Shown here: in pieces, positions 1 to 64,000 of the stretch | Layout of the letters: the number at the start of each line of letters is the position of its first letter | Numbering within the stretch: the first letter of the stretch is position 1 | Assembly: GCA_009377535.1 (NCBI GenBank) | Contig: WHTV01000001.1 | Coordinates: 106,421-170,420, forward strand | Reading direction: 5' to 3' | Length of the DNA: 64,000 bases | Source of the DNA: Kiloniellaceae bacterium | Lineage (GTDB): Bacteria > Pseudomonadota > Alphaproteobacteria > Kiloniellales > Kiloniellaceae | Notes under the pieces: model-generated | What the model saw: only the letters and a program-made list of their open reading frames with translations | Database searches by the model: none | Told to the model about the DNA's origin: nothing | Made by a program: the position numbers and the translations under genes

Positions 1-534
1 GCGCTCTCCATCGCCGCCGGCTGGCGCCTCGCCGGCTTCGAGGACGTGCTCGGCGCCCGCACGCCGGTCGTGCGAGCCATGCCGAACACCCCGGCTGCCG
101 TCGGCCGCGGCATGACCGTGCTCTGTGCCAACGCGAGGGCCGACGCGAAGCTGCGCGCGATCTCCGGTGAGCTGCTGGCCGCCGTCGGCGAAACCGCCTG
201 GGTCGACGACGAAGGCCTCATCGACGCGGTCACCGCCGTCTCCGGCGGTGGCCCAGCCTACGTGTTTCTCCTCATCGAATGTCTGGCCAAGGCGGGCGTC
301 GAGGCCGGCCTGCCGGAAGACCTCGCCATGCAGTGCGCCCGTGTCACGGTTGCCGGTGCCGGCGAGCTGGTCCACATCGCCAGCGAGCCCGCCTCCACCC
401 TGCGCGAGAACGTCACCTCACCCGGCGGCACCACGCTAGAGGCGCTCAAGATCCTCATGGCCGAAGATGGTCTGCAGCCGCTCATGACCCGTGCCGTCGC
501 CGCCGCCACCGCCCGCAGCAAGGAGCTGGGGTAG
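1..534 (+). CDS. proC: pyrroline-5-carboxylate reductase, 5'-truncated by the window edge
   Basis: Frame open from base 1; RAMPNTPAAVGRG, AVSGGGPAYVF and ENVTSPGGTT motifs typical of ProC. Confidence 0.93.
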   Translation, partial: ALSIAAGWRLAGFEDVLGARTPVVRAMPNTPAAVGRGMTVLCANARADAKLRAISGELLAAVGETAWVDDEGLIDAVTAVSGGGPAYVFLLIECLAKAGVEAGLPEDLAMQCARVTVAGAGELVHIASEPASTLRENVTSPGGTTLEALKILMAEDGLQPLMTRAVAAATARSKELG

Positions 535-588
535 GGAACGCGGCTCCGCCTTTTTGACATTCGGCCCCGCCGGTCCATGTCATAGGCC

Positions 589-1512
589 ATGAGCACCGAA
601 AGCTGGCAGACCTCGCGCCGCGCCGTGCTTGGCGGCCTGGCGACCTTGCCTTTCGCCGGACCCATCGCCCGCGCCATCGAGGACGCGCCGATCACCCGGC
701 CCATTCCGTCGAGCGGCGAAGCGTTGCCGGTCATCGGCATGGGCTCCTGGATCACCTTCAACGTCGGCGGCGATCAGCGCTTGCGCGATGTCCGCGCCGA
801 GGTGCTGCGCGAATTCTTTGCGCGCGGCGGCAAGCTGGTCGACTGCTCGCCGATGTACGGGACTTCGGCCGAGGTCATCGGCTACGGGCTGGAAAAGATC
901 GGCCGGCCGCCGCAGCTGTTTGCCGCCAGCAAGGTGTGGACCTGGTGGCAGTCGAACGGGCCGGAGCAGACGGAGGAGCAGCGCGCCGCCTGGGGCGTCG
1001 AGCGCTTCGACCTCATGCAGGTGCACAACCTGCTGAACTGGGACGGCCACCTGGAAACTCTGAAGGCCTGGAAGGCGGAGGGGCGCTTGCGCTACCTCGG
1101 CATCACCACCTCCCACGGCAGCCGCCACGGCGAGATGGAAGAGGTGATGAAGAGCCAGCCGCTCGATTTCGTGCAGCTGACCTACAACATCCTGGATCGC
1201 GAGGCTGAAGAAAGGCTGCTTCCGCTGGCCGCGGATCGCGGCCAGGCCGTGCTGGTGAACCGGCCGTTCCGCCAGAAGGCGCTCATCCGCCGCTTCGAGG
1301 GTTATCCTCTGCCGGATTGGGCGGTGGAGATCGACGCCGTGAACTGGCCGCAGTTCCTGCTGAAGTTCATCGTCTCCCACCCCGCCGTCACCTGCGCGAT
1401 CCCCGCCACCTCGCGCCCCGACCACATGGCGGAGAACATGGGTGCGCTCCACGGCCGCCTGCCCGAGGCCGACCTGCGCCGCCGCATGGTCGCCTATGTC
1501 GAGAGTCTGTAG
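589..1512 (+). CDS. aldo/keto reductase with Tat-like signal peptide
   Basis: N-terminal SRRAVLGGLATLPFAGP; AKR-like VDCSPMYGTS, MQVHN and LRYLGITTSH segments. Confidence 0.8.
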   Translation: MSTESWQTSRRAVLGGLATLPFAGPIARAIEDAPITRPIPSSGEALPVIGMGSWITFNVGGDQRLRDVRAEVLREFFARGGKLVDCSPMYGTSAEVIGYGLEKIGRPPQLFAASKVWTWWQSNGPEQTEEQRAAWGVERFDLMQVHNLLNWDGHLETLKAWKAEGRLRYLGITTSHGSRHGEMEEVMKSQPLDFVQLTYNILDREAEERLLPLAADRGQAVLVNRPFRQKALIRRFEGYPLPDWAVEIDAVNWPQFLLKFIVSHPAVTCAIPATSRPDHMAENMGALHGRLPEADLRRRMVAYVESL

Positions 1513-1523
1513 GCTCTCCCCCC

Positions 1524-2159
1524 ATGTTCCCCTTCGATGCGGAAGTGCTGGACTCCAGCTATGCCCTCTACAACGCGGCGGTCTGGCCGGCCCAGGCTGT
1601 TGCCCTGGCCTTGGCGCTGATCGCGGTCTGGCTCAGCGTCTGGCTGCGCCCCGGCGCCGGCCGCGCCGTCGGCGTCCTTCTCGCGGCCGGCTGGCTGTGG
1701 TGCGGCTTGGTGTTCTTTCCGCGGTACCTCGCGCAATTGGACTTCATGGCTCCGGTCTATGGCTGGGCCTTCGTCACCCAAGCCGGGCTGCTGCTTTGGG
1801 CCCTGGTCTGGCGCCCGCTGCGCCCGCGTGCGCCGGCGCGGGCGGCGGGAGTGGCCGGTCTGGCGCTGGCGTTCCTGGCGGTCTGCGGCCTGCCGCTGGT
1901 CTCCGGCCTCGGCGAGGCCGGCTTCGCCGCCGCGCGCGTCGTCGGCATCGCGCCCGGCCCCACGGTGATCTTCACCCTCGCCCTGCTGTTGCTGGCCGAG
2001 GGGCGGGTGCCCCGGCTGCTGCTGATCGTCCCGCTGCTGTGGTGCGGGGTCGCCGCGGTCACCGGCTGGACGCTGGGCGTGCCGGAGAGCCTGGCGGTGG
2101 TTCTGCTCGCCCTGCCGGCCGTCGGGCTGCTGCTCTGGCCCGCTCGCCGCCCCGGCTGA
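1524..2159 (+). CDS. multi-TM membrane protein, DUF6064-like
   Basis: ATG at 1524 inside the longer ORF; several hydrophobic helices; N-terminus MFPFDAEVLDSSYALYNAAVWPAQ. Confidence 0.6.
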   Translation: MFPFDAEVLDSSYALYNAAVWPAQAVALALALIAVWLSVWLRPGAGRAVGVLLAAGWLWCGLVFFPRYLAQLDFMAPVYGWAFVTQAGLLLWALVWRPLRPRAPARAAGVAGLALAFLAVCGLPLVSGLGEAGFAAARVVGIAPGPTVIFTLALLLLAEGRVPRLLLIVPLLWCGVAAVTGWTLGVPESLAVVLLALPAVGLLLWPARRPG

Positions 2160-2208
2160 GCCTTGCTATTCTTCACGGTGTGACGATCGGATTCGGGACG
2201 AGAGCAGC

Positions 2209-2700
2209 ATGAGTGATGCCCCCCTGAAGGACGCCGCGCGGCGCGTGCAGGAGGCCATCGAGGCCGCCGGCTTCGCCTTCCGCGTCAGCGAGTTTCCGGC
2301 CTCTACGCGCACCTCGGAGGAGGCCGCCGCGGCGATCGGCTGCGCCGTGGCGCAGATCGCCAAGTCGCTGATCTTCCGCGCCCGTGACAGTGGCCGGGCG
2401 GTGCTGGTCATGGCGAGCGGCGCCAATCGGGTCGACGAGAAAGCGGTGGGCCGCCTGCTGGGCGAGAAGCTCGCACGGGCCGATGCCGACTTCGTGCGGA
2501 CGAAGACCGGCTTTGCCATCGGCGGCGTGCCGCCGGTCGGCCACCGCGAAGCGCCGGTTGCCTTCATCGACGCGGATCTCATGGATATGCCGGAGATCTG
2601 GGCTGCTGCCGGCACGCCCAACGCTGTCTTTCGCCTGACGCCGGTGGCCCTGGTGGCACTGACCGACGGTCAGGTGGCGGCCATCAAGAAGCCCGCATAG
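2209..2700 (+). CDS. YbaK/EbsC-family (Cys-tRNA(Pro) deacylase-like) protein
   Basis: AQIAKSLIF, VLVMASGANRVDEK and TGFAIGGVPPVGH motifs. Confidence 0.85.
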   Translation: MSDAPLKDAARRVQEAIEAAGFAFRVSEFPASTRTSEEAAAAIGCAVAQIAKSLIFRARDSGRAVLVMASGANRVDEKAVGRLLGEKLARADADFVRTKTGFAIGGVPPVGHREAPVAFIDADLMDMPEIWAAAGTPNAVFRLTPVALVALTDGQVAAIKKPA

Positions 2701-2772
2701 CACCGGGGGGGAGGTGGCCTTTCATTCGGCCTGCCCGGGCCCTAAGTTAGGCGGTAAGGAGGACAGTCCGAC

Positions 2773-3441
2773 ATGGTCAAGAAACCCTCTGCGCGAAAGC
2801 GCTCCGGCAAAGCTTCTGCCAAGAAGGCTTCGGCTAAGGATTCTGGCAAGGCGGCGGCCGCGGACACCCCCCGGCACATCATCGACACCGCCTTCGTGCT
2901 GGTGCTCGAGCGCGGCTGGCGCGGTCTTTCCCTGGCGGAAATCGCCGAGGCGGCCAAGCTGCCGCTGTCCCAGGTCTACCCGCTGTTTCCCTCCAAGCAG
3001 GCGATCCTCGACGGTTTCACCGACAGGGTCGATGCCGAGATGATGGCGGAGGGCGCCGAGGACCTGGACAGTCCCGCCCGCGATCGCCTTTTCGACATGC
3101 TGATGCGCCGTTTCGACGCTCTGCAGCCGTACAAAGAGGCCCTGGGAATCATTCTGCAGGACCAGCTGCGTGACCCCCTGGCCGCCTGCTGCGGGCTCGG
3201 CCGCCTGGCGAGGTCCATGGCGACGACCCTGGAGGCCGCCGGCTTCTCCACCACCGGCTGCCGCGGTGTCTTGCGTCTGAAAGGGCTCTCGGCGATCTAC
3301 CTCTCGGCCATCCGGGTCTGGCTGCGCGACGACAGCGAGGACATGGCCAAGACCATGGCTCATCTGGACAAGCAGCTCGCCCGCGTGGACAACCTGGTCG
3401 GCCGGCTCAAAAGCTACCGGCCGCGCCGCGCGGCCGCCTGA
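2773..3441 (+). CDS. TetR-family transcriptional regulator
   Basis: TetR HTH: IIDTAFVLVLERGWRGLSLAEIAEAAKLPLSQVYPLFPSKQAIL. Confidence 0.75.
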   Translation: MVKKPSARKRSGKASAKKASAKDSGKAAAADTPRHIIDTAFVLVLERGWRGLSLAEIAEAAKLPLSQVYPLFPSKQAILDGFTDRVDAEMMAEGAEDLDSPARDRLFDMLMRRFDALQPYKEALGIILQDQLRDPLAACCGLGRLARSMATTLEAAGFSTTGCRGVLRLKGLSAIYLSAIRVWLRDDSEDMAKTMAHLDKQLARVDNLVGRLKSYRPRRAAA

Positions 3442-3680
3442 GCGGATTCCGCCGGCAAGGGGCGATTGAGCCAAGCCGCTCTTATGGTTAACGAATCTCT
3501 CGGCGGCAGTCGGGCTCCTGCCCGACTCCGCGGCCCGCCTCGGAAAAAATTCATTGTGCAGTGCAGCAAAATCTCCTTGACCGCATACAAATGGCGGCTT
3601 ATATCAAGGTCACGCACAGATTGGTGCGACGCAACATTTTCTCCGTGGGATAAACCCGCCAGAGATGAGGAGCCCAGATC

Positions 3681-4187
3681 ATGGCCGTTTCCGCTAACCC
3701 GTTTTTGAATGGTGAGTTCCCCAAGATCGATTTCGCTGCCTTCATGGACCCCAGCAAGTTCACCGAGCAGTGGGAGAAGTTCGACTTCGCCAAGGTCGCC
3801 GATCAGTTCAAGGTGCCGGGCCTCGATGCCCAGGCGCTGGTCGAATATCAGAAGCGCAACCTCGAGGTCTTCGCCCTGGCCAACAAGATCGCCCTTGAGG
3901 GCGCTCAGGCCTTGATCAGCCGGCAGGCCGAGTTCGTCCGCAAGGGCGTCGAGGACGCCTCCAAGGCGCTGTCCGAGCTGAACGCCGCCGGCACGCCGCA
4001 GGACAAGCTGTTGAAGCAGGCCGAGCTGGCCAAGGCCGTCTACGAGGCCGCCGTTGCCAACCTGCAGGAGCTGACCGAGATGGCCAGCAAGTCGAACGGC
4101 GAGGCCGCCAACCTGCTGTCGACCCGCGTGAGCGAGAGCTTCGGCGAGTTCACCGGCGAGATCAAGAAGACCGCGAAGAAGAAGTAA
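3681..4187 (+). CDS. phasin family protein
   Basis: 168 aa, helical; NLEVFALANKIALEGAQALISRQAEFVRKGVEDASKAL pattern; KTAKKK tail. Confidence 0.85.
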   Translation: MAVSANPFLNGEFPKIDFAAFMDPSKFTEQWEKFDFAKVADQFKVPGLDAQALVEYQKRNLEVFALANKIALEGAQALISRQAEFVRKGVEDASKALSELNAAGTPQDKLLKQAELAKAVYEAAVANLQELTEMASKSNGEAANLLSTRVSESFGEFTGEIKKTAKKK

Positions 4188-4226
4188 GCCGCTCTTCGCG
4201 GAGCTATTTCCTCCGAAAAGTGACTA

Positions 4227-4253
4227 AGGGCCGTCCTCCGGGGCGGCCCTTTT
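4227..4253 (+). terminator. intrinsic terminator downstream of phasin gene
   Basis: AGGGCCGTC CTCCG GGGCGGCCCT TTT hairpin followed by U-run. Confidence 0.7.
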
Positions 4254-4388
4254 CGCTGTCGGCCACCCGCTTTCTCCTCGGGCCGGTTGATCCAGGGCGC
4301 GCGGCGCCGTCGCAGCGGGACTTAACATTTTCCGGCGCCACCCTATCTTAGCGGGTTGAAAAACCACCCAGCGAAAGGGAGAGCGCAG

Positions 4389-5147
4389 ATGAGGCAAACA
4401 GCGAGGCTTACGGTTCTGGGCGTGGTGGCGGCGGCGATGCTGCCGCTCGGGGCCCAAGCCGGCGAGAGCGTGACCTACAGCGTCGATGGTGCGGAATTCG
4501 AGGGCTACAACGCGCCCGCCAAGGGCGACTCCAAAGGTCTCGTGCTGATCATCCACGACTGGGACGGGCTCACCGACTACGAGGAGAAGCGCGCCGAGAT
4601 GCTGGCCGAGATGGGCTACGACGCCTTCGCCGTCGATCTCTTCGGCAAGGGCAACCGACCGGCGGATGTCGACGCCCGGCGGGCCGAGACCGGCAAGCTC
4701 TACAGCGACCGCGAGAAGATGCGCAGCCTGCTGACGGGCGGTCTCGCTGCGGCGCGCGAACGCAGCGCTGCCCCGGCGGTGGTCATGGGCTACTGCTTCG
4801 GCGGCGCCGCGGTGCTCGAGATGGCGCGCTCCGGCCAGGCCGAGGAGGTCGCCGGTTACGCCACCTTCCACGGCGGCCTCGCCACTCCTGAGGGTCAGAG
4901 CTATCCGGCCTCGACCCCGCCGCTGCTGATCGCTCACGGCGGGGCGGACAGCTCGATCACCATGGACGAGGTGGCGGGCCTCTCGAAGGAGCTGGAGGCC
5001 GGCGGCCTCACCTACGAGATCCAGGTCTACTCCGGTGCGCCGCACGCCTTCACGGTGTTCGACTCCCAGGCCTACCGGGAGACCGCTGACAGGCAGTCCT
5101 GGCAGGCTTTCCAGGATTTCCTCGCCAGCACCCTGATCGGCAGCTGA
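4389..5147 (+). CDS. dienelactone hydrolase family protein with signal peptide
   Basis: ATG 4389 with hydrophobic leader; VMGYCFGGAAVLEMA nucleophile elbow (Cys) and HAFTVFDSQAY. Confidence 0.85.
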   Translation: MRQTARLTVLGVVAAAMLPLGAQAGESVTYSVDGAEFEGYNAPAKGDSKGLVLIIHDWDGLTDYEEKRAEMLAEMGYDAFAVDLFGKGNRPADVDARRAETGKLYSDREKMRSLLTGGLAAARERSAAPAVVMGYCFGGAAVLEMARSGQAEEVAGYATFHGGLATPEGQSYPASTPPLLIAHGGADSSITMDEVAGLSKELEAGGLTYEIQVYSGAPHAFTVFDSQAYRETADRQSWQAFQDFLASTLIGS

Positions 5148-5200
5148 GACTCGGCAGAGCGGACCCGGCCGCCGCTGTGGGCGGCCGGGTCCTCCGCCTG

Positions 5201-5422
5201 TCAGCCACCCTGGTTCTGGATTGCCTTGACGTCGGCGGCGGTCAAGGCCTTGCCGCCGATGCCCCATTCCCCGCTGGCGATCTCGTGCACGCGCACCCAG
5301 GTGACGCCGCGCATGGCTTCACCCTCGATCGCCACCATCGCGTCGGTGACCTTGGCGATCATCTCCTGCTTCTGATCCTTGTTGAAGACGCCTTCGATGA
5401 GTTGGATGTCGACGAGGGGCAT
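5201..5422 (-). CDS. tautomerase (4-oxalocrotonate tautomerase-like)
   Basis: MPLVDIQLIEGVFNKDQKQEMIAKVTDAMVAIEG; catalytic Pro1 after Met. Confidence 0.85.
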   Translation of the reverse strand: MPLVDIQLIEGVFNKDQKQEMIAKVTDAMVAIEGEAMRGVTWVRVHEIASGEWGIGGKALTAADVKAIQNQGG

Positions 5423-5514
5423 GGACTGTCTCCTTCTGTGAATGGCCGTCACCCCCGCGGGTTTGCGGGTGCCGCGCCTCTGTGTGCGGGCAGGGGTCCC
5501 ACAACGCCGCCCGG

Positions 5515-5567
5515 GCCTGCCAGTTCACGAAGTGAAGTCGGCCGCTACAATAACTGAACTGGCAGGC
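5515..5567. promoter_or_regulatory. 13-bp perfect inverted repeat between tautomerase and HxlR genes
   Basis: GCCTGCCAGTTCA (5515-5527) and TGAACTGGCAGGC (5555-5567); nested TTCAC-GAA-GTGAA (5523-5535). Confidence 0.6.
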
Positions 5568-5628
5568 GGCGGCCCTCCGGCGTAGGCTGCTCTCCAGACG
5601 ATCGGAGCAAAGCCCGAAGGAGAGGCGC

Positions 5629-6327
5629 ATGGCCGAAGGCAGCTACAACCAGTTCTGTCCCGTCGCGATGGCGGCGGAGATCCTCTGCACCCGCTGGACC
5701 ATCGTCCTGTTGCGGGAACTGGCCGCCGGCTCGACCCGCTTCAACGAGCTGCGCCGTGGCGTGCCGCGCATGTCACCGGCCCTCCTCGCCAAGCGCCTGC
5801 GTGATCTCGAAGCGGCGGGCGTCGTCACGCGCTCCCCGCTGGCCGGCGAGGCGGAGATCCACGAATACAGGCTAACGGCGGCCGGCCGTGACCTGAAAGC
5901 CGTCGTCGAGGCGATGGGTCGCTGGGGCCAGCGCTGGGTGGAGTCGGACGCGTCGCTGCGCAATCTCGACCCCAACTTGCTCATGTGGGACATGCGGCGC
6001 AACCTCGACACCACGCCGATGCCGCGCGGCCGCAGCACCATCCAGTTCATCTATGGCGAGCTGCCGGAGGCACGGCGCAACTGGTGGCTCATCGTGGAGC
6101 CCGAGGCCAGCGTCGACCTCTGTTCGGTCGATCCCGGCTTCGAGGTCGATCTCTACGTGGCGACGGACCTGCGCACGATGACAGAGATCTGGATGGGCTA
6201 TCAGACCGTGGCCCGTGCCAAGGACGACGGCAAGCTGCTGCTCACCGGCAGCCGCAAGCTGGAGGCGGCCCTGCAGACCTGGCTGGGCCTCAGTCCCTTC
6301 GCCAAGGAGAAAAAGCTGGTGGCCTGA
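5629..6327 (+). CDS. HxlR-type wHTH transcriptional regulator with C-terminal extension
   Basis: CPVAMAAEILCTRWTIVLLRELAAGSTRFNELRRGVPRMSPALLAKRLRDLEAAGVV. Confidence 0.85.
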   Translation: MAEGSYNQFCPVAMAAEILCTRWTIVLLRELAAGSTRFNELRRGVPRMSPALLAKRLRDLEAAGVVTRSPLAGEAEIHEYRLTAAGRDLKAVVEAMGRWGQRWVESDASLRNLDPNLLMWDMRRNLDTTPMPRGRSTIQFIYGELPEARRNWWLIVEPEASVDLCSVDPGFEVDLYVATDLRTMTEIWMGYQTVARAKDDGKLLLTGSRKLEAALQTWLGLSPFAKEKKLVA

Positions 6328-6340
6328 GGCGCGTCCGGGC

Positions 6341-6802
6341 TCAGAAGATTCCCGCTTCCAAGCCCGCCGCCATGGCCATGCCCAGATCGCGGCAGTCGCC
6401 GACGAAGCTGTCCTGCCAAGGGCCGCGGCAGATGAGCGGCGCCTGCACCGCGCGCCAGCGCAGGCCGGTGACGATGGTCTCGACGCCGCGCTTGGTGCCG
6501 GTGCCGTCGTGGCCGGCGCGGATGTAGAGGCAATAGGGCAGGCCCTCGGTCTTCTCCAGCACGGCGTAGTAGCTGCGGTCGAAGAAATCCTTCAGCGCGC
6601 CGCTCATGTAGCCGAGGTTCTCGGTGGTGCCCAGGATCACGCCGTCGGCCGCCAGGATGTCGTCCGGGCCGGCCTCGAAAGGAGTGAGGGCGCGGACCTC
6701 CACCGCCTCGATCTCCGGCGCGCTGGCCCCCTCCACCGCCGCGTCGCGCAGCCGCGTGGTATTCTGCGAGGGCACGTGGGCGACGATGAGGAGGCGTTTC
6801 AC
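6341..6802 (-). CDS. flavodoxin-like / NAD(P)H-dependent FMN reductase family protein
   Basis: MKRLLIVAHVPSQNTTRL; DGVILGTTENLGYMSGALKDFFDRS. Confidence 0.75.
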   Translation of the reverse strand: MKRLLIVAHVPSQNTTRLRDAAVEGASAPEIEAVEVRALTPFEAGPDDILAADGVILGTTENLGYMSGALKDFFDRSYYAVLEKTEGLPYCLYIRAGHDGTGTKRGVETIVTGLRWRAVQAPLICRGPWQDSFVGDCRDLGMAMAAGLEAGIF

Positions 6803-6829
6803 CGCTATGTTTCACTAGCTATGGCGCCG

Positions 6830-7231
6830 TCAGCCGCTCAGCCGTCTGTAGAGGGCCCGGATGTAGCTGTGGTCGGCATCCTTGAACTCGCCCTCGGCAA
6901 GGTCGGTCTTATAGTCCTCCAGTTCCTGACGCAGGTCATCCGAATGGCCGCTGCGCGCCAGCAGCTTGTCGATGAGGGCCAGGGTCTCGGCATTCTTGGC
7001 CGCCTCGTCCGCCGGCAGGGCGGCAACCGCGGCGGCCTCCGGTGCTTCATCGGCCTCCGTCTCGGCCTCCGCGGTGCGGGTGCCGGCGGTCAACAGCACG
7101 CTCCAGGAAGTGCCGGCTGCCGCCACCTTGGTGTCGAGTACGCGGGCCGCTGCCAGCACTTCCTCGTCATTGTCGCTGCCCAGCGTCTCCAGCAGGGAAA
7201 TTATCTCCGCCCGGTCCAAGCCGTCGGTCAT
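6830..7231 (-). CDS. hypothetical protein (133 aa)
   Basis: ORF immediately downstream of ask, same strand. Confidence 0.6.
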   Translation of the reverse strand: MTDGLDRAEIISLLETLGSDNDEEVLAAARVLDTKVAAAGTSWSVLLTAGTRTAEAETEADEAPEAAAVAALPADEAAKNAETLALIDKLLARSGHSDDLRQELEDYKTDLAEGEFKDADHSYIRALYRRLSG

Positions 7232-7318
7232 ATCGCGCCTCGCTTCAAATGGTTCTATCCTCGGGCGCGACTTTAGCGAAAAGACCCCGGCTTCGGCAAA
7301 CTCGGGGGAAGCGCCGCC

Positions 7319-8764
7319 TCAGGCCGCGGCGCTGAGGGACGAGGCCGCCGCGCCGGCAGCCCGCTCGATCAGCGCCCGATGCAAGGCCCGGATGCAGGCG
7401 TCGTGGTCCCCCTCGTCGACGATGACCTGCATGTCGACCTTGCGCAGGAGGTCGTTGAAGCCGAGCGGCTCGATGCCGGCCTCGGCCAGGGCGGTGAGGA
7501 CGCGGGCCCCGAGTGCCGGCACGCGCAGGTCGCGGCCGAGGATCGAGATCACCGCCACGTTGCGCGAGTTGATCACAGCGGAGGGGAAGCGCTCGTTGAG
7601 ATCCTGCTCCACCCGCTTCACCGCCTTGGCCGCCCCCTTCAGGAAGTGGGTGATGGTGTTGGCGTTGGAGGTCTTGGCGACGATCTGCGCCTTGTGGCGC
7701 TTCAGCGTTTCGAGGATCGCCGCGTCGTAGCCCTTCACGCCGACCATGTCCTGCTCGAAGAACTCGAAGGCATAGACGCCCTTCAGGCCGGTGATGATCT
7801 CCACGGCCGGCGCCTTGGCCGCGAGGTCGCCGCGGATCACCGCGCCCGGGCTTTCCGGCTCGAAGGTGTTCTTGATGCGCAAGGGGATGCAGGCCTGGCG
7901 CAGGCCCTTGGCGGCGCTCGGATGGATCGCCTCCATGCCCATGTTGGAGAGCTGGTCGGCGACGTCGTAGTTGGTCTCCGCGATGGGCTTCACCGCCGCG
8001 GCTCCGACCAGCTTCGGGTCGGCGGAAGACAGGTGGAACTCCTTGTGGATCACCGCCTCCACGGCGCCGACCTCGACGGCGATGCGCGAGAAGGTCAGCT
8101 CACTGTAGCCGCGGCCGTAGAGCCCCACCAGACCCTCCTCGCACTGGACATAGCCGGTGACGATGGGCAGTTGGCGGGAGAGGTCGAGGGCCACGAAGGC
8201 CTCGGCGATGCGCTGGTCGAGCTTTTTGAAGCCGTTCTCGCGCCAGCCGGTCAGGTCGACGAAGGTCGCGTTCACATCCGCGCGCTGCAGCCGCAGCATC
8301 AGGTTGTGGGCGCTGTGCGCTTCGCCGACGCCGCACAGCATCTCGCGCACGGCCATCAGGTGCTCCGGCAGCTTGAAGTGGCCGAAGGAACAGAGGCGTC
8401 GCAGGTCCATAAGGCAGCTGCGCACGCCTTCTATGCGCTCCTCGACGAAGCGGTCGGCCAGGGCGATGTCGGCCGAGTCGTCGAGGACGTCCCGGTTCTT
8501 CTCGTGCATGGCCGCGCCGGTGCGGGTCAGCGCATCGCCCCAGGCCCACTCGCTTTCCGAGCCGGCGTAAAGCGCATAGACGCCGGCTTCGCCGGTCTTC
8601 TTGTGCTCCAGCAGCAGGTCGGTCATGCCGCTGTAGGCGGAGACGACGAAGACGCGGTTGTAGAGTTCCGTAGCCTGGCGATCGCCGATCATGATGTCGT
8701 TCACCACGGTATCGACTGCCGACGTGGAGGTGCCGCCGATCTTATGGACGGTCGGATTGGTCAT
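7319..8764 (-). CDS. ask: aspartate kinase, ectoine-type
   Basis: KIGGTS start, aspartokinase fold; directly follows ectABCD. Confidence 0.9.
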   Translation of the reverse strand: MTNPTVHKIGGTSTSAVDTVVNDIMIGDRQATELYNRVFVVSAYSGMTDLLLEHKKTGEAGVYALYAGSESEWAWGDALTRTGAAMHEKNRDVLDDSADIALADRFVEERIEGVRSCLMDLRRLCSFGHFKLPEHLMAVREMLCGVGEAHSAHNLMLRLQRADVNATFVDLTGWRENGFKKLDQRIAEAFVALDLSRQLPIVTGYVQCEEGLVGLYGRGYSELTFSRIAVEVGAVEAVIHKEFHLSSADPKLVGAAAVKPIAETNYDVADQLSNMGMEAIHPSAAKGLRQACIPLRIKNTFEPESPGAVIRGDLAAKAPAVEIITGLKGVYAFEFFEQDMVGVKGYDAAILETLKRHKAQIVAKTSNANTITHFLKGAAKAVKRVEQDLNERFPSAVINSRNVAVISILGRDLRVPALGARVLTALAEAGIEPLGFNDLLRKVDMQVIVDEGDHDACIRALHRALIERAAGAAASSLSAAA

Positions 8765-8818
8765 GGCTTGCCTGCGTTTGTCCTAGATATTCGATCCTGG
8801 GTCCGCGCCTGCAGCTGC

Positions 8819-9721
8819 CTAAGCGGCCAGCTTCAGAGGTTGCGGCGCCCGCTCGCTGAGGAAAGCCGGGCGCGGCCTGCTGGCGCCGAAGGGCTCGACC
8901 ACAGCATTGCTCATCGCGTTGTATGCGAAGAAGGCGTTGGAGCGCGGGAAGGGGGTGATGTTGCTGTTGGAGCCGTGCATCAGGTTGCAATCGAATACGG
9001 TGGCCGACCCGGCCTTGCCTGTAGCGACAGCGATTCCGCCGGCTTCCACCATGCGGGCCAGCGACTCGTCGTCGGGAACGCCGTACTCCTGTTTCTTGAG
9101 GGACTTCTTGTAGTGGTCGTCGGGCGTTTCGCCGACGCAGGACAGGAACCACCAGTGCGATCCCGGGATCACCATCAGCGGGCCGTTGAAGCTATCGTTG
9201 TCGGTCAGCGCCACTGAAATGCTGAGGGCCCGCATGCGCGGCATGCCGTCCTCGACGTGCCAAGTTTCGAAGTCCGAGTGCCAGTAGAATTCCTTGGCAC
9301 GGAAGCCCGGCTTGAAGTTCAGGCGGGACTGGTTGACGTAGATGGCGTCGTCCAGCACCTGGCTGACCAGTCCGGCCAGGCGCGGGTCGCGCGCCAAGCT
9401 GTCGAACAGAGGGCTCACCTTATGGATTTCGAAGATGGTGCGCACCGTGCCGCTCCCCGGCTCGGTAATGGTGCTCTCCCGCTCGGTTATCGTGGGCTCG
9501 CGGCTCAAGCGCCCCAGTTCGGCGCGCAGCGCCGCCACTTCCTCGCCATCCAGCAATTCGGGGAGAATCAGATAGCCGTCGCGCTCATAGTCCGCGAGCT
9601 GACGCGGCGACAAAGGTCCCACGGAGCGCTCGGCGTTGCCGTAGACCACCGGGTCGAGCCGCGGCAGCCATTCGGGAGAGGGCGCAATGCGCGATGGATA
9701 GGGATCTTCCAAGGGTCTCAT
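8819..9721 (-). CDS. ectD: ectoine hydroxylase
   Basis: FYWHSDFETWHVEDGMP EctD signature with Fe-binding HxD; cluster context. Confidence 0.96.
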   Translation of the reverse strand: MRPLEDPYPSRIAPSPEWLPRLDPVVYGNAERSVGPLSPRQLADYERDGYLILPELLDGEEVAALRAELGRLSREPTITERESTITEPGSGTVRTIFEIHKVSPLFDSLARDPRLAGLVSQVLDDAIYVNQSRLNFKPGFRAKEFYWHSDFETWHVEDGMPRMRALSISVALTDNDSFNGPLMVIPGSHWWFLSCVGETPDDHYKKSLKKQEYGVPDDESLARMVEAGGIAVATGKAGSATVFDCNLMHGSNSNITPFPRSNAFFAYNAMSNAVVEPFGASRPRPAFLSERAPQPLKLAA

Positions 9722-9781
9722 TTACTCCTCGTCCGGTTGCTCTTTCATGTACCTCATCACGTGCTTTGAACGAACCGAGCC

Positions 9782-10177
9782 TCAAACGGCCTCCTCTTCC
9801 TCCAGTGCATAGGCGCCGTCGGGGCCGTGCACTTCCTTGCCGTTGACGGGCGGATTGAAGCAGCAGGCCATGACCATCTCGGCCTCGCCGCGCAGGATGT
9901 GCTCGTCGTGCTTGTCGAGGGCGTACATCACGCCGGGCCGGATCGCGTGCACCTCGCCGGTGGCGCAGTCCTCGATGGAACCCTCCCCGGAGATGCAGTA
10001 GACGGACTCCATGTGGTTCTTATAGTGCATGCGAAGCTCGGCGCCCTGGTAGATCGTGGTGATGTGGAAGCTGAAGCCCATGGCGTCGCCCTTCAGCAGC
10101 AGGCGCACGCTCTCCCAGCCTTGCGAGACGATCCGGCGCTCGCTGTCCTTGGCTGTGTTGTAGTCCCTGACGATCAT
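9782..10177 (-). CDS. ectC: L-ectoine synthase
   Basis: [16 protein letters not shown]...[12 protein letters not shown] and cupin [16 protein letters not shown]. Confidence 0.97.
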
Positions 10178-10191
10178 CTTATTCTTCTCCT

Positions 10192-11460
10192 TCAGGCCGC
10201 GGCGGCCGCACGATGGGTTTCCGCGAAGGCTTTTGCCAGAATGTCGAGGCCGGCGTCCAGCTGCTCCTGTTTGATGGTCAGCGGCGCCAGCACCTTCACG
10301 ATCTGATCCTGCGCGCCGGAGGTCTCGATCACCAAGCCGCGCTCGAAGCAGGCGGCACAGATCGCCGAGGCCGTCTTGCCCTCGCCGACGTCGATGCCGC
10401 GGAACATGCCGCGCCCCTTGGTGGCGTAGCCGTGTTTCTTGGCGATCTCCGCCAGGCGCTCGCCCAAGTGCTCGCCCTTGGCGGCGATCTTCCCGGCGAA
10501 GGCACCGTTCTTCCAGAACTTCTCCAGCGCCACCCTGGCCGTGACGAAGGCGTGGTTGTTGCCGCGGAAGGTGCCGTTGTGCTCGGCCGGCTGCCAGATG
10601 TCATGCTCCGGCTTCAGCAACACCATGGCGAAGGGCAGTCCCATGCCGGAGAGCGACTTAGCCAGGGTGACGATATCCGGCGAAATGCCCATCTCCTCGA
10701 AGGAGAAGAACGTTCCGGTGCGCCCGCAGCCGGCCTGGATGTCATCGACGATCAGCAGGCTGCCGTGCTTATGCGCCAGCTGCTCCAGGGCCTGCATCCA
10801 CTCGGTCGATGCGGCATTGAGGCCGCCCTCGCCCTGCACCGTTTCGACGATGAAGGCCGCCGGCGCCTCGAGGCCGCTGGACGAGTCGTCGAGCATCTGC
10901 CCCAGCATCTCCAGGCCCGTGGTGCCGTCGGCGAGGTAGCCGTCGTAGGGCATCCGGGTGACTCCCTCGAGCGGCAGGCCGGCGCCGCCGCGGTGGTAGC
11001 CGTTGCCGGTGCAGGCCAGCGCCCCCAGGGTGACACCGTGGAAGCCGTTGGTGAAGGCGACCACCTGGCGGCGCCCGGTCACCTTGCGGGCCAGCTTGAG
11101 GGCCGCCTCGACGGCATTGGCGCCGGTCGGGCCGGTGAACTGCAGGCGGTAGTCCATGCCGCGCGGCTCAAGGATGATCTTCTCGAAGGCGCCGATGAAT
11201 GCGCCTTTGGCCTCGGTATACATGTCGAGGCCATGGGTGACGCCATCGCGCAGAATATAATCGACCAGCGCCAGCTTCATGTCCGGATCGTTATGTCCGT
11301 AGTTCAGCGTCGAGCAGCCCGCCAGGAAGTCGATGTAGCGGCGGCCGTCCGCGGCAATCAACTCGGCGCCCTGGGCGCGCTCGAAGACGATCGGGAAGCT
11401 GCGGCAGTAGCTGCGGACTTCCGATTCTCTGCGGGTGAAGGTCTCGATGGCTGCGGACAT
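10192..11460 (-). CDS. ectB: diaminobutyrate-2-oxoglutarate transaminase; in this sequence the C-terminal part of one continuous EctA-EctB reading frame (10192-12033)
   Basis: [50 protein letters not shown]; own ATG at 11460 with GAGG 6 nt upstream. Confidence 0.96.
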
Positions 11461-12033
11461 GAAGGGCCTCAAATGCTGTGACGGGGGGAATGGGCGGCGG
11501 GCGACGCGATCGAAGGGGCCGATTTCCACCAGATGCTCGGTGTCGTGCCGGCCGCCGAAATGGGCCTCGCGCTCGAAGTGCGCGTCGTCGGCGATCGGCG
11601 CGCCGAGATCGTCGGCGATGGCGCGGAACAGCGCCCAGGATGCCGCGTTGTCGCGGGTGATGGTGCTGTGAATGTAATGGACCGGCGCGCAGGCCTTGCG
11701 CTTCAGCAGCTCGCGGACAAGTTGCTTAGCGACGCCGCGACCGCGCGCGTCGGGGTGAACGGCGACCTGCCAGACGAACAGCGTGTCCGGCTTCTCCGGC
11801 GGCAGGTAGCCGGAGACCCAGCCGATCGGCTTGCCGTCGGCCTCCGCCAGGGCACAGGTGCCGGCAAAATGCGAACACTGCAGAAGGTTGCAGTACATGG
11901 AATTGTCGTCGAGCGCCTCGATGCTCTTGATGAGCGCCCAGATCCGCGCCCCGTCGGCTTTGCGCGGCCGGCGGTAGGTGACCGCCCGGCTTTTCTGGCT
12001 GCGGGGGGCATGAACGGCTTGGTCGAGTTGCAT
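11461..12033 (-). CDS. ectA: L-2,4-diaminobutyrate acetyltransferase; reads through into EctB in this sequence
   Basis: RRPRKADGARIWALIK, DDNSMYCNLLQCSHFAGTCALAE, FVWQVAVHPDARGRGVAKQL; ATG 12033 with GGAG 9 nt upstream. Confidence 0.94.
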
Positions 12034-12065
12034 TGTGGTCTTCTCCAGGCGGCGGAATTGGCCAG

Positions 12066-12094
12066 ATAATTTGTATATCAAACTAAATTGTCAA
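12066..12094 (-). promoter_or_regulatory. sigma70-like promoter of the ect operon
   Basis: Minus strand TTGACA (12094-12089), 17-nt spacer, AATTAT (12071-12066), about 33 nt upstream of the ectA ATG. Confidence 0.6.
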
Positions 12095-12341
12095 CCGTAA
12101 AGGCAGGGCCGATCCGGCGCCGCCGGATAAGAATTCAGGAATATTGTTCGGAAATGCGCGCGAGATGGCAAAGTTCCTGAAATCTAACAAGACTCACAGA
12201 TCGAAGTGAAGATGAAGTATGGAGAAAAGATATTTCGTTAGCAGAACTAAATGCCTTATTGGCCGGCCTGGGGCAGGGCCTTAGAATCCAGGCAAGAAAG
12301 GTTCGATTCTCGAAGCAGTCACGGAAGGCGACAGAAGCTCC

Positions 12342-12827
12342 ATGCAGCGGCGCTCACAGCAGGCCCTCTCAGCCATGCGCCAGATCCTGCGCGCGACGGA
12401 GAACTATGGCCGCAAGCTGGCCCGCTCGACGGGGCTGACGGCCTCCCAACTCCTGCTGCTGCAAGTGCTCGACCAGCACGGCGAGACCACGGCGGGCCAG
12501 ATCGCCGCCCACATGGGCATCACCCAGGCGACCACCACCAGCCTGCTGCACAAGCTGGAGGCGCGCAATCTGGTGAGCCGCCAGCGCGGCGACAGCGACC
12601 GCCGCCAGGTCTGGCTGTCGCTCACCGAGGAGGGCCGTGAGAAGCTCGCGGCGGCGCCGGACGGTCTGCAGGGAATTTTCAAGGAGCGATTCGAGAATCT
12701 GGATTCCTGGGAACAGGCCATGCTGGTCGCCGCCCTGGAGCGGGTCGTCGCCATGCTCGATGCGGAGGCCCTGGACGCGGCACCGGTGCTCGACGTGGGC
12801 GCCCTCGACCGTGACCAGCAGCCCTAA
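12342..12827 (+). CDS. ectR: MarR-family regulator divergent from ectAB (EctR-like)
   Basis: MarR wHTH: LLLLQVLDQHGETTAGQIAAHMGITQATTTSLLHKLEARNLVSRQRGDSDRRQVWLSLTEEG; divergent position. Confidence 0.75.
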   Translation: MQRRSQQALSAMRQILRATENYGRKLARSTGLTASQLLLLQVLDQHGETTAGQIAAHMGITQATTTSLLHKLEARNLVSRQRGDSDRRQVWLSLTEEGREKLAAAPDGLQGIFKERFENLDSWEQAMLVAALERVVAMLDAEALDAAPVLDVGALDRDQQP

Positions 12828-12840
12828 GCGTCTGGGCCGC

Positions 12841-13251
12841 CTAGCGGCTGACCACCACCATCTTCTCGATGACGTCGTCCATCTGCCGGTCGTCGACCAG
12901 GATGTGGAGAACCTCCAGCGTGGGCAGCAGGTTGCTCCGCTTGCCGATCCGGATCACCGGGTTCTTGCCGGGGATCAGCATGCGGCGTTCCCCGAAATTG
13001 AGCCGCAGGAAGAGGTCGCCGTCCTCCTCGAACCACCAGGGCTCGGGGTGCCGGTAGGTCATCCGCTTGACGGTCTCGCCGTTCTCTTCGACGTACTCGT
13101 GGCTCGGGTAGGTGTAGTCCGGATCGTGCGCCAGGCCGATCTGGTGATCGAGGCCGGTCAGGAAGATGCGGCGCAGGTCTTCCATGCGGCGGTCGACCAG
13201 CTTCTTGCGGCGCGCCGGATTGTGGGTGCGCGGCGCCCGGGCGGGCACCAC
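12841..13251 (-). CDS. hypothetical protein (136 aa)
   Basis: ORF with balanced composition and an upstream promoter-like motif; family not recognised. Confidence 0.65.
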   Translation of the reverse strand: MVPARAPRTHNPARRKKLVDRRMEDLRRIFLTGLDHQIGLAHDPDYTYPSHEYVEENGETVKRMTYRHPEPWWFEEDGDLFLRLNFGERRMLIPGKNPVIRIGKRSNLLPTLEVLHILVDDRQMDDVIEKMVVVSR

Positions 13252-13328
13252 AAAGTCGAGTTCTGCGCGGGAAACGGAAATGAGAACCTCCAGGCGCCTT
13301 GCCGCGCCGGCTGTGAACAGGAAGCCGA

Positions 13329-13357
13329 ATCCTAGCGGAAAGGGTAGAATTTGTCAA
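13329..13357 (-). promoter_or_regulatory. sigma70-like promoter for the 136-aa ORF
   Basis: Minus strand TTGACA (13357-13352), 17 nt, TAGGAT (13334-13329). Confidence 0.45.
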
Positions 13358-13607
13358 AAAGCGACACCCTGTCGTTTTTACGACAAGGCAAGATTTGTTC
13401 TGCAAGAGAATGCGCCCGGCGTTTCACCGTCGCTCCGGCAGCGGCACCCATGGATCGTCAGCCGCAGCCTTCCTCAGTCCAAGGAGCATCGGTCGCCGCG
13501 TTGTGAAAAATCCGTGTCTGCCGCCTTCTTGCCGGTCTCTTCGGGCAGATGATAGCTTCGCGGCGGTTTACCGGCCGGCGACGGCATCAGCAGGGGACGC
13601 GGCAGGA

Positions 13608-13967
13608 ATGACAGCTGACCAGGGGACTTCCCCGGAAATCACTTACGAAGACTTCGCGCGGGTCGACGTGCGGGTCGGCACCATCGTCGATGCTCAGCCC
13701 TTTCCCGAGGCGCGGCGACCGGCGCTGAAGCTGTGGGTCGACCTGGGCGCGGCGATCGGCGTGAAGAAGACCTCGGCGCAGATCACCCTGCACTACGACC
13801 CTGGCCGCCTGGTCGGCAAGCAGGTCGCCGCGGTGGTGAATTTCCCGCCGCGCCAGATCGGCAAGTTCATGTCGGAAATTCTGGTGCTCGGCTTTCCCGA
13901 CGAGGCGGGCGAGGTGGTGCTGGTCACGCCGGACCTGCCGGTGCCCAACGGCGGCCGGCTCTACTAG
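13608..13967 (+). CDS. csaA: CsaA-like tRNA-binding domain protein
   Basis: DFARVDVRVGTIVDAQPFPEARRPALKLWVDLG; QVAAVVNFPPRQIGKFMSEILVLGF. Confidence 0.93.
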   Translation: MTADQGTSPEITYEDFARVDVRVGTIVDAQPFPEARRPALKLWVDLGAAIGVKKTSAQITLHYDPGRLVGKQVAAVVNFPPRQIGKFMSEILVLGFPDEAGEVVLVTPDLPVPNGGRLY

Positions 13968-13995
13968 CTCGACTGCACTCTACTAGCTTGACTGC
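13961..13995. repeat. short tandem duplication spanning the csaA stop codon
   Basis: CTACTAGCTCGACTGC (13961-13976) and CTACTAGCTTGACTGC (13980-13995), 15/16 identical, 19-nt period. Confidence 0.8.
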
Positions 13996-14789
13996 TAGGT
14001 GATGTTGAAGCGCTGCAGGACATCGGCGAGGTCGTCGCCGAACTGGCTGCCGCGGCGGATCAGCCCGACGTTCATCGGCAGGGCCTTGAGCTCCGCATGG
14101 TCGGGATCCAGGCTGGTCAGCAGGGCCACCGGAATCGACTTTGTGGCGGGCATGGAGGCCAGGGCACAGGCCAGGTCGACGCCGCTCATGCGCGGCATGA
14201 CCTGCGCGGTGATCACCAGATCCGGCTTGGTCTCGAGGATGAGCTCCAGCGCCTCGATGGGATTCAGGACGGCGGAGACGCGGTAGCCGCAGGCCGCCAG
14301 CTCACGGCCGACGACCCTGGCGGCGGATCGCTGCGGCAGGACCAGCGTCACGTCCTTGTCCATGATGGTGACGTCTTCGACGTTGAAGGTCTTCTGCTGC
14401 GGCAGCTCGCGCAGCACGGCGGCGACCTTGTCGAGGTCCACCTTTTCGCCGTCCAGCACCGCGCTGATACGGTCGGCGAAGGCGATCAGGTCGTCGGCAT
14501 GCTGGGCTCCGACGGCATCGATCTCGTTGAGGTATTCATCCAGGCGGTGGGTCAGGGGACCGAAGCCGACCAGGTTCACCGCACGGGCCTTCATGCGCAG
14601 GTTGGCCGATTCCTGGGACAGGATCTTGGCGGCCTCTTTCGGGTTGAGGATGCCGTTCTTGACCTGCTGGACGCGCAGCTCGAGGTTGCTGACGAGATCT
14701 CGGGCCTCGTCGATGACCTCGCTCTCCACCTGGGAATCGAGTTCCTCTTCCGAAATCAATCCACGCGTAACGGCCATGGCCTTCTCCAA
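13995..14789 (-). CDS. receiver-domain-like protein with degenerate acceptor site and HPt-like N-terminal region
   Basis: C-terminal REC-like fold (PDLVITAQVMPRMSGVDLACAL, IPVALLTSLDPDHAELKALPM). Confidence 0.7.
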   Translation of the reverse strand: MEKAMAVTRGLISEEELDSQVESEVIDEARDLVSNLELRVQQVKNGILNPKEAAKILSQESANLRMKARAVNLVGFGPLTHRLDEYLNEIDAVGAQHADDLIAFADRISAVLDGEKVDLDKVAAVLRELPQQKTFNVEDVTIMDKDVTLVLPQRSAARVVGRELAACGYRVSAVLNPIEALELILETKPDLVITAQVMPRMSGVDLACALASMPATKSIPVALLTSLDPDHAELKALPMNVGLIRRGSQFGDDLADVLQRFNIT

Positions 14790-14928
14790 ACCTTACAGTA
14801 CGATATTTTTTGCTTAAGTGGCGGCCGGACTAGGTTAGGCCGGCAGGAGTTAACGCCGTATAAACAGGTCAAATCGCCAGGAAAGGTGAGCACAACCGTG
14901 CCGGGAAGCCGGCGGACTTCGGTCCGGA

Positions 14929-16287
14929 TCAAACCGGTAGCCAGATGCGCGCCCTCAGGCCGCCGCCGGGCGCTGCTTCCAAGGCTACGTCGCCGCCGTG
15001 GCTGCGCGCCACATCGCGCGCGATGGTCAGGCCGAGGCCGATGCCGCCGGTAGCCGGATTGCGCGACTGCTCGAGCCGGAAGAAGGGCTTGAAGACGTCC
15101 TCGTAGCTCTCCGGCGGAATGCCCGGGCCATCGTCGTCGATCGTCACTTCGACCAAGCTCTTGCGGCGACCGGCCCTGACGGCGACATGCTGGCCGTGGC
15201 GCTGGGCATTGGCGATCAGGTTGGTCAGGCAGCGGCGCATGCCTTCGCGGCGCAGCGGCAGGGTGAGGTCCTGCTCGACGTGCAGGTCGAGCGCGCGACC
15301 ATCGCGGGTCAACTGCGTCACCACATCGCGCAGCAGGCGACCGAGGTCGGTCGGCGCCGGTGTCTCCTGGCCTTCGCCGCGGGCAAAGGCAAGGTACCCC
15401 TCCACCATGTGCTCCATCTCCGAGACATCGGCCTGCAGGTATTTTGCGTCGGGGACCTCCTGCAGCATTTCCAATTGCAGCTTCATGCGGGTGAGCGGCG
15501 TGCGCAGGTCATGGCTGACGCCCGCCAGCATCTCGGTGCGTTGCTGGATCTGCCGCTTGATGCGGTCGCGCATGCTGATGAAGGCGACGGCGGCCTGGCG
15601 GACTTCCGTCGCACCTTCCGGCTTGAAGTCGCGCACCTCCCGGCCCTTGCCGAAGCTGTCGGCGGCGTGCGCCAGGCGACGGATCGGTTTCACCTGATTG
15701 CGCATGAAGACGACAGCGATGCCGAACAGCAGGATCGAGCTGCCGATGGTCCAGGAGATGAAGATGTAGGTGGTGGAGGAGAAGAGCCTTTCGCTGGTGA
15801 CCAGCACGCGCAGCACGCCTTGCGGAAGTTGTACCAGAATCTCGACGCGCTCGCGGATCGAGCGCGTGTCGATCGCGAAGCGCCGGCCCAGGCGTTCGCG
15901 CAGCGCGTCCTCCAACCGCGCCTCGACCACGCTGCGGACGCTGCCGGGGCGCGCCAGCATCGGCAGCTCGACGGCCTCCGTCAGGCTGAGTTGGAGCTGC
16001 ATCGTCGAGCGTGCCAGCTGAAAGACCTCGCGCCGATGCTGCAAGCCGGGGTCCTGCTCCAAGAGGGCGATCACCGCTGCGACATCGCCGGCAAGGCCCT
16101 GGGCCAGCCGCTTTGTAATGGTGTCGTAGTGACGATCGTAGAACACCCAGGTGGAGATCACCTGCAGCAGGATGAGCGGCGTGATGATGATCAGGACGGC
16201 GCGGCCGAGCAGCGAGCGCGGCAGGAAGCGCCGGACCGGGCCGGGCGTGCCGTGCGGATAGAGCGGGTCTGGCGGCGAAGAGGTCAT
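14929..16287 (-). CDS. sensor histidine kinase, EnvZ-like
   Basis: Two TM segments; MLAGVSHDLRTPLTRMKLQLEM H-box; DDGPGIPPE and GIGLGLTIARDVARSHGG. Confidence 0.9.
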   Translation of the reverse strand: MTSSPPDPLYPHGTPGPVRRFLPRSLLGRAVLIIITPLILLQVISTWVFYDRHYDTITKRLAQGLAGDVAAVIALLEQDPGLQHRREVFQLARSTMQLQLSLTEAVELPMLARPGSVRSVVEARLEDALRERLGRRFAIDTRSIRERVEILVQLPQGVLRVLVTSERLFSSTTYIFISWTIGSSILLFGIAVVFMRNQVKPIRRLAHAADSFGKGREVRDFKPEGATEVRQAAVAFISMRDRIKRQIQQRTEMLAGVSHDLRTPLTRMKLQLEMLQEVPDAKYLQADVSEMEHMVEGYLAFARGEGQETPAPTDLGRLLRDVVTQLTRDGRALDLHVEQDLTLPLRREGMRRCLTNLIANAQRHGQHVAVRAGRRKSLVEVTIDDDGPGIPPESYEDVFKPFFRLEQSRNPATGGIGLGLTIARDVARSHGGDVALEAAPGGGLRARIWLPV

Positions 16288-16336
16288 CGGCCGGGAAAAC
16301 GGAAGGCGGCGCGGCGGCAGATCACTCGGCGAAGCA

Positions 16337-17047
16337 TCAGTCGGGCATCAGCACGTAACCGGTGCCACGCACGGTCTGCAGGTAGCGCGGGAACTTCGGA
16401 TCGGGCTCGATCTTGCGACGCAGGCGTGTCACCTGCACGTCGATGGTGCGGGTGTTGCCGCTGATCATGCTTTCCTCGCCCAGGGCGTCGCGGGTGATCG
16501 GCTCGCCGGCGCGCCGGGCCAGCGCTTTCAGCAAGGAGGCCTCGGCGGTGGTCAGCCGCACGAAGCTGCCGGCGCGGGTCAGCTCCTCGCGCTCCAGGTC
16601 GAAGCAGAACTCGCCGAAGGTGATCTTGCTCGGCGGCGGTGCCGCCGGCGGTGGCACGCGGCGCAGGATGGCGTTGATGCGCAAGACCAGCTCGCGCGGC
16701 TCGAAGGGCTTCGGCAGGTAGTCGTCGGCGCCGCATTCGAAGCCGGCGATGCGGTTCTCCGTTTCGTTCATGGCGGTCAGCAGCAGGATCGGCACCGCGT
16801 TGTCGTGGCGCAGCGTCTCGGTCAGCTGAAGGCCGGTCTCGCCGGGCATCATGATGTCGAGCACCAGCAGGTCGAAGGCCAGCGCCGCCAGCTTGGCGCG
16901 CGCATCGGCGGCATCGACCGCCGTGGTGACGCGAAAGCCCTGGTCGCTCAGATAGCGCTGTAGCAGGCCGCGCAGGCGCGTGTCGTCGTCGACGACCAGG
17001 ATGTGCGGCTGCTCGGCCGGGGCCTGTTCGCTGGCTTGCTCGCTCAT
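16337..17047 (-). CDS. OmpR/PhoB-type response regulator
   Basis: HILVVDDDTRLR, LLVLDIMMPGETGL, YLPKPFEPRELVLRI; C-terminal wHTH. Confidence 0.93.
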   Translation of the reverse strand: MSEQASEQAPAEQPHILVVDDDTRLRGLLQRYLSDQGFRVTTAVDAADARAKLAALAFDLLVLDIMMPGETGLQLTETLRHDNAVPILLLTAMNETENRIAGFECGADDYLPKPFEPRELVLRINAILRRVPPPAAPPPSKITFGEFCFDLEREELTRAGSFVRLTTAEASLLKALARRAGEPITRDALGEESMISGNTRTIDVQVTRLRRKIEPDPKFPRYLQTVRGTGYVLMPD

Positions 17048-17112
17048 GGCCGGGAGTATAGGGCCGCCCGCAGTGGCCCGCTAGCGGCAGGACTCACCAG
17101 CAATGAGGCAAA

Positions 17113-17655
17113 CTAGCGCCGGCCTGCGGTCTTTGTCGGAGGTGTCTTCGCGGCGGCGGGCCGGCCGGCCAGCTCAGGGCGGTCGAAGCGGCCGCGATCG
17201 GCCGCGTCGATGATGTTGATGAGCACGGTGCGAAAGCCCTCCACCGCCTCGGCACCGGCGCTGCGATAGGCCCGCGCGATGCGCACGCGCTGCTGCTCGG
17301 TCAGCTTGTTCTCCAGTTCGCGGCCCTTGTCGGTGAGGTCCAGGAGGCGCTGACGGCGGTCGCGCAGGCCGGGGCGCTGGGTGATGAAGCCATCCGCCAC
17401 CAGCTGGCTCAGGACCCGGGAGAGCGACTGCTTGGTGATGCGCAGGATGGCCAGCAACTCCGACACTGTGATGCCGGGATTGCGGCCGACGAAGTAGATG
17501 ACCCGGTGGTGGGCACGCCCAAAACCGTAGTCGGCAAGGATCTGGTCCGGCTCGCCGGTGAAGTCGCGGTAGGCGAAGAACAGCAGTTCCATCGCCTGGC
17601 GCAGCTCCTCCTCGCGCAGGAAGAGGGGATTCGGACCGCCTTTTACGTCAGCCAT
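17113..17655 (-). CDS. MarR-family regulator (PetP-like context upstream of an OmpR-type regulator)
   Basis: MADVKGGPNPLFLREEELRQAMELLFFAYRDF; MarR wHTH GITVSELLAILRITKQSLSRVLSQLVADGFI. Confidence 0.85.
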   Translation of the reverse strand: MADVKGGPNPLFLREEELRQAMELLFFAYRDFTGEPDQILADYGFGRAHHRVIYFVGRNPGITVSELLAILRITKQSLSRVLSQLVADGFITQRPGLRDRRQRLLDLTDKGRELENKLTEQQRVRIARAYRSAGAEAVEGFRTVLINIIDAADRGRFDRPELAGRPAAAKTPPTKTAGRR

Positions 17656-17696
17656 ATTGACATATCTACCTAATCTTGTTACATATCGATAGCAAT

Positions 17697-17717
17697 ATTT
17701 GATCGAAAGTATCAAAT
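17697..17717. promoter_or_regulatory. perfect inverted repeat, candidate MarR operator
   Basis: ATTTGAT-CGAAAGT-ATCAAAT, 42 bp upstream of the MarR start. Confidence 0.45.
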
Positions 17718-17902
17718 CGGAACTATTTACCGAAGAAAATCTCTGATCGGTTAGCCTTACTGACTGATCTTCCCTAGATTTCCGGCGCGGCTCTGGGGAA
17801 GGGGTCAGCATCTCCTGCCGGCGGGAAGTCTTACGGGGGCGGGCCGGCCCCGCGCAACGATCAACAATCCTCTCAGCAAGGTTTTTAGGGACGAAACGAG
17901 CA

Positions 17903-18796
17903 ATGTCCATACTCCCTTTCGACGACCGTGACGGCGTCATCTGGTACGACGGCGAACTGATGCCCTGGCGCGACGCCAAGCTGCACGTGCTCAGCCACGG
18001 GCTGCACTACGGCTCCTGCGTCTTCGAGGGCGAGCGCTCCTATGCCGGGCGCATCTTCAAGATCGAGGAACATCACGACCGGCTGCTTGCCTCGGGCAAG
18101 CTGCTCGGCTTCAACCTGCCTTACAGCCGCCAGGAGATCGACGCGGCCGCTGTGGCGGTGCTGGAGGCCAATGGCATCGTCGACGGCTACATCCGCCCGG
18201 TCGCCTGGCGCGGCAGCGAGATGATGGCGGTTTCGGCCCAGCAGACCAAGATTCACGTGGCCGTGGCCGCCTGGCAGTGGCCGGCCTATTTCGCGCCGGA
18301 GGCCCGCCTGAAGGGCATCCGCATGACCATGGCCGACTGGAAGCGGCCCTCGCCGGAAACCGCACCCTGCCGCTCCAAGGCGGCCGGCCTCTATATGATC
18401 TGCACGCTTTCCAAGCACGCGGCCGAGGCCAAGGGCTACAATGATGCCCTCATGCTCGACTATCGTGGCTTGATTGCGGAGGCAACCGGTGCCAACGTGT
18501 TCCTGGTACAGGACGGCAAGATCCACACGCCGACGCCGGACTGCTTCCTCGACGGCATTACCCGACGCACCGTCATCGAGCTCGCCAAGCGGCGCGGCTA
18601 TGAGGTGATAGAGCGGGCGATCAAGCCGAAGGAGCTTGCAAAGACCCAGGAGGTTTTCTTGACGGGGACCGCCGTGGAGGTGACGCCGGTGGCCGAGATC
18701 GACGAATTCAGGTTCGCGGCCGGTGAGATCACCCGCAACCTGATGAACGACTACGACACTCTGGTGCGCAAGCACGCCGCTGCCAGCGCTGCCTAG
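17903..18796 (+). CDS. ilvE: branched-chain amino acid aminotransferase
   Basis: WYDGELMPWRDAKLHVLSHGLHYGSCVFEGERSY; EVFLTGTAVEVTPVAEID. Confidence 0.95.
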   Translation: MSILPFDDRDGVIWYDGELMPWRDAKLHVLSHGLHYGSCVFEGERSYAGRIFKIEEHHDRLLASGKLLGFNLPYSRQEIDAAAVAVLEANGIVDGYIRPVAWRGSEMMAVSAQQTKIHVAVAAWQWPAYFAPEARLKGIRMTMADWKRPSPETAPCRSKAAGLYMICTLSKHAAEAKGYNDALMLDYRGLIAEATGANVFLVQDGKIHTPTPDCFLDGITRRTVIELAKRRGYEVIERAIKPKELAKTQEVFLTGTAVEVTPVAEIDEFRFAAGEITRNLMNDYDTLVRKHAAASAA

Positions 18797-18824
18797 CGCC
18801 GCCCTTACATCGGTTCGACAATGA

Positions 18825-18862
18825 CCGGGCGGCGCAAAGGGTAGCGCCGCCCGGTTTTTTTT
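18825..18862 (+). terminator. intrinsic terminator after ilvE
   Basis: CCGGGCGGCGC-AAAGGGTA-GCGCCGCCCGG followed by eight T. Confidence 0.92.
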
Positions 18863-18882
18863 GGAACTTGAAGGAGATTGAA

Positions 18883-19392
18883 ATGTCCCGCGCCTTCGTG
18901 AAAGAAGACGACGCCGGCATGCCCGAGGCGCAGGTCGATCTGCCGATGAGCGAGCACCCGAACTTCGTGACGGCGGCGGGCCTGCAGATGCTGCGCGAGA
19001 AGGCGAAGGAGTACGAGGCCGAGCGCGCGCGCCTGAAGGGGCATGAAGGCGAGCTTTCCGCCCAGTCGCATCTTCCGCGTGTGGAGCAGGAACTGCGCTA
19101 TTGGGAGGAACGCCTGCGCACGGCCATCCCGATCGATCTCGCCAAGCAGCCGCGCGGCAAGGTCGCCTTCGGCGCCGTGGTGACCGTGGCCGACGAGGAG
19201 GGCAAGCAGCGCGATTATGCCATCGTCGGCGAGGACGAGGCCGACCCGCAGAACGGCAAGGTCTCCTACGTCTCGCCCCTGGCCCGCGCCCTGGACGGCG
19301 CCGAAGTCGGCGACACCATCGTCTGGAAGCGTCCCGCCGGCGACCAGGAGCTCGAGGTGATGGCGATCAAGTATGAGGCGGGTGAGGCATGA
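18883..19392 (+). CDS. GreA/GreB-family transcript cleavage factor-like protein
   Basis: ITAAGL-like FVTAAGLQMLREKAKEYEAERARL; DYAIVGEDEADPQNGKVSYVSPLARALDGAEVGD. Confidence 0.9.
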   Translation: MSRAFVKEDDAGMPEAQVDLPMSEHPNFVTAAGLQMLREKAKEYEAERARLKGHEGELSAQSHLPRVEQELRYWEERLRTAIPIDLAKQPRGKVAFGAVVTVADEEGKQRDYAIVGEDEADPQNGKVSYVSPLARALDGAEVGDTIVWKRPAGDQELEVMAIKYEAGEA

Positions 19393-19487
19393 GCCGCTGA
19401 CTTCAGAAGCCGGCTTCCTGCTGGTGCTGCCGGAAGACGAGGAGAACGCGGCGAGGCGCTGTCCATGGCTGAAGGGCAGGCACCCAG

Positions 19488-19925
19488 CTAGACCCCCGGC
19501 CCGCGCTCCAGGTAGGTGTTCAGTACGATGTAGGACTGGGTTCTGATCACGCCCTTGATGGCGTAGAGGCGGTGGAGGATGTCTTCCAGCGCGCGGGTGC
19601 TTTCGCAGCGCACCTTCAGCACCATGCAGGTGTCGCCGGCGACGGCGTGGATTTCCTCGACGCGGGAGTCGTCGGCCACGGCCATCAGCTCCGGCGTCTT
19701 GCCCCAGCCCTCGGTGTCGATATGAATGAAGGCCGAGAGCGGCCGGCCGACCGCCTCGCCGTCGAGGCGCGCCACGGTGGCGCGGATGGCGCCGGATTTC
19801 TTCAGCTTCTTCACCCGCTCGTGCACGGCCGGCGCCGAGAGGTGCAGGCGCTCGCCCATCTCCTTGTAGGAGAGGGTGGCGTCCTCGGCCAAGAGGCCTA
19901 ACAGCTTTCGGTCCGTCGGGTCCAT
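19488..19925 (-). CDS. Lrp/AsnC-family regulator
   Basis: MDPTDRKLLGLLAEDATLSYKEMGERLHLSAPAVHERVKKLKKSGAI; RAM domain. Confidence 0.92.
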   Translation of the reverse strand: MDPTDRKLLGLLAEDATLSYKEMGERLHLSAPAVHERVKKLKKSGAIRATVARLDGEAVGRPLSAFIHIDTEGWGKTPELMAVADDSRVEEIHAVAGDTCMVLKVRCESTRALEDILHRLYAIKGVIRTQSYIVLNTYLERGPGV

Positions 19926-20053
19926 GCGCCGAGCTTACCAGGTTCGGCTCTGAACGGTATTCGTAATTTCTGAAGCGGGTAATTTGCGGATTGTTCAGAA
20001 TGAAATTCGGCAAAAGAATGACTTCGTCGTCCCCTCGTTCCAGGAGAAGCCGA

Positions 20054-21241
20054 ATGTCCGAAGCCTCCGGCACCGCCGTTCCTCTCCGCTTCACGCCGGC
20101 GCTCAGCCGCCAGCTTCTCAGCCTGACGCTGGCCATCGCCACGGTGGGTCTGCAGTCGCTCATGGTGGCGCCGCTCCTGACCGACATGGCGCGCGACCTG
20201 GCGGTCGGGCCGGCGGTGATCGGCCGCGCCGTCGGCCTCTACGGGGCGGGCGTGGCGCTGGCGGCACTGATCAGCGCGCCCAGGCTCGACGGCTGGCCGC
20301 GGCGGCGCGTCCTGGTGCTCGCCCTGGTCGCGCTCGGCCTGGCGCTCGCCGGCTGCGCCCTGGCGCGTGACGGGGTGATGCTGGGGGCCGCCATGGCGGC
20401 CTGCGGCCTGGCGGCTGGCGTCATCCTGCCGACCACCTATGCGCTGGCCGGCGACCTGGCGCCGCAGGCTTTGCGCTCGCGCGCCATCGGCCGGGTCATC
20501 GTCGGCTGGTCCGTCGCCATGGTGCTGGGCGTGCCGGCGGCCGCCCTGCTGGCCGAGCAGTTCGGCTGGCGCGGCGCCTATGCGGTGATCGCCGGGGTCG
20601 CCGCCCTGGCGGCGCTGTCGGTCCTGACCCTCCCGGCGGCCAAGGTCCCCGAGGGCGCGCGACTCGTGCCCTACCGCGTTGCCCTGGCGCAGCCGGAGGT
20701 GCTGCGGCTACTGATCATGACGCTGGCTTACATGCTGGCCTTCTACGGTTGCTACACCTTTCTCACCGATCACCTGCGCGCAACCGATGACCTCGGCCCC
20801 TCGCTCGGCGGCTGGATCTCGCTCAGCTACGGCCTCGGCTTCGGCCTGGCGGTGTTCGGCGACGGCCTGCTCGATCGTCTCGGACCCTGGCGGGTCGCCG
20901 CGCCTGCCTTTCTCATCCTGGCGGGCATCATGCTGCTGCTGCCCCTGGCGGCGGGACTCTCGCCGTGGGCGGTGGTGGCGCTGGCGCTGCCCTGGGGCAT
21001 CGTGAACCACTTCGGCCTCAACGTCCTCGTCTCGCTGCTGTCGAGCGGCGAGGCGGCCGTGCGCGGTGCCGTGCTCGGGCTCTACAGCGCCGTCACCTAC
21101 CTCGCGCACTTCCTCGCTGGCGCCGGCCTCGGCCTGGTCTATGCCGGGGCCGGCTTCACGGCGGTGGCAATGGTCGCGGCCGCGGGATTGGCTGTTGCGG
21201 CGGGGATGGCGGTGCTGCCGGCTGTGACGCGGCGGGCGTGA
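20054..21241 (+). CDS. MFS transporter
   Basis: About 12 hydrophobic segments; GRAVGLYGAGVALAALISAPRLDGWPRRRVLVLAL motif A-like. Confidence 0.88.
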   Translation: MSEASGTAVPLRFTPALSRQLLSLTLAIATVGLQSLMVAPLLTDMARDLAVGPAVIGRAVGLYGAGVALAALISAPRLDGWPRRRVLVLALVALGLALAGCALARDGVMLGAAMAACGLAAGVILPTTYALAGDLAPQALRSRAIGRVIVGWSVAMVLGVPAAALLAEQFGWRGAYAVIAGVAALAALSVLTLPAAKVPEGARLVPYRVALAQPEVLRLLIMTLAYMLAFYGCYTFLTDHLRATDDLGPSLGGWISLSYGLGFGLAVFGDGLLDRLGPWRVAAPAFLILAGIMLLLPLAAGLSPWAVVALALPWGIVNHFGLNVLVSLLSSGEAAVRGAVLGLYSAVTYLAHFLAGAGLGLVYAGAGFTAVAMVAAAGLAVAAGMAVLPAVTRRA

Positions 21242-21250
21242 TCGGCAGCG

Positions 21251-21721
21251 CTACTCGGCCGCGTCTGGACCGCGTTTGACCCAGCGGGCGGCGGCGGCAT
21301 CGTCGCTGTCGCGGGCGTCGACCCACTGGGCGCCCTGGTCGGTCTCTTCCAGCTTCCAGAAGGGGGCCTTGGTCTTCAGCCAGTCCATGAGGAATTCGCA
21401 GGCCTCAAAGGCGGCCTGGCGGTGGGCCGAGGCGGCGGCGACCATCACGATCTGGTCGCCGGGCTCGAGGCGGCCGTAGCGGTGGATGACCAAGCTCGCT
21501 TCCAACGGCCAGCGCTGCTTCGCCTCCTCTTCGATCTCGGAAAGCATCTTCTCGGTCATCGCCGGGTAGTGCTCCAGCGTCATGGCGCTGATCCCGCTGC
21601 CGCCCGCCATGTCGCGCACCAGGCCGACGAAGACGGCGACGCCGCCGATGGCCTGATTGCCCTCGGTGAGCTTGGCGAGTTCCTTGCCGACGTCGAAGTC
21701 TTCCTGCTGCACGCGGATCAT
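21251..21721 (-). CDS. moaE: molybdopterin synthase catalytic subunit
   Basis: AVFVGLVRDMAGG, LEHYPAMTEKML, HRQAAFEACEFLMDWLKTKAPFWKLE. Confidence 0.96.
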   Translation of the reverse strand: MIRVQQEDFDVGKELAKLTEGNQAIGGVAVFVGLVRDMAGGSGISAMTLEHYPAMTEKMLSEIEEEAKQRWPLEASLVIHRYGRLEPGDQIVMVAAASAHRQAAFEACEFLMDWLKTKAPFWKLEETDQGAQWVDARDSDDAAAARWVKRGPDAAE

Positions 21722-21726
21722 GGCGT

Positions 21727-21978
21727 TCAGCCTCCGGTCACCGGCGGGAAGAGGGCGACCTCGTCGTCGGGGCCGATGGGGTCGCCCGGCTTGGCGTAGG
21801 CCTGGTTCACCGCCACGCGGATGGCACCGCGGTCGGAGAGCGCGTCGGCGAAGTTGGGCCCGCGGCCTTCCAGCCAGGACAGGAGCTGGCCCACCGTGGC
21901 GACGCCCGCCGGCGGGGTCACGTTTTCCTCGGCAAGGCCGGTTTTGGTCTTGAGCCAGGCAAAATACAGCAGCTTCAC
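21727..21978 (-). CDS. moaD: molybdopterin synthase sulfur carrier subunit
   Basis: MKLLYFAWLKTKTG start, VALFPPVTGG C-terminus; next to moaE. Confidence 0.95.
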   Translation of the reverse strand: MKLLYFAWLKTKTGLAEENVTPPAGVATVGQLLSWLEGRGPNFADALSDRGAIRVAVNQAYAKPGDPIGPDDEVALFPPVTGG

Positions 21979-22002
21979 GAGGTCTTGCTTCCTAAGGCTT
22001 TG

Positions 22003-23271
22003 TTATTGTGTCACTTCGCTGAAGGGCAGGAAGTCCACCATCGCGCCGGCCTCCAGCCGGGTCAAGTCCTCGGGCAGCTCGACGAGGCCGTCGGCCGCGA
22101 CCAGGGAGGAGAGAATGCCGGCACCCTCGCGCGGGAACTTCTGCGCCGTTAGGGCGCCCGTGGGATCCTCGACCAGATGGGCGCGCAGCCATTCGCGGCG
22201 GTCCTTTTTCTTCTTGTGGTCGAAGCCGGCGCGTACGCGAAAGACATGCGGCGGCGCGTCGCGGCCGCCCATCATGCGCAGTATCAAGGGCCGCACGATG
22301 GTGAGGAAGGTGACCACCACGGCGACCGGGTTGCCCGGCAGGCCGACGAAGGGGATGCGCCCGACCTGGCCGAGGGCGATGGGCCGGCCGGGCTTCACCG
22401 CCAGGCGCCAGAGGTGCAGCTTGCCGAGGGCTTCGACGGCGGCTTTTATGTGGTCCTCTTCGCCGACCGAGACGCCGCCGGAGGTGACCAGCAGGTCATG
22501 GTCGGCTTTCGCCTCGTCGAGTGCCGAGCGCACCACGTCGGGGCGGTCCGGCAGGATGCCGAGGTCGTTGACCTGGCAGCCGAGGCCGATGAGGAGGGCG
22601 TGGATGGTGTAGCGGTTGGAATCGTAGATGGCGCCGGCCTCGAGCGGCTGGCCCGGCTCGCGCAGTTCGTCGCCGGTGGAGAACAGGCCAACCTTGAGCC
22701 GGGTCGAGACCACGACCTCGCGGCGGCCGACCGCCGCGGCCTGGCCGACGTCCTGTGGACGCAGGCGCTGGCCGCGCTGCAGGACGACGCTGCCCTTGGC
22801 GACGTCCTCGCCGGCCTCGCGCGCGTTGGCGCCTTTCCTGATGCCCGGCTTGATGATGACGTGTTCGTCCCCCGCGTCGCCTTCGGCAATGCAGTCCTCC
22901 TGCATCATCACGGTGTCGGGACCGTCCGGCAGGCGCGCGCCGGTGAAGATACGGATCGCCGCCCCGGGTCGGGCGGCCGGCAGATCCTGCTGGCCCGCGG
23001 TCACCCTGCCGACGACCGGCAGGCGCGTTTCTTCGTAGGGATCGAGGTCGGCGTGGAAGACGGCAAAGCCGTCGACGGCGGAGTTGGGCGCCGGTGGGAC
23101 GTCGACCGGCGAGACGATGTCCTCTGCCAGGATGCGGCCGAGCGCCGCGTGCAGGGCGACCGGCTCGGTGCCGGTCACCGGCGTGATCGCCTTCGAGAGC
23201 AGCTCGCGCGCCTCGTCGACTCGCATGAGGCGTCCGCCGTGGGCGAAGCAGTCGTCGCTCAGCTGTGCCAT
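22003..23271 (-). CDS. moeA: molybdopterin molybdenumtransferase
   Basis: RILAEDIVSPVDVPPAPNSAVDGFAV, STGDELREPGQPL, TSGGVSVGEEDH, GLPGNPVAVVVTF. Confidence 0.96.
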   Translation of the reverse strand: MAQLSDDCFAHGGRLMRVDEARELLSKAITPVTGTEPVALHAALGRILAEDIVSPVDVPPAPNSAVDGFAVFHADLDPYEETRLPVVGRVTAGQQDLPAARPGAAIRIFTGARLPDGPDTVMMQEDCIAEGDAGDEHVIIKPGIRKGANAREAGEDVAKGSVVLQRGQRLRPQDVGQAAAVGRREVVVSTRLKVGLFSTGDELREPGQPLEAGAIYDSNRYTIHALLIGLGCQVNDLGILPDRPDVVRSALDEAKADHDLLVTSGGVSVGEEDHIKAAVEALGKLHLWRLAVKPGRPIALGQVGRIPFVGLPGNPVAVVVTFLTIVRPLILRMMGGRDAPPHVFRVRAGFDHKKKKDRREWLRAHLVEDPTGALTAQKFPREGAGILSSLVAADGLVELPEDLTRLEAGAMVDFLPFSEVTQ

Positions 23272-23275
23272 GGCG

Positions 23276-23821
23276 CTACTCTGCCGCGTGCACTCTTGCG
23301 GCGAGGCCGCAGCGGGCGACGATGAAATCGGCGATGCCCTCGACGTCGTTGAGGTCGAGGCGGGGTACCGGCAGGCCCGGCAAGTCGACGTCCGAGGCGA
23401 CGGCAACGATCTTTGGATCGTCGGGCTGGATCAGCGGCTTGCCGTGGCCGGGGCGATGGATTTCGATCTTCTCGTGGCCCTTGGCCTTCCAGCCTTCGAT
23501 GATCAGCAGGTCGACCGGCGACATCTTCTGCATCAGGTCGTGGCTGTCCGGCTCGGCCTCGTCGCGCAGCTCGTGCATCAGCGCCCAGCGCTTGCCCGAC
23601 CCGATCATGACTTCCGTCGCGCCGGCGGCGCGGTGCTCATAAGAGTCCTTGCCCGGCTTGTCGACGTCGAAGGCGTGGTGGGCGTGCTTCATAGTGGAAA
23701 CCTTCAGGCCGCGGCGCACCAGCGCGGGAAGCAATTGGACAATAAGAGTGGTCTTGCCGCTGCCGCTCCAGCCGGCCAGGCCGATCACCTTCATGCCTGC
23801 TGTGGTGTCCTGGCCGCTCAT
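23276..23821 (-). CDS. mobB: molybdopterin-guanine dinucleotide biosynthesis protein B
   Basis: VIGLAGWSGSGKTTLIVQLLPALVRRGLKVSTMKHAHH; ATGA-type overlap with pgsA. Confidence 0.95.
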   Translation of the reverse strand: MSGQDTTAGMKVIGLAGWSGSGKTTLIVQLLPALVRRGLKVSTMKHAHHAFDVDKPGKDSYEHRAAGATEVMIGSGKRWALMHELRDEAEPDSHDLMQKMSPVDLLIIEGWKAKGHEKIEIHRPGHGKPLIQPDDPKIVAVASDVDLPGLPVPRLDLNDVEGIADFIVARCGLAARVHAAE

Positions 23822-24390
23822 TGGCCGCCGCCCTCCTGGCCGACCATATGCTTCAGGCCGCGCGACATGTAGTCGTAGCCGGTGACGGCAGTCAGGGCCC
23901 CGGCGATCCACAGGCCGACCTCGCCGATAGTATGCACCGGGATCGGCACCAGCCGGGTGTCGCCGACGATGAGAAAACCGAGCGCCACCATCTGAATGAC
24001 GGTCTTCCACTTGGCCAGCTTGGTGACCGGCACCGAGACCTTGCTCTCGGCGAGGTATTCGCGCAGGCCGGAGACCAGGATCTCGCGTCCCAGGATGACG
24101 ATGGCCGGGATCATCTCCAGGCCGGCGATCTGCTGCGTGGCGACCAGCATGACGATCAGCGAGGCGACCAGCAGCTTATCGGCGATGGGATCGAGGAAGC
24201 GGCCGAGCGGCGAGATCTGCTTCATGTGGCGGGCGAGATAGCCGTCGAAATAGTCGGTGACGCAGGCCAGGGTATAGCCCGCCAGGGCCAGCCAGCGGAA
24301 CAGCGGCGTATCCACATAAATCAGCGCCAGCAGCAGCGGGATCGCGGCAATGCGCGACAAGGTCAGGATATTCGGCAGGCTGGTCAGCAT
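23818..24390 (-). CDS. pgsA: CDP-diacylglycerol-glycerol-3-phosphate 3-phosphatidyltransferase
   Basis: NILTLSRIAAIPLLL; DYFDGYLARHMKQISPLGRFLDPIADKL CDP-alcohol phosphotransferase motif. Confidence 0.96.
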   Translation of the reverse strand: MLTSLPNILTLSRIAAIPLLLALIYVDTPLFRWLALAGYTLACVTDYFDGYLARHMKQISPLGRFLDPIADKLLVASLIVMLVATQQIAGLEMIPAIVILGREILVSGLREYLAESKVSVPVTKLAKWKTVIQMVALGFLIVGDTRLVPIPVHTIGEVGLWIAGALTAVTGYDYMSRGLKHMVGQEGGGQ

Positions 24391-24543
24391 GAGCGCCGGT
24401 TCTTCCTCCTGAAGGCTGGCCCGCGGCCGGTGCCGCGGACGCTTCGTCTCTGTGCCGTTGTAGCATAGCCGCCGCTGCCGACCCAGGGGGCAGGGCGGCC
24501 GCAAAGACGGGGAAATCGCCGGGTGATTGAGCCGGCTGGACTT

Positions 24544-26538
24544 CTAGCCATCCCGATGAAAGTGATCGTAGATCTTGCGGGCGACGGTCTTGGAAATGCC
24601 CTCCACGGCCTCCAGGTCGGTGAGGCCCGCCCGGGCCACGGCCCGGGCGGCACCGAAGTGCAGCAGCAGGGCCTTCTTGCGCCTTGCGCCGATGCCGGGA
24701 ACCTCGTCGAGGGCCGACCGCAGCCGCGCCTTGCTCCGCCCGGCCCGGTGGGTGCCGATAGCGAAGCGGTGCGCCTCGTCGCGCAGGCGCTGCAGGAAGT
24801 AGAGCGCCGGGTCGCGCGGCTGCAGCATGAAGGAAGGCCGGCCCGGCAGGAAGATGCGCTCGCGCCCGGCATCGCGGTCAGGCCCCTTGGCGATCGCGGC
24901 GATCGGCAGGTCGCCGAGGCCGAGGTCGGCCAAGACCTCCAGGCCGACCGTCAGCTGGCCCTGGCCGCCGTCGAGCAGCACCAGGTCGGGCCACTGGCCG
25001 CCGCCGCGCTCCGGGTCCTCCTTGAGGGCGCGCTGGAAGCGCCGGGTCAGCATCTCGCGCATCATGGCGTAGTCGTCGCCGGCGACGGTTTTCGGGTCCC
25101 TGATCTTGAACTTGCGGTAGGCGTTCTTCCGGAAGCCCTCGGGTCCGGCGACCACCATGCAGCCGTAGGGCTCGCTGCCCTGGATGTGGCTGTTGTCGTA
25201 GATCTCGATACGCTCGGGCGTGGCCTCCAGGCCGAAGATCTCGGCCACTTGCTCCAGCAGCTTGCGCTGGCTGCTGCTTTCGGCGAGGCGTCGGGCCAGC
25301 GCCTCGCGGGCGTTGTGCAAGGCGTTGTCGATCAGCTTGCGCTTGGCGCCGCGCTGCGGGCGGCTGAGGTCCACCTTGTGCTCGGCCTTCACCGACAGCG
25401 CCTCGGCGATGAGGTCCTGCTCCTCCAGGGCGTGGCTCAGCAGGATCAGGCGGGGCACCGGCTTGTTCTCGTAGAACTGGGCAACGAAGGCGCCGAGCAC
25501 CTCCGCAACTCCCTGGGTCTTGTCGTGGCTCGGGAAGTAGGCACGGTTGCCGTAGTTGCGCCCGGCGCGAAAGAAGAACACCTGGATGCAGATCTGGCCG
25601 CCCTGCTCCTCGGCAGCGATGACATCGGCGTTGTCGACGCCCTCGATGTTGATGTCCTGGTGGGCCTGTATCTGGGCAAGGGCCCGGATACGGTCGCGGT
25701 ATACCGCGGCGGTTTCGAAGTCGAGGCGTCCGGCCGCTTCCTCCATGCGCGTGCCCAACTGCTGCTGCACCTCCTGCGAACGCCCGGTGAGAAACCGGCG
25801 CGCCTGGGTCACCAGGTCACGGTAGTCGGGCGCCGCGATGCGCTCGACGCAGGGCGCCGAGCAGCGCTTGATCTGGTACATCAGGCAGGGGCGGGTGCGG
25901 GTCGAGAAGACCGCGTCGCTGCAGGAGCGCAGCAGGAAGGCGCGCTCCAACGCGGTGATGGTGCGGTTTACCGCACCGGCCGAGGCGAAGGGCCCGAAGT
26001 AGTCGCCCTCGCGGGTATGGGCGCCGCGGTGCTTGGTGATCTGCGGGATGGCGTGGTCGGCGGTCAGCAGGATGTAGGGAAAGGACTTGTCGTCGCGCAG
26101 CAGCACGTTGTAGCGCGGCATGAGGCGCTTGATGAGGTTGCTCTCCAGCAGCAGCGCCTCGACCTCGGTGTGGGTCTCCACCACCTCCATGGCCACGGTC
26201 TCCGCCACCATGCGCAGCAGGCGGCGCGGCAGCTTGCCGACCTGGGTGTAGTTGGTGACCCGACGTTTCAGGTTGCGCGCCTTGCCGACGTAGAGGGCAT
26301 CGCCCTTACGATTCAGCATGCGATAGACGCCGGGACTGGGCGACAGGGTCTTCACGGTGTCGCCAATCACGGCGACGCCGCGGGCGACGCTCTCGCCCAA
26401 ACCCGAGAGGTCCGGGTCCTCCGCCTCGCCTCCGGCGGCGGGCAGATAGGGCTCCGCCGGATCCTCCTCCAACCCCATGGCCGAGCGCTTGCCGCCTGCC
26501 GAGGGGTCGTTCCGGGGACGCTTAGGGGCTCTGGTCAT
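24544..26538 (-). CDS. uvrC: excinuclease ABC subunit C
   Basis: [44 protein letters not shown]-terminal HhH; likely ATG 26538 (664 aa). Confidence 0.97.
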
Positions 26539-26702
26539 CGCTTGAACCGGGGTGTCGCGAAAGGGGATCTTTTGGGGCGCCCGACGACGCCGGCCGCGTT
26601 GTCGGAAACAAAGCAACCGTGGCCGGCGTGGTCAACTGATCCGGGGGATTGCCGGCTCAGCCCGAGGGCGCGTCCGGGCCGCTACCGGCAAGCCGCCCGA
26701 TT

Positions 26703-26737
26703 CTATCCACCAATCCTGTGGATAAATCTGTGGTTAT
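26703..26737. promoter_or_regulatory. cluster of DnaA-box-like 9-mers
   Basis: CTATCCACC (26703, 7/9), TGTGGATAA (26717, perfect), TGTGGTTAT (26729, 7/9); a further TGTGTACAA at 26919 (7/9). Confidence 0.5.
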
Positions 26738-26989
26738 TCCGCCCTCGCCTGAGCCCCTTCTTAGGGAATTCTACACTTTTGTTAAGCCGCCTACATTTTA
26801 GGCAATTTATTTTACATCACTGATTTATAATACGAAAAATCAAGTCAAGAATAAAGTTAACAGCGGCGCCCCAAAAATGTCATCGACTCTGGCGTGATTT
26901 TCGGTCTGCCCTAGGCCCTGTGTACAACTCGGTCTTGGCCGGGCAGGGATTGGCTGTTTGCGCAACGGCTTAGCCGCTACTCCTCCGGC

Positions 26990-27400
26990 TCAATCGCCGC
27001 TCCGCCGGCGGGCAACCTCGACGCCGATGCCGCCGATGTCGGCGTAGCGGTCGAGCTTCTCGATGCGCACTTTGGTCTCGCTGACTGGGACAAAGCCGAA
27101 GCAGACGTCGGACAGTTCATCGGCCAGGGTTTCCAGCAGCCGGAAGGTGGTGGTCAGGCAGTGGTTGCGCACCGCCTTGGCGAGCCGGCCGTAGTCCAGC
27201 ACTTCGTTGATGTTGTCGCGCGCCGGCGGCGGGTAGTCGACCGTGAGCTCGATATTGATGCGCAGGCGCTGGCGCCGGGCGCGCTCCTCCTCGCTGACGC
27301 CGATGCTGCAGGACAGCGTCAGGTCGCGAATCAGGATGCGCTGCGAGAGCACGCTGGATTTCACGCGGTCGCCGGCGAGGCGGGGCTGGGTGGTGGGCAT
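26990..27400 (-). CDS. folB: dihydroneopterin aldolase
   Basis: IRDLTLSCSIGVSEEERARRQRLRINIEL; NINEVLDYGRLAKAVRNH; TKVRIEKLDRYADIGGIGVEV. Confidence 0.92.
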   Translation of the reverse strand: MPTTQPRLAGDRVKSSVLSQRILIRDLTLSCSIGVSEEERARRQRLRINIELTVDYPPPARDNINEVLDYGRLAKAVRNHCLTTTFRLLETLADELSDVCFGFVPVSETKVRIEKLDRYADIGGIGVEVARRRSGD

Positions 27401-27450
27401 CGGGGATTCTCCGCGCAGGCGGCGACTCGAGGGAATCGGGAAGAGGCATC

Positions 27451-28491
27451 CTAAAGCCGCGCGGCCGTTGTCTCAACTGCGGGGGCGCCGGTGACGTGGT
27501 TGGCCGGGGGGCCGGCGGTGAACGTCGTCTGCTTGTGCGGGTCGAACTGGAACCACACGTAGGCGACATAGAGCAGCACGAAGACGGCACCGTGCGCCCG
27601 GCCGACCCGCTTGCCGAGCAGCATGACCGGCAGCGCCAGCAGGGTGGCGCCGGCCAGCACCCAAATGTCGAAGCGCAGGATCTCAGATGCCACGGCGACC
27701 GGGGTGATCATGAAGAGCACGCCGAGGATCAGCAGGATATTGAAGATGTTGGAGCCCAGCACGTTGCCGAGGGCCACCTCGGTGTGGCCACGAAAGGCGG
27801 CGACAATGGCCGTGGCCAGCTCCGGCAGGGAGGTGCCGACGGCGACCAGGGTGAGGCCGATCACGGTCTCCGACACCCCAGCGGCCCGCGCGATGACGGT
27901 GGCCCCGCGCACCAGCAGCTCCGATCCGCCCGCCAGGGCGATGATGCCGCCGACGACGAGGACGGCGGCCAGCCAGACAGACTTCGGCGCGGCGCCAGCC
28001 TCCTCGATCGCCTCCAGGCCGGTGGCGACGTCGTTGTCGCCGCGGCGCTCGACGATGTAGCTCATCACCAGGTAGCCCACCATCAGCAGGACCATCAGGG
28101 CCCCGTGCGGGAAGCTGAGGCGCTGGAAACAGGCCAGCAGGATGAAGACGGCAGTGGCCGCCACCATGGCCAGGGTGTCGCGCAGGATGCGCTTGGGCTC
28201 GCGCTCGATCGGGCAGAGCAGGGCGGCGATGCCGAGAATCAGCAGGATGTTGGCGATGTTGGAGCCGACCACGTTGCCGACGCCGATATCTGTCGCCCCC
28301 CGCAGGCCGGCGGTGACGGTCACCACCAGTTCGGGCATGGAGGTCGCCATGGCGACCACCGTGAGGCCGATGAGCAGCGGCGACAGCCCGAAGCGCAGCG
28401 AGAGGCCGACGGCCCCCCGCAGCAGGACTTCGCCACCGACGAACAGCAGGACCAGACCACCTCCGGCTTGCAGGAATGCGAGGGCTGTCAT
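27451..28491 (-). CDS. calcium/sodium antiporter (CaCA family, YrbG-like)
   Basis: Two alpha repeats: ATSMPELVVTVTAGLRGATDIGVGNVVGSNIANILLILG and GTSLPELATAIVAAFRGHTEVALGNVLGSNIFNILLILG. Confidence 0.93.
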   Translation of the reverse strand: MTALAFLQAGGGLVLLFVGGEVLLRGAVGLSLRFGLSPLLIGLTVVAMATSMPELVVTVTAGLRGATDIGVGNVVGSNIANILLILGIAALLCPIEREPKRILRDTLAMVAATAVFILLACFQRLSFPHGALMVLLMVGYLVMSYIVERRGDNDVATGLEAIEEAGAAPKSVWLAAVLVVGGIIALAGGSELLVRGATVIARAAGVSETVIGLTLVAVGTSLPELATAIVAAFRGHTEVALGNVLGSNIFNILLILGVLFMITPVAVASEILRFDIWVLAGATLLALPVMLLGKRVGRAHGAVFVLLYVAYVWFQFDPHKQTTFTAGPPANHVTGAPAVETTAARL

Positions 28492-28654
28492 TTCCGGATG
28501 TGGTACCAGGACGGTTGCAACGAGAATCGCGGCAGACTGCGGGCCCCAGGACAGGGACCGGCTGCCCACCGCGGCGGGTGGGCCAGAGGCCGGGACAGGC
28601 CTTACATGTCGACCCGCAGCGGATTATTCAATGAAATATTGGTCGGTGGCAGGC

Positions 28655-29065
28655 TCAGCCTTCGGGCTCGCCTTCCGGTCGCAGCTTCAGGGCCGCCGAG
28701 TTCATGCAGTAGCGCAGGCCGGTCGGCTCGGGGCCGTCCGGAAAGACGTGGCCGAGATGGGCATCACAGGATGCGCAGAGCACCTCGGTGCGGCGCATCC
28801 ACAACTTGCGCTCCTCCTTGGTAGCGACCGCCTGCTCGCTGACCGGGGCGTAGAAGGAGGGCCAGCCGGTCCCGGAGTCGAACTTGGTCTGGGAGGAGAA
28901 CAACGGCGTGCCGCAGACCACGCAGTCATAGGTGCCGGGCGTCTTGGTCGCATGGTAGCGGCCGCTGAAGGCCCGCTCGGTGCCGGCCTCCTGGGTGACG
29001 TGGTAAGCCTCGGGGCTGAGGCTGCGCAGCAGTTCTTCGCGGCTCTTTTTCACTTTTTGTTCCAT
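28655..29065 (-). CDS. msrB: peptide-methionine (R)-S-oxide reductase
   Basis: GTYDCVVCGTPLFSSQTKFDSGTGWPSFY; CASCDAHLGHVFPDGP; LRYCMNSAAL. Confidence 0.97.
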   Translation of the reverse strand: MEQKVKKSREELLRSLSPEAYHVTQEAGTERAFSGRYHATKTPGTYDCVVCGTPLFSSQTKFDSGTGWPSFYAPVSEQAVATKEERKLWMRRTEVLCASCDAHLGHVFPDGPEPTGLRYCMNSAALKLRPEGEPEG

Positions 29066-29147
29066 GGCAGCCTCCTGGTCTCCCCTGTGCTGCTCAATGT
29101 GAAACGCCCGGCGCGCGGCGGCAAGGGGCAGGGGCTTCACTTCCCCG

Positions 29148-29636
29148 TTAGGGACGCGCGCGTTTGAGTTTCTCCAGGGTCTCGTGCAGGGCGGAGAGGA
29201 AGTCCGAGCGGTCGCGCTGGGAGAAAGGCCGCGGCCCGCCCGTCACCTGGCCGGCCTCGCGCAGCTCGGCCATCAGGTTGCGGCTGGCCAGCGCCATGCC
29301 GATGGAGCGGTCGGAAAAGCCCTTGCCGTTGTGCGCCAGCACCGCGGCGCCGGCCTTCACGCAGCGCGCGGCCAGCGGGATGTCGGCGGTGATCACCACG
29401 TCGCCCGGCCCGGCCCGCTCGGCGATCCAGTCGTCGGCGGCGTCGAAGCCGGCACCAACCACCACCCGCTTGACCAGCGGATGCACCGGCAGCGCGATGA
29501 TGCCGTTGGCGACCACCTGCACGGTCCAGCCGTGGCGCTGGGCGACCTTATAGATCTCCTGCTTGACCGGGCAGGCGTCGGCATCGACATAGATGGTGCC
29601 GCCCTGGCGGCCGTTCGCCGCTGTCATCTCGTTCAT
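29148..29636 (-). CDS. YaiI/YqxD family (DUF188) protein
   Basis: IYVDADACPVKQEIYKVAQRH; GDVVITADIPLAARCVKAGAAVL. Confidence 0.93.
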   Translation of the reverse strand: MNEMTAANGRQGGTIYVDADACPVKQEIYKVAQRHGWTVQVVANGIIALPVHPLVKRVVVGAGFDAADDWIAERAGPGDVVITADIPLAARCVKAGAAVLAHNGKGFSDRSIGMALASRNLMAELREAGQVTGGPRPFSQRDRSDFLSALHETLEKLKRARP

Positions 29637-29785
29637 GCAACCCACTCCCGCAGCCGGGGGTCTGCGCCGGCCATGTCCTCGTAAAGCCAGACCATGGGGT
29701 CGCAGAACCACAGCTTGGCCAGCGCGCAGAGAATCAGGCCCTCGTCCATGGCGAAGAGACGTGCGATGCCCGCTTCCAGGGTCAT
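29633..29785 (-). CDS. small ORF (50 aa), uncharacterised, coupled to uvrB and yaiI
   Basis: Translated by hand: MTLEAGIARLFAMDEGLILCALAKLWFCDPMVWLYEDMAGADPRLREWVA*; ATG 3 nt after uvrB stop, TGA overlaps yaiI ATG (ATGA). Confidence 0.65.
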   Translation of the reverse strand: MTLEAGIARLFAMDEGLILCALAKLWFCDPMVWLYEDMAGADPRLREWVA

Positions 29786-29788
29786 GGC

Positions 29789-31939
<2,151 letters not shown>

Positions 31940-32037
31940 GCCCCTTTATATGCATTTCCCTCCGCCGGATGCCAGGGGCCAGCGACGGACGGCCGCCGAC
32001 TTGCTGTCACCTGCCTGTCAGGAGCGTCCGAGGAACG

Positions 32038-32184
32038 CTACAGCAGCGGGGCAAAGAGCAGCAGGCCGGCGGCGATGCCGACGGCGACGAAGGCGGCCAG
32101 AAACAGCCGCTTCAGGCAGCGCCTGAGGGCGCTGCCCTTGGCCAGGGGCTGGTGGCGCGTGATCAGCGCCGGATCAAACAGCAT
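32038..32184 (-). CDS. small single-TM protein (48 aa) directly downstream of the sortase gene
   Basis: Translated by hand: MLFDPALITRHQPLAKGSALRRCLKRLFLAAFVAVGIAAGLLLFAPLL*; ATG 5 nt after the sortase stop; basic segment then hydrophobic helix. Confidence 0.55.
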   Translation of the reverse strand: MLFDPALITRHQPLAKGSALRRCLKRLFLAAFVAVGIAAGLLLFAPLL

Positions 32185-32189
32185 TCACG

Positions 32190-32870
32190 CTACAAGGCGC
32201 CATTGGGGATACCTTCTCCTGGTTGGATCCCCCCGGACAAGTCTGTGGAAAGGGCCGCTCCCCCGAGCGGCAGGTGGCTTTCGGCCGGCGGCATCCCCGC
32301 CTCCGCCGTCACCGCGTAGCGCAGCGGCCCGCCGGGATCGACGGCATCGAAGGGATAGCAGGTGACCAGGGTGAGCAGCTCGCCCGTCTCGGCCCTGCGC
32401 GCCGTCACCGGGTGGCGCACGTCGATCACCTGATGGCCGCGCACCAGGTAGTCGCGCCAGGCGCCGCTGCGGTCCTGCAGCTGCAGGCGGCTGCCGTCGG
32501 CCAACTCGCGCAGGAAGGCGAAGTGGGTGTCGCGGTGGCCGCTGAGGATCCGATGGCCGAGGCCGGCAGTGCCCGACACCACGGCGGGGCCGAAGGCGAG
32601 GCTGCGGCCGCTGGCGCCCGCCAGCACGTAGAGATCGACGCCGAGTTCCGGCACCTTGAGGCGCGCCACCGGCCAGGTATCGGCCCAGGGCCAGGGCTTC
32701 GCCTGCTCCGCTCCGGCCAGGGTCTCGGTCCACGCGCGCTCGAGCAGGCGCTGGGCCAGCCACGCCTTGCCGTGGATGGCGGCGGCCCCGCCGAGCTGCC
32801 ACAGGCCGAGGGCCAGGGACAGCGCGGCGAGGCCAAGAAGGGCCCGGTTGAGGGTTAAGGTCCTAGCCAC
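32190..32870 (-). CDS. class GN (marine proteobacterial) sortase
   Basis: GTG start at 32870; SGHRDTHFAFLREL (His), LLTLVTCYPFD (TLxTC Cys), PLRYAV (Arg); N-terminal TM. Confidence 0.9.
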   Translation of the reverse strand: MARTLTLNRALLGLAALSLALGLWQLGGAAAIHGKAWLAQRLLERAWTETLAGAEQAKPWPWADTWPVARLKVPELGVDLYVLAGASGRSLAFGPAVVSGTAGLGHRILSGHRDTHFAFLRELADGSRLQLQDRSGAWRDYLVRGHQVIDVRHPVTARRAETGELLTLVTCYPFDAVDPGGPLRYAVTAEAGMPPAESHLPLGGAALSTDLSGGIQPGEGIPNGAL

Positions 32871-35151
32871 TATGGCCTGTCCGGCACTGGCGGCGCAGCA
32901 CCAGTAGGACCAGCAGCAGGCCCAGCAGCAGGTAGGCGCCGCCGAGGATCGCCATGCGTTCAGCCGGCGTTGCCGTCTGCGGCAGGGTGATGGCCTGGCC
33001 GTCGGCCGCCGCGGCCCGCTGCAGCAGCGGCGCCGGCAGCGCCCACTGGCGCATTTCGGTAGAGGCGGGGGCCGGACTCTCGGCTGTGCCCGGGTGGCCG
33101 AAGACCTTCCCGGCATCCCAGCCGGCCGGCAGGTCGCGGGCGATCTCCTCGCTCTGCAGGTTCTCGCCCTGAGGCCGGGCCACCGCGTCGTCGATCGCCA
33201 CCAGGGCGGTGTAACGGGTGACCAGTCCGTGATCCAAGGCCAGGGCCAAGGCCTGGGCGCGGATCGCCGCCTGGTCGGTTTCCGGCCCGCTTCGGTAGAG
33301 GCCGTCCTCGATCTGCACCAGCTTGGCGCGGGCCCAGACCGCGGCGACGCCCGGCGCCGCGGTGAGCTCGCTCAGCGCCAGGCGCTGTTGCCAGGGGCCG
33401 TCGGCCGCGTTGCCGATGATCAGCAGCTGACCGTCGAGTTCCTTCAGGTCGACGCCTTCCAGGCGCGCCGCGAAGGTGACCGGCTCGCCGGCGTAGAGGT
33501 CGGGCAGCGGCGTCGGATAGAGCTCGATGCGCTTGCCGGCGGTGAGCGGCCAGCCGACCCGGATTTCGGTCAGCGCCGGCTGCTCCAGCTTCGCCAGCAG
33601 GGCGTCCATGCGCGGCTTCACCTCGCCGAGGTCGCCGATGTGGGTGAAGCTGCCGCGGCCGATCTCGGCCGCCTTGCGCATGAAGTAGCTGTTGGGGGCC
33701 GAACCGATGCCGACGGTGAAGAGACGCTGTGCGCCGAGCTGGCCGGCCACCTCGCGCAACAGCTCGTCTTCGTTGCCGACCGCGCCGTCGGTGAGGAAGA
33801 CCACCTGCTGCAGGTGACTCTCGGAGGGCGCGGCGCCAAGCGCCAGCTGCAGGGCGGGGCGCATCTCCGTGCCGCCCTCGGCCTCGAGCGCGCTGACGTA
33901 GTGCCAGGCCTTGGCTGCGTTGGCGACGGTGGCGGCGACCGGCTGCGGGAAGAGGGCGTGGGTCGTGCTGTTGAACTGGATGACGTTGAAGCGGTCCTCG
34001 GGCCGCAGCCGCTTCAGGGCGGCGATCACTGCCGCCTTCGCCTGGTCCAGCGAGTCGCCGTGCATCGAGCCGGAGGTGTCGACGACGAAGACCAGCTCGC
34101 GCGGCAGCGGGGTCGCCAGTGACCCGGCCTGCAGGGCCGGCGGCACCATCATCACCAGAAGGTGGGCATTGGCGCCGACCTGCTCGGCGAAGACGGCGGC
34201 TTGCGGGCTGTCGGATGCTTTCGGCGCCCACTCCAGCACGAAATCGCGGTCGGCCGGTACCTCACCGTCACGCAGGATCACGGTCTGGCGGTTGCCGGTG
34301 CCGGTCTCGATGGTCACGGGATGGTAGAGGCTGCGCAGCGAGGCCAGCGGCAGGCCGGCGTCGAGCTCGACGGTGAGCGACAGCAGGTTGTGCTTGTCAC
34401 CGTCGGTGTGCACCGGGCCGAAGAGGTCGCCGTCCTCGCCGGAGGTCCCGGTCGCAGCCACCGGATCGATGGCGGGCTGTGGTGCCGGTGCCTCAGCGAT
34501 GTCGGGCTGGGGTTCCGGGGTGTAGCGCGGCGCCACCACCATGGGGAAACGCAGGGCGAAGGTGCCGTTTTCATAGGCGACGGCGTCCTGGAAGCCGATC
34601 TCCACGGTGATGCTTTCGCCGGGGCCGATGTTGGCCACCGCGGTGACGAAGACGTTGGGCCGCTCGCCGCTCACCAGGCTGGCGCGCTGGCCGTTGTCGG
34701 CCGCCGCGCGGTAGGCGCGCTCGGCCTCCGCCTTTTCCATGATGCGGCCCTCGACGCGGCGCTCGCCGATGGTCATGGTCAGGCGGTCGACGGCGGAACG
34801 CTCGGGCAGCGGGAAGACGTAGATGCCCTCCAGCCAGCGGTCGCTCGGGTTGTGGAAGACCTGGCGCACCGTGGCCCGGGCCACCATGCCGTTCACCGCG
34901 ATGGCGACGTCGCTCTTCAGGATGGGGGCCTCGAGCACCGTCCCGGCCTCGCCGCTGCGGAAGAACAGGCCGGCCGGGGTCTCCGCTTCCGCCGCCTGGG
35001 CCGGCAGGGCGCGGACAGCGAGTGCGGCCAGCATGACCAGCACCGCCAGCACCAGGGTCCCGGCGATCACCAGGACGTTGTGGAGGACCGTCCTCCCAAG
35101 GCGCGACGGGAAGGCGCTGTAGACATGCTGTGGCGGCAGGTGGTGTGGCAT
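32863..35151 (-). CDS. marine proteobacterial sortase target protein (VIT + VWA domains, LPQTA sorting signal)
   Basis: VIT-like N-terminal domain, MIDAS ELVFVVDTSGSMHGDSL, C-terminal LPQTATPAERMAILGGAYLLLGLLLVLLVLRRQCR; overlaps sortase start by 8 bp. Confidence 0.92.
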   Translation of the reverse strand: MPHHLPPQHVYSAFPSRLGRTVLHNVLVIAGTLVLAVLVMLAALAVRALPAQAAEAETPAGLFFRSGEAGTVLEAPILKSDVAIAVNGMVARATVRQVFHNPSDRWLEGIYVFPLPERSAVDRLTMTIGERRVEGRIMEKAEAERAYRAAADNGQRASLVSGERPNVFVTAVANIGPGESITVEIGFQDAVAYENGTFALRFPMVVAPRYTPEPQPDIAEAPAPQPAIDPVAATGTSGEDGDLFGPVHTDGDKHNLLSLTVELDAGLPLASLRSLYHPVTIETGTGNRQTVILRDGEVPADRDFVLEWAPKASDSPQAAVFAEQVGANAHLLVMMVPPALQAGSLATPLPRELVFVVDTSGSMHGDSLDQAKAAVIAALKRLRPEDRFNVIQFNSTTHALFPQPVAATVANAAKAWHYVSALEAEGGTEMRPALQLALGAAPSESHLQQVVFLTDGAVGNEDELLREVAGQLGAQRLFTVGIGSAPNSYFMRKAAEIGRGSFTHIGDLGEVKPRMDALLAKLEQPALTEIRVGWPLTAGKRIELYPTPLPDLYAGEPVTFAARLEGVDLKELDGQLLIIGNAADGPWQQRLALSELTAAPGVAAVWARAKLVQIEDGLYRSGPETDQAAIRAQALALALDHGLVTRYTALVAIDDAVARPQGENLQSEEIARDLPAGWDAGKVFGHPGTAESPAPASTEMRQWALPAPLLQRAAAADGQAITLPQTATPAERMAILGGAYLLLGLLLVLLVLRRQCRTGHSG
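32971..32985 (-). other. LPQTA sorting motif in the sortase target
   Basis: CTG CCG CAG ACG GCA = LPQTA, followed by TM helix and RRQCR tail. Confidence 0.85.
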
Positions 35152-35373
35152 GATGTTCCCCCGGGTTCCTTGCTGGCCGTTTCGTTGCGGCGGGTGACGG
35201 GGTGTCGCCCCGCCGCTCCCTGAGGTTCATGAGGCCCGCCGAGCATGGCGGTAGCGGTTCGGGAATGCGGCGATTCCGTGATGCTTTCGGAAGCGATTGC
35301 GGCAGCGGCGGCGGGCCAGCCCTCTGCGCTTGTCGGTTCCAATTGCCGCGCGAAGGCACTAAATTGCCGCTGA

Positions 35374-36627
<1,254 letters not shown>

Positions 36628-36637
36628 GCCGGTCGGC

Positions 36638-38062
36638 GTGTCGATCGACGCCCTGCTCGACGACCACGACGCCCTCGCCCTGGCGGCGCTGATCCGCCGG
36701 GGTGAGGTCGCTCCCCTCGAGATCCTGGATGCCACCATCGCCCGCATCGAGGCGCGCGATCCTGTCGTCAATGCGGTGGTGCACCGCTGCTACGACGAGG
36801 CGCGCGCCGAACTTGCCGGCGGCATTCCGGAAGGCCCCTTCGCCGGCCTGCCCTTCCTGCTGAAGGATCTCTACACCTTCCGCCGCGGGCAGCCCTGCGG
36901 CAACGGCAGCCACTGGCTGGCCGACTACCGCGCCCCCTTCGACGACCCCATGGTGGCGCGCTGGCGCTCCGCCGGCCTGGTGGTGCTCGGCAAGACCGCG
37001 ACCTCCGAGTTCGGCCTCAGCGTCTCGACCGAGACCCGCCGACACGGCGCCACGCGCAATCCCTGGAACCGCGACTACTCGGCCGGCGGCTCCAGCGGCG
37101 GCGCGGCGGCGGCGGTGGCCGCCGGCCTGGTGCCGCTGGCGCATGCCTCCGACGGTGGCGGCTCGATCCGCATTCCGGCCTCCTGCTGCGGCCTCTTCGG
37201 CCTGAAGCCCAGCCGCGGGCGCAACATCACCAGCTATGCCTGGGCCGGCCTCGGCGTCTTCCACGCGGTGACCCGCAGCGTGCGCGATTCGGCGGCGCTG
37301 CTCGATGCCGTCTGCGGGCTACCCAGCCATCATCCCTACAGCCTGCCGAAGCCGGCGACGCCCTTCCTCGATGCGGTCGGTCGCGACCCGGGGCGCAAGC
37401 GCATCGCCTGGACCGCCCGCACGCCGGACGACGTCGAACTTCATCCCGATTGCCGCGCGGCGGTCGAGTGCGCCGCCAAGCTGGCGGCGGGCTTCGGCCA
37501 CGACGTTGAGGAGGCGGCGCCGGAGATCGACTACGGCCTGCTGCGCCAGGCGATGATCGTCATCGTCGCAGCCAACACCGCAGAGGCGCTGGCGCCGGGC
37601 AATCTGCTGGTGCCGGAGGGCGCGGCGGAGGGCGACGTCGAGACCATGACTTGGCATTTTGCCGTGCGCGGCGCCAAGGTCTCCGCCACGCAATACCTGC
37701 GTGCCCTACGCGGCATCCGCAGCATCGGCGAGTGCCTGAATGCTTTCCTGCAGCGCTACGACCTGCTGCTGACCCCGACCATGGCTGAGCCGCCGATGCG
37801 CCTCGGCCGGCTGGACCCCATGACCGACGATTTCGAGGGCTTCAACCGGGCGGTCCAACCCTACGTCACCTTCACCCAGATGTTCAACATGTCGGGCCAG
37901 CCGGCGGCCTCCCTGCCGCTGCACTGGACGGCCGATGGCCTGCCGGTCGGCGTGCAGATCGCGGCCCCCGTCGGCGAGGAAGCGCGCCTCTTCGCCCTGG
38001 CGGGCCAGTTCGAGCTGGCGGCCCCCTGGTTTCCCCGCCGCCCGCCGTTGCCGGCAGCCTGA
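36638..38062 (+). CDS. amidase (amidase-signature family)
   Basis: [55 protein letters not shown] Ser-cisSer-Lys signature. Confidence 0.95.
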
Positions 38063-38309
38063 TCCGGCCAGACCCCGTCGTGGTGCAGGGGGCCGGCGGC
38101 CTCGGGGAGGTTGGAAGGGCTCTTGTTGCGAACTGAAATCATCCGAAAGGAAGCCTTAATCCGTTGCTCAACGGTGAGTTGATGGACCGGTCAGCCCCTT
38201 CATTTCGCTTACCTATCAAAGTTTACGTTTTCCTAATCCGCAACCGGGACAATGAGGCAGTTGCCGCAATCGCCGAATGGCGGCGAAGGCCACATGTTGC
38301 GAGAGACCA

Positions 38310-40034
38310 ATGAGCTCCTTAGCCGCCGTCAAGAGCATCAAGCTGACGACAAAGACGATGGTTTTGACCATCGCGCTGATCATCACGGCTGCAGCCGCCT
38401 GTGCCGCCGCCGCCGTCTTCGCCATTCAGTCCGAGATCCGCGACCAGGTGGTGGACCGCCAGGCCGCCAGCCTGCGCATCGCCGCGGACATCTTCGGCGA
38501 GAACCATCCCCAGCTGCAGGTGACCAAGAAGGGCCTGGAAGTCGATCGCCTCGTGATCGACGGGATCCCCGAATTTCCGGACCACGGGATGATCGACCGG
38601 GTCGGCTACCTGACCGGCGAGACCGCCACGGTCTTCGTCTGGGACGAGGAGTCCAAGGACTTCTGGCGCCGCACCACGAACATCAAGAAGGATGACGGCA
38701 GCCGCGCCATCGGCACCCAGCTGGGCAAGGACGGCGCGGTCTATGCGGTGGTGACCAAGGGAGCGACCTACTACGGCGAGGCGGTCATCCTCGGCAAGGA
38801 CTACTACACGGCCTATGCGCCGATCTTCTCCCTCGAAGGCAAGGTCATCGGCATTCTCTACGTCGGCGTGTTGAAGGCCAACATCACTGCGGTGCTGGAC
38901 CAGCTCACCAGCAAGCTGGCGATCACCTCCGCCATCACCATCCTGGTGACCGCGCTGATCGCCTTCTTCGCCTTCCGTCGGCTGCTGCGTCCGCTGCCGC
39001 GCCTGGCCCAGCTGATGGATCGCCTGGCGCGTGACGACACCCAGGTCGAGGTGACCTACCAGGAGCAGGGCGACGAGATCGGCGACATGGCGCGCGCGGT
39101 CCAGGTGTTCAAGGAGAACGCCGTGGAGAAGCGCCGCCTGGAGCAGGAACGTGCCGCGCAGGAGGCGCGTGCCACCACCGAGAAGCGCGCCGCGATGAAC
39201 AGCCTGGCCGACGAGTTCGAGCAGTCGGTTGGCAACAGGGTGACCTCCGTGTTGGACGCCGCGGCCCACATCGACGCCTCCACCAAGGAAGTGCGTCAGC
39301 TGGCGAACCAGACCAGCGATAAGAGCAACCAGGTGAGTGGCGCGGCCGAGGGCGCCAGCGGCAATGTCGACAGCGTCGCCGCGGCGGCCGAGGAGATGTC
39401 GGCCTCGATCGGCGAGATCGCGCGCCGCGCCAGCGAGTCGGCCAAAGTCGCCGCGGATGCGGTGCTGCAGGCGGAGACCACCAACGAGACGGTCCGCTCG
39501 CTGGATACCGCGGCGCAGAAGATCGGCGACGTGGTGAAGCTGATCAACGAGATCGCCGAACAGACCAACCTGCTGGCGCTGAATGCCACCATCGAGGCGG
39601 CGCGGGCCGGGGAAGCGGGCAAGGGCTTCGCGGTGGTCGCCAACGAGGTGAAGACCCTCGCCTCGCAGACCACCAAGGCGACCGAGGAGATCTCCGATCA
39701 GATCAACTCGATGCAGCAGGCCACCTCGGAAGCGGTGTCGGCCATCGCCAACATCCGCGGCGTGATCGGCCAGGTCAACGAGTCGGCCACGGCCATCGCT
39801 TCGGCGGTGGAGGAACAGAATGCGGCGACCCAGGAGATCGGGCGCAACGTGGAGTCCGCAGCGAGCGACACTGCGCGGGTCTCCTCGACCATCGCCGAGG
39901 TGCGCACGGCCTCCGAGCAGACCATGACCGCCATCCAGCAGGCGGTGGCTGCCATCGAAGGCCTCAACGACGACGCCAACGAGCTGAAACAGCAGGTCGG
40001 CGCCTTCCTCGACAAGGTGCGCCAGAGCGCCTGA
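38310..40034 (+). CDS. methyl-accepting chemotaxis protein (periplasmic Cache-like sensor, HAMP, MA domain)
   Basis: TM-Cache-TM-HAMP; hairpin tip [38 protein letters not shown]. Confidence 0.95.
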
Positions 40035-40071
40035 GGCGCCTGCGGCACAGAGTTAAGTCCTGGCGTGACGG

Positions 40072-40108
40072 GAAGGGGCGGCTCCCAGGGCCGCCCCTTC
40101 CTCGTTTT
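40072..40108 (+). terminator. intrinsic terminator after MCP gene
   Basis: GAAGGGGCGGC-TCCCAGG-GCCGCCCCTTC then TCGTTTTC. Confidence 0.75.
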
Positions 40109-40124
40109 CACGTTCTCAAGGAGG

Positions 40125-41090
40125 TCAGGCGGCGAGGCGCGTGGCGAGGCCGGCCTGGGGGTCGAGTCCGAGCATGAGGTTCATGTTCTGCACCGCGGCG
40201 CCGGAGGCTCCCTTGCCGAGGTTGTCGAGGACGGCGGCGAGCACTGCCTGGTCGCCGGCGGCGTTGCCGAAGACGTGGAGGCGCATGTCGTTGCTGCCGT
40301 TCAGGCCCTCGGGGTCGAGATCCTCCTGGCTCGCGCTTTCGGTGGCGGAGGCGACGCTGACGAAGTCCTGGCCGGCGAAGCGCTCGGCCAGCGCCTTGCG
40401 CAGTTCCTCCGGCGTGGGGCGTCCGGGCAGCGCCCAGAGCTGCAGCGGAACCTGCACCAGCATGCCTTTGTAGTAGTTGCCCACTGCCGGCACGAAGAGC
40501 GGCGCGTGGTCAAGTCCGCTGTGCACGCGTATCTCCGGGATGTGCTTGTGGGCAAGGCCGAGCGCATAGGCGCGGTAGGCGTTCTTCAGGTGATCCGGCG
40601 CCGCGGCGTCCTCGTAGCGCCGGATCAGGTCCTTGCCGCCGCCGGAGTAGCCGGAGACCGCATTCACGGTGACCGGGAAATCTTTCGGCAGCAGCCCGGC
40701 GTCGACCAGCGGGCGGATCAGGGCGAGCACGCCGGTCGGATAGCAGCCCGGATTGCTCACCCGCTTGGCGGCCTTCACCTTGGCAGTCTGCGCGCGGTCC
40801 AGCTCGGGAAAGCCGTAGGTCCAGTCCGGATCGGTGCGGTAGGCGGTGCTGGCGTCGATCACCCGGGTTTGCGGGTTCTCGATCAGGCCGACGGCTTCGC
40901 GCGCCGCGGCGTCGGGCAGGCAGAGAATGGCCAGGTCGGCCTCGTTCAAGGCGCAGGCGCGGGCGGCCGGGTCCTTGCGCTCGCCCTCGGCCAGGCGGAT
41001 CAACTGGACATCGGCGCGCGACTCGAGGCGCCCCCGGATCTGAAGCCCCGTGGTGCCTGCCTCGCCATCGATGAAAATCCGCGCCGTCAT
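40125..41090 (-). CDS. argC: N-acetyl-gamma-glutamyl-phosphate reductase (short type)
   Basis: IFIDGEAGTTGLQIRGRL; VSNPGCYPTGVLALIRPLVDAGLL; GYSGGGKDLI; HKHIPEI. Confidence 0.95.
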   Translation of the reverse strand: MTARIFIDGEAGTTGLQIRGRLESRADVQLIRLAEGERKDPAARACALNEADLAILCLPDAAAREAVGLIENPQTRVIDASTAYRTDPDWTYGFPELDRAQTAKVKAAKRVSNPGCYPTGVLALIRPLVDAGLLPKDFPVTVNAVSGYSGGGKDLIRRYEDAAAPDHLKNAYRAYALGLAHKHIPEIRVHSGLDHAPLFVPAVGNYYKGMLVQVPLQLWALPGRPTPEELRKALAERFAGQDFVSVASATESASQEDLDPEGLNGSNDMRLHVFGNAAGDQAVLAAVLDNLGKGASGAAVQNMNLMLGLDPQAGLATRLAA

Positions 41091-41372
41091 GTCCCTCGCA
41101 TCCTCAAATAATCTTCGCGCAACAACGGCTTCCCACCGCTCTCTACGGGGGATTTCACGTCGTTTGCGATCTTGCGGCCAACGATTATCGGCTTTCCACA
41201 GCGCGAAGTCACTGAAAATCCATGCCAGGGTCCCGGGTGCGTCGCTGCCCCAGGTTTTTCGGTTGCCAGCCGACCGCGTTGTTTGAAACCATAGGCCTGC
41301 AAAGGTTGACGCGGCCCCTTCATAGGGGGCGCGGCGACCCAAACAACCAGGAAAGTTCGCCCCAGGTTCGCC

Positions 41373-43451
41373 ATGGGGAAGCTCATGGTTCGACTCCCGG
41401 AGGGCGACGGGGAGGAAACCATGATGTCCAGATCGGTAACGGCGGCGCGCTGCGCCGCCCTTGTGGGACCCTACACCAGCGGCAAGACGACGCTGCTGGA
41501 AGCCCTGCTGCTGCAGGCCGGCGCCCTTCATCGCAAGGGCTCCGTCACCGAAGGCACCTCGCTCGGCGATTCCGCTCCCGAGGCCCGCGCCCGCCAGATG
41601 ACCACCGAGCCCAACTTCGCGCACTGCAGCTATCTTGACGAGACCTGGTCATTCATAGACTGCCCCGGCTCCATCGAACTGGCCCAGGACGTGCACTCCG
41701 CGCTGATGGGGGTCGACGTGGTCGTCGTCGTGGCGCCGCCGGAGCCCGCGCGCTGCCTGACGCTGGCGCCGATCTTCAAGTTTCTCGACGACTACCAGAT
41801 CCCGCACATCCTGTTCGTCAACCGGATGGACAAGGCCTCGGCGCGCGTACGCGACATCCTGGAGGCTTTGCAGTCGATCTCGGAGCGCCCGCTGATGCTG
41901 CGCCAGGTGCCGATCCGCGAAGGCGAAGAGATCACCGGCTTCGTCGACCTGGTGAGCGAGCGTGCCTGGCGCTATAACCTCAACAAGCAGTCCGACCTCA
42001 TCGAGATGCCCGAGCAGGTCAAGGACCGCGAGGAGGCGGCCCGGCGTGAGCTGCTGGAATCGCTTGCCGACTTCGACGACGGCCTGCTCGAGCAACTGCT
42101 CGAGGACAAGGTGCCGGCCCCGGCCGAGATCTACGAGCAGCTCAGCAAGGATCTTGCCGAGGACCTCATCGTTCCGGTGCTCTTCGGCTCCGCCGAGCAG
42201 GGCCACGGCATCACCCGCCTGTGGAAGGCGCTGCGCCACGAGACTCCGGACCCGGCAACGACCGCGGCCCGTCTCGGCGTGCCGGAGGGGACTGACCTGG
42301 CCGCCAGCGTGATCCGCACCTACCACGCGCCGCACACCGGCAAGATGTCGATCGCCCGCGTCTGGCGTGGTGAGCTGAAGGACGGCGACAACCTGGGCAG
42401 CGAAAGGGTGTCGGGGCTCTACCGCCTGATGGGACCGGAGAACCAGAAAGCCGCCAGCGCCGGCGCGGGCGACCTGGTGGCGCTCGGCCGCATGGACTCG
42501 GTCGCGGCCGGCGAGCTGCTCACCGAGGCGGGGCGCCGCGACGATGCCGGCCTGGTCTGGCCGGAGGTGCCGAAGCCCGTCTTCACCCTGTCGATCCGAC
42601 CACACAACCGCCAGGATGAGGTGAAGCTGACGGCGAGCCTTGCCAAGCTGACCGAGGAAGATCCCTCCCTGGTGCTCGAGCACAACGACGACACCAACGA
42701 GATGCTGCTGCGTGGCCAGGGCGACATCCATCTGAAGCTGGCCGTGGATCGCCTGAAGAGCCGCTTCAACGTCGAGGTCGATGCGACGCGTCCGCAGACC
42801 GCCTATAAGGAGACCATCCGCAAGGCGACCAAGCAGCACTCGCGCTTCAAGCGCCAGACTGGCGGCCACGGCCAGTTCGGCGATGTCCACGTCGAAATCC
42901 GGCCGCTGCCGCGCGGCGAAGGCTTCGCGTTCGTCGACAAGGTGGTCGGTGGCTCGGTGCCGCGCCAATACATCGGTGCCGTCGAGCACGGCGCCAAGGA
43001 ATACCTCGCGCGCGGGCCGCTCGGCTTTCCGGTGGTCGACGTCTCGGTGACGCTCTACGATGGGCAGTACCATTCCGTCGACTCCTCCGACCAGGCCTTC
43101 AAGACGGTCGCCCGCATGGCCATGGCCGAGGGCTTGCCGAATTGCGAGCCCGTCCTGCTGGAGCCGATCTACGAGGTCACCATCTCGGTGCCCAGCGAAT
43201 TCACCAACAAGGTCCACTCGCTGGTCTCCGCCCGGCGCGGCCAGATCCTCGGCTTCGAGATGCGGGCCGGCTGGAAGGGTTGGGACGATCTCAAGTGCCA
43301 CCTGCCGGAGGAAGAGCTGCAGGACCTCATCATCGAGCTGCGCTCGCTGACCGTCGGCGTCGGCAGCTTCGACTGGCGCTTCGACCACCTGCAGGAGCTG
43401 ACCGGACGCTTGGCCGACCAGGTGATCTCGCAGCGCCAGGCGGCCGACTAG
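41373..43451 (+). CDS. elongation factor G-like protein (divergent, EF-G2-like G domain)
   Basis: GPYTSGKTTLLEALL, WSFIDCPGSIELAQD, FVNRMDKASA; EF-G domains II-V present (TRPQTAYKETIRKA, GGHGQFGDVHVEIRPL, HSVDSSDQAFKTVARMAM); start may be ATG 41421/41424. Confidence 0.9.
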   Translation: MGKLMVRLPEGDGEETMMSRSVTAARCAALVGPYTSGKTTLLEALLLQAGALHRKGSVTEGTSLGDSAPEARARQMTTEPNFAHCSYLDETWSFIDCPGSIELAQDVHSALMGVDVVVVVAPPEPARCLTLAPIFKFLDDYQIPHILFVNRMDKASARVRDILEALQSISERPLMLRQVPIREGEEITGFVDLVSERAWRYNLNKQSDLIEMPEQVKDREEAARRELLESLADFDDGLLEQLLEDKVPAPAEIYEQLSKDLAEDLIVPVLFGSAEQGHGITRLWKALRHETPDPATTAARLGVPEGTDLAASVIRTYHAPHTGKMSIARVWRGELKDGDNLGSERVSGLYRLMGPENQKAASAGAGDLVALGRMDSVAAGELLTEAGRRDDAGLVWPEVPKPVFTLSIRPHNRQDEVKLTASLAKLTEEDPSLVLEHNDDTNEMLLRGQGDIHLKLAVDRLKSRFNVEVDATRPQTAYKETIRKATKQHSRFKRQTGGHGQFGDVHVEIRPLPRGEGFAFVDKVVGGSVPRQYIGAVEHGAKEYLARGPLGFPVVDVSVTLYDGQYHSVDSSDQAFKTVARMAMAEGLPNCEPVLLEPIYEVTISVPSEFTNKVHSLVSARRGQILGFEMRAGWKGWDDLKCHLPEEELQDLIIELRSLTVGVGSFDWRFDHLQELTGRLADQVISQRQAAD

Positions 43452-43463
43452 CACCCGCCGTGT

Positions 43464-43561
43464 GAGCTCACCCTTGAGACGCCTTGGCGTCCAGGGTGGG
43501 CTTCACCCCCCGAGACAGTCGGTGGAGCCCCCCGCGGCCGACGCAAGACGTCGTGGGCGGC
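43464..43561 (+). other. structured intergenic region with mutually exclusive hairpins
   Basis: GAGCTCACCCT (43464-43474) pairs with AGGGTGGGCTT (43493-43503); overlapping GGGCTTCACC (43498-43507) pairs with GGTGGAGCCC (43521-43530); third hairpin 43531-43561. Confidence 0.4.
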
Positions 43562-43639
43562 TCGCCGTGGCAGGACTGAACCTCCTTTGCCCGGATTAAA
43601 ATTCGTTCATGTCGGAACAACGCCATCTCGCCTGCGTCG

Positions 43640-44833
43640 GTGAAGAAGCAGGCGGTGTGCGGGAGAGCACCTATCGACCTGCAATGTGAGGGACTTGTAG
43701 GGGCTGTGCCGCTGGCGCCGGGCGCCAAGGGGGGTGGGTCCCGAGAGCAATTTGCGAGGCTTGGTGTGGCTTGTCCTGCAAGTGGTCATGTTCCGGCATC
43801 GATCATCATAGCGAACTTCAATTACGCGCATTTTCTCAAGCGGTGCATCGACAGCGCTCTCGACCAAGACTACCGCAACGTGGAGGTGGTGGTGGTCGAT
43901 GATGCTTCGAGCGACGACTCTGCCGAGGTCATCAGGTCGTACGGGTCGCGGATCAAGTCGCGCCTGAAGGCGCGCAACGAGGGGCATGCCTCGGCATTCA
44001 ACGCGGGCTTCGCGGAAAGCTCCGGCGAGATCGTCTTCTTCCTGGACGCCGACGACTACCTCTATCCGAACGCCGTCTCGGAAGTAATCGAGGCCTGGGA
44101 CGACCGCACGGCGCAGGCGCAGTTCAGGCTCCACCTCGTCCACGACGACAGCGCCGTTGTGGACGTCTATCCGCCTCCCGAGCTGCCCTTCGACGACGGC
44201 GACGTGCTGCCGCAGCTGCTGCGCTGCGGGCGCTACCGCACGACGGTTACCAGCGGCCTTGCCTTCGACCGTGCAACCTTGCAGTCCATCCTGCCGATTC
44301 CCGAGGCGCCGTTTCGCCAGGGGGCCGACGGTTATCTTGCGACCGTGGCGCCGATCTACGGCGATGTGACCTCGATCGAGGCCTGCCTTGGGGTCTACCG
44401 TCAGCACGAGGCCAACCACTCGTCTTTCGGCGAGAAGCTGGCCGAGCGCGCGCGCTGGCGCATAGCGCACGACTTCCATCGCCTCGCCGCCCTGTCGCGG
44501 CGCGCGGACGAGGCGGGGCTGGCGCTGCCGGAAGACGCCTGCCTGCGTGATCCGACCCATCTCGAAGAGCGCCTGGCTTCTCTCTGCGTGGAGCGCTCGC
44601 GCCATCCCGTCGACGGCGACACGCGCCTGCGGCTGGCTGCCGCCGGCGCGGCCGCGAGCCTGGAGATGAATGCCTCGCTGCGCCGCCGAGCCTTTCTGGC
44701 CGCTTGGTTTCTTGCCGTCGGGACTCTGCCGCGCCGCTCGGCCAGGAGCGTCCTGTCGTGGAAGCTGATGGCCTCCTCGCGCCCCGCCGTGCTGGCGCAG
44801 CTGTCGAAGAGCCTCCGGCGGGTGGTCGGATAG
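43640..44833 (+). CDS. glycosyltransferase family 2 protein (start uncertain)
   Basis: ASIIIANFNYAHFLKRCIDSALDQDYRNVEVVVVDDASSDDS; ARNEGHASAFNAGFAESSGEIVFFLDADDYL. Confidence 0.9.
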   Translation: MKKQAVCGRAPIDLQCEGLVGAVPLAPGAKGGGSREQFARLGVACPASGHVPASIIIANFNYAHFLKRCIDSALDQDYRNVEVVVVDDASSDDSAEVIRSYGSRIKSRLKARNEGHASAFNAGFAESSGEIVFFLDADDYLYPNAVSEVIEAWDDRTAQAQFRLHLVHDDSAVVDVYPPPELPFDDGDVLPQLLRCGRYRTTVTSGLAFDRATLQSILPIPEAPFRQGADGYLATVAPIYGDVTSIEACLGVYRQHEANHSSFGEKLAERARWRIAHDFHRLAALSRRADEAGLALPEDACLRDPTHLEERLASLCVERSRHPVDGDTRLRLAAAGAAASLEMNASLRRRAFLAAWFLAVGTLPRRSARSVLSWKLMASSRPAVLAQLSKSLRRVVG

Positions 44834-44836
44834 AGC

Positions 44837-46318
<1,482 letters not shown>

Positions 46319-46551
46319 GCCTTGGCTTGTCCTGGGCTCCGGGGGGAGGGTCTGTCGACAGCGGCAGGTTGCCACCCTGATGGATAGCAAACGGCTCTTT
46401 CCAACTGGTTAACCTTGTCGGGGAATCATTCGCTGCCAGGATGCGCTCGCGCAGAGTTGACTTGTCGACCCCGGTCCTGCGGGCTACCTCCTTGGCCAGC
46501 AAGGCCGCACAAAATGCGGGCTCTCGAGAGCAGATCAGGAGGTTTTACCGC

Positions 46552-47544
46552 ATGTTGATCCGGATCCGACGGGGCTGGGAAATCCCCGAATCGCAGGTGA
46601 CCCCTGAGAATTGTTTCCTGGACCGGCGCCGGCTGCTGAAGACGGCAGCGGCCGGATCGATGCTGATCGGCAGCGCCGGGCTGCTGACGGCCTGCGACGA
46701 CATGTCGGTTGCCGAGGCGGCCGAGGACGACGACCCTTCGGCCAAGCTCTACCCGGTCTCGCGCAATGAGCGCTACACCCTGGATCGGCCGATCACCGAC
46801 GAATCGCTGGCCACCAGCTACAACAACTTCTACGAATTCGGCTCCTCCAAGAACATCGCGGCAAAGGCACAGGCGCTGCCGATCCGGCCCTGGACCGTCA
46901 CCTTCGACGGCATGGTCGAAGAGCCCAGGGAGGTCGACATTGATGATCTGCTGGCCAGGATGCCGCTGGAGGAGCGGCTTTACCGCCACCGCTGCGTCGA
47001 GGCCTGGTCGATGGCGGTGCCCTACAGCGGCTTCCCGATGAAGGCGCTGGTCGATTTCGCCAAGCCGCTGTCTTCGGCCAAGTACGTGAAGATGACCACC
47101 TTCCTGGACCCGGAGGTGGCCGGCGGCCAGCGCGCCGCCTGGTATCCCTGGCCCTACGTTGAGGGCCTTACCATGGCCGAGGCGACCCACGAGCTGGCCT
47201 TCATCGCCACCGGCCTCTACGGCAAGCCGATCGTCAAGCAGAACGGCGCGCCGCTGCGCCTGGCGGTACCATGGAAGTACGGCTTCAAGCACATCAAGAG
47301 CATCGTGCGCTTCGAGTTCACCGACGAGCGGCCGAAGTCTTACTGGGAGGTCATCCAGGGCAGCGAGTACGGCTTCTGGGCCAACGTGAACCCGGAAGTG
47401 CCGCACCCACGCTGGAGCCAGGCCAGCGAGCGCGTCCTGGGCCTGAACGAGCAGGTGCCGACCCTGCTCTACAACGGCTATGCCGAGTTCGTGGCCGACC
47501 TTTACAAGGACATCGACACCGCCGAAGAACGGCTCTTCATGTAG
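46552..47544 (+). CDS. msrP: protein-methionine-sulfoxide reductase catalytic subunit (YedY-like)
   Basis: Tat signal LDRRRLLKTAAAGSMLIGSAGLL; molybdopterin-ligating YRHRCVEAWSMAVPYSGFP; LPWKYGFKHIKSI-like segment. Confidence 0.95.
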   Translation: MLIRIRRGWEIPESQVTPENCFLDRRRLLKTAAAGSMLIGSAGLLTACDDMSVAEAAEDDDPSAKLYPVSRNERYTLDRPITDESLATSYNNFYEFGSSKNIAAKAQALPIRPWTVTFDGMVEEPREVDIDDLLARMPLEERLYRHRCVEAWSMAVPYSGFPMKALVDFAKPLSSAKYVKMTTFLDPEVAGGQRAAWYPWPYVEGLTMAEATHELAFIATGLYGKPIVKQNGAPLRLAVPWKYGFKHIKSIVRFEFTDERPKSYWEVIQGSEYGFWANVNPEVPHPRWSQASERVLGLNEQVPTLLYNGYAEFVADLYKDIDTAEERLFM

Positions 47545-47573
47545 CGTGCCCTGGTTTGCACGAGCATGCCGAA

Positions 47574-47612
47574 ACGGTCCGCCGGCCCCGAGAGGAGCCA
47601 CGGGCCGTTTTC
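47574..47612 (+). terminator. candidate terminator after msrP
   Basis: ACGGTCCG (47574-47581) pairs with CGGGCCGT (47601-47608), followed by TTTCC. Confidence 0.45.
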
Positions 47613-47638
47613 CTTGTGCCCAAGGATGTGGGCGGCTG

Positions 47639-47669
47639 AAAAGAAAATGCCGGGCCAAAAGGCCCGGCA
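47639..47669 (-). terminator. intrinsic terminator (minus strand)
   Basis: Minus strand TGCCGGGCC-TTTT-GGCCCGGCA-TTTTCTTTT. Confidence 0.85.
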
Positions 47670-47902
47670 AGTTGAACAGGGAGGCTTCACGTCTGGGAGA
47701 CGTAGGACCTGAAAGGAGTGGGAACTCCCAGAGGCCCTTTTCCGAGCGGGGGGCGCTCGGAACTCACTCCGGCCGAAGCCGAAAATCCGGGGGATGCTGC
47801 GACGCAACATCCGATGACTTGAAAATAGGGATTTGAATTTCTTTTACTACATACATTCGGGCAGTGGTGATATGCGAACAGCGCATGGCTGCGCAAGCGA
47901 CT
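47639..47902 (-). ncRNA. candidate structured small RNA (about 260 nt), unassigned family
   Basis: Promoter-like TGGACC-17-TACAAT upstream; seven consecutive hairpins including a cUUCGg tetraloop on the minus strand; ends in perfect 9-bp hairpin plus TTTTCTTTT. Confidence 0.5.
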
Positions 47903-47908
47903 GATTTT

Positions 47909-47937
47909 ATTGTAGATTCATGGCATTTTTGGGTCCA
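47909..47937 (-). promoter_or_regulatory. sigma70-like promoter for the candidate sRNA
   Basis: Minus strand TGGACC (47937-47932), 17-nt spacer, TACAAT (47914-47909). Confidence 0.45.
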
Positions 47938-47982
47938 TTTTCAGGGCCCGAAAGTCGACACCGGGGCGGTGCGGAATAGCTA

Positions 47983-48873
47983 TCAGAAGTTGGATTCCGC
48001 AACCTTGCGTAGCAGGAAGTCCCGGAACACCGAGATCCGCTTGGAGCGGCGCATTTCCTCCGCATAGACGAAGTAGGCATCGAACTGTGGGCCGTTCAGT
48101 TCGGGCAGCACCTGCACCAGGTCCGGGTTGGCGGCCGCCATGAACTCCGGCAGGGCGCCGAGGCCGGCGCCCGACTGCACCGCCTTCATGACGCCGTAGA
48201 CGTTGTTCACGGTCATCGTCGGGCGGCGCAGCTGGCTGTCCTTGTAGCCGACCCGGAGCAGCCAGTTCACGTCCGGCACCGGCGGGCGCACGTCCTCGCC
48301 GTAGACCACGATGCGATGCTTGTCGAGATCCTTGGCGGTCTGCGGCACGCCGTGCTTCTTGATGTAGCTGGCGGCGGCATAGATGTGCATGTTCACCGTC
48401 ATCAGGTGACGCTGGATGAGATCGGCCTGGCGCGGCGGCGAGAAGCGGATCGCCAGGTCGGCCTCGCGCATGGAGAGATCGACCTCGCGGTCGAGCAGCA
48501 GCAGGTGGCACTCGATCTCCGGGTAGACGTCGATGAACTCGCTCATGCGGGCGGCCAGCCAGTGGGAGCCGAAGGCCACCGTGGTGGTGATCTTCAGCGG
48601 TCCCTTGGGCCGGTCCTTGCTCTCGGTGAGCTGCGCCTCGGTCATCGCCAGCTTGCCGAAGACCTCGTGGGCCGTGCGATACAGCAGCTCGCCCTGCTCG
48701 GTGAGGATGAGGCCGCGGGCATGGCGGTGGAACAGCGGCACCTTCAGGCTGTCTTCGAGGGCCGAAATCTGGCGGCTCACCGCCGACTGGCTGAGGTTCA
48801 GCAGCTCGCCGGCATGAGTAAAGCTGCCCGCCTCCGCCACAGCGTGGAAGATGCGCAGCTTGTCCCAATCCAT
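47983..48873 (-). CDS. LysR-family transcriptional regulator
   Basis: MDWDKLRIFHAVAEAGSFTHAGELLNLSQSAVSRQISALEDSLKVPLFHRHARGLILTEQGE. Confidence 0.95.
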   Translation of the reverse strand: MDWDKLRIFHAVAEAGSFTHAGELLNLSQSAVSRQISALEDSLKVPLFHRHARGLILTEQGELLYRTAHEVFGKLAMTEAQLTESKDRPKGPLKITTTVAFGSHWLAARMSEFIDVYPEIECHLLLLDREVDLSMREADLAIRFSPPRQADLIQRHLMTVNMHIYAAASYIKKHGVPQTAKDLDKHRIVVYGEDVRPPVPDVNWLLRVGYKDSQLRRPTMTVNNVYGVMKAVQSGAGLGALPEFMAAANPDLVQVLPELNGPQFDAYFVYAEEMRRSKRISVFRDFLLRKVAESNF

Positions 48874-49046
48874 AATGGTGGCCCCGAGGCCCCGCTTCTG
48901 GGGCAGGCCAACATCGTCCAGCATGCTCGCCTCCTTGGGCGAATCGCTGCCCTCCGCGAGGGGCGGAAGGCCGAGAGAAAAGGGTTTAGAGCCCGGGGAA
49001 CCCCCGCTAAACCGCGATTTAGTATAGGACGGAAGGGTTAATGAGG

Positions 49047-50018
49047 CTATTCCGCAGCTTTATCGACGGAATCTGTCAATTCTGCCAGGAATTTCTCCGC
49101 CTCCAGGGCTGCCATGCAGCCCATGCCGGCCGCGGTGACGGCTTGGCGGAACACCTTGTCGACGCAGTCGCCGGCGGCGAAGACCCCCGCCGCCGAAGTG
49201 CCGGTGGAGCCGCGGGCGGCCAGGATATAGCCCTCGTCGTCCATCTTCACCGCGCCCTGGAACACCTTGGTGGCCGGGTCGTGGCCGATGGCGATGAAGA
49301 CCCCCTCGCAGGGCAGTTCACTGAGTTCCGCAGTCCGCGTGTCGCGCAAGCGTACGCCGGTCACCCCGTCCATCGGACCGTCGCCTCCCAGGATGTCGTC
49401 GATCACGGCGTTCCAGCGCACCTCGATCTTGGGGTTGCGGAACAGCCGGTCCTGGCCGATTTTCTCGGCGCGCAGCGCCTCGCGGCGGTGGATCAGGGTT
49501 ACCTTGGAGCAGATGTTGGCGAGGTAGAGGGCCTCCTCCACCGCGGTGTTGCCGCCGCCGACCACCACCACCTCCTTGCCGCGATAGAAGAAGCCGTCGC
49601 AGGTGGCGCAGGCGGAGACGCCGCGGCCGTTGAACTTCTGCTCTCCCGGAATGCCCAGCCAGCGCGCCTGGGCGCCGGTGGCGATGATCACCGCGTCGGC
49701 GGTGTAGGTGGTGCCGCTATCGCCCCGCATGAGCAGCGGGCGGCGGGTGAAATCGACCTCGGTGATGATGTCGGAGACGATATCGGTGCCGACGTGCTCG
49801 GCCTGCTTCTGCATCTGTTCCATCAGCCAGGGACCCTGGATGACGTCGGCGAAGCCCGGGTAGTTCTCCACGTCGGTGGTGATGGTCATCTGTCCGCCGG
49901 GCTGCAGGCCGTGGACCAGCCGCGGTTCTAGATTGGCGCGGGCGGAATAGATCGCCGCAGTCAGCCCGGCAGCGCCGGAGCCGATGATGAAAATCTTGCT
50001 GTGGCGGGTTTCGGCCAT
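49047..50018 (-). CDS. trxB: thioredoxin-disulfide reductase
   Basis: IIGSGAAGLTAAIYSARANLEP; SACATCDGFFYRGKEVVVVGGGNTAVEEALYLA; FAAGDCVDKVFRQAVTAAGMGCMAA. Confidence 0.97.
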   Translation of the reverse strand: MAETRHSKIFIIGSGAAGLTAAIYSARANLEPRLVHGLQPGGQMTITTDVENYPGFADVIQGPWLMEQMQKQAEHVGTDIVSDIITEVDFTRRPLLMRGDSGTTYTADAVIIATGAQARWLGIPGEQKFNGRGVSACATCDGFFYRGKEVVVVGGGNTAVEEALYLANICSKVTLIHRREALRAEKIGQDRLFRNPKIEVRWNAVIDDILGGDGPMDGVTGVRLRDTRTAELSELPCEGVFIAIGHDPATKVFQGAVKMDDEGYILAARGSTGTSAAGVFAAGDCVDKVFRQAVTAAGMGCMAALEAEKFLAELTDSVDKAAE

Positions 50019-50202
50019 GACGGGAAAAGCTCCTGACTCGGATGTACTTACCGAAAATAGAGACGGCAGCGGCGAGCCGCAAGGCGACGAAGCGCCGCGC
50101 CGGCAAGCTTGCGGGGGATATCTCGCGGCCCATCTTGACGGCCGGGCGGTCCGATTCCAGGCTGCGGCCCCGCCCAGAGAGCAGCAACGGACCGGCCAGC
50201 CC

Positions 50203-50694
50203 ATGAACCTCGTCATCCGCGCGGCCGAAGCCCGCGATCGCGGGCGCCTCATCGATCTCTACGAGGTGCTCAACCGCCACGAGGACAAACTTACCGGCGA
50301 CCGCCGCATCGGCCGGGAGGCGGCGGCGGAAAACCTCGACGACAGCAGGGCTCGGCTGGGTTCCGACGGCCTGTTTCTCGTCGCGGAAGTCGACGGAGAG
50401 GTCGTCGGGCTGGTCACGCTGGACTTCAAGGAGGGTGCAATCTACGTCCGCCCGGAGCTGCGCGCCCACGCCCACATCGTCGAGCTGGTGGTGGACCCGG
50501 CGCACCAGCGCCACGGCATCGGCCGCGCCCTGATGACGGCGGCGGAAGGCGAGGCCGCAGCCCGCGGGTATCGGCGCCTCACGATCAGCGTCATGGTCGG
50601 CAACCGCGAGGCCGAGCAAGCCTATGCCCGCCACGGCTTCCGTCCCCTGGCGCAGGAGCTGGTCAAGACGATCGGCGGGTCCGCGGCGGACTGA
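50203..50694 (+). CDS. GNAT family N-acetyltransferase
   Basis: AHIVELVVDPAHQRHGIGRALMTAAEGEAAARGYRRLTISV. Confidence 0.9.
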   Translation: MNLVIRAAEARDRGRLIDLYEVLNRHEDKLTGDRRIGREAAAENLDDSRARLGSDGLFLVAEVDGEVVGLVTLDFKEGAIYVRPELRAHAHIVELVVDPAHQRHGIGRALMTAAEGEAAARGYRRLTISVMVGNREAEQAYARHGFRPLAQELVKTIGGSAAD

Positions 50695-50810
50695 TTCCGC
50701 CTGTCGGGTTGCACGCGGTGCAGGCCTGAATTTTCCAAAATGCATGTCTCAGACCTGCAGGACGATGCATAATACATCATTCTTGCTCGTTTGTTCATGA
50801 GGATTGCCAG

Positions 50811-51089
50811 ATGATCACCGCGGGGCAGATGCGTGCCGGCCGGGCCCTGCTGGGCATCGACCAGCGCCGGCTGGCCGCGTTGGCAGGGGTGTCGCTGCCG
50901 ACCATCCAGCGCATGGAGGCCAGCGACGGCACCGTGCGCGGTGTGGTCGACTCCCTCACCAAGGTGGTCGCCGCCTTCGAGGCGGCGGGACTCGAGCTCA
51001 TCGGCGACGACGCGCCGAGCACCGCCCGCGGCCGCGGGGTGCGCCTGCGCGAGCCGCAGCCTGCGCTGCCGCCGCGGGGTCGCAAATGA
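50811..51089 (+). CDS. small XRE-like HTH regulator
   Basis: MRAGRALLGIDQRRLAALAGVSLPTIQRMEASDGTVRG; ATGA overlap with the following sulP gene. Confidence 0.85.
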   Translation: MITAGQMRAGRALLGIDQRRLAALAGVSLPTIQRMEASDGTVRGVVDSLTKVVAAFEAAGLELIGDDAPSTARGRGVRLREPQPALPPRGRK

Positions 51090-52816
51090 GCGACCTCGGC
51101 GGTTCGGGCGCGGGTGCGCCGTCTGCGGCGTCCTTCTGGCAGCTGTTCAAGCCGAAGGTCTTCACCGTCCTTGGCGAGGGCTATGGCCTTGCCCACCTGC
51201 GCAGCGATGCGCTCGCCGGCCTCACGGTGGCGGTGGTCGCGCTGCCGCTGGCCATGGCGCTGGCCATCGCCTCCGGCACTACGCCGGACAAGGGGCTGGT
51301 GACCGCCGTGATCGCCGGCTTCTTGATTTCGGCCTTCGGGGGCAGCCGCTTCCAGATCGGCGGGCCGACCGGCGCCTTCGTCGTGGTGGTGTTCAACGTC
51401 ATCGCCCAGCACGGCTACGACGGCCTGCTGCTGGCCACCCTGATGGCCGGCGCCATGCTGGTGGCGGCGGGCTTCATGCGCTTCGGCACCTGGATCAAGT
51501 ACATCCCCGAGCCGGTGGTAACCGGCTTCACCGCCGGCATCGCCGTGATCATCTTCACCAGCCAGCTGAAGGACCTCTTCGGCCTGGCTCCGGACAGCCT
51601 GCCGGCCGAGTTCCTGCCCAAGGTGGAGGCCCTGTGGTCGGCGCGCGAGACCCTCGATGCGGCCACCTTCGCCATCGCCGCGGCGGCGCTGGCGGCGATC
51701 CTGCTGCTGCGCCGCTACCTCCCACGGGCGCCGGGCTTCCTGGTCGCCGTGGTCGGCGCCTCGCTGGCGGTCTGGCTGCTCGGTCTGCCGGTGGAGACCA
51801 TCGGCTCGCGCTTCGGGGCGATCCCCTCCAGCCTGCCGCTGCCCAGCCTGCCGTCCTTCAGCCTCCACCAAGCCGTCGAGGTGCTGCCGGCGGCCTTCAC
51901 CATCGCCTTCCTGGCCGGCATCGAGAGCCTGCTCTCGGCCATGGTGGCCGACGGCATGACCGGCGCGCGCCATCGCTCCAACTGCGAGCTGGTGGCTCAG
52001 GGCCTCGCCAATACCGCCTCGGCCTGCTTCGGCGGCCTGCCGGCCACCGGCGCCATCGCGCGCACCGCCACCAACATCCGCTCCGGCGCGCGCTCGCCGA
52101 TCGCTGGCATGCTGCATGCGGCCTTCCTGCTGGGCTTCATGCTGCTGGCCGCGCCGCTGGCCTCCTACGTGCCGCTCGCCAGCCTTGCCGCGGTGCTGGT
52201 CATCGTCGCCTGGAACATGAGCGAGATCGACAAGTTCCGCAGCCTGCTGAGCGCGCCGCCGGGCGACGCCGTGGTGCTGCTGGTCACCTTCTTCCTCACC
52301 GTCATGGTCGACCTGACCGTGGCCATCCAGGTCGGAGTCGTCATGGCGGCGATCCTCTTCATGCACCGCATGGCCCAGGTGGTGCAGGTGGAAAAGGGCG
52401 TCGGCTTCCTGCAGGGCGACGTCGACGACGCGCAGATCCCGGCGCTTGATTACGCCTTCCAGACGCTGCCGCCGGGCGTCGAGATGTTCAGCCTGCGCGG
52501 ACCGCTGTTCTTCGGCGCCGCGCGCAGCCTACGCGACGCGCTGGAGGCCATGCCGACGCCGCCGCGGGTGTTCATCCTGCGCATGCGCAACGTGCCGATG
52601 ATCGATTCCTCCGGCGTCGCCGCGCTCTCCGACTTCATGCGCCGCTGCCGCGCCCGCGGGGTGGCCGTGATCGTCTCCGGTATCCGCCCGCAGCCCAGTG
52701 AAGTGCTCGCCCGCATGGGCTTCGACGGCCGCCACGACAACCTGCGCCTGGCCGAGAACTTCGCCGCCGCGCGGGCGATGGCGGCGGCCATGATCCAGGC
52801 CGGTCAGGCGGAATAG
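51086..52816 (+). CDS. SulP family anion transporter with STAS domain
   Basis: RSDALAGLTVAVVALPLAMALAIASGTTPDKGL; C-terminal STAS VFILRMRNVPMIDSSGVAALSDFMRRCRARG. Confidence 0.95.
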   Translation: MSDLGGSGAGAPSAASFWQLFKPKVFTVLGEGYGLAHLRSDALAGLTVAVVALPLAMALAIASGTTPDKGLVTAVIAGFLISAFGGSRFQIGGPTGAFVVVVFNVIAQHGYDGLLLATLMAGAMLVAAGFMRFGTWIKYIPEPVVTGFTAGIAVIIFTSQLKDLFGLAPDSLPAEFLPKVEALWSARETLDAATFAIAAAALAAILLLRRYLPRAPGFLVAVVGASLAVWLLGLPVETIGSRFGAIPSSLPLPSLPSFSLHQAVEVLPAAFTIAFLAGIESLLSAMVADGMTGARHRSNCELVAQGLANTASACFGGLPATGAIARTATNIRSGARSPIAGMLHAAFLLGFMLLAAPLASYVPLASLAAVLVIVAWNMSEIDKFRSLLSAPPGDAVVLLVTFFLTVMVDLTVAIQVGVVMAAILFMHRMAQVVQVEKGVGFLQGDVDDAQIPALDYAFQTLPPGVEMFSLRGPLFFGAARSLRDALEAMPTPPRVFILRMRNVPMIDSSGVAALSDFMRRCRARGVAVIVSGIRPQPSEVLARMGFDGRHDNLRLAENFAAARAMAAAMIQAGQAE

Positions 52817-52820
52817 ACCG

Positions 52821-54071
52821 TCAGTCCTGCGGGACGACTTCTCGCGCCTCGGGATTGAGACGGCTGGCCACGGCGGTGGCGGCGTGGCCGACCGGCAGCG
52901 CCGTGCCGGTCTCCTCCGCCCGCTTCTCGCCGGAGACGAGGCGGTAGACCGCCAGCAGGGCGGTGGCGCCTTGCAGCAGTGCCAGGCAGGCGAAGAGGGC
53001 CGGCGCCCCCAGGTAGGTGATGGCGAGGCCGCCGGCCGGCGGGCCCAGAACGATGCCGACGTTCATCACCAGCACCAGCCCGCCGCTGGCCGCCACCATC
53101 TGCGCCGGCGCCAGGCGGTCGTTGGTGTGGGCGACGCCCAGGGAATAGAGCGGCAGGGTGAAAGCGCCGACCAGGGCGACGGCGGCGTAGAGCCAGGGGC
53201 CGTCGGCCAGGCGGGTGGCGGTCATCCAGACGGCGAGGCAGGCGATCAGCGCGACGCCGGCCGCCCCGGCGATCACCAGACGGCGATCGATGCGGTCGGA
53301 GAGGGCGCCGAGCGGGAACTGCCCGAGCACGCCGCCTAAGGTGCCTGCTGCGACCAGGAGCCCGACCTGGCTGGCGGGCAGGCCGATGGCGACGCCGAAG
53401 AGGCCGAGGCCGACGTAGAAGGCACCTTGCGAGAGGCCGTTGAGGAAGCTGACCGACAGGCCGAGGGGCGAGAGGCCGAAGAGTTCGCGCACCGAGAGCC
53501 TGGCCGGCGCCTCGAAGGCCTGGCCCCGATCGGCCGAGAGCAGCATGGGCACCAGCGACAGCGAGATCAGCACCGAGACGATGACGAAGAGGAGGTTGCC
53601 GTCGCGGTCCGGAATGCCGAGCAGCAGCTGGCCGAGCGCGACGCCGCCGGTCTGGGTGATGAAGTAGATGGAGAGCAGGCCGGCGCGGGTGCGGTTGTCG
53701 GCGCGGCCGTTCAGCCAGCTCTCCGCCACCACGTAGAGGCCCGGAAAGCAGAAGCCGGCCAGCGCCCGCATGGCGGCCCAGCTCCAGGGGTCGGCGGTCA
53801 CCATGTGGATCAGCGCGGCGGTGGAGCACAGCGAGGCCAGCGCGCCGAAGCTGCGGATATGGCCGACCCGGGCGACGATCTTCGGCGCGACGAGGCAGCC
53901 GAAGAGGGCCGCCAGCGGATAGGCCGCCTGCATGAAGGCGATCTCGGTCTGCGTGAAGCCGAGGTCCGTCGCGCGCAGCGTGAGGAGCGTCACCAGCAGG
54001 CCGTTGCTGATCATCAGCAGCAGCATGCCGAGGAACAGCGGCCAGGACTCCATGATGCCGCGGCGAAGCAC
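52821..54071 (-). CDS. MFS transporter
   Basis: Multiple TMs; internal LFGCLVAPKIVARVGHIRSF motif A-like. Confidence 0.88.
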   Translation of the reverse strand: MLRRGIMESWPLFLGMLLLMISNGLLVTLLTLRATDLGFTQTEIAFMQAAYPLAALFGCLVAPKIVARVGHIRSFGALASLCSTAALIHMVTADPWSWAAMRALAGFCFPGLYVVAESWLNGRADNRTRAGLLSIYFITQTGGVALGQLLLGIPDRDGNLLFVIVSVLISLSLVPMLLSADRGQAFEAPARLSVRELFGLSPLGLSVSFLNGLSQGAFYVGLGLFGVAIGLPASQVGLLVAAGTLGGVLGQFPLGALSDRIDRRLVIAGAAGVALIACLAVWMTATRLADGPWLYAAVALVGAFTLPLYSLGVAHTNDRLAPAQMVAASGGLVLVMNVGIVLGPPAGGLAITYLGAPALFACLALLQGATALLAVYRLVSGEKRAEETGTALPVGHAATAVASRLNPEAREVVPQD

Positions 54072-54177
54072 TTGGGGGACTCCTCGATGAACGGAAAGGC
54101 CGCGACCTCCGCGGCCCCCTGCTCACCTATCCCAACTGCGCGGCGCTGCCAAGCTCAGTGAAGCGGCGCGGCTGCCT

Positions 54178-54618
54178 TTACCAGCTGCCGGTGTTCTGCA
54201 TCGAGGCCCAGGGCTCCTGGGGCGGCAGGGACTCGCCCTTTTGCAGCAGCTCGATGGAAATGTTGTCGGGCGAGCGCACGAAGGCCATGTGGCCGTCGCG
54301 CGGCGGGCGGTTGATGGTGACGCCGCCGTCCATCAGCTGCTGGCAGGTGGCGTAGATGTCGTCGACCCGGTAGGCGAGGTGGCCGAAGTTGCGCCCCCCG
54401 TCGTAATCTTCCGGGTCCCAGTTGTAGGTCAGCTCCACCAGCGGCGCCTGGCTCTCCTTGGCCTGCGCCACGTCTTCCGGCGCCGCCAGGAACACCAGGG
54501 TGAAGCGGCCCTTGTCGTTTTCCATGCGCCTGACCTCCTTGAGGCCCAGCTTGTTGCAGTAGAAGTCGAGCGAGGCGTCGAGGTCCTTCACCCGGACCAT
54601 GGTGTGCAGGTATTGCAT
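54178..54618 (-). CDS. VOC family protein, glyoxalase I-like
   Basis: [65 protein letters not shown]. Confidence 0.93.
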
Positions 54619-54708
54619 CGATAACTCTTCCTGATTTTGTGGTTATAGTGGCAGGATCTGCCGGTAACTTAGTGCCAAGCCGGGCGCGATTCCAGAGGCG
54701 CACGAGAG

Positions 54709-54886
54709 CTCCCTCACCCAGCTTCGCCTAAGCTCGATCTCACGATCTCGCTAAGGCTACGCAGCCCTCTCCCCGAAGGGGCGAGGGATACAAGATTTTC
54801 CCTCTCCCCCAAAGCATTTGGGGGAGAGGGTTGCGCAGGCTTGGCAAGCGCGAAGCGCGCGCCTAGCCGAAGCTGGGTGAGGGGGC
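54709..54886. repeat. nested palindromic (REP/MITE-like) intergenic element
   Basis: Perfect 16-bp terminal arms CCCTCACCCAGCTTCG (54711-54726) / CGAAGCTGGGTGAGGG (54868-54883); inner CCCTCTCCCCCAAA-GCA-TTTGGGGGAGAGGG (54800-54830) and CCCTctCCCC-GAA-GGGGcgAGGG (54765-54787). Confidence 0.7.
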
Positions 54887-54906
54887 CTGCGCTCTGCGCC
54901 GCTGCC

Positions 54907-56820
54907 TCAGAACCCGAACATGTGGTCGAAGGAGAAGGCTTTCTCTCCGTGGGTGAGGCCGTGGTAGCCGAAGAGGCGGCAGGTGGTGTCGCGGATGATG
55001 ACGTAGCCTTCCGGCCCGGCCGCCTTCATGTCGGCGGCGGAGAAGTAGTCCGTCGGCGTCCACAGCAGGGAGCCGCCGCAGGCGATGCGAACCTCGTGCT
55101 CGGCCAGCGCCTCGCCGTTGCTGTCGTGCAGGATGAGCGTCGTCTGGCTCTCGGCGTGCCAGGGCGTCGAGGCCGGGTAGATGAGGTGGCAGAGCGCCGC
55201 GTAGGGCGCCGGGCCGAAGGAGAGGAACAGGCGCGTGGAAAGCCCCGGCGCGCGCCCGGCGTAGGACTGCGGCTCGCCCTTGTAGGTCAGCACGGCATTG
55301 AAGATGTGGGCGCCGAAAGAGGTCTCGGCGATGTGGCCGGAGGCCTTGTCCTCGTAGCGGAACAGGCCGTGCAGCCAGCCGTCGGCCTCGCCGCCCTCGG
55401 CGAAGTCGTAGACCAGCTCCATGTGGCCCCAATCGGCCTCGCCGCCGTTCAGCAGTTCGGCGACGTCGACGAGCGTCGCGTGGTTGCGCGGCAGCTTGCC
55501 GAGCGCGCGGCCGCCGATCTCGCGGCCGTCGGGGTCGTAGGCGTAGAGCGCTAACGGCAGGTTGGCCTGGCAGGTCGACATCGGCGTCGGCAGCGCGAGG
55601 GAGCGGAAGCGCCCGCGCGGCAGAATCGGCGCCGGCAGGATGAAGCCCTTGCCGAGCAAGTTGGCGAGCTCCGGGATGCGCGGGTCGGGCTTCAGGTCGA
55701 CCCGCTCTACGTTGGCGTGGGCGATGCGGCGGCGCGGCGGCGTGTCGACGCCGTTTGTGATGACTTCGTAGCGCGGCCGCACGAAGTGCTTGCCGGCCTG
55801 CACCTCGATCTGCTGCGGCCAGCGCGCTTTGGGCAGCAGCTCGGCGGTGTCGATGGCGAGCGTGCCGAAGGGCGGGATCTCGCGTTCGAGCCAGGCGATG
55901 GCGTCCTCGCCCATGAGGTTGAGGCCGACGCTGCCGGCAGGCATCGGCGCCGGGTGGCTGTTCTGCACCCAGAGCAGCACCTGCTCGTTGTTGCGCGGCG
56001 CCGGCAGGCCGGCGTAGAGGTCGGCCGGCCAGGAGTTGGCGTCGTGGGTGCAGGACAGCGCCTCGTCGCCATCGCTGTCGCCGTAGATGTCGAGCGCGTA
56101 CTTCACGATGTCATGCCCGGCGACGCCGCAGACGTGCAGGAAGAGGCTGCCGGTGAAGTCGTCGAGGCCGAAGCGTTGGCGCACCTGCTGGGAATCGATC
56201 ACCACGCTGGCGCCCGCGCCGGGCAGCGGGTCCGACCACTCGGCGAGCGGCCGGCCGCCCTGGTCCATGAGGCAGCACCAGGCGGCGGGCGCCGTGGCGC
56301 CATAGGTCGACCAGTAGTTGGCGGTGGCGAGGCGCGTGTGGAGGCCCGCGCCGTCGCGGAAGAGCACCAGGTTGGTGGCGAAGTTCAGGCTGTCGAGATA
56401 GTTGCGCCGATTGGTCAGCATCGCCTCGGGCAGGCGCAGGGCATCGAGGCTCACCACCTCGGCGCCCGATGGCAGCAGGTGGCCGATGTGGGCGATCAGG
56501 CGTTCCGCATCGAAGGCGGTGACGAAGACCTTCTTCGCCTTGCAGCCCGGCAGGTCGGTCACCGGTTGGGCCTGGTGCCTCAGGATCTCGCCGATGTCCT
56601 CGAGGTCCTGCACGTAGACCGCGGCGATGTCGAGACCGCCGATGTCGTAGATCTCGGCGAAGGCGCGGGCGTAGCCGAGCGGATCGTAGATCGCCACGGA
56701 GCCGCCGGCGAGCTCGCCCAGCAGCTTTGCCGCCTGGCGCGCGGCCAGCGGATGGCCGATGGCCTTGAAGAAGGCGTTGCCGCCCTTGGCATTGCTGAAG
56801 GTCTCGATGTTCAGGGCCAT
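54907..56820 (-). CDS. uncharacterised 637-aa protein (possible Rossmann-like N-terminus plus repeated beta-sandwich modules)
   Basis: Long ORF with recurrent pattern LPGAGASVVIDSQQV / IPPFGTLAIDTAELL / LPRNHATLVDVAELL; no family recognised. Confidence 0.8.
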   Translation of the reverse strand: MALNIETFSNAKGGNAFFKAIGHPLAARQAAKLLGELAGGSVAIYDPLGYARAFAEIYDIGGLDIAAVYVQDLEDIGEILRHQAQPVTDLPGCKAKKVFVTAFDAERLIAHIGHLLPSGAEVVSLDALRLPEAMLTNRRNYLDSLNFATNLVLFRDGAGLHTRLATANYWSTYGATAPAAWCCLMDQGGRPLAEWSDPLPGAGASVVIDSQQVRQRFGLDDFTGSLFLHVCGVAGHDIVKYALDIYGDSDGDEALSCTHDANSWPADLYAGLPAPRNNEQVLLWVQNSHPAPMPAGSVGLNLMGEDAIAWLEREIPPFGTLAIDTAELLPKARWPQQIEVQAGKHFVRPRYEVITNGVDTPPRRRIAHANVERVDLKPDPRIPELANLLGKGFILPAPILPRGRFRSLALPTPMSTCQANLPLALYAYDPDGREIGGRALGKLPRNHATLVDVAELLNGGEADWGHMELVYDFAEGGEADGWLHGLFRYEDKASGHIAETSFGAHIFNAVLTYKGEPQSYAGRAPGLSTRLFLSFGPAPYAALCHLIYPASTPWHAESQTTLILHDSNGEALAEHEVRIACGGSLLWTPTDYFSAADMKAAGPEGYVIIRDTTCRLFGYHGLTHGEKAFSFDHMFGF

Positions 56821-56854
56821 AAGCTTCTCGAAAACACTCTCTGGTAGGGCCGCA

Positions 56855-57586
56855 TCACTTGCCGAAGCGCAGCAGCTTCTTGGTCCAGGCGGAAAGGGCG
56901 TGGCGCCTGAGTTCCCTGTTGAGGACCCCTTGGTCGGTCAGCCAGTTCAGCTGGATCGAGCGGCGGGGGCCGACGAAGGCCTTGTGGCCGTGCCAGGCCT
57001 GCGGCGAGCAGCGGAAGGCGACCAGCGTGCCGGCCTCGGGCGGCACCTCGGCGGCATAGTCCTCCAGGTCGTCGGGTCCGTTCAGCATGCGCAGGCGCCC
57101 GCCGTCGGACTCCCAGGCGCTGTTCACGTAGATCAGGGCGGTGACCAGCTTGGTCTTCGAATCCGTGTGGATGGCGCCGTCCTTGGCGCGCGACTGGCCG
57201 CGCAGCGTGACCATGGTGGGCCGCCCGGAAAGATCGATCTCGAACTTCCGCTCGAAGGCCGAGGTCACCGCTGGGCCCTGCAACTCGTCCAGCAGCGCCG
57301 TGAAGGCCGGACCGCATTTCAGGCTGCTGGAGGGGAAGCTGCCGCCGCTCTCGATCGCTGGAAAGTCGCGCTCGACCGCCGCCAGCGCCTCGCGCTTCAG
57401 GAAGCCCGGCACGATGAGGAAGTCGAAGGGCGCCCGCTGCAAGGCCGTGGCCGCGAAGCGTTCGAGGTCGAGGCGCGGGGAGCGCGGCGTGGTTTCGGTG
57501 GCGAGGCTCGACAAGCGGCAGATCCCTAGAGTCGTCGCTGGGCTGTCGTCACGGCGCGGTCGTCGTTCGGCGATGCCCTCAAGCAA
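56855..57586 (-). CDS. 2OG-Fe(II) oxygenase family protein
   Basis: IHTDSKTKLVTALIYVN (HxD), GTLVAFRCSPQAWHGHKAFVGPRRSIQLNW (distal His and Arg). Confidence 0.85.
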   Translation of the reverse strand: MLEGIAERRPRRDDSPATTLGICRLSSLATETTPRSPRLDLERFAATALQRAPFDFLIVPGFLKREALAAVERDFPAIESGGSFPSSSLKCGPAFTALLDELQGPAVTSAFERKFEIDLSGRPTMVTLRGQSRAKDGAIHTDSKTKLVTALIYVNSAWESDGGRLRMLNGPDDLEDYAAEVPPEAGTLVAFRCSPQAWHGHKAFVGPRRSIQLNWLTDQGVLNRELRRHALSAWTKKLLRFGK

Positions 57587-57627
57587 AGCATTTAAGACCC
57601 CTGCGGCGAAAGATCAAACGACCGCGA

Positions 57628-58665
57628 TCAGTGCTGACGCGCCGCGAGGCGCCGACGGATCTCCGCGGCGGCCCGACGGGTCTCCGCCAGCGGCGTATAG
57701 GTCCAGTCCTCCAGCGCGCCGGTGAAGGGCCGCGCGATGCCGGCCGCGGCGAGGGTCTCGTGGAAGCGGGCGAACTTGGCCGAGCGGCCGCGCAGGTGGA
57801 CGACGTGCACCGGTTTGCCGGTGCTGGCGGCCTCGGAAACCATATTCACCGAGTCGCCGGTCACCACGACGTGGTCGGCCAGCGCCAGCATGCCGAAGTA
57901 GGGATTCTCGCCCTGTCCGTCCCAGATCTCCGCCGGCAGGCCGGCAAGGCCGCGGTGCAGCACCTCCTCGTTGCGCGCGCCGGTACGCCGCGAGGTGGTG
58001 ACCATGAGACCCCAGCCCGCGCGTGCAAGCGCCGCCAGCCGGCCGGTCAGCTGCGTCATGGTGGCGACGTCGAGGCGAAAGACCTTGTTGTCGCCGCCGA
58101 TGAGCACGGCCAGACGCCTTTCCGGCAGGTGGGCGTAGCGCGGCGCGAAGTGCGCCGCCGCCTCGGCCAGGCGCTCGGGCGTCACGCGGCCGAGGGCGCC
58201 GCGGGTGGTCAGCACGTTCGCGGCGCGCAGGCGGTCGTGCTCCGGCGTGACGATGAGGTCGATGGCGGCGGGATCGATGGCCGGGTTCTGGATCTGCACC
58301 GTGAAGGTGCGCCCGCCGCTCAGGTGCCGGATGTCGCGGGTCAACGGCACGGTCTGGCGGCCGCTGGCAATCCACAGGTCGGGCCAGGGCGGTGCCAGGC
58401 GGTCGCCCTTGGGTCCCAGGGTGCTGAGCGGATCCTTGATGAGCCCCGCCGGCAGCCAGCGCCAGGGCTTGCCGACCGATACCCGCTTCACCTCGGCTTC
58501 GAGCCCGAGCGCCTCGGCGAGGCCGCGGCATTGGATCTCCATGCCCGCCTTGCCGTCGGTCACCACCCAGCAGGTCAGCTCGACCGGCGCTGCGGGAGCG
58601 GCGTCCGGCGCCGGGGCGGCGCGGCCTTCGGAGTCTGTCTGGGGCGTGAATTCAGGCCGGTTCAT
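57628..58665 (-). CDS. mitochondrial fission ELM1-family protein (DUF1022, glycosyltransferase-like fold)
   Basis: CWVVTDGKAGMEIQCRGLAEALG; LIVTPEHDRL; VTGDSVNMVSEAASTGKPVHVVHL. Confidence 0.88.
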   Translation of the reverse strand: MNRPEFTPQTDSEGRAAPAPDAAPAAPVELTCWVVTDGKAGMEIQCRGLAEALGLEAEVKRVSVGKPWRWLPAGLIKDPLSTLGPKGDRLAPPWPDLWIASGRQTVPLTRDIRHLSGGRTFTVQIQNPAIDPAAIDLIVTPEHDRLRAANVLTTRGALGRVTPERLAEAAAHFAPRYAHLPERRLAVLIGGDNKVFRLDVATMTQLTGRLAALARAGWGLMVTTSRRTGARNEEVLHRGLAGLPAEIWDGQGENPYFGMLALADHVVVTGDSVNMVSEAASTGKPVHVVHLRGRSAKFARFHETLAAAGIARPFTGALEDWTYTPLAETRRAAAEIRRRLAARQH

Positions 58666-58848
58666 GGCGGGCCGGACTATGGCCGCGCGCCCTTGCCGGT
58701 GCAAGGGTGAAGCGGCGGCGCCCGGTCGCCGCTTTGCGCCGGTTTTGCACAGGCGAGGGGGCTTGCCAGTAAGGGGTTGCCGGGTAATATTGTTACCCAG
58801 TGGCCGCAGCGGCGGGCGCGAACCTGTCTTCTCGTACCGAGGGTGCCT

Positions 58849-59349
58849 ATGCGCCGGGTCAAGTTGGACCGAATCGATCTGCAGATTCTGCAGGATCTCC
58901 AGGAAGACGGGCGGATTACCAACGTGGAGCTGGCGCGCCGTGCCGGCATCTCCGCCCCGCCCTGCCTCAGGCGCGTCCGCGCGCTGGAGGAAGCCGGCTA
59001 CATCAAGGGCTATCACGCCGACCTGGATGCTGAAGAGCTCGGCTTCGAGGTGACCTTTTTCGCCCTTATCGGCCTCGACAGCCAGTCGGAGAACGTGCTC
59101 GACAAGTTCGAGTCCCTGGTCGGCGGCTGGCCGGAGGTGCGCGAGTGCCACATGGCGCGCGGGCCGGACGACTTCGTGCTGCGCCTGGTGGCACGCAACA
59201 CCGCGCACGAGAACGAACTGACCCGGCGGCTGACCTCGGCCGCCCACGTGGTCACGGTGAAGACCATCCAGGTCATCCGCACCGCCAAGTCCACCCCGGG
59301 CGTGCCCATCGACATCGCCCAGGGCGTCGAACCGGCCAGCCACGACTAA
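58849..59349 (+). CDS. Lrp/AsnC-family regulator
   Basis: LDRIDLQILQDLQEDGRITNVELARRAGISAPPCLRRVRALEEAGYIKGYHADLD. Confidence 0.95.
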   Translation: MRRVKLDRIDLQILQDLQEDGRITNVELARRAGISAPPCLRRVRALEEAGYIKGYHADLDAEELGFEVTFFALIGLDSQSENVLDKFESLVGGWPEVRECHMARGPDDFVLRLVARNTAHENELTRRLTSAAHVVTVKTIQVIRTAKSTPGVPIDIAQGVEPASHD

Positions 59350-59570
59350 AATTCGTTCGCGCGGCGCAGGGTCTCTCACGCGAGAGGCTTCACGCGCGCA
59401 AGGCGAATGCTATGCTCGTGTTCGAACGAACAACGGGGCGCCGTCGGCCTGGTCGGCGGCGCGCGCTCCGGCGGAAGAAGCTTGCAACAACGCCGGTGCT
59501 GGACGCCGTGCCGCCGCTGGCCTACAAGGCGGCCCCAGCGCCGAAAATATTCTGCGGAAAGGAAATTTCC

Positions 59571-60812
59571 ATGCCATCTTGGCCACTTAAGCTGTCTGCC
59601 CCGGCAGGCAGGAAACTCGCAACGGTCGCCGCTGCTTCGCTCTGCGCGGCCACCGCTCTGGGCGGCAGCGCCCTGGCGCAGGACGTGAAGATCGGCCTCG
59701 TCGGCGGCATCTCCGGCCCCATCGCCGCCTTGGCGCCGCCGATGATCAACGCCTCCAAGCTGGCGATCGAGCACGTGAACGCGCAGGGCGGCCTGCTCGG
59801 CGGGCGGAAGCTGGTCGCCGTGGTCGGTGATTCGGCCTGCAGCCAGCAGGGCGGCGCCGACGCCGCCACCAAGGCGGTCAACGTCGAGCAGGTGGTCGCC
59901 ATGGTTGGCCCCTACTGCTCCGGCGCTACCCTGGCCGCCGCCAACTCGGTGACCATTCCGGCCGGCGTCGTGATGATCTCGCCCTCGGCCACGTCGCCGG
60001 AGCTGACCACGCTGAACGACAAGGACCTGGTGTTCCGCACCGCGCCCTCGGACAGCTTCCAGGGCCAGGCTCTGGCCCGCAAGCTGCTGGCAGAGGGCAC
60101 CCAGAAAGCGGCCGTCGCCTTCCTCAACAACGACTACGGCAAAGGTTTCGCCGAGGCCTTCCGCAGCGAGTTCGAGGCCCAGGGCGGCGAGATCGCCGGC
60201 TACTCAGCCCACGAGGACGGCAAGGCCTCCTATCGGTCCGAACTGGCCGAGCTGGCCGCCAAGGGCGCCGAGACGCTGGTGCTGATCGACTACGGCGACG
60301 GTGCCGGCATGACCATCCTGCGCCAGGCCCTGGAGAACGGCTTTTTCTCTAAGTTCGTCGGCGGTGACGGCATGAAGACCGATGCCCTGGTCAATGCGCT
60401 GGGCGCCGAGAACCTGGAGAGCTTCACCACCTCGGCGCCGGTCGGCGCGGAGTCGGCGGGCCTCGACGTGTTCAACGAACTCTTTGCGGCGGCCGGCGGC
60501 GACCAGAGTGCGGTCTACGCCACCACCTCCTATGATGCCACCTTCCTGCTGGCCCTGGCCATCGAGAAGGCTGGTGCGGCGGACCGCTCGAAGATCTCCC
60601 AGGCGCTGCGCGAAGTCGCCTCGGCGCCGGGCGAGGTCATTCTGCCGGGCGAGTGGGAGAAGGCCCGCCAGCTGCTTGCCGAAGGCAAGGACATCGACTA
60701 CCAGGGTGCGGCTGGCGATCACGAGTTCGACGAGAACGGCGACGTGCCGGGCGTCTACGCCCTCTTCGCCGTGGCCGACGGCAGCCTGAAGATGGTCTCC
60801 GCCATCGAATAG
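59571..60812 (+). CDS. branched-chain amino acid ABC transporter substrate-binding protein
   Basis: Signal peptide to ALAQDVKIGLVGGISGPIAALAPPMINASKLAIEHVNAQGGLLGGRKL. Confidence 0.95.
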   Translation: MPSWPLKLSAPAGRKLATVAAASLCAATALGGSALAQDVKIGLVGGISGPIAALAPPMINASKLAIEHVNAQGGLLGGRKLVAVVGDSACSQQGGADAATKAVNVEQVVAMVGPYCSGATLAAANSVTIPAGVVMISPSATSPELTTLNDKDLVFRTAPSDSFQGQALARKLLAEGTQKAAVAFLNNDYGKGFAEAFRSEFEAQGGEIAGYSAHEDGKASYRSELAELAAKGAETLVLIDYGDGAGMTILRQALENGFFSKFVGGDGMKTDALVNALGAENLESFTTSAPVGAESAGLDVFNELFAAAGGDQSAVYATTSYDATFLLALAIEKAGAADRSKISQALREVASAPGEVILPGEWEKARQLLAEGKDIDYQGAAGDHEFDENGDVPGVYALFAVADGSLKMVSAIE

Positions 60813-60840
60813 CGACGAGTCCGCGTGGCGGCGGGGGCGC

Positions 60841-61800
60841 TCAGCTTCCGCCGCCGCCGGTCTTCCGCCCAGCGCGCGTGGGATCTTCCGGCAGCAGTCC
60901 CTCCGGCCGGAAGCGCAGCACCAGCTGCAGCATCAGCCCGATCAGGAAGGCCCGGATGTACTTGGCCTGGATGGCCATCTCCGTCGGCAGCTGATCGGTC
61001 GCGAACTCCGTCATCGACCAGATGATCCACACCACGGCAGCGCCGAGGATGGCGCCGCGATTGTTCCCGGAGCCGCCGAGGATCAGCATGATCCAGATGA
61101 GGAAGGTGGTGATCATGGGATCGATGCCTTCGGGCGTGATCGACCGGTTGAAGTGGGCCAGCAGCGCGCCGCCGAGGCCCATCAGGCAGGCCCCGAAAAG
61201 GAAGGCCTGGAGCCGGCGGAAGGCGATGTCCTTGCCGAGCGAGGCGGCCGCCGTCTCATTGTCGCGGATCGCCCGCATCATGCGGCCCCAGGGCGAGCGG
61301 AACTGGTGCTCGACCAGCAGGTAGACGAGCGCCAGGCAGAACAGCACCAATCCCAGGTAGGCAAGCTGCGAGAAGAGGTAGTCGAGATCGCCGAAGGGCC
61401 GCGGCAGGTTGTTGAGTCCGCGTGCCGAGTTGGTCAGCCAGTCCTCCGACTTGGCGACCAGGCGGATGATCTCCGCCACGCCGATGGTGGCGACCGCCAG
61501 GTAATCGGAGCGGAAGCGCAGCGTGATTTTGCCGATCGGCCAGGCAATCAGCCCGGCCATGACCATGGCCCCGATCCAGCCGACTGCCACTGGCAGTTCG
61601 AAGCCGCCGAGGCGGCCCTCGACCGCCGGCCCCGTGAGGATCGCGGAGGTATAGGCGCCGACCGCGAAGAAGCCGGCGATACCGGCGTTGAACAGGCCGG
61701 TCAGCCCCCACTGGATGTTGAGGCCCAGCGCCAGGATGGCGTAGATGCCGATGAAGATCGCCATGAAGACCGCGTAGTTCAGCAGGCCGAGCCATTCCAT
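60841..61800 (-). CDS. livM: branched-chain amino acid ABC transporter permease
   Basis: LGLNIQWGLTGLFNAGIAGFFAVGAYTSAIL; GGSGNNRGAILGAAVVW. Confidence 0.95.
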   Translation of the reverse strand: MEWLGLLNYAVFMAIFIGIYAILALGLNIQWGLTGLFNAGIAGFFAVGAYTSAILTGPAVEGRLGGFELPVAVGWIGAMVMAGLIAWPIGKITLRFRSDYLAVATIGVAEIIRLVAKSEDWLTNSARGLNNLPRPFGDLDYLFSQLAYLGLVLFCLALVYLLVEHQFRSPWGRMMRAIRDNETAAASLGKDIAFRRLQAFLFGACLMGLGGALLAHFNRSITPEGIDPMITTFLIWIMLILGGSGNNRGAILGAAVVWIIWSMTEFATDQLPTEMAIQAKYIRAFLIGLMLQLVLRFRPEGLLPEDPTRAGRKTGGGGS

Positions 61801-61813
61801 CGCGGGTCTCTCC

Positions 61814-62686
61814 TTACAGTACCTTGCCGCGCAGCAGGCCTGTCGGCCGCAGCGCCAGCATGATCAGCAGGACGGCGAAGGCCAGCGCCGACTTGTACTC
61901 CGACGGCAGGAAGATCACCGAGCACTCCTCGGCGATGCCGATGATCATGCCGCCGAGCACGGCGCCCTCGACGCGCCCGACGCCGCCGAGGATGGCGGCG
62001 GCGAACATCGGCAGCAGCATGTACCAGCCCATCAGCGACTTCAGCTCGGTGTTGATGCCGAGAAAGAAGCCGGCGGCAGCGCCGAGCAGGCCGATGATGG
62101 TCCAGGTCAGGATAGTGGTCAGCCGCGTGTCGATGCCGGAAAGCTGCGCCAGGTCCGGGTTGTCGGACATCGCGCGCATCGCCTTGCCCCAGCGCGTGTA
62201 GCCGAGGAAGAGCATCAGGGCGACGACCAGCACGACGGTGGCTGCCAGAGTCCAGAACTCGCGGTCCTTGATGCGGATTCCGAAGTAGCTCTCCGGCCGC
62301 ACGATGCCACCGACGTAGGTCAGCGAGTCGACGCCCCATACGACCTGCACAATGGCACGCAGCATGAGCGCAACGCCGAGCGAGGCGATCACCGTGAGGA
62401 TCGCGCTGCGCCGACGCAGGTGCTCGTAGAACAGCCAGTGCAGCCCGACAGCGATGCCCGCCGTCGCGATCATGGCAAAAGGCAGCGCCAGCCAGGGATT
62501 CATGCCGGTGCCGGCGACCAGCGCCAGCACCAGGAAGGCACCCATCGTCGCCATGTCGCCGTGCGCCAGATGGGCAAAGCGCAGCACCCCGAACACCAGA
62601 GTGATACCGATGGCGCCGAGCGCATAGATCGATCCCAGCACGATGCCGGGCACTAGGTAGAAGTTGAGGAAGCTCAGCAGGTCCAT
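61814..62686 (-). CDS. livH: branched-chain amino acid ABC transporter permease
   Basis: GIVLGSIYALGAIGITLVFGVLRFAHLAHGDMATMGAF; AAILGGVGRVEGAVLGGMIIG. Confidence 0.95.
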   Translation of the reverse strand: MDLLSFLNFYLVPGIVLGSIYALGAIGITLVFGVLRFAHLAHGDMATMGAFLVLALVAGTGMNPWLALPFAMIATAGIAVGLHWLFYEHLRRRSAILTVIASLGVALMLRAIVQVVWGVDSLTYVGGIVRPESYFGIRIKDREFWTLAATVVLVVALMLFLGYTRWGKAMRAMSDNPDLAQLSGIDTRLTTILTWTIIGLLGAAAGFFLGINTELKSLMGWYMLLPMFAAAILGGVGRVEGAVLGGMIIGIAEECSVIFLPSEYKSALAFAVLLIMLALRPTGLLRGKVL

Positions 62687-62703
62687 GTTCGGCCTTTCCC
62701 CGC

Positions 62704-63417
62704 TCAGCCGCCGAGAAACATCTGGGCGATCTCGCGGTCGGCCAACAGGTCGGCGCCGCTGCCCTCGGCGCGATTGCGGCCGGAGGCCAGCACGTAGGCG
62801 CGATCGGAGAAGGCCAGCGCCTGCTTGGCGTGCTGCTCGACCAGCAGCACGGCCACGCCGGCGGCGCGCACGTCGCGGATGATCTGGAAGATCTGTTCGC
62901 AGTAGCGGGGAGACAGCCCGGCCGTCGGCTCATCGAGCAGCAGCAGTTGCGGGTCGAGCATCAGGGCGCGGCCGAAGGCGACCATCTGACGCTGGCCGCC
63001 GGAGAGACTGCCGGCCGGCTTGCGGCGCTTCTCGACGAGATCGGGGAACAGGACGTAGACTCGCTCGAGCGCAGCTTCGAGTCCCTCCCTGCGCAGGAAG
63101 GCGCCCATCTCCAGGTTCTCCTGCACGGTCATTTCGCGGAACACGTTGTCGACCTGTGGCACGTAGCCGATGCCGCAACGCACGATGCGATTGGGCGGCC
63201 AGCCCGCGATGTCCTGGTCCTCGAAGCGGATGCTGCCCTGGCGCAGCCTTATCAGGCCGAAAATGGCCTTCAGGACCGTCGACTTGCCGGCGCCGTTGGG
63301 GCCGATGACGCCGACGATCTCGCGGCGGCCGACGGTGAGATCGATGCCGTGCAGGATGTCGGCGCCGCCGTAGCCCCCGACGGCTCCGGCGACGCTCAGG
63401 ATGGGATCTGCGGTCAT
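62704..63417 (-). CDS. livF: branched-chain amino acid ABC transporter ATP-binding protein
   Basis: GPNGAGKSTVLKAIFGL; SGGQRQMVAFGRALMLDPQLLLLDEPTAGLSP. Confidence 0.96.
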   Translation of the reverse strand: MTADPILSVAGAVGGYGGADILHGIDLTVGRREIVGVIGPNGAGKSTVLKAIFGLIRLRQGSIRFEDQDIAGWPPNRIVRCGIGYVPQVDNVFREMTVQENLEMGAFLRREGLEAALERVYVLFPDLVEKRRKPAGSLSGGQRQMVAFGRALMLDPQLLLLDEPTAGLSPRYCEQIFQIIRDVRAAGVAVLLVEQHAKQALAFSDRAYVLASGRNRAEGSGADLLADREIAQMFLGG

Positions 63418-64000
63418 GCCGTGCGTTCGCCGAGATAGGCTTCGAGAACCTGGTGATCGCGGCGCACGGTTTCGAAGTCGCCTTCGATCAGCACGCGCCC
63501 CTCGGCCATGCAGATGACCGGGTCGCAGAGCTTCTCGACGAAGGCCATGTCGTGCTCGACCAGCAGGAAGGTGAAGCCGCGCTCCTGGTTGAGGTTCTGG
63601 ATTTTCTCCTCCACCTCGCGCAGCAGAGTGCGGTTCACGCCGGCTGCCGGTTCGTCGAGCAGCACCAGCTTGGCCTCGGTCATCATGGTGCGGCCGAGCT
63701 CCAGCAGCTTCTTCTGACCGCCGGAGAGGTTGCCGGCGCGCTCCTGGGCCAGGTGGGAGAGGCCGAGGAAGGCGAGGGTGTCCTCGGCGCGCGCCCGCAC
63801 CTCCGCCTCGCGCCGCTGCACGCGCGCCGCGGTCAGCCAGTTGGCCCACAGGTGCTCGCCATCCTGCTGGTCGCACGCCACCATCAGGTTCTCCAGCACG
63901 GTCAGGCGAAAGAATTCGTGGGGGATCTGGAAGGTACGCACCATGCCGCGCGCAAAGCGCTTGTGCGGCGGCAGACGGGAGATGTCTTCGCCGAGGAACT
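63414..64000 (-). CDS. livG: branched-chain amino acid ABC transporter ATP-binding protein, 5'-truncated by the window edge
   Basis: FARGMVRTFQIPHEFFRLTVLENLMVA; LSGGQKKLLELGRTMMTEAKLVLLDEPAAGVN; frame open to base 64000. Confidence 0.95.
   Translation of the reverse strand, partial: FLGEDISRLPPHKRFARGMVRTFQIPHEFFRLTVLENLMVACDQQDGEHLWANWLTAARVQRREAEVRARAEDTLAFLGLSHLAQERAGNLSGGQKKLLELGRTMMTEAKLVLLDEPAAGVNRTLLREVEEKIQNLNQERGFTFLLVEHDMAFVEKLCDPVICMAEGRVLIEGDFETVRRDHQVLEAYLGERTA

Follow-up and report, generated by a model that had tools for sequence, protein, structure and literature searches.

Comparative sequence analysis of the window, the 64,000-nucleotide stretch of a Kiloniellaceae genome considered here, points to a real, conserved sRNA gene, undescribed and unnamed, on the minus strand behind lsrB. 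Judged from its sequence and surroundings, this sRNA is most likely an LsrB-controlled, trans-acting RNA with anti-Shine-Dalgarno (anti-SD) segments and, in position and regulation, the counterpart of AbcR. We assign a probability of about three in four to the overall explanation, in which an independent AbcR-type sRNA gene of the LsrB circuit would have its own promoter and an intrinsic terminator. The computation reveals the gene itself, its conservation, the covariation of its stems, its synteny with lsrB and a shared operator. The features of the locus, in window coordinates, are as follows.

49047 to 50024, minus strand: trxB, thioredoxin reductase (NCBIfam TIGR01292 above cut-off; synteny).
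47983 to 48873, minus strand: lsrB/vtlR ortholog, LysR family (E=4e-100 to PDB 9HH1, A. tumefaciens LsrB).
47909 to 47937, minus strand: promoter-like TGGACC-17-TACAAT (present in the sequence; 29-43% identity within the genus).
47869 to 47890, minus strand: predicted LsrB operator AGCCATGCGC-TGTTC-GCATATC (dyad ATGC-N7-GCAT, with T-N11-A inside).
47822 to 47849, minus strand: conserved promoter, TAGTAA (47849-47844), 16 nt, TATTTT (47827-47822) (alignment; 93-100% genus identity).
47640 to 47815, minus strand: predicted sRNA gene (block kept in 23/23 family genomes; alignment; fold z -5.4).
47792 to 47812, minus strand: hairpin 1, GGATGUUGC-GUC-GCAGCAUCC (kept in 21/22 aligned homologs; 93% genus identity).
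47770 to 47781, minus strand: UUCG hairpin of the variable region (present in the sequence; region weakly conserved).
47740 to 47762, minus strand: C5-loop hairpin UUCCGAGCG-CCCCC-CGCUCGGAA (96% genus identity).
47704 to 47738, minus strand: P2 stem AGGGCCU/AGGUCCU around a GGAGU-UCCC-ACUCC insert (fold and covariation).
47689 to 47703, minus strand: M1-like hairpin ACGUCU-CCC-AGACGU, which includes CUCCCA (identity 100% in the genus, 98% in other genera).
47670 to 47688, minus strand: anti-SD seed GAAGCCUCCCUGUUCAACU, mostly unpaired (identity 100% in the genus, 97% in other genera).
47639 to 47669, minus strand: intrinsic terminator and U tract (strong hairpin; stem sequence varies, pairing kept).
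46441 to 47544, plus strand: msrP, convergent neighbour downstream (NCBIfam NF003767 above cut-off).

The RNA probably extends from about 47815 to 47640 and comprises about 175 nt. The initial annotation had taken TGGACC-17-TACAAT as its promoter, with a 5' end near 47902 and a length of about 260 nt. That match is poorly conserved within the genus and is probably not the sRNA promoter. The conserved dyad and -10 both lie downstream of it, and the start is therefore placed near 47815, about 7 nt past the conserved -10. GCGCA-GCCA-TGCGC, previously read as an RNA hairpin, corresponds to the left arm of the DNA dyad, upstream of the conserved -10. All hairpins named at that stage, the terminator and the promoter-like match are present at their coordinates, and hairpin 1, the C5-loop hairpin, the CCC-loop hairpin, the CCUCCC stretch and the terminator are conserved. 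The GGAGU-UCCC-ACUCC hairpin exists in the window but is absent from several close relatives, where the P2 counterpart is GGGUC-UUCG-GACCC. The minus-strand assignment agrees with the fold z values, which are -5.6 on the minus strand versus -2.8 on the plus strand for the region originally noted (dinucleotide shuffles), and -5.4 versus -3.1 for the revised transcript, 47640-47815. The CCC loop of the M1-like hairpin is computed as unpaired, and the seed GAAGCCUCCCUGUUCAACU has a computed unpaired probability of 0.6-0.96.

The locus was matched in 23/23 genomes of the family with a 331-base query, and among named relatives the window groups in or next to Pelagibius. An alignment of 22 homologs indicates that the hairpin ACGUCUCCCAGACGU and the GAAGCCUCCCUGUUCAACU that follows it are the near-invariant parts (100% in the genus, 97-98% in other genera). 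Covariation was examined in 66 sequences, comprising the window and loci taken from 80 named LysR hits. Both sides had changed in 10 of the 15 tested stem pairs, with 54 double-change cells against 14 in shuffles and far lower counts in slid controls. Double changes affect four of the five counted pairs of the P2 stem (66 sequences) and are also observed in the stem equivalent to the C5-loop hairpin (66 loci). No conserved reading frame was found across the sRNA homologs. A small protein starting at a conserved ATG in hairpin 1 was considered and rejected, as the frames run from 9 to >74 residues and disagree between homologs.

The neighbouring regulator, assigned earlier to the LysR family without recognition of its LsrB/VtlR identity or of the synteny with abcR1/abcR2, is by sequence LsrB/VtlR. 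It matches PDB 9HH1, the Agrobacterium tumefaciens LsrB (PMC11975290), over 297 residues with 338 bits, and the next PDB match reaches 113 bits. The trxB-lsrB order is constant across the family wherever the contig extends far enough. The sRNA core lies downstream of lsrB on the same strand in 71/80 named LsrB loci (Pelagibius, Kiloniella, Azospirillum, Inquilinus). We then surveyed 290 genomes of the class with R1, which models the 3' module, using a cut-off of 40.5 bits and a distance of 6 kb from lsrB on the same strand. The listed matches at or above the cut-off number 142. Of the 117 R1 matches listed in genomes with lsrB, 95 lie downstream of lsrB on the same strand, at a median of 223 nt. 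Of the 150 genomes for which an lsrB was listed, 90 have an R1 match within 6 kb of it on the same strand.

Several side observations concern copy number. Second or third sRNA copies occur near lsrB, 0.2-2.3 kb further on, in loci L055, L063/L044 and L159, and resemble the tandem AbcR1/AbcR2. A further member, weaker at 40.5 bits, was observed on the minus strand of the window's own genome (G000:C11:33396-33457, L033). It has CCUCCCUGUUAAACUUG and a terminator and is not near lsrB but immediately upstream of what looks like an O-acetylhomoserine sulfhydrylase-like gene. Seven copies of the 3' module occur in each of two genomes of 1.6-1.8 Mb (G258, G268), and LsrB was not found in them at the cut-off used. 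One record titled Mycobacterium sp. KBS0706 (L104, NZ_VCCH02000111.1) contains an Inquilinus-like lsrB-sRNA locus, probably owing to a wrong title or a contaminated assembly. The LsrB ortholog at 47983-48873 lacks C144 and C273, two residues linked to redox sensing that the LsrB proteins of Agrobacterium, Sinorhizobium and Brucella have in common (PMC11975290). Because these two cysteines are missing, the LsrB of the window may sense another signal, or sense it differently.

The dyad upstream of the conserved -10 is shared with the relatives, in which it reads TATGCA-N6-GCATA. Sites scoring at least 8/10 against TATGC-N7-GCATA were found in 51 of 66 upstream regions, versus 8% of shuffles, and the window operator matches the published LsrB half-site imperfectly and in part. 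In other genera the promoter appears in the alignment as TCGACA-16-TACATT or TATGTT. One genus has 1.4-1.8 kb between lysR and the sRNA, with the dyad still beside the sRNA, which is thus not merely a lysR 3' UTR. Conservation, covariation, the promoter and operator of its own and the lysR-sRNA distances together bear out the initial proposal of an independent, probably trans-acting minus-strand sRNA with C-rich anti-SD segments.

AbcR sRNAs, described as a Rhizobiales family, shape how rhizobia, Agrobacterium and Brucella colonise their hosts and which nutrients they choose; rhizobia and Brucella use them to limit the uptake of nutrients. The gene order in Agrobacterium is trxB-vtlR(lsrB)-abcR1-abcR2 (PMC7486931). 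In Sinorhizobium, abcR1 is activated by LsrB via the box GCAT-N3-TG-N3-T (PMC8844928), against which a contrary report finds no control of AbcR by LsrB (PMC7486931). AbcR RNAs repress transporter mRNAs (PMC5461406, PMC8844928), and their motifs CUCCCA and GUUCCC work by pairing with ribosome-binding sites (PMC5461406). The sRNA of the window shares with AbcR1/AbcR2 of Sinorhizobium, Agrobacterium and Brucella its location behind trxB-lsrB/vtlR, a dyad upstream of the promoter (the predicted LsrB/VtlR box), a CUCCCA-type motif in a hairpin loop whose CCC is unpaired, a second anti-SD segment and an intrinsic terminator. It differs in being longer, with extra hairpins, in occurring as one copy instead of the usual tandem pair, and in having CCUCCCUGUU in place of the M2 motif GUUCCC. 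A Rhizobiaceae-type genome (L170), whose LsrB is 93% identical to that of Agrobacterium, provides a direct comparison: two ar15/AbcR genes follow lsrB, with 127 and 119 bits, and AbcR1, the first of the two, is preceded by the same dyad in the form TATGCGGACAGCGCATAACTGGCAT, where it overlaps the published LsrB box.

At the level of RNA sequence the two families do not recognize each other. With the ar15 model (RF02345, threshold 40 bits) the window's own genome gave no match and 19 relatives none at E<=0.5, and with R1 no match was found to the AbcR genes of L170. Because ar15 misses the Pelagibius RNA and R1 misses AbcR, the sRNA is not a member of Rfam ar15 as defined. An ar15 scan of 241 class genomes gave no match, but its controls were silent too, and that scan is uninformative. 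Two loci behind lsrB in the Rhizobiales-type order (L174, L175) give weak scores with the ar15 and SorX models alike, and may be intermediates between AbcR and the sRNA family described here. A search of the available literature for AbcR together with Rhodospirillales found no report, and the searched main text of an Azospirillum sRNA survey mentions no such locus.

In agreement with the earlier view of the RNA as undescribed, no Rfam family was reached at curated thresholds across the whole window. Below threshold, the 3' module resembles the Rfam models of SorX, SorY, mmgR and anti-hemB. The closest of the rival explanations is that the RNA is a SorX-like product of the lysR mRNA 3' end. SorX of Rhodobacter sphaeroides, which represses the transporter gene potA, has the same 3' module of hairpin, CUCCCUGUU and terminator, and is itself cut out of an ompR-type mRNA 3' end (PMC9438474). 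The window scores 39.5 bits with the SorX model (RF02784; threshold 46.6), which is passed by 1/19 relatives, a same-genus homolog with 50.3 bits. However, here the neighbour is lsrB, a conserved operator and promoter stand between lysR and the RNA, and the operator stays by the sRNA in the genus with the long spacing. We thus regard such an origin as unlikely.

Less probable still is a diverged copy of alpha-r8 (mmgR/SisA-D) that would lie beside lsrB by chance. The plan of hairpin, single-stranded CCUCCCU and terminator is common to both, the mmgR model (RF00519) gives 22-29.5 bits, and ar15 and mmgR belong to one Rfam clan, CL00108. Against this, every score falls under the 41-bit threshold (22 bits for the window, at most 33.7 for the relatives' copies), and alpha-r8 is described with a weak hairpin, lacks the invariant CUCCCA loop and adjoins an N-formylglutamate amidohydrolase gene (PMC12559287), whereas the RNA considered here has the invariant ACGUCUCCCAGACGU hairpin and lsrB as its neighbour. 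That the element is a mere terminator and 3' UTR stabiliser of trxB-lysR, lacking trans function, accords with its strong terminator and its position behind lysR but is very improbable, the terminator stem being the variable part and the unpaired CCUCCCUGUU and the M1 hairpin the invariant part.

In the preferred reading, that of an AbcR-type gene in the LsrB circuit, the sRNA would have a promoter of its own immediately behind lsrB, be transcribed on the minus strand and end at the intrinsic terminator. LsrB would probably bind the ATGC-N7-GCAT dyad, which lies some 64 nt before the start, and activate the gene. The RNA would then expose two conserved anti-SD segments: CUCCCA in a hairpin loop and, ahead of the terminator, CCUCCCUGUU as a single strand. 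These may pair with the ribosome-binding sites of mRNAs, mostly mRNAs for periplasmic solute-binding proteins, and translation would be blocked, probably with Hfq, as by AbcR1/2. Transcription, control by LsrB, the part of Hfq, the targets and the sign of regulation are what we infer from the locus and its relatives.

Candidate targets were sought in the family genomes. Nineteen of the 27 genes with AACAGGGAGG before the ATG encode solute-binding proteins, including a one-family sugar-binding protein (Peripla_BP_4) in four Pelagibius genomes. The permuted control motif ACAAGGGAGG gave 12/27 (one-sided p=0.049 versus the seed), and the seed-specific signal is therefore weak. Within the window's own genome, at least three solute-binding proteins have CAGGGAGG and none CGGGGAGG, the latter judged by eye in a comparison too small to be decisive. 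The family-wide counts offer a hint that mRNAs of solute-binding proteins may be targets. Across the family, ACAAGGGAGG, like AACAGGGAGG, often stands ahead of the start codon of solute-binding-protein genes; as both are frequent there, extended GGGAGG ribosome-binding sites seem typical of these genes.

On the sequence evidence, the sRNA is an AbcR-type variant in the LsrB circuit, well outside the Rhizobiales, which suggests that this regulator-RNA circuit arose much earlier and is spread much more widely than so far known. We tentatively propose, with slightly less than even confidence, that much of the Alphaproteobacteria inherited the lsrB-linked operator-sRNA unit from a common ancestor. 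Regulator, operator and anti-SD logic would have been kept while the RNA sequence was remodelled; the AbcR (ar15) of Rhizobiales would be one derived branch, and the unit possibly the source of SorX-like copies. Should Azospirillum, Inquilinus, Kiloniella and further groups outside the rhizobia possess an AbcR counterpart under the same regulator and operator, the circuit would greatly predate its role in host interaction, and many genomes without an Rfam match would gain a named, testable sRNA gene.
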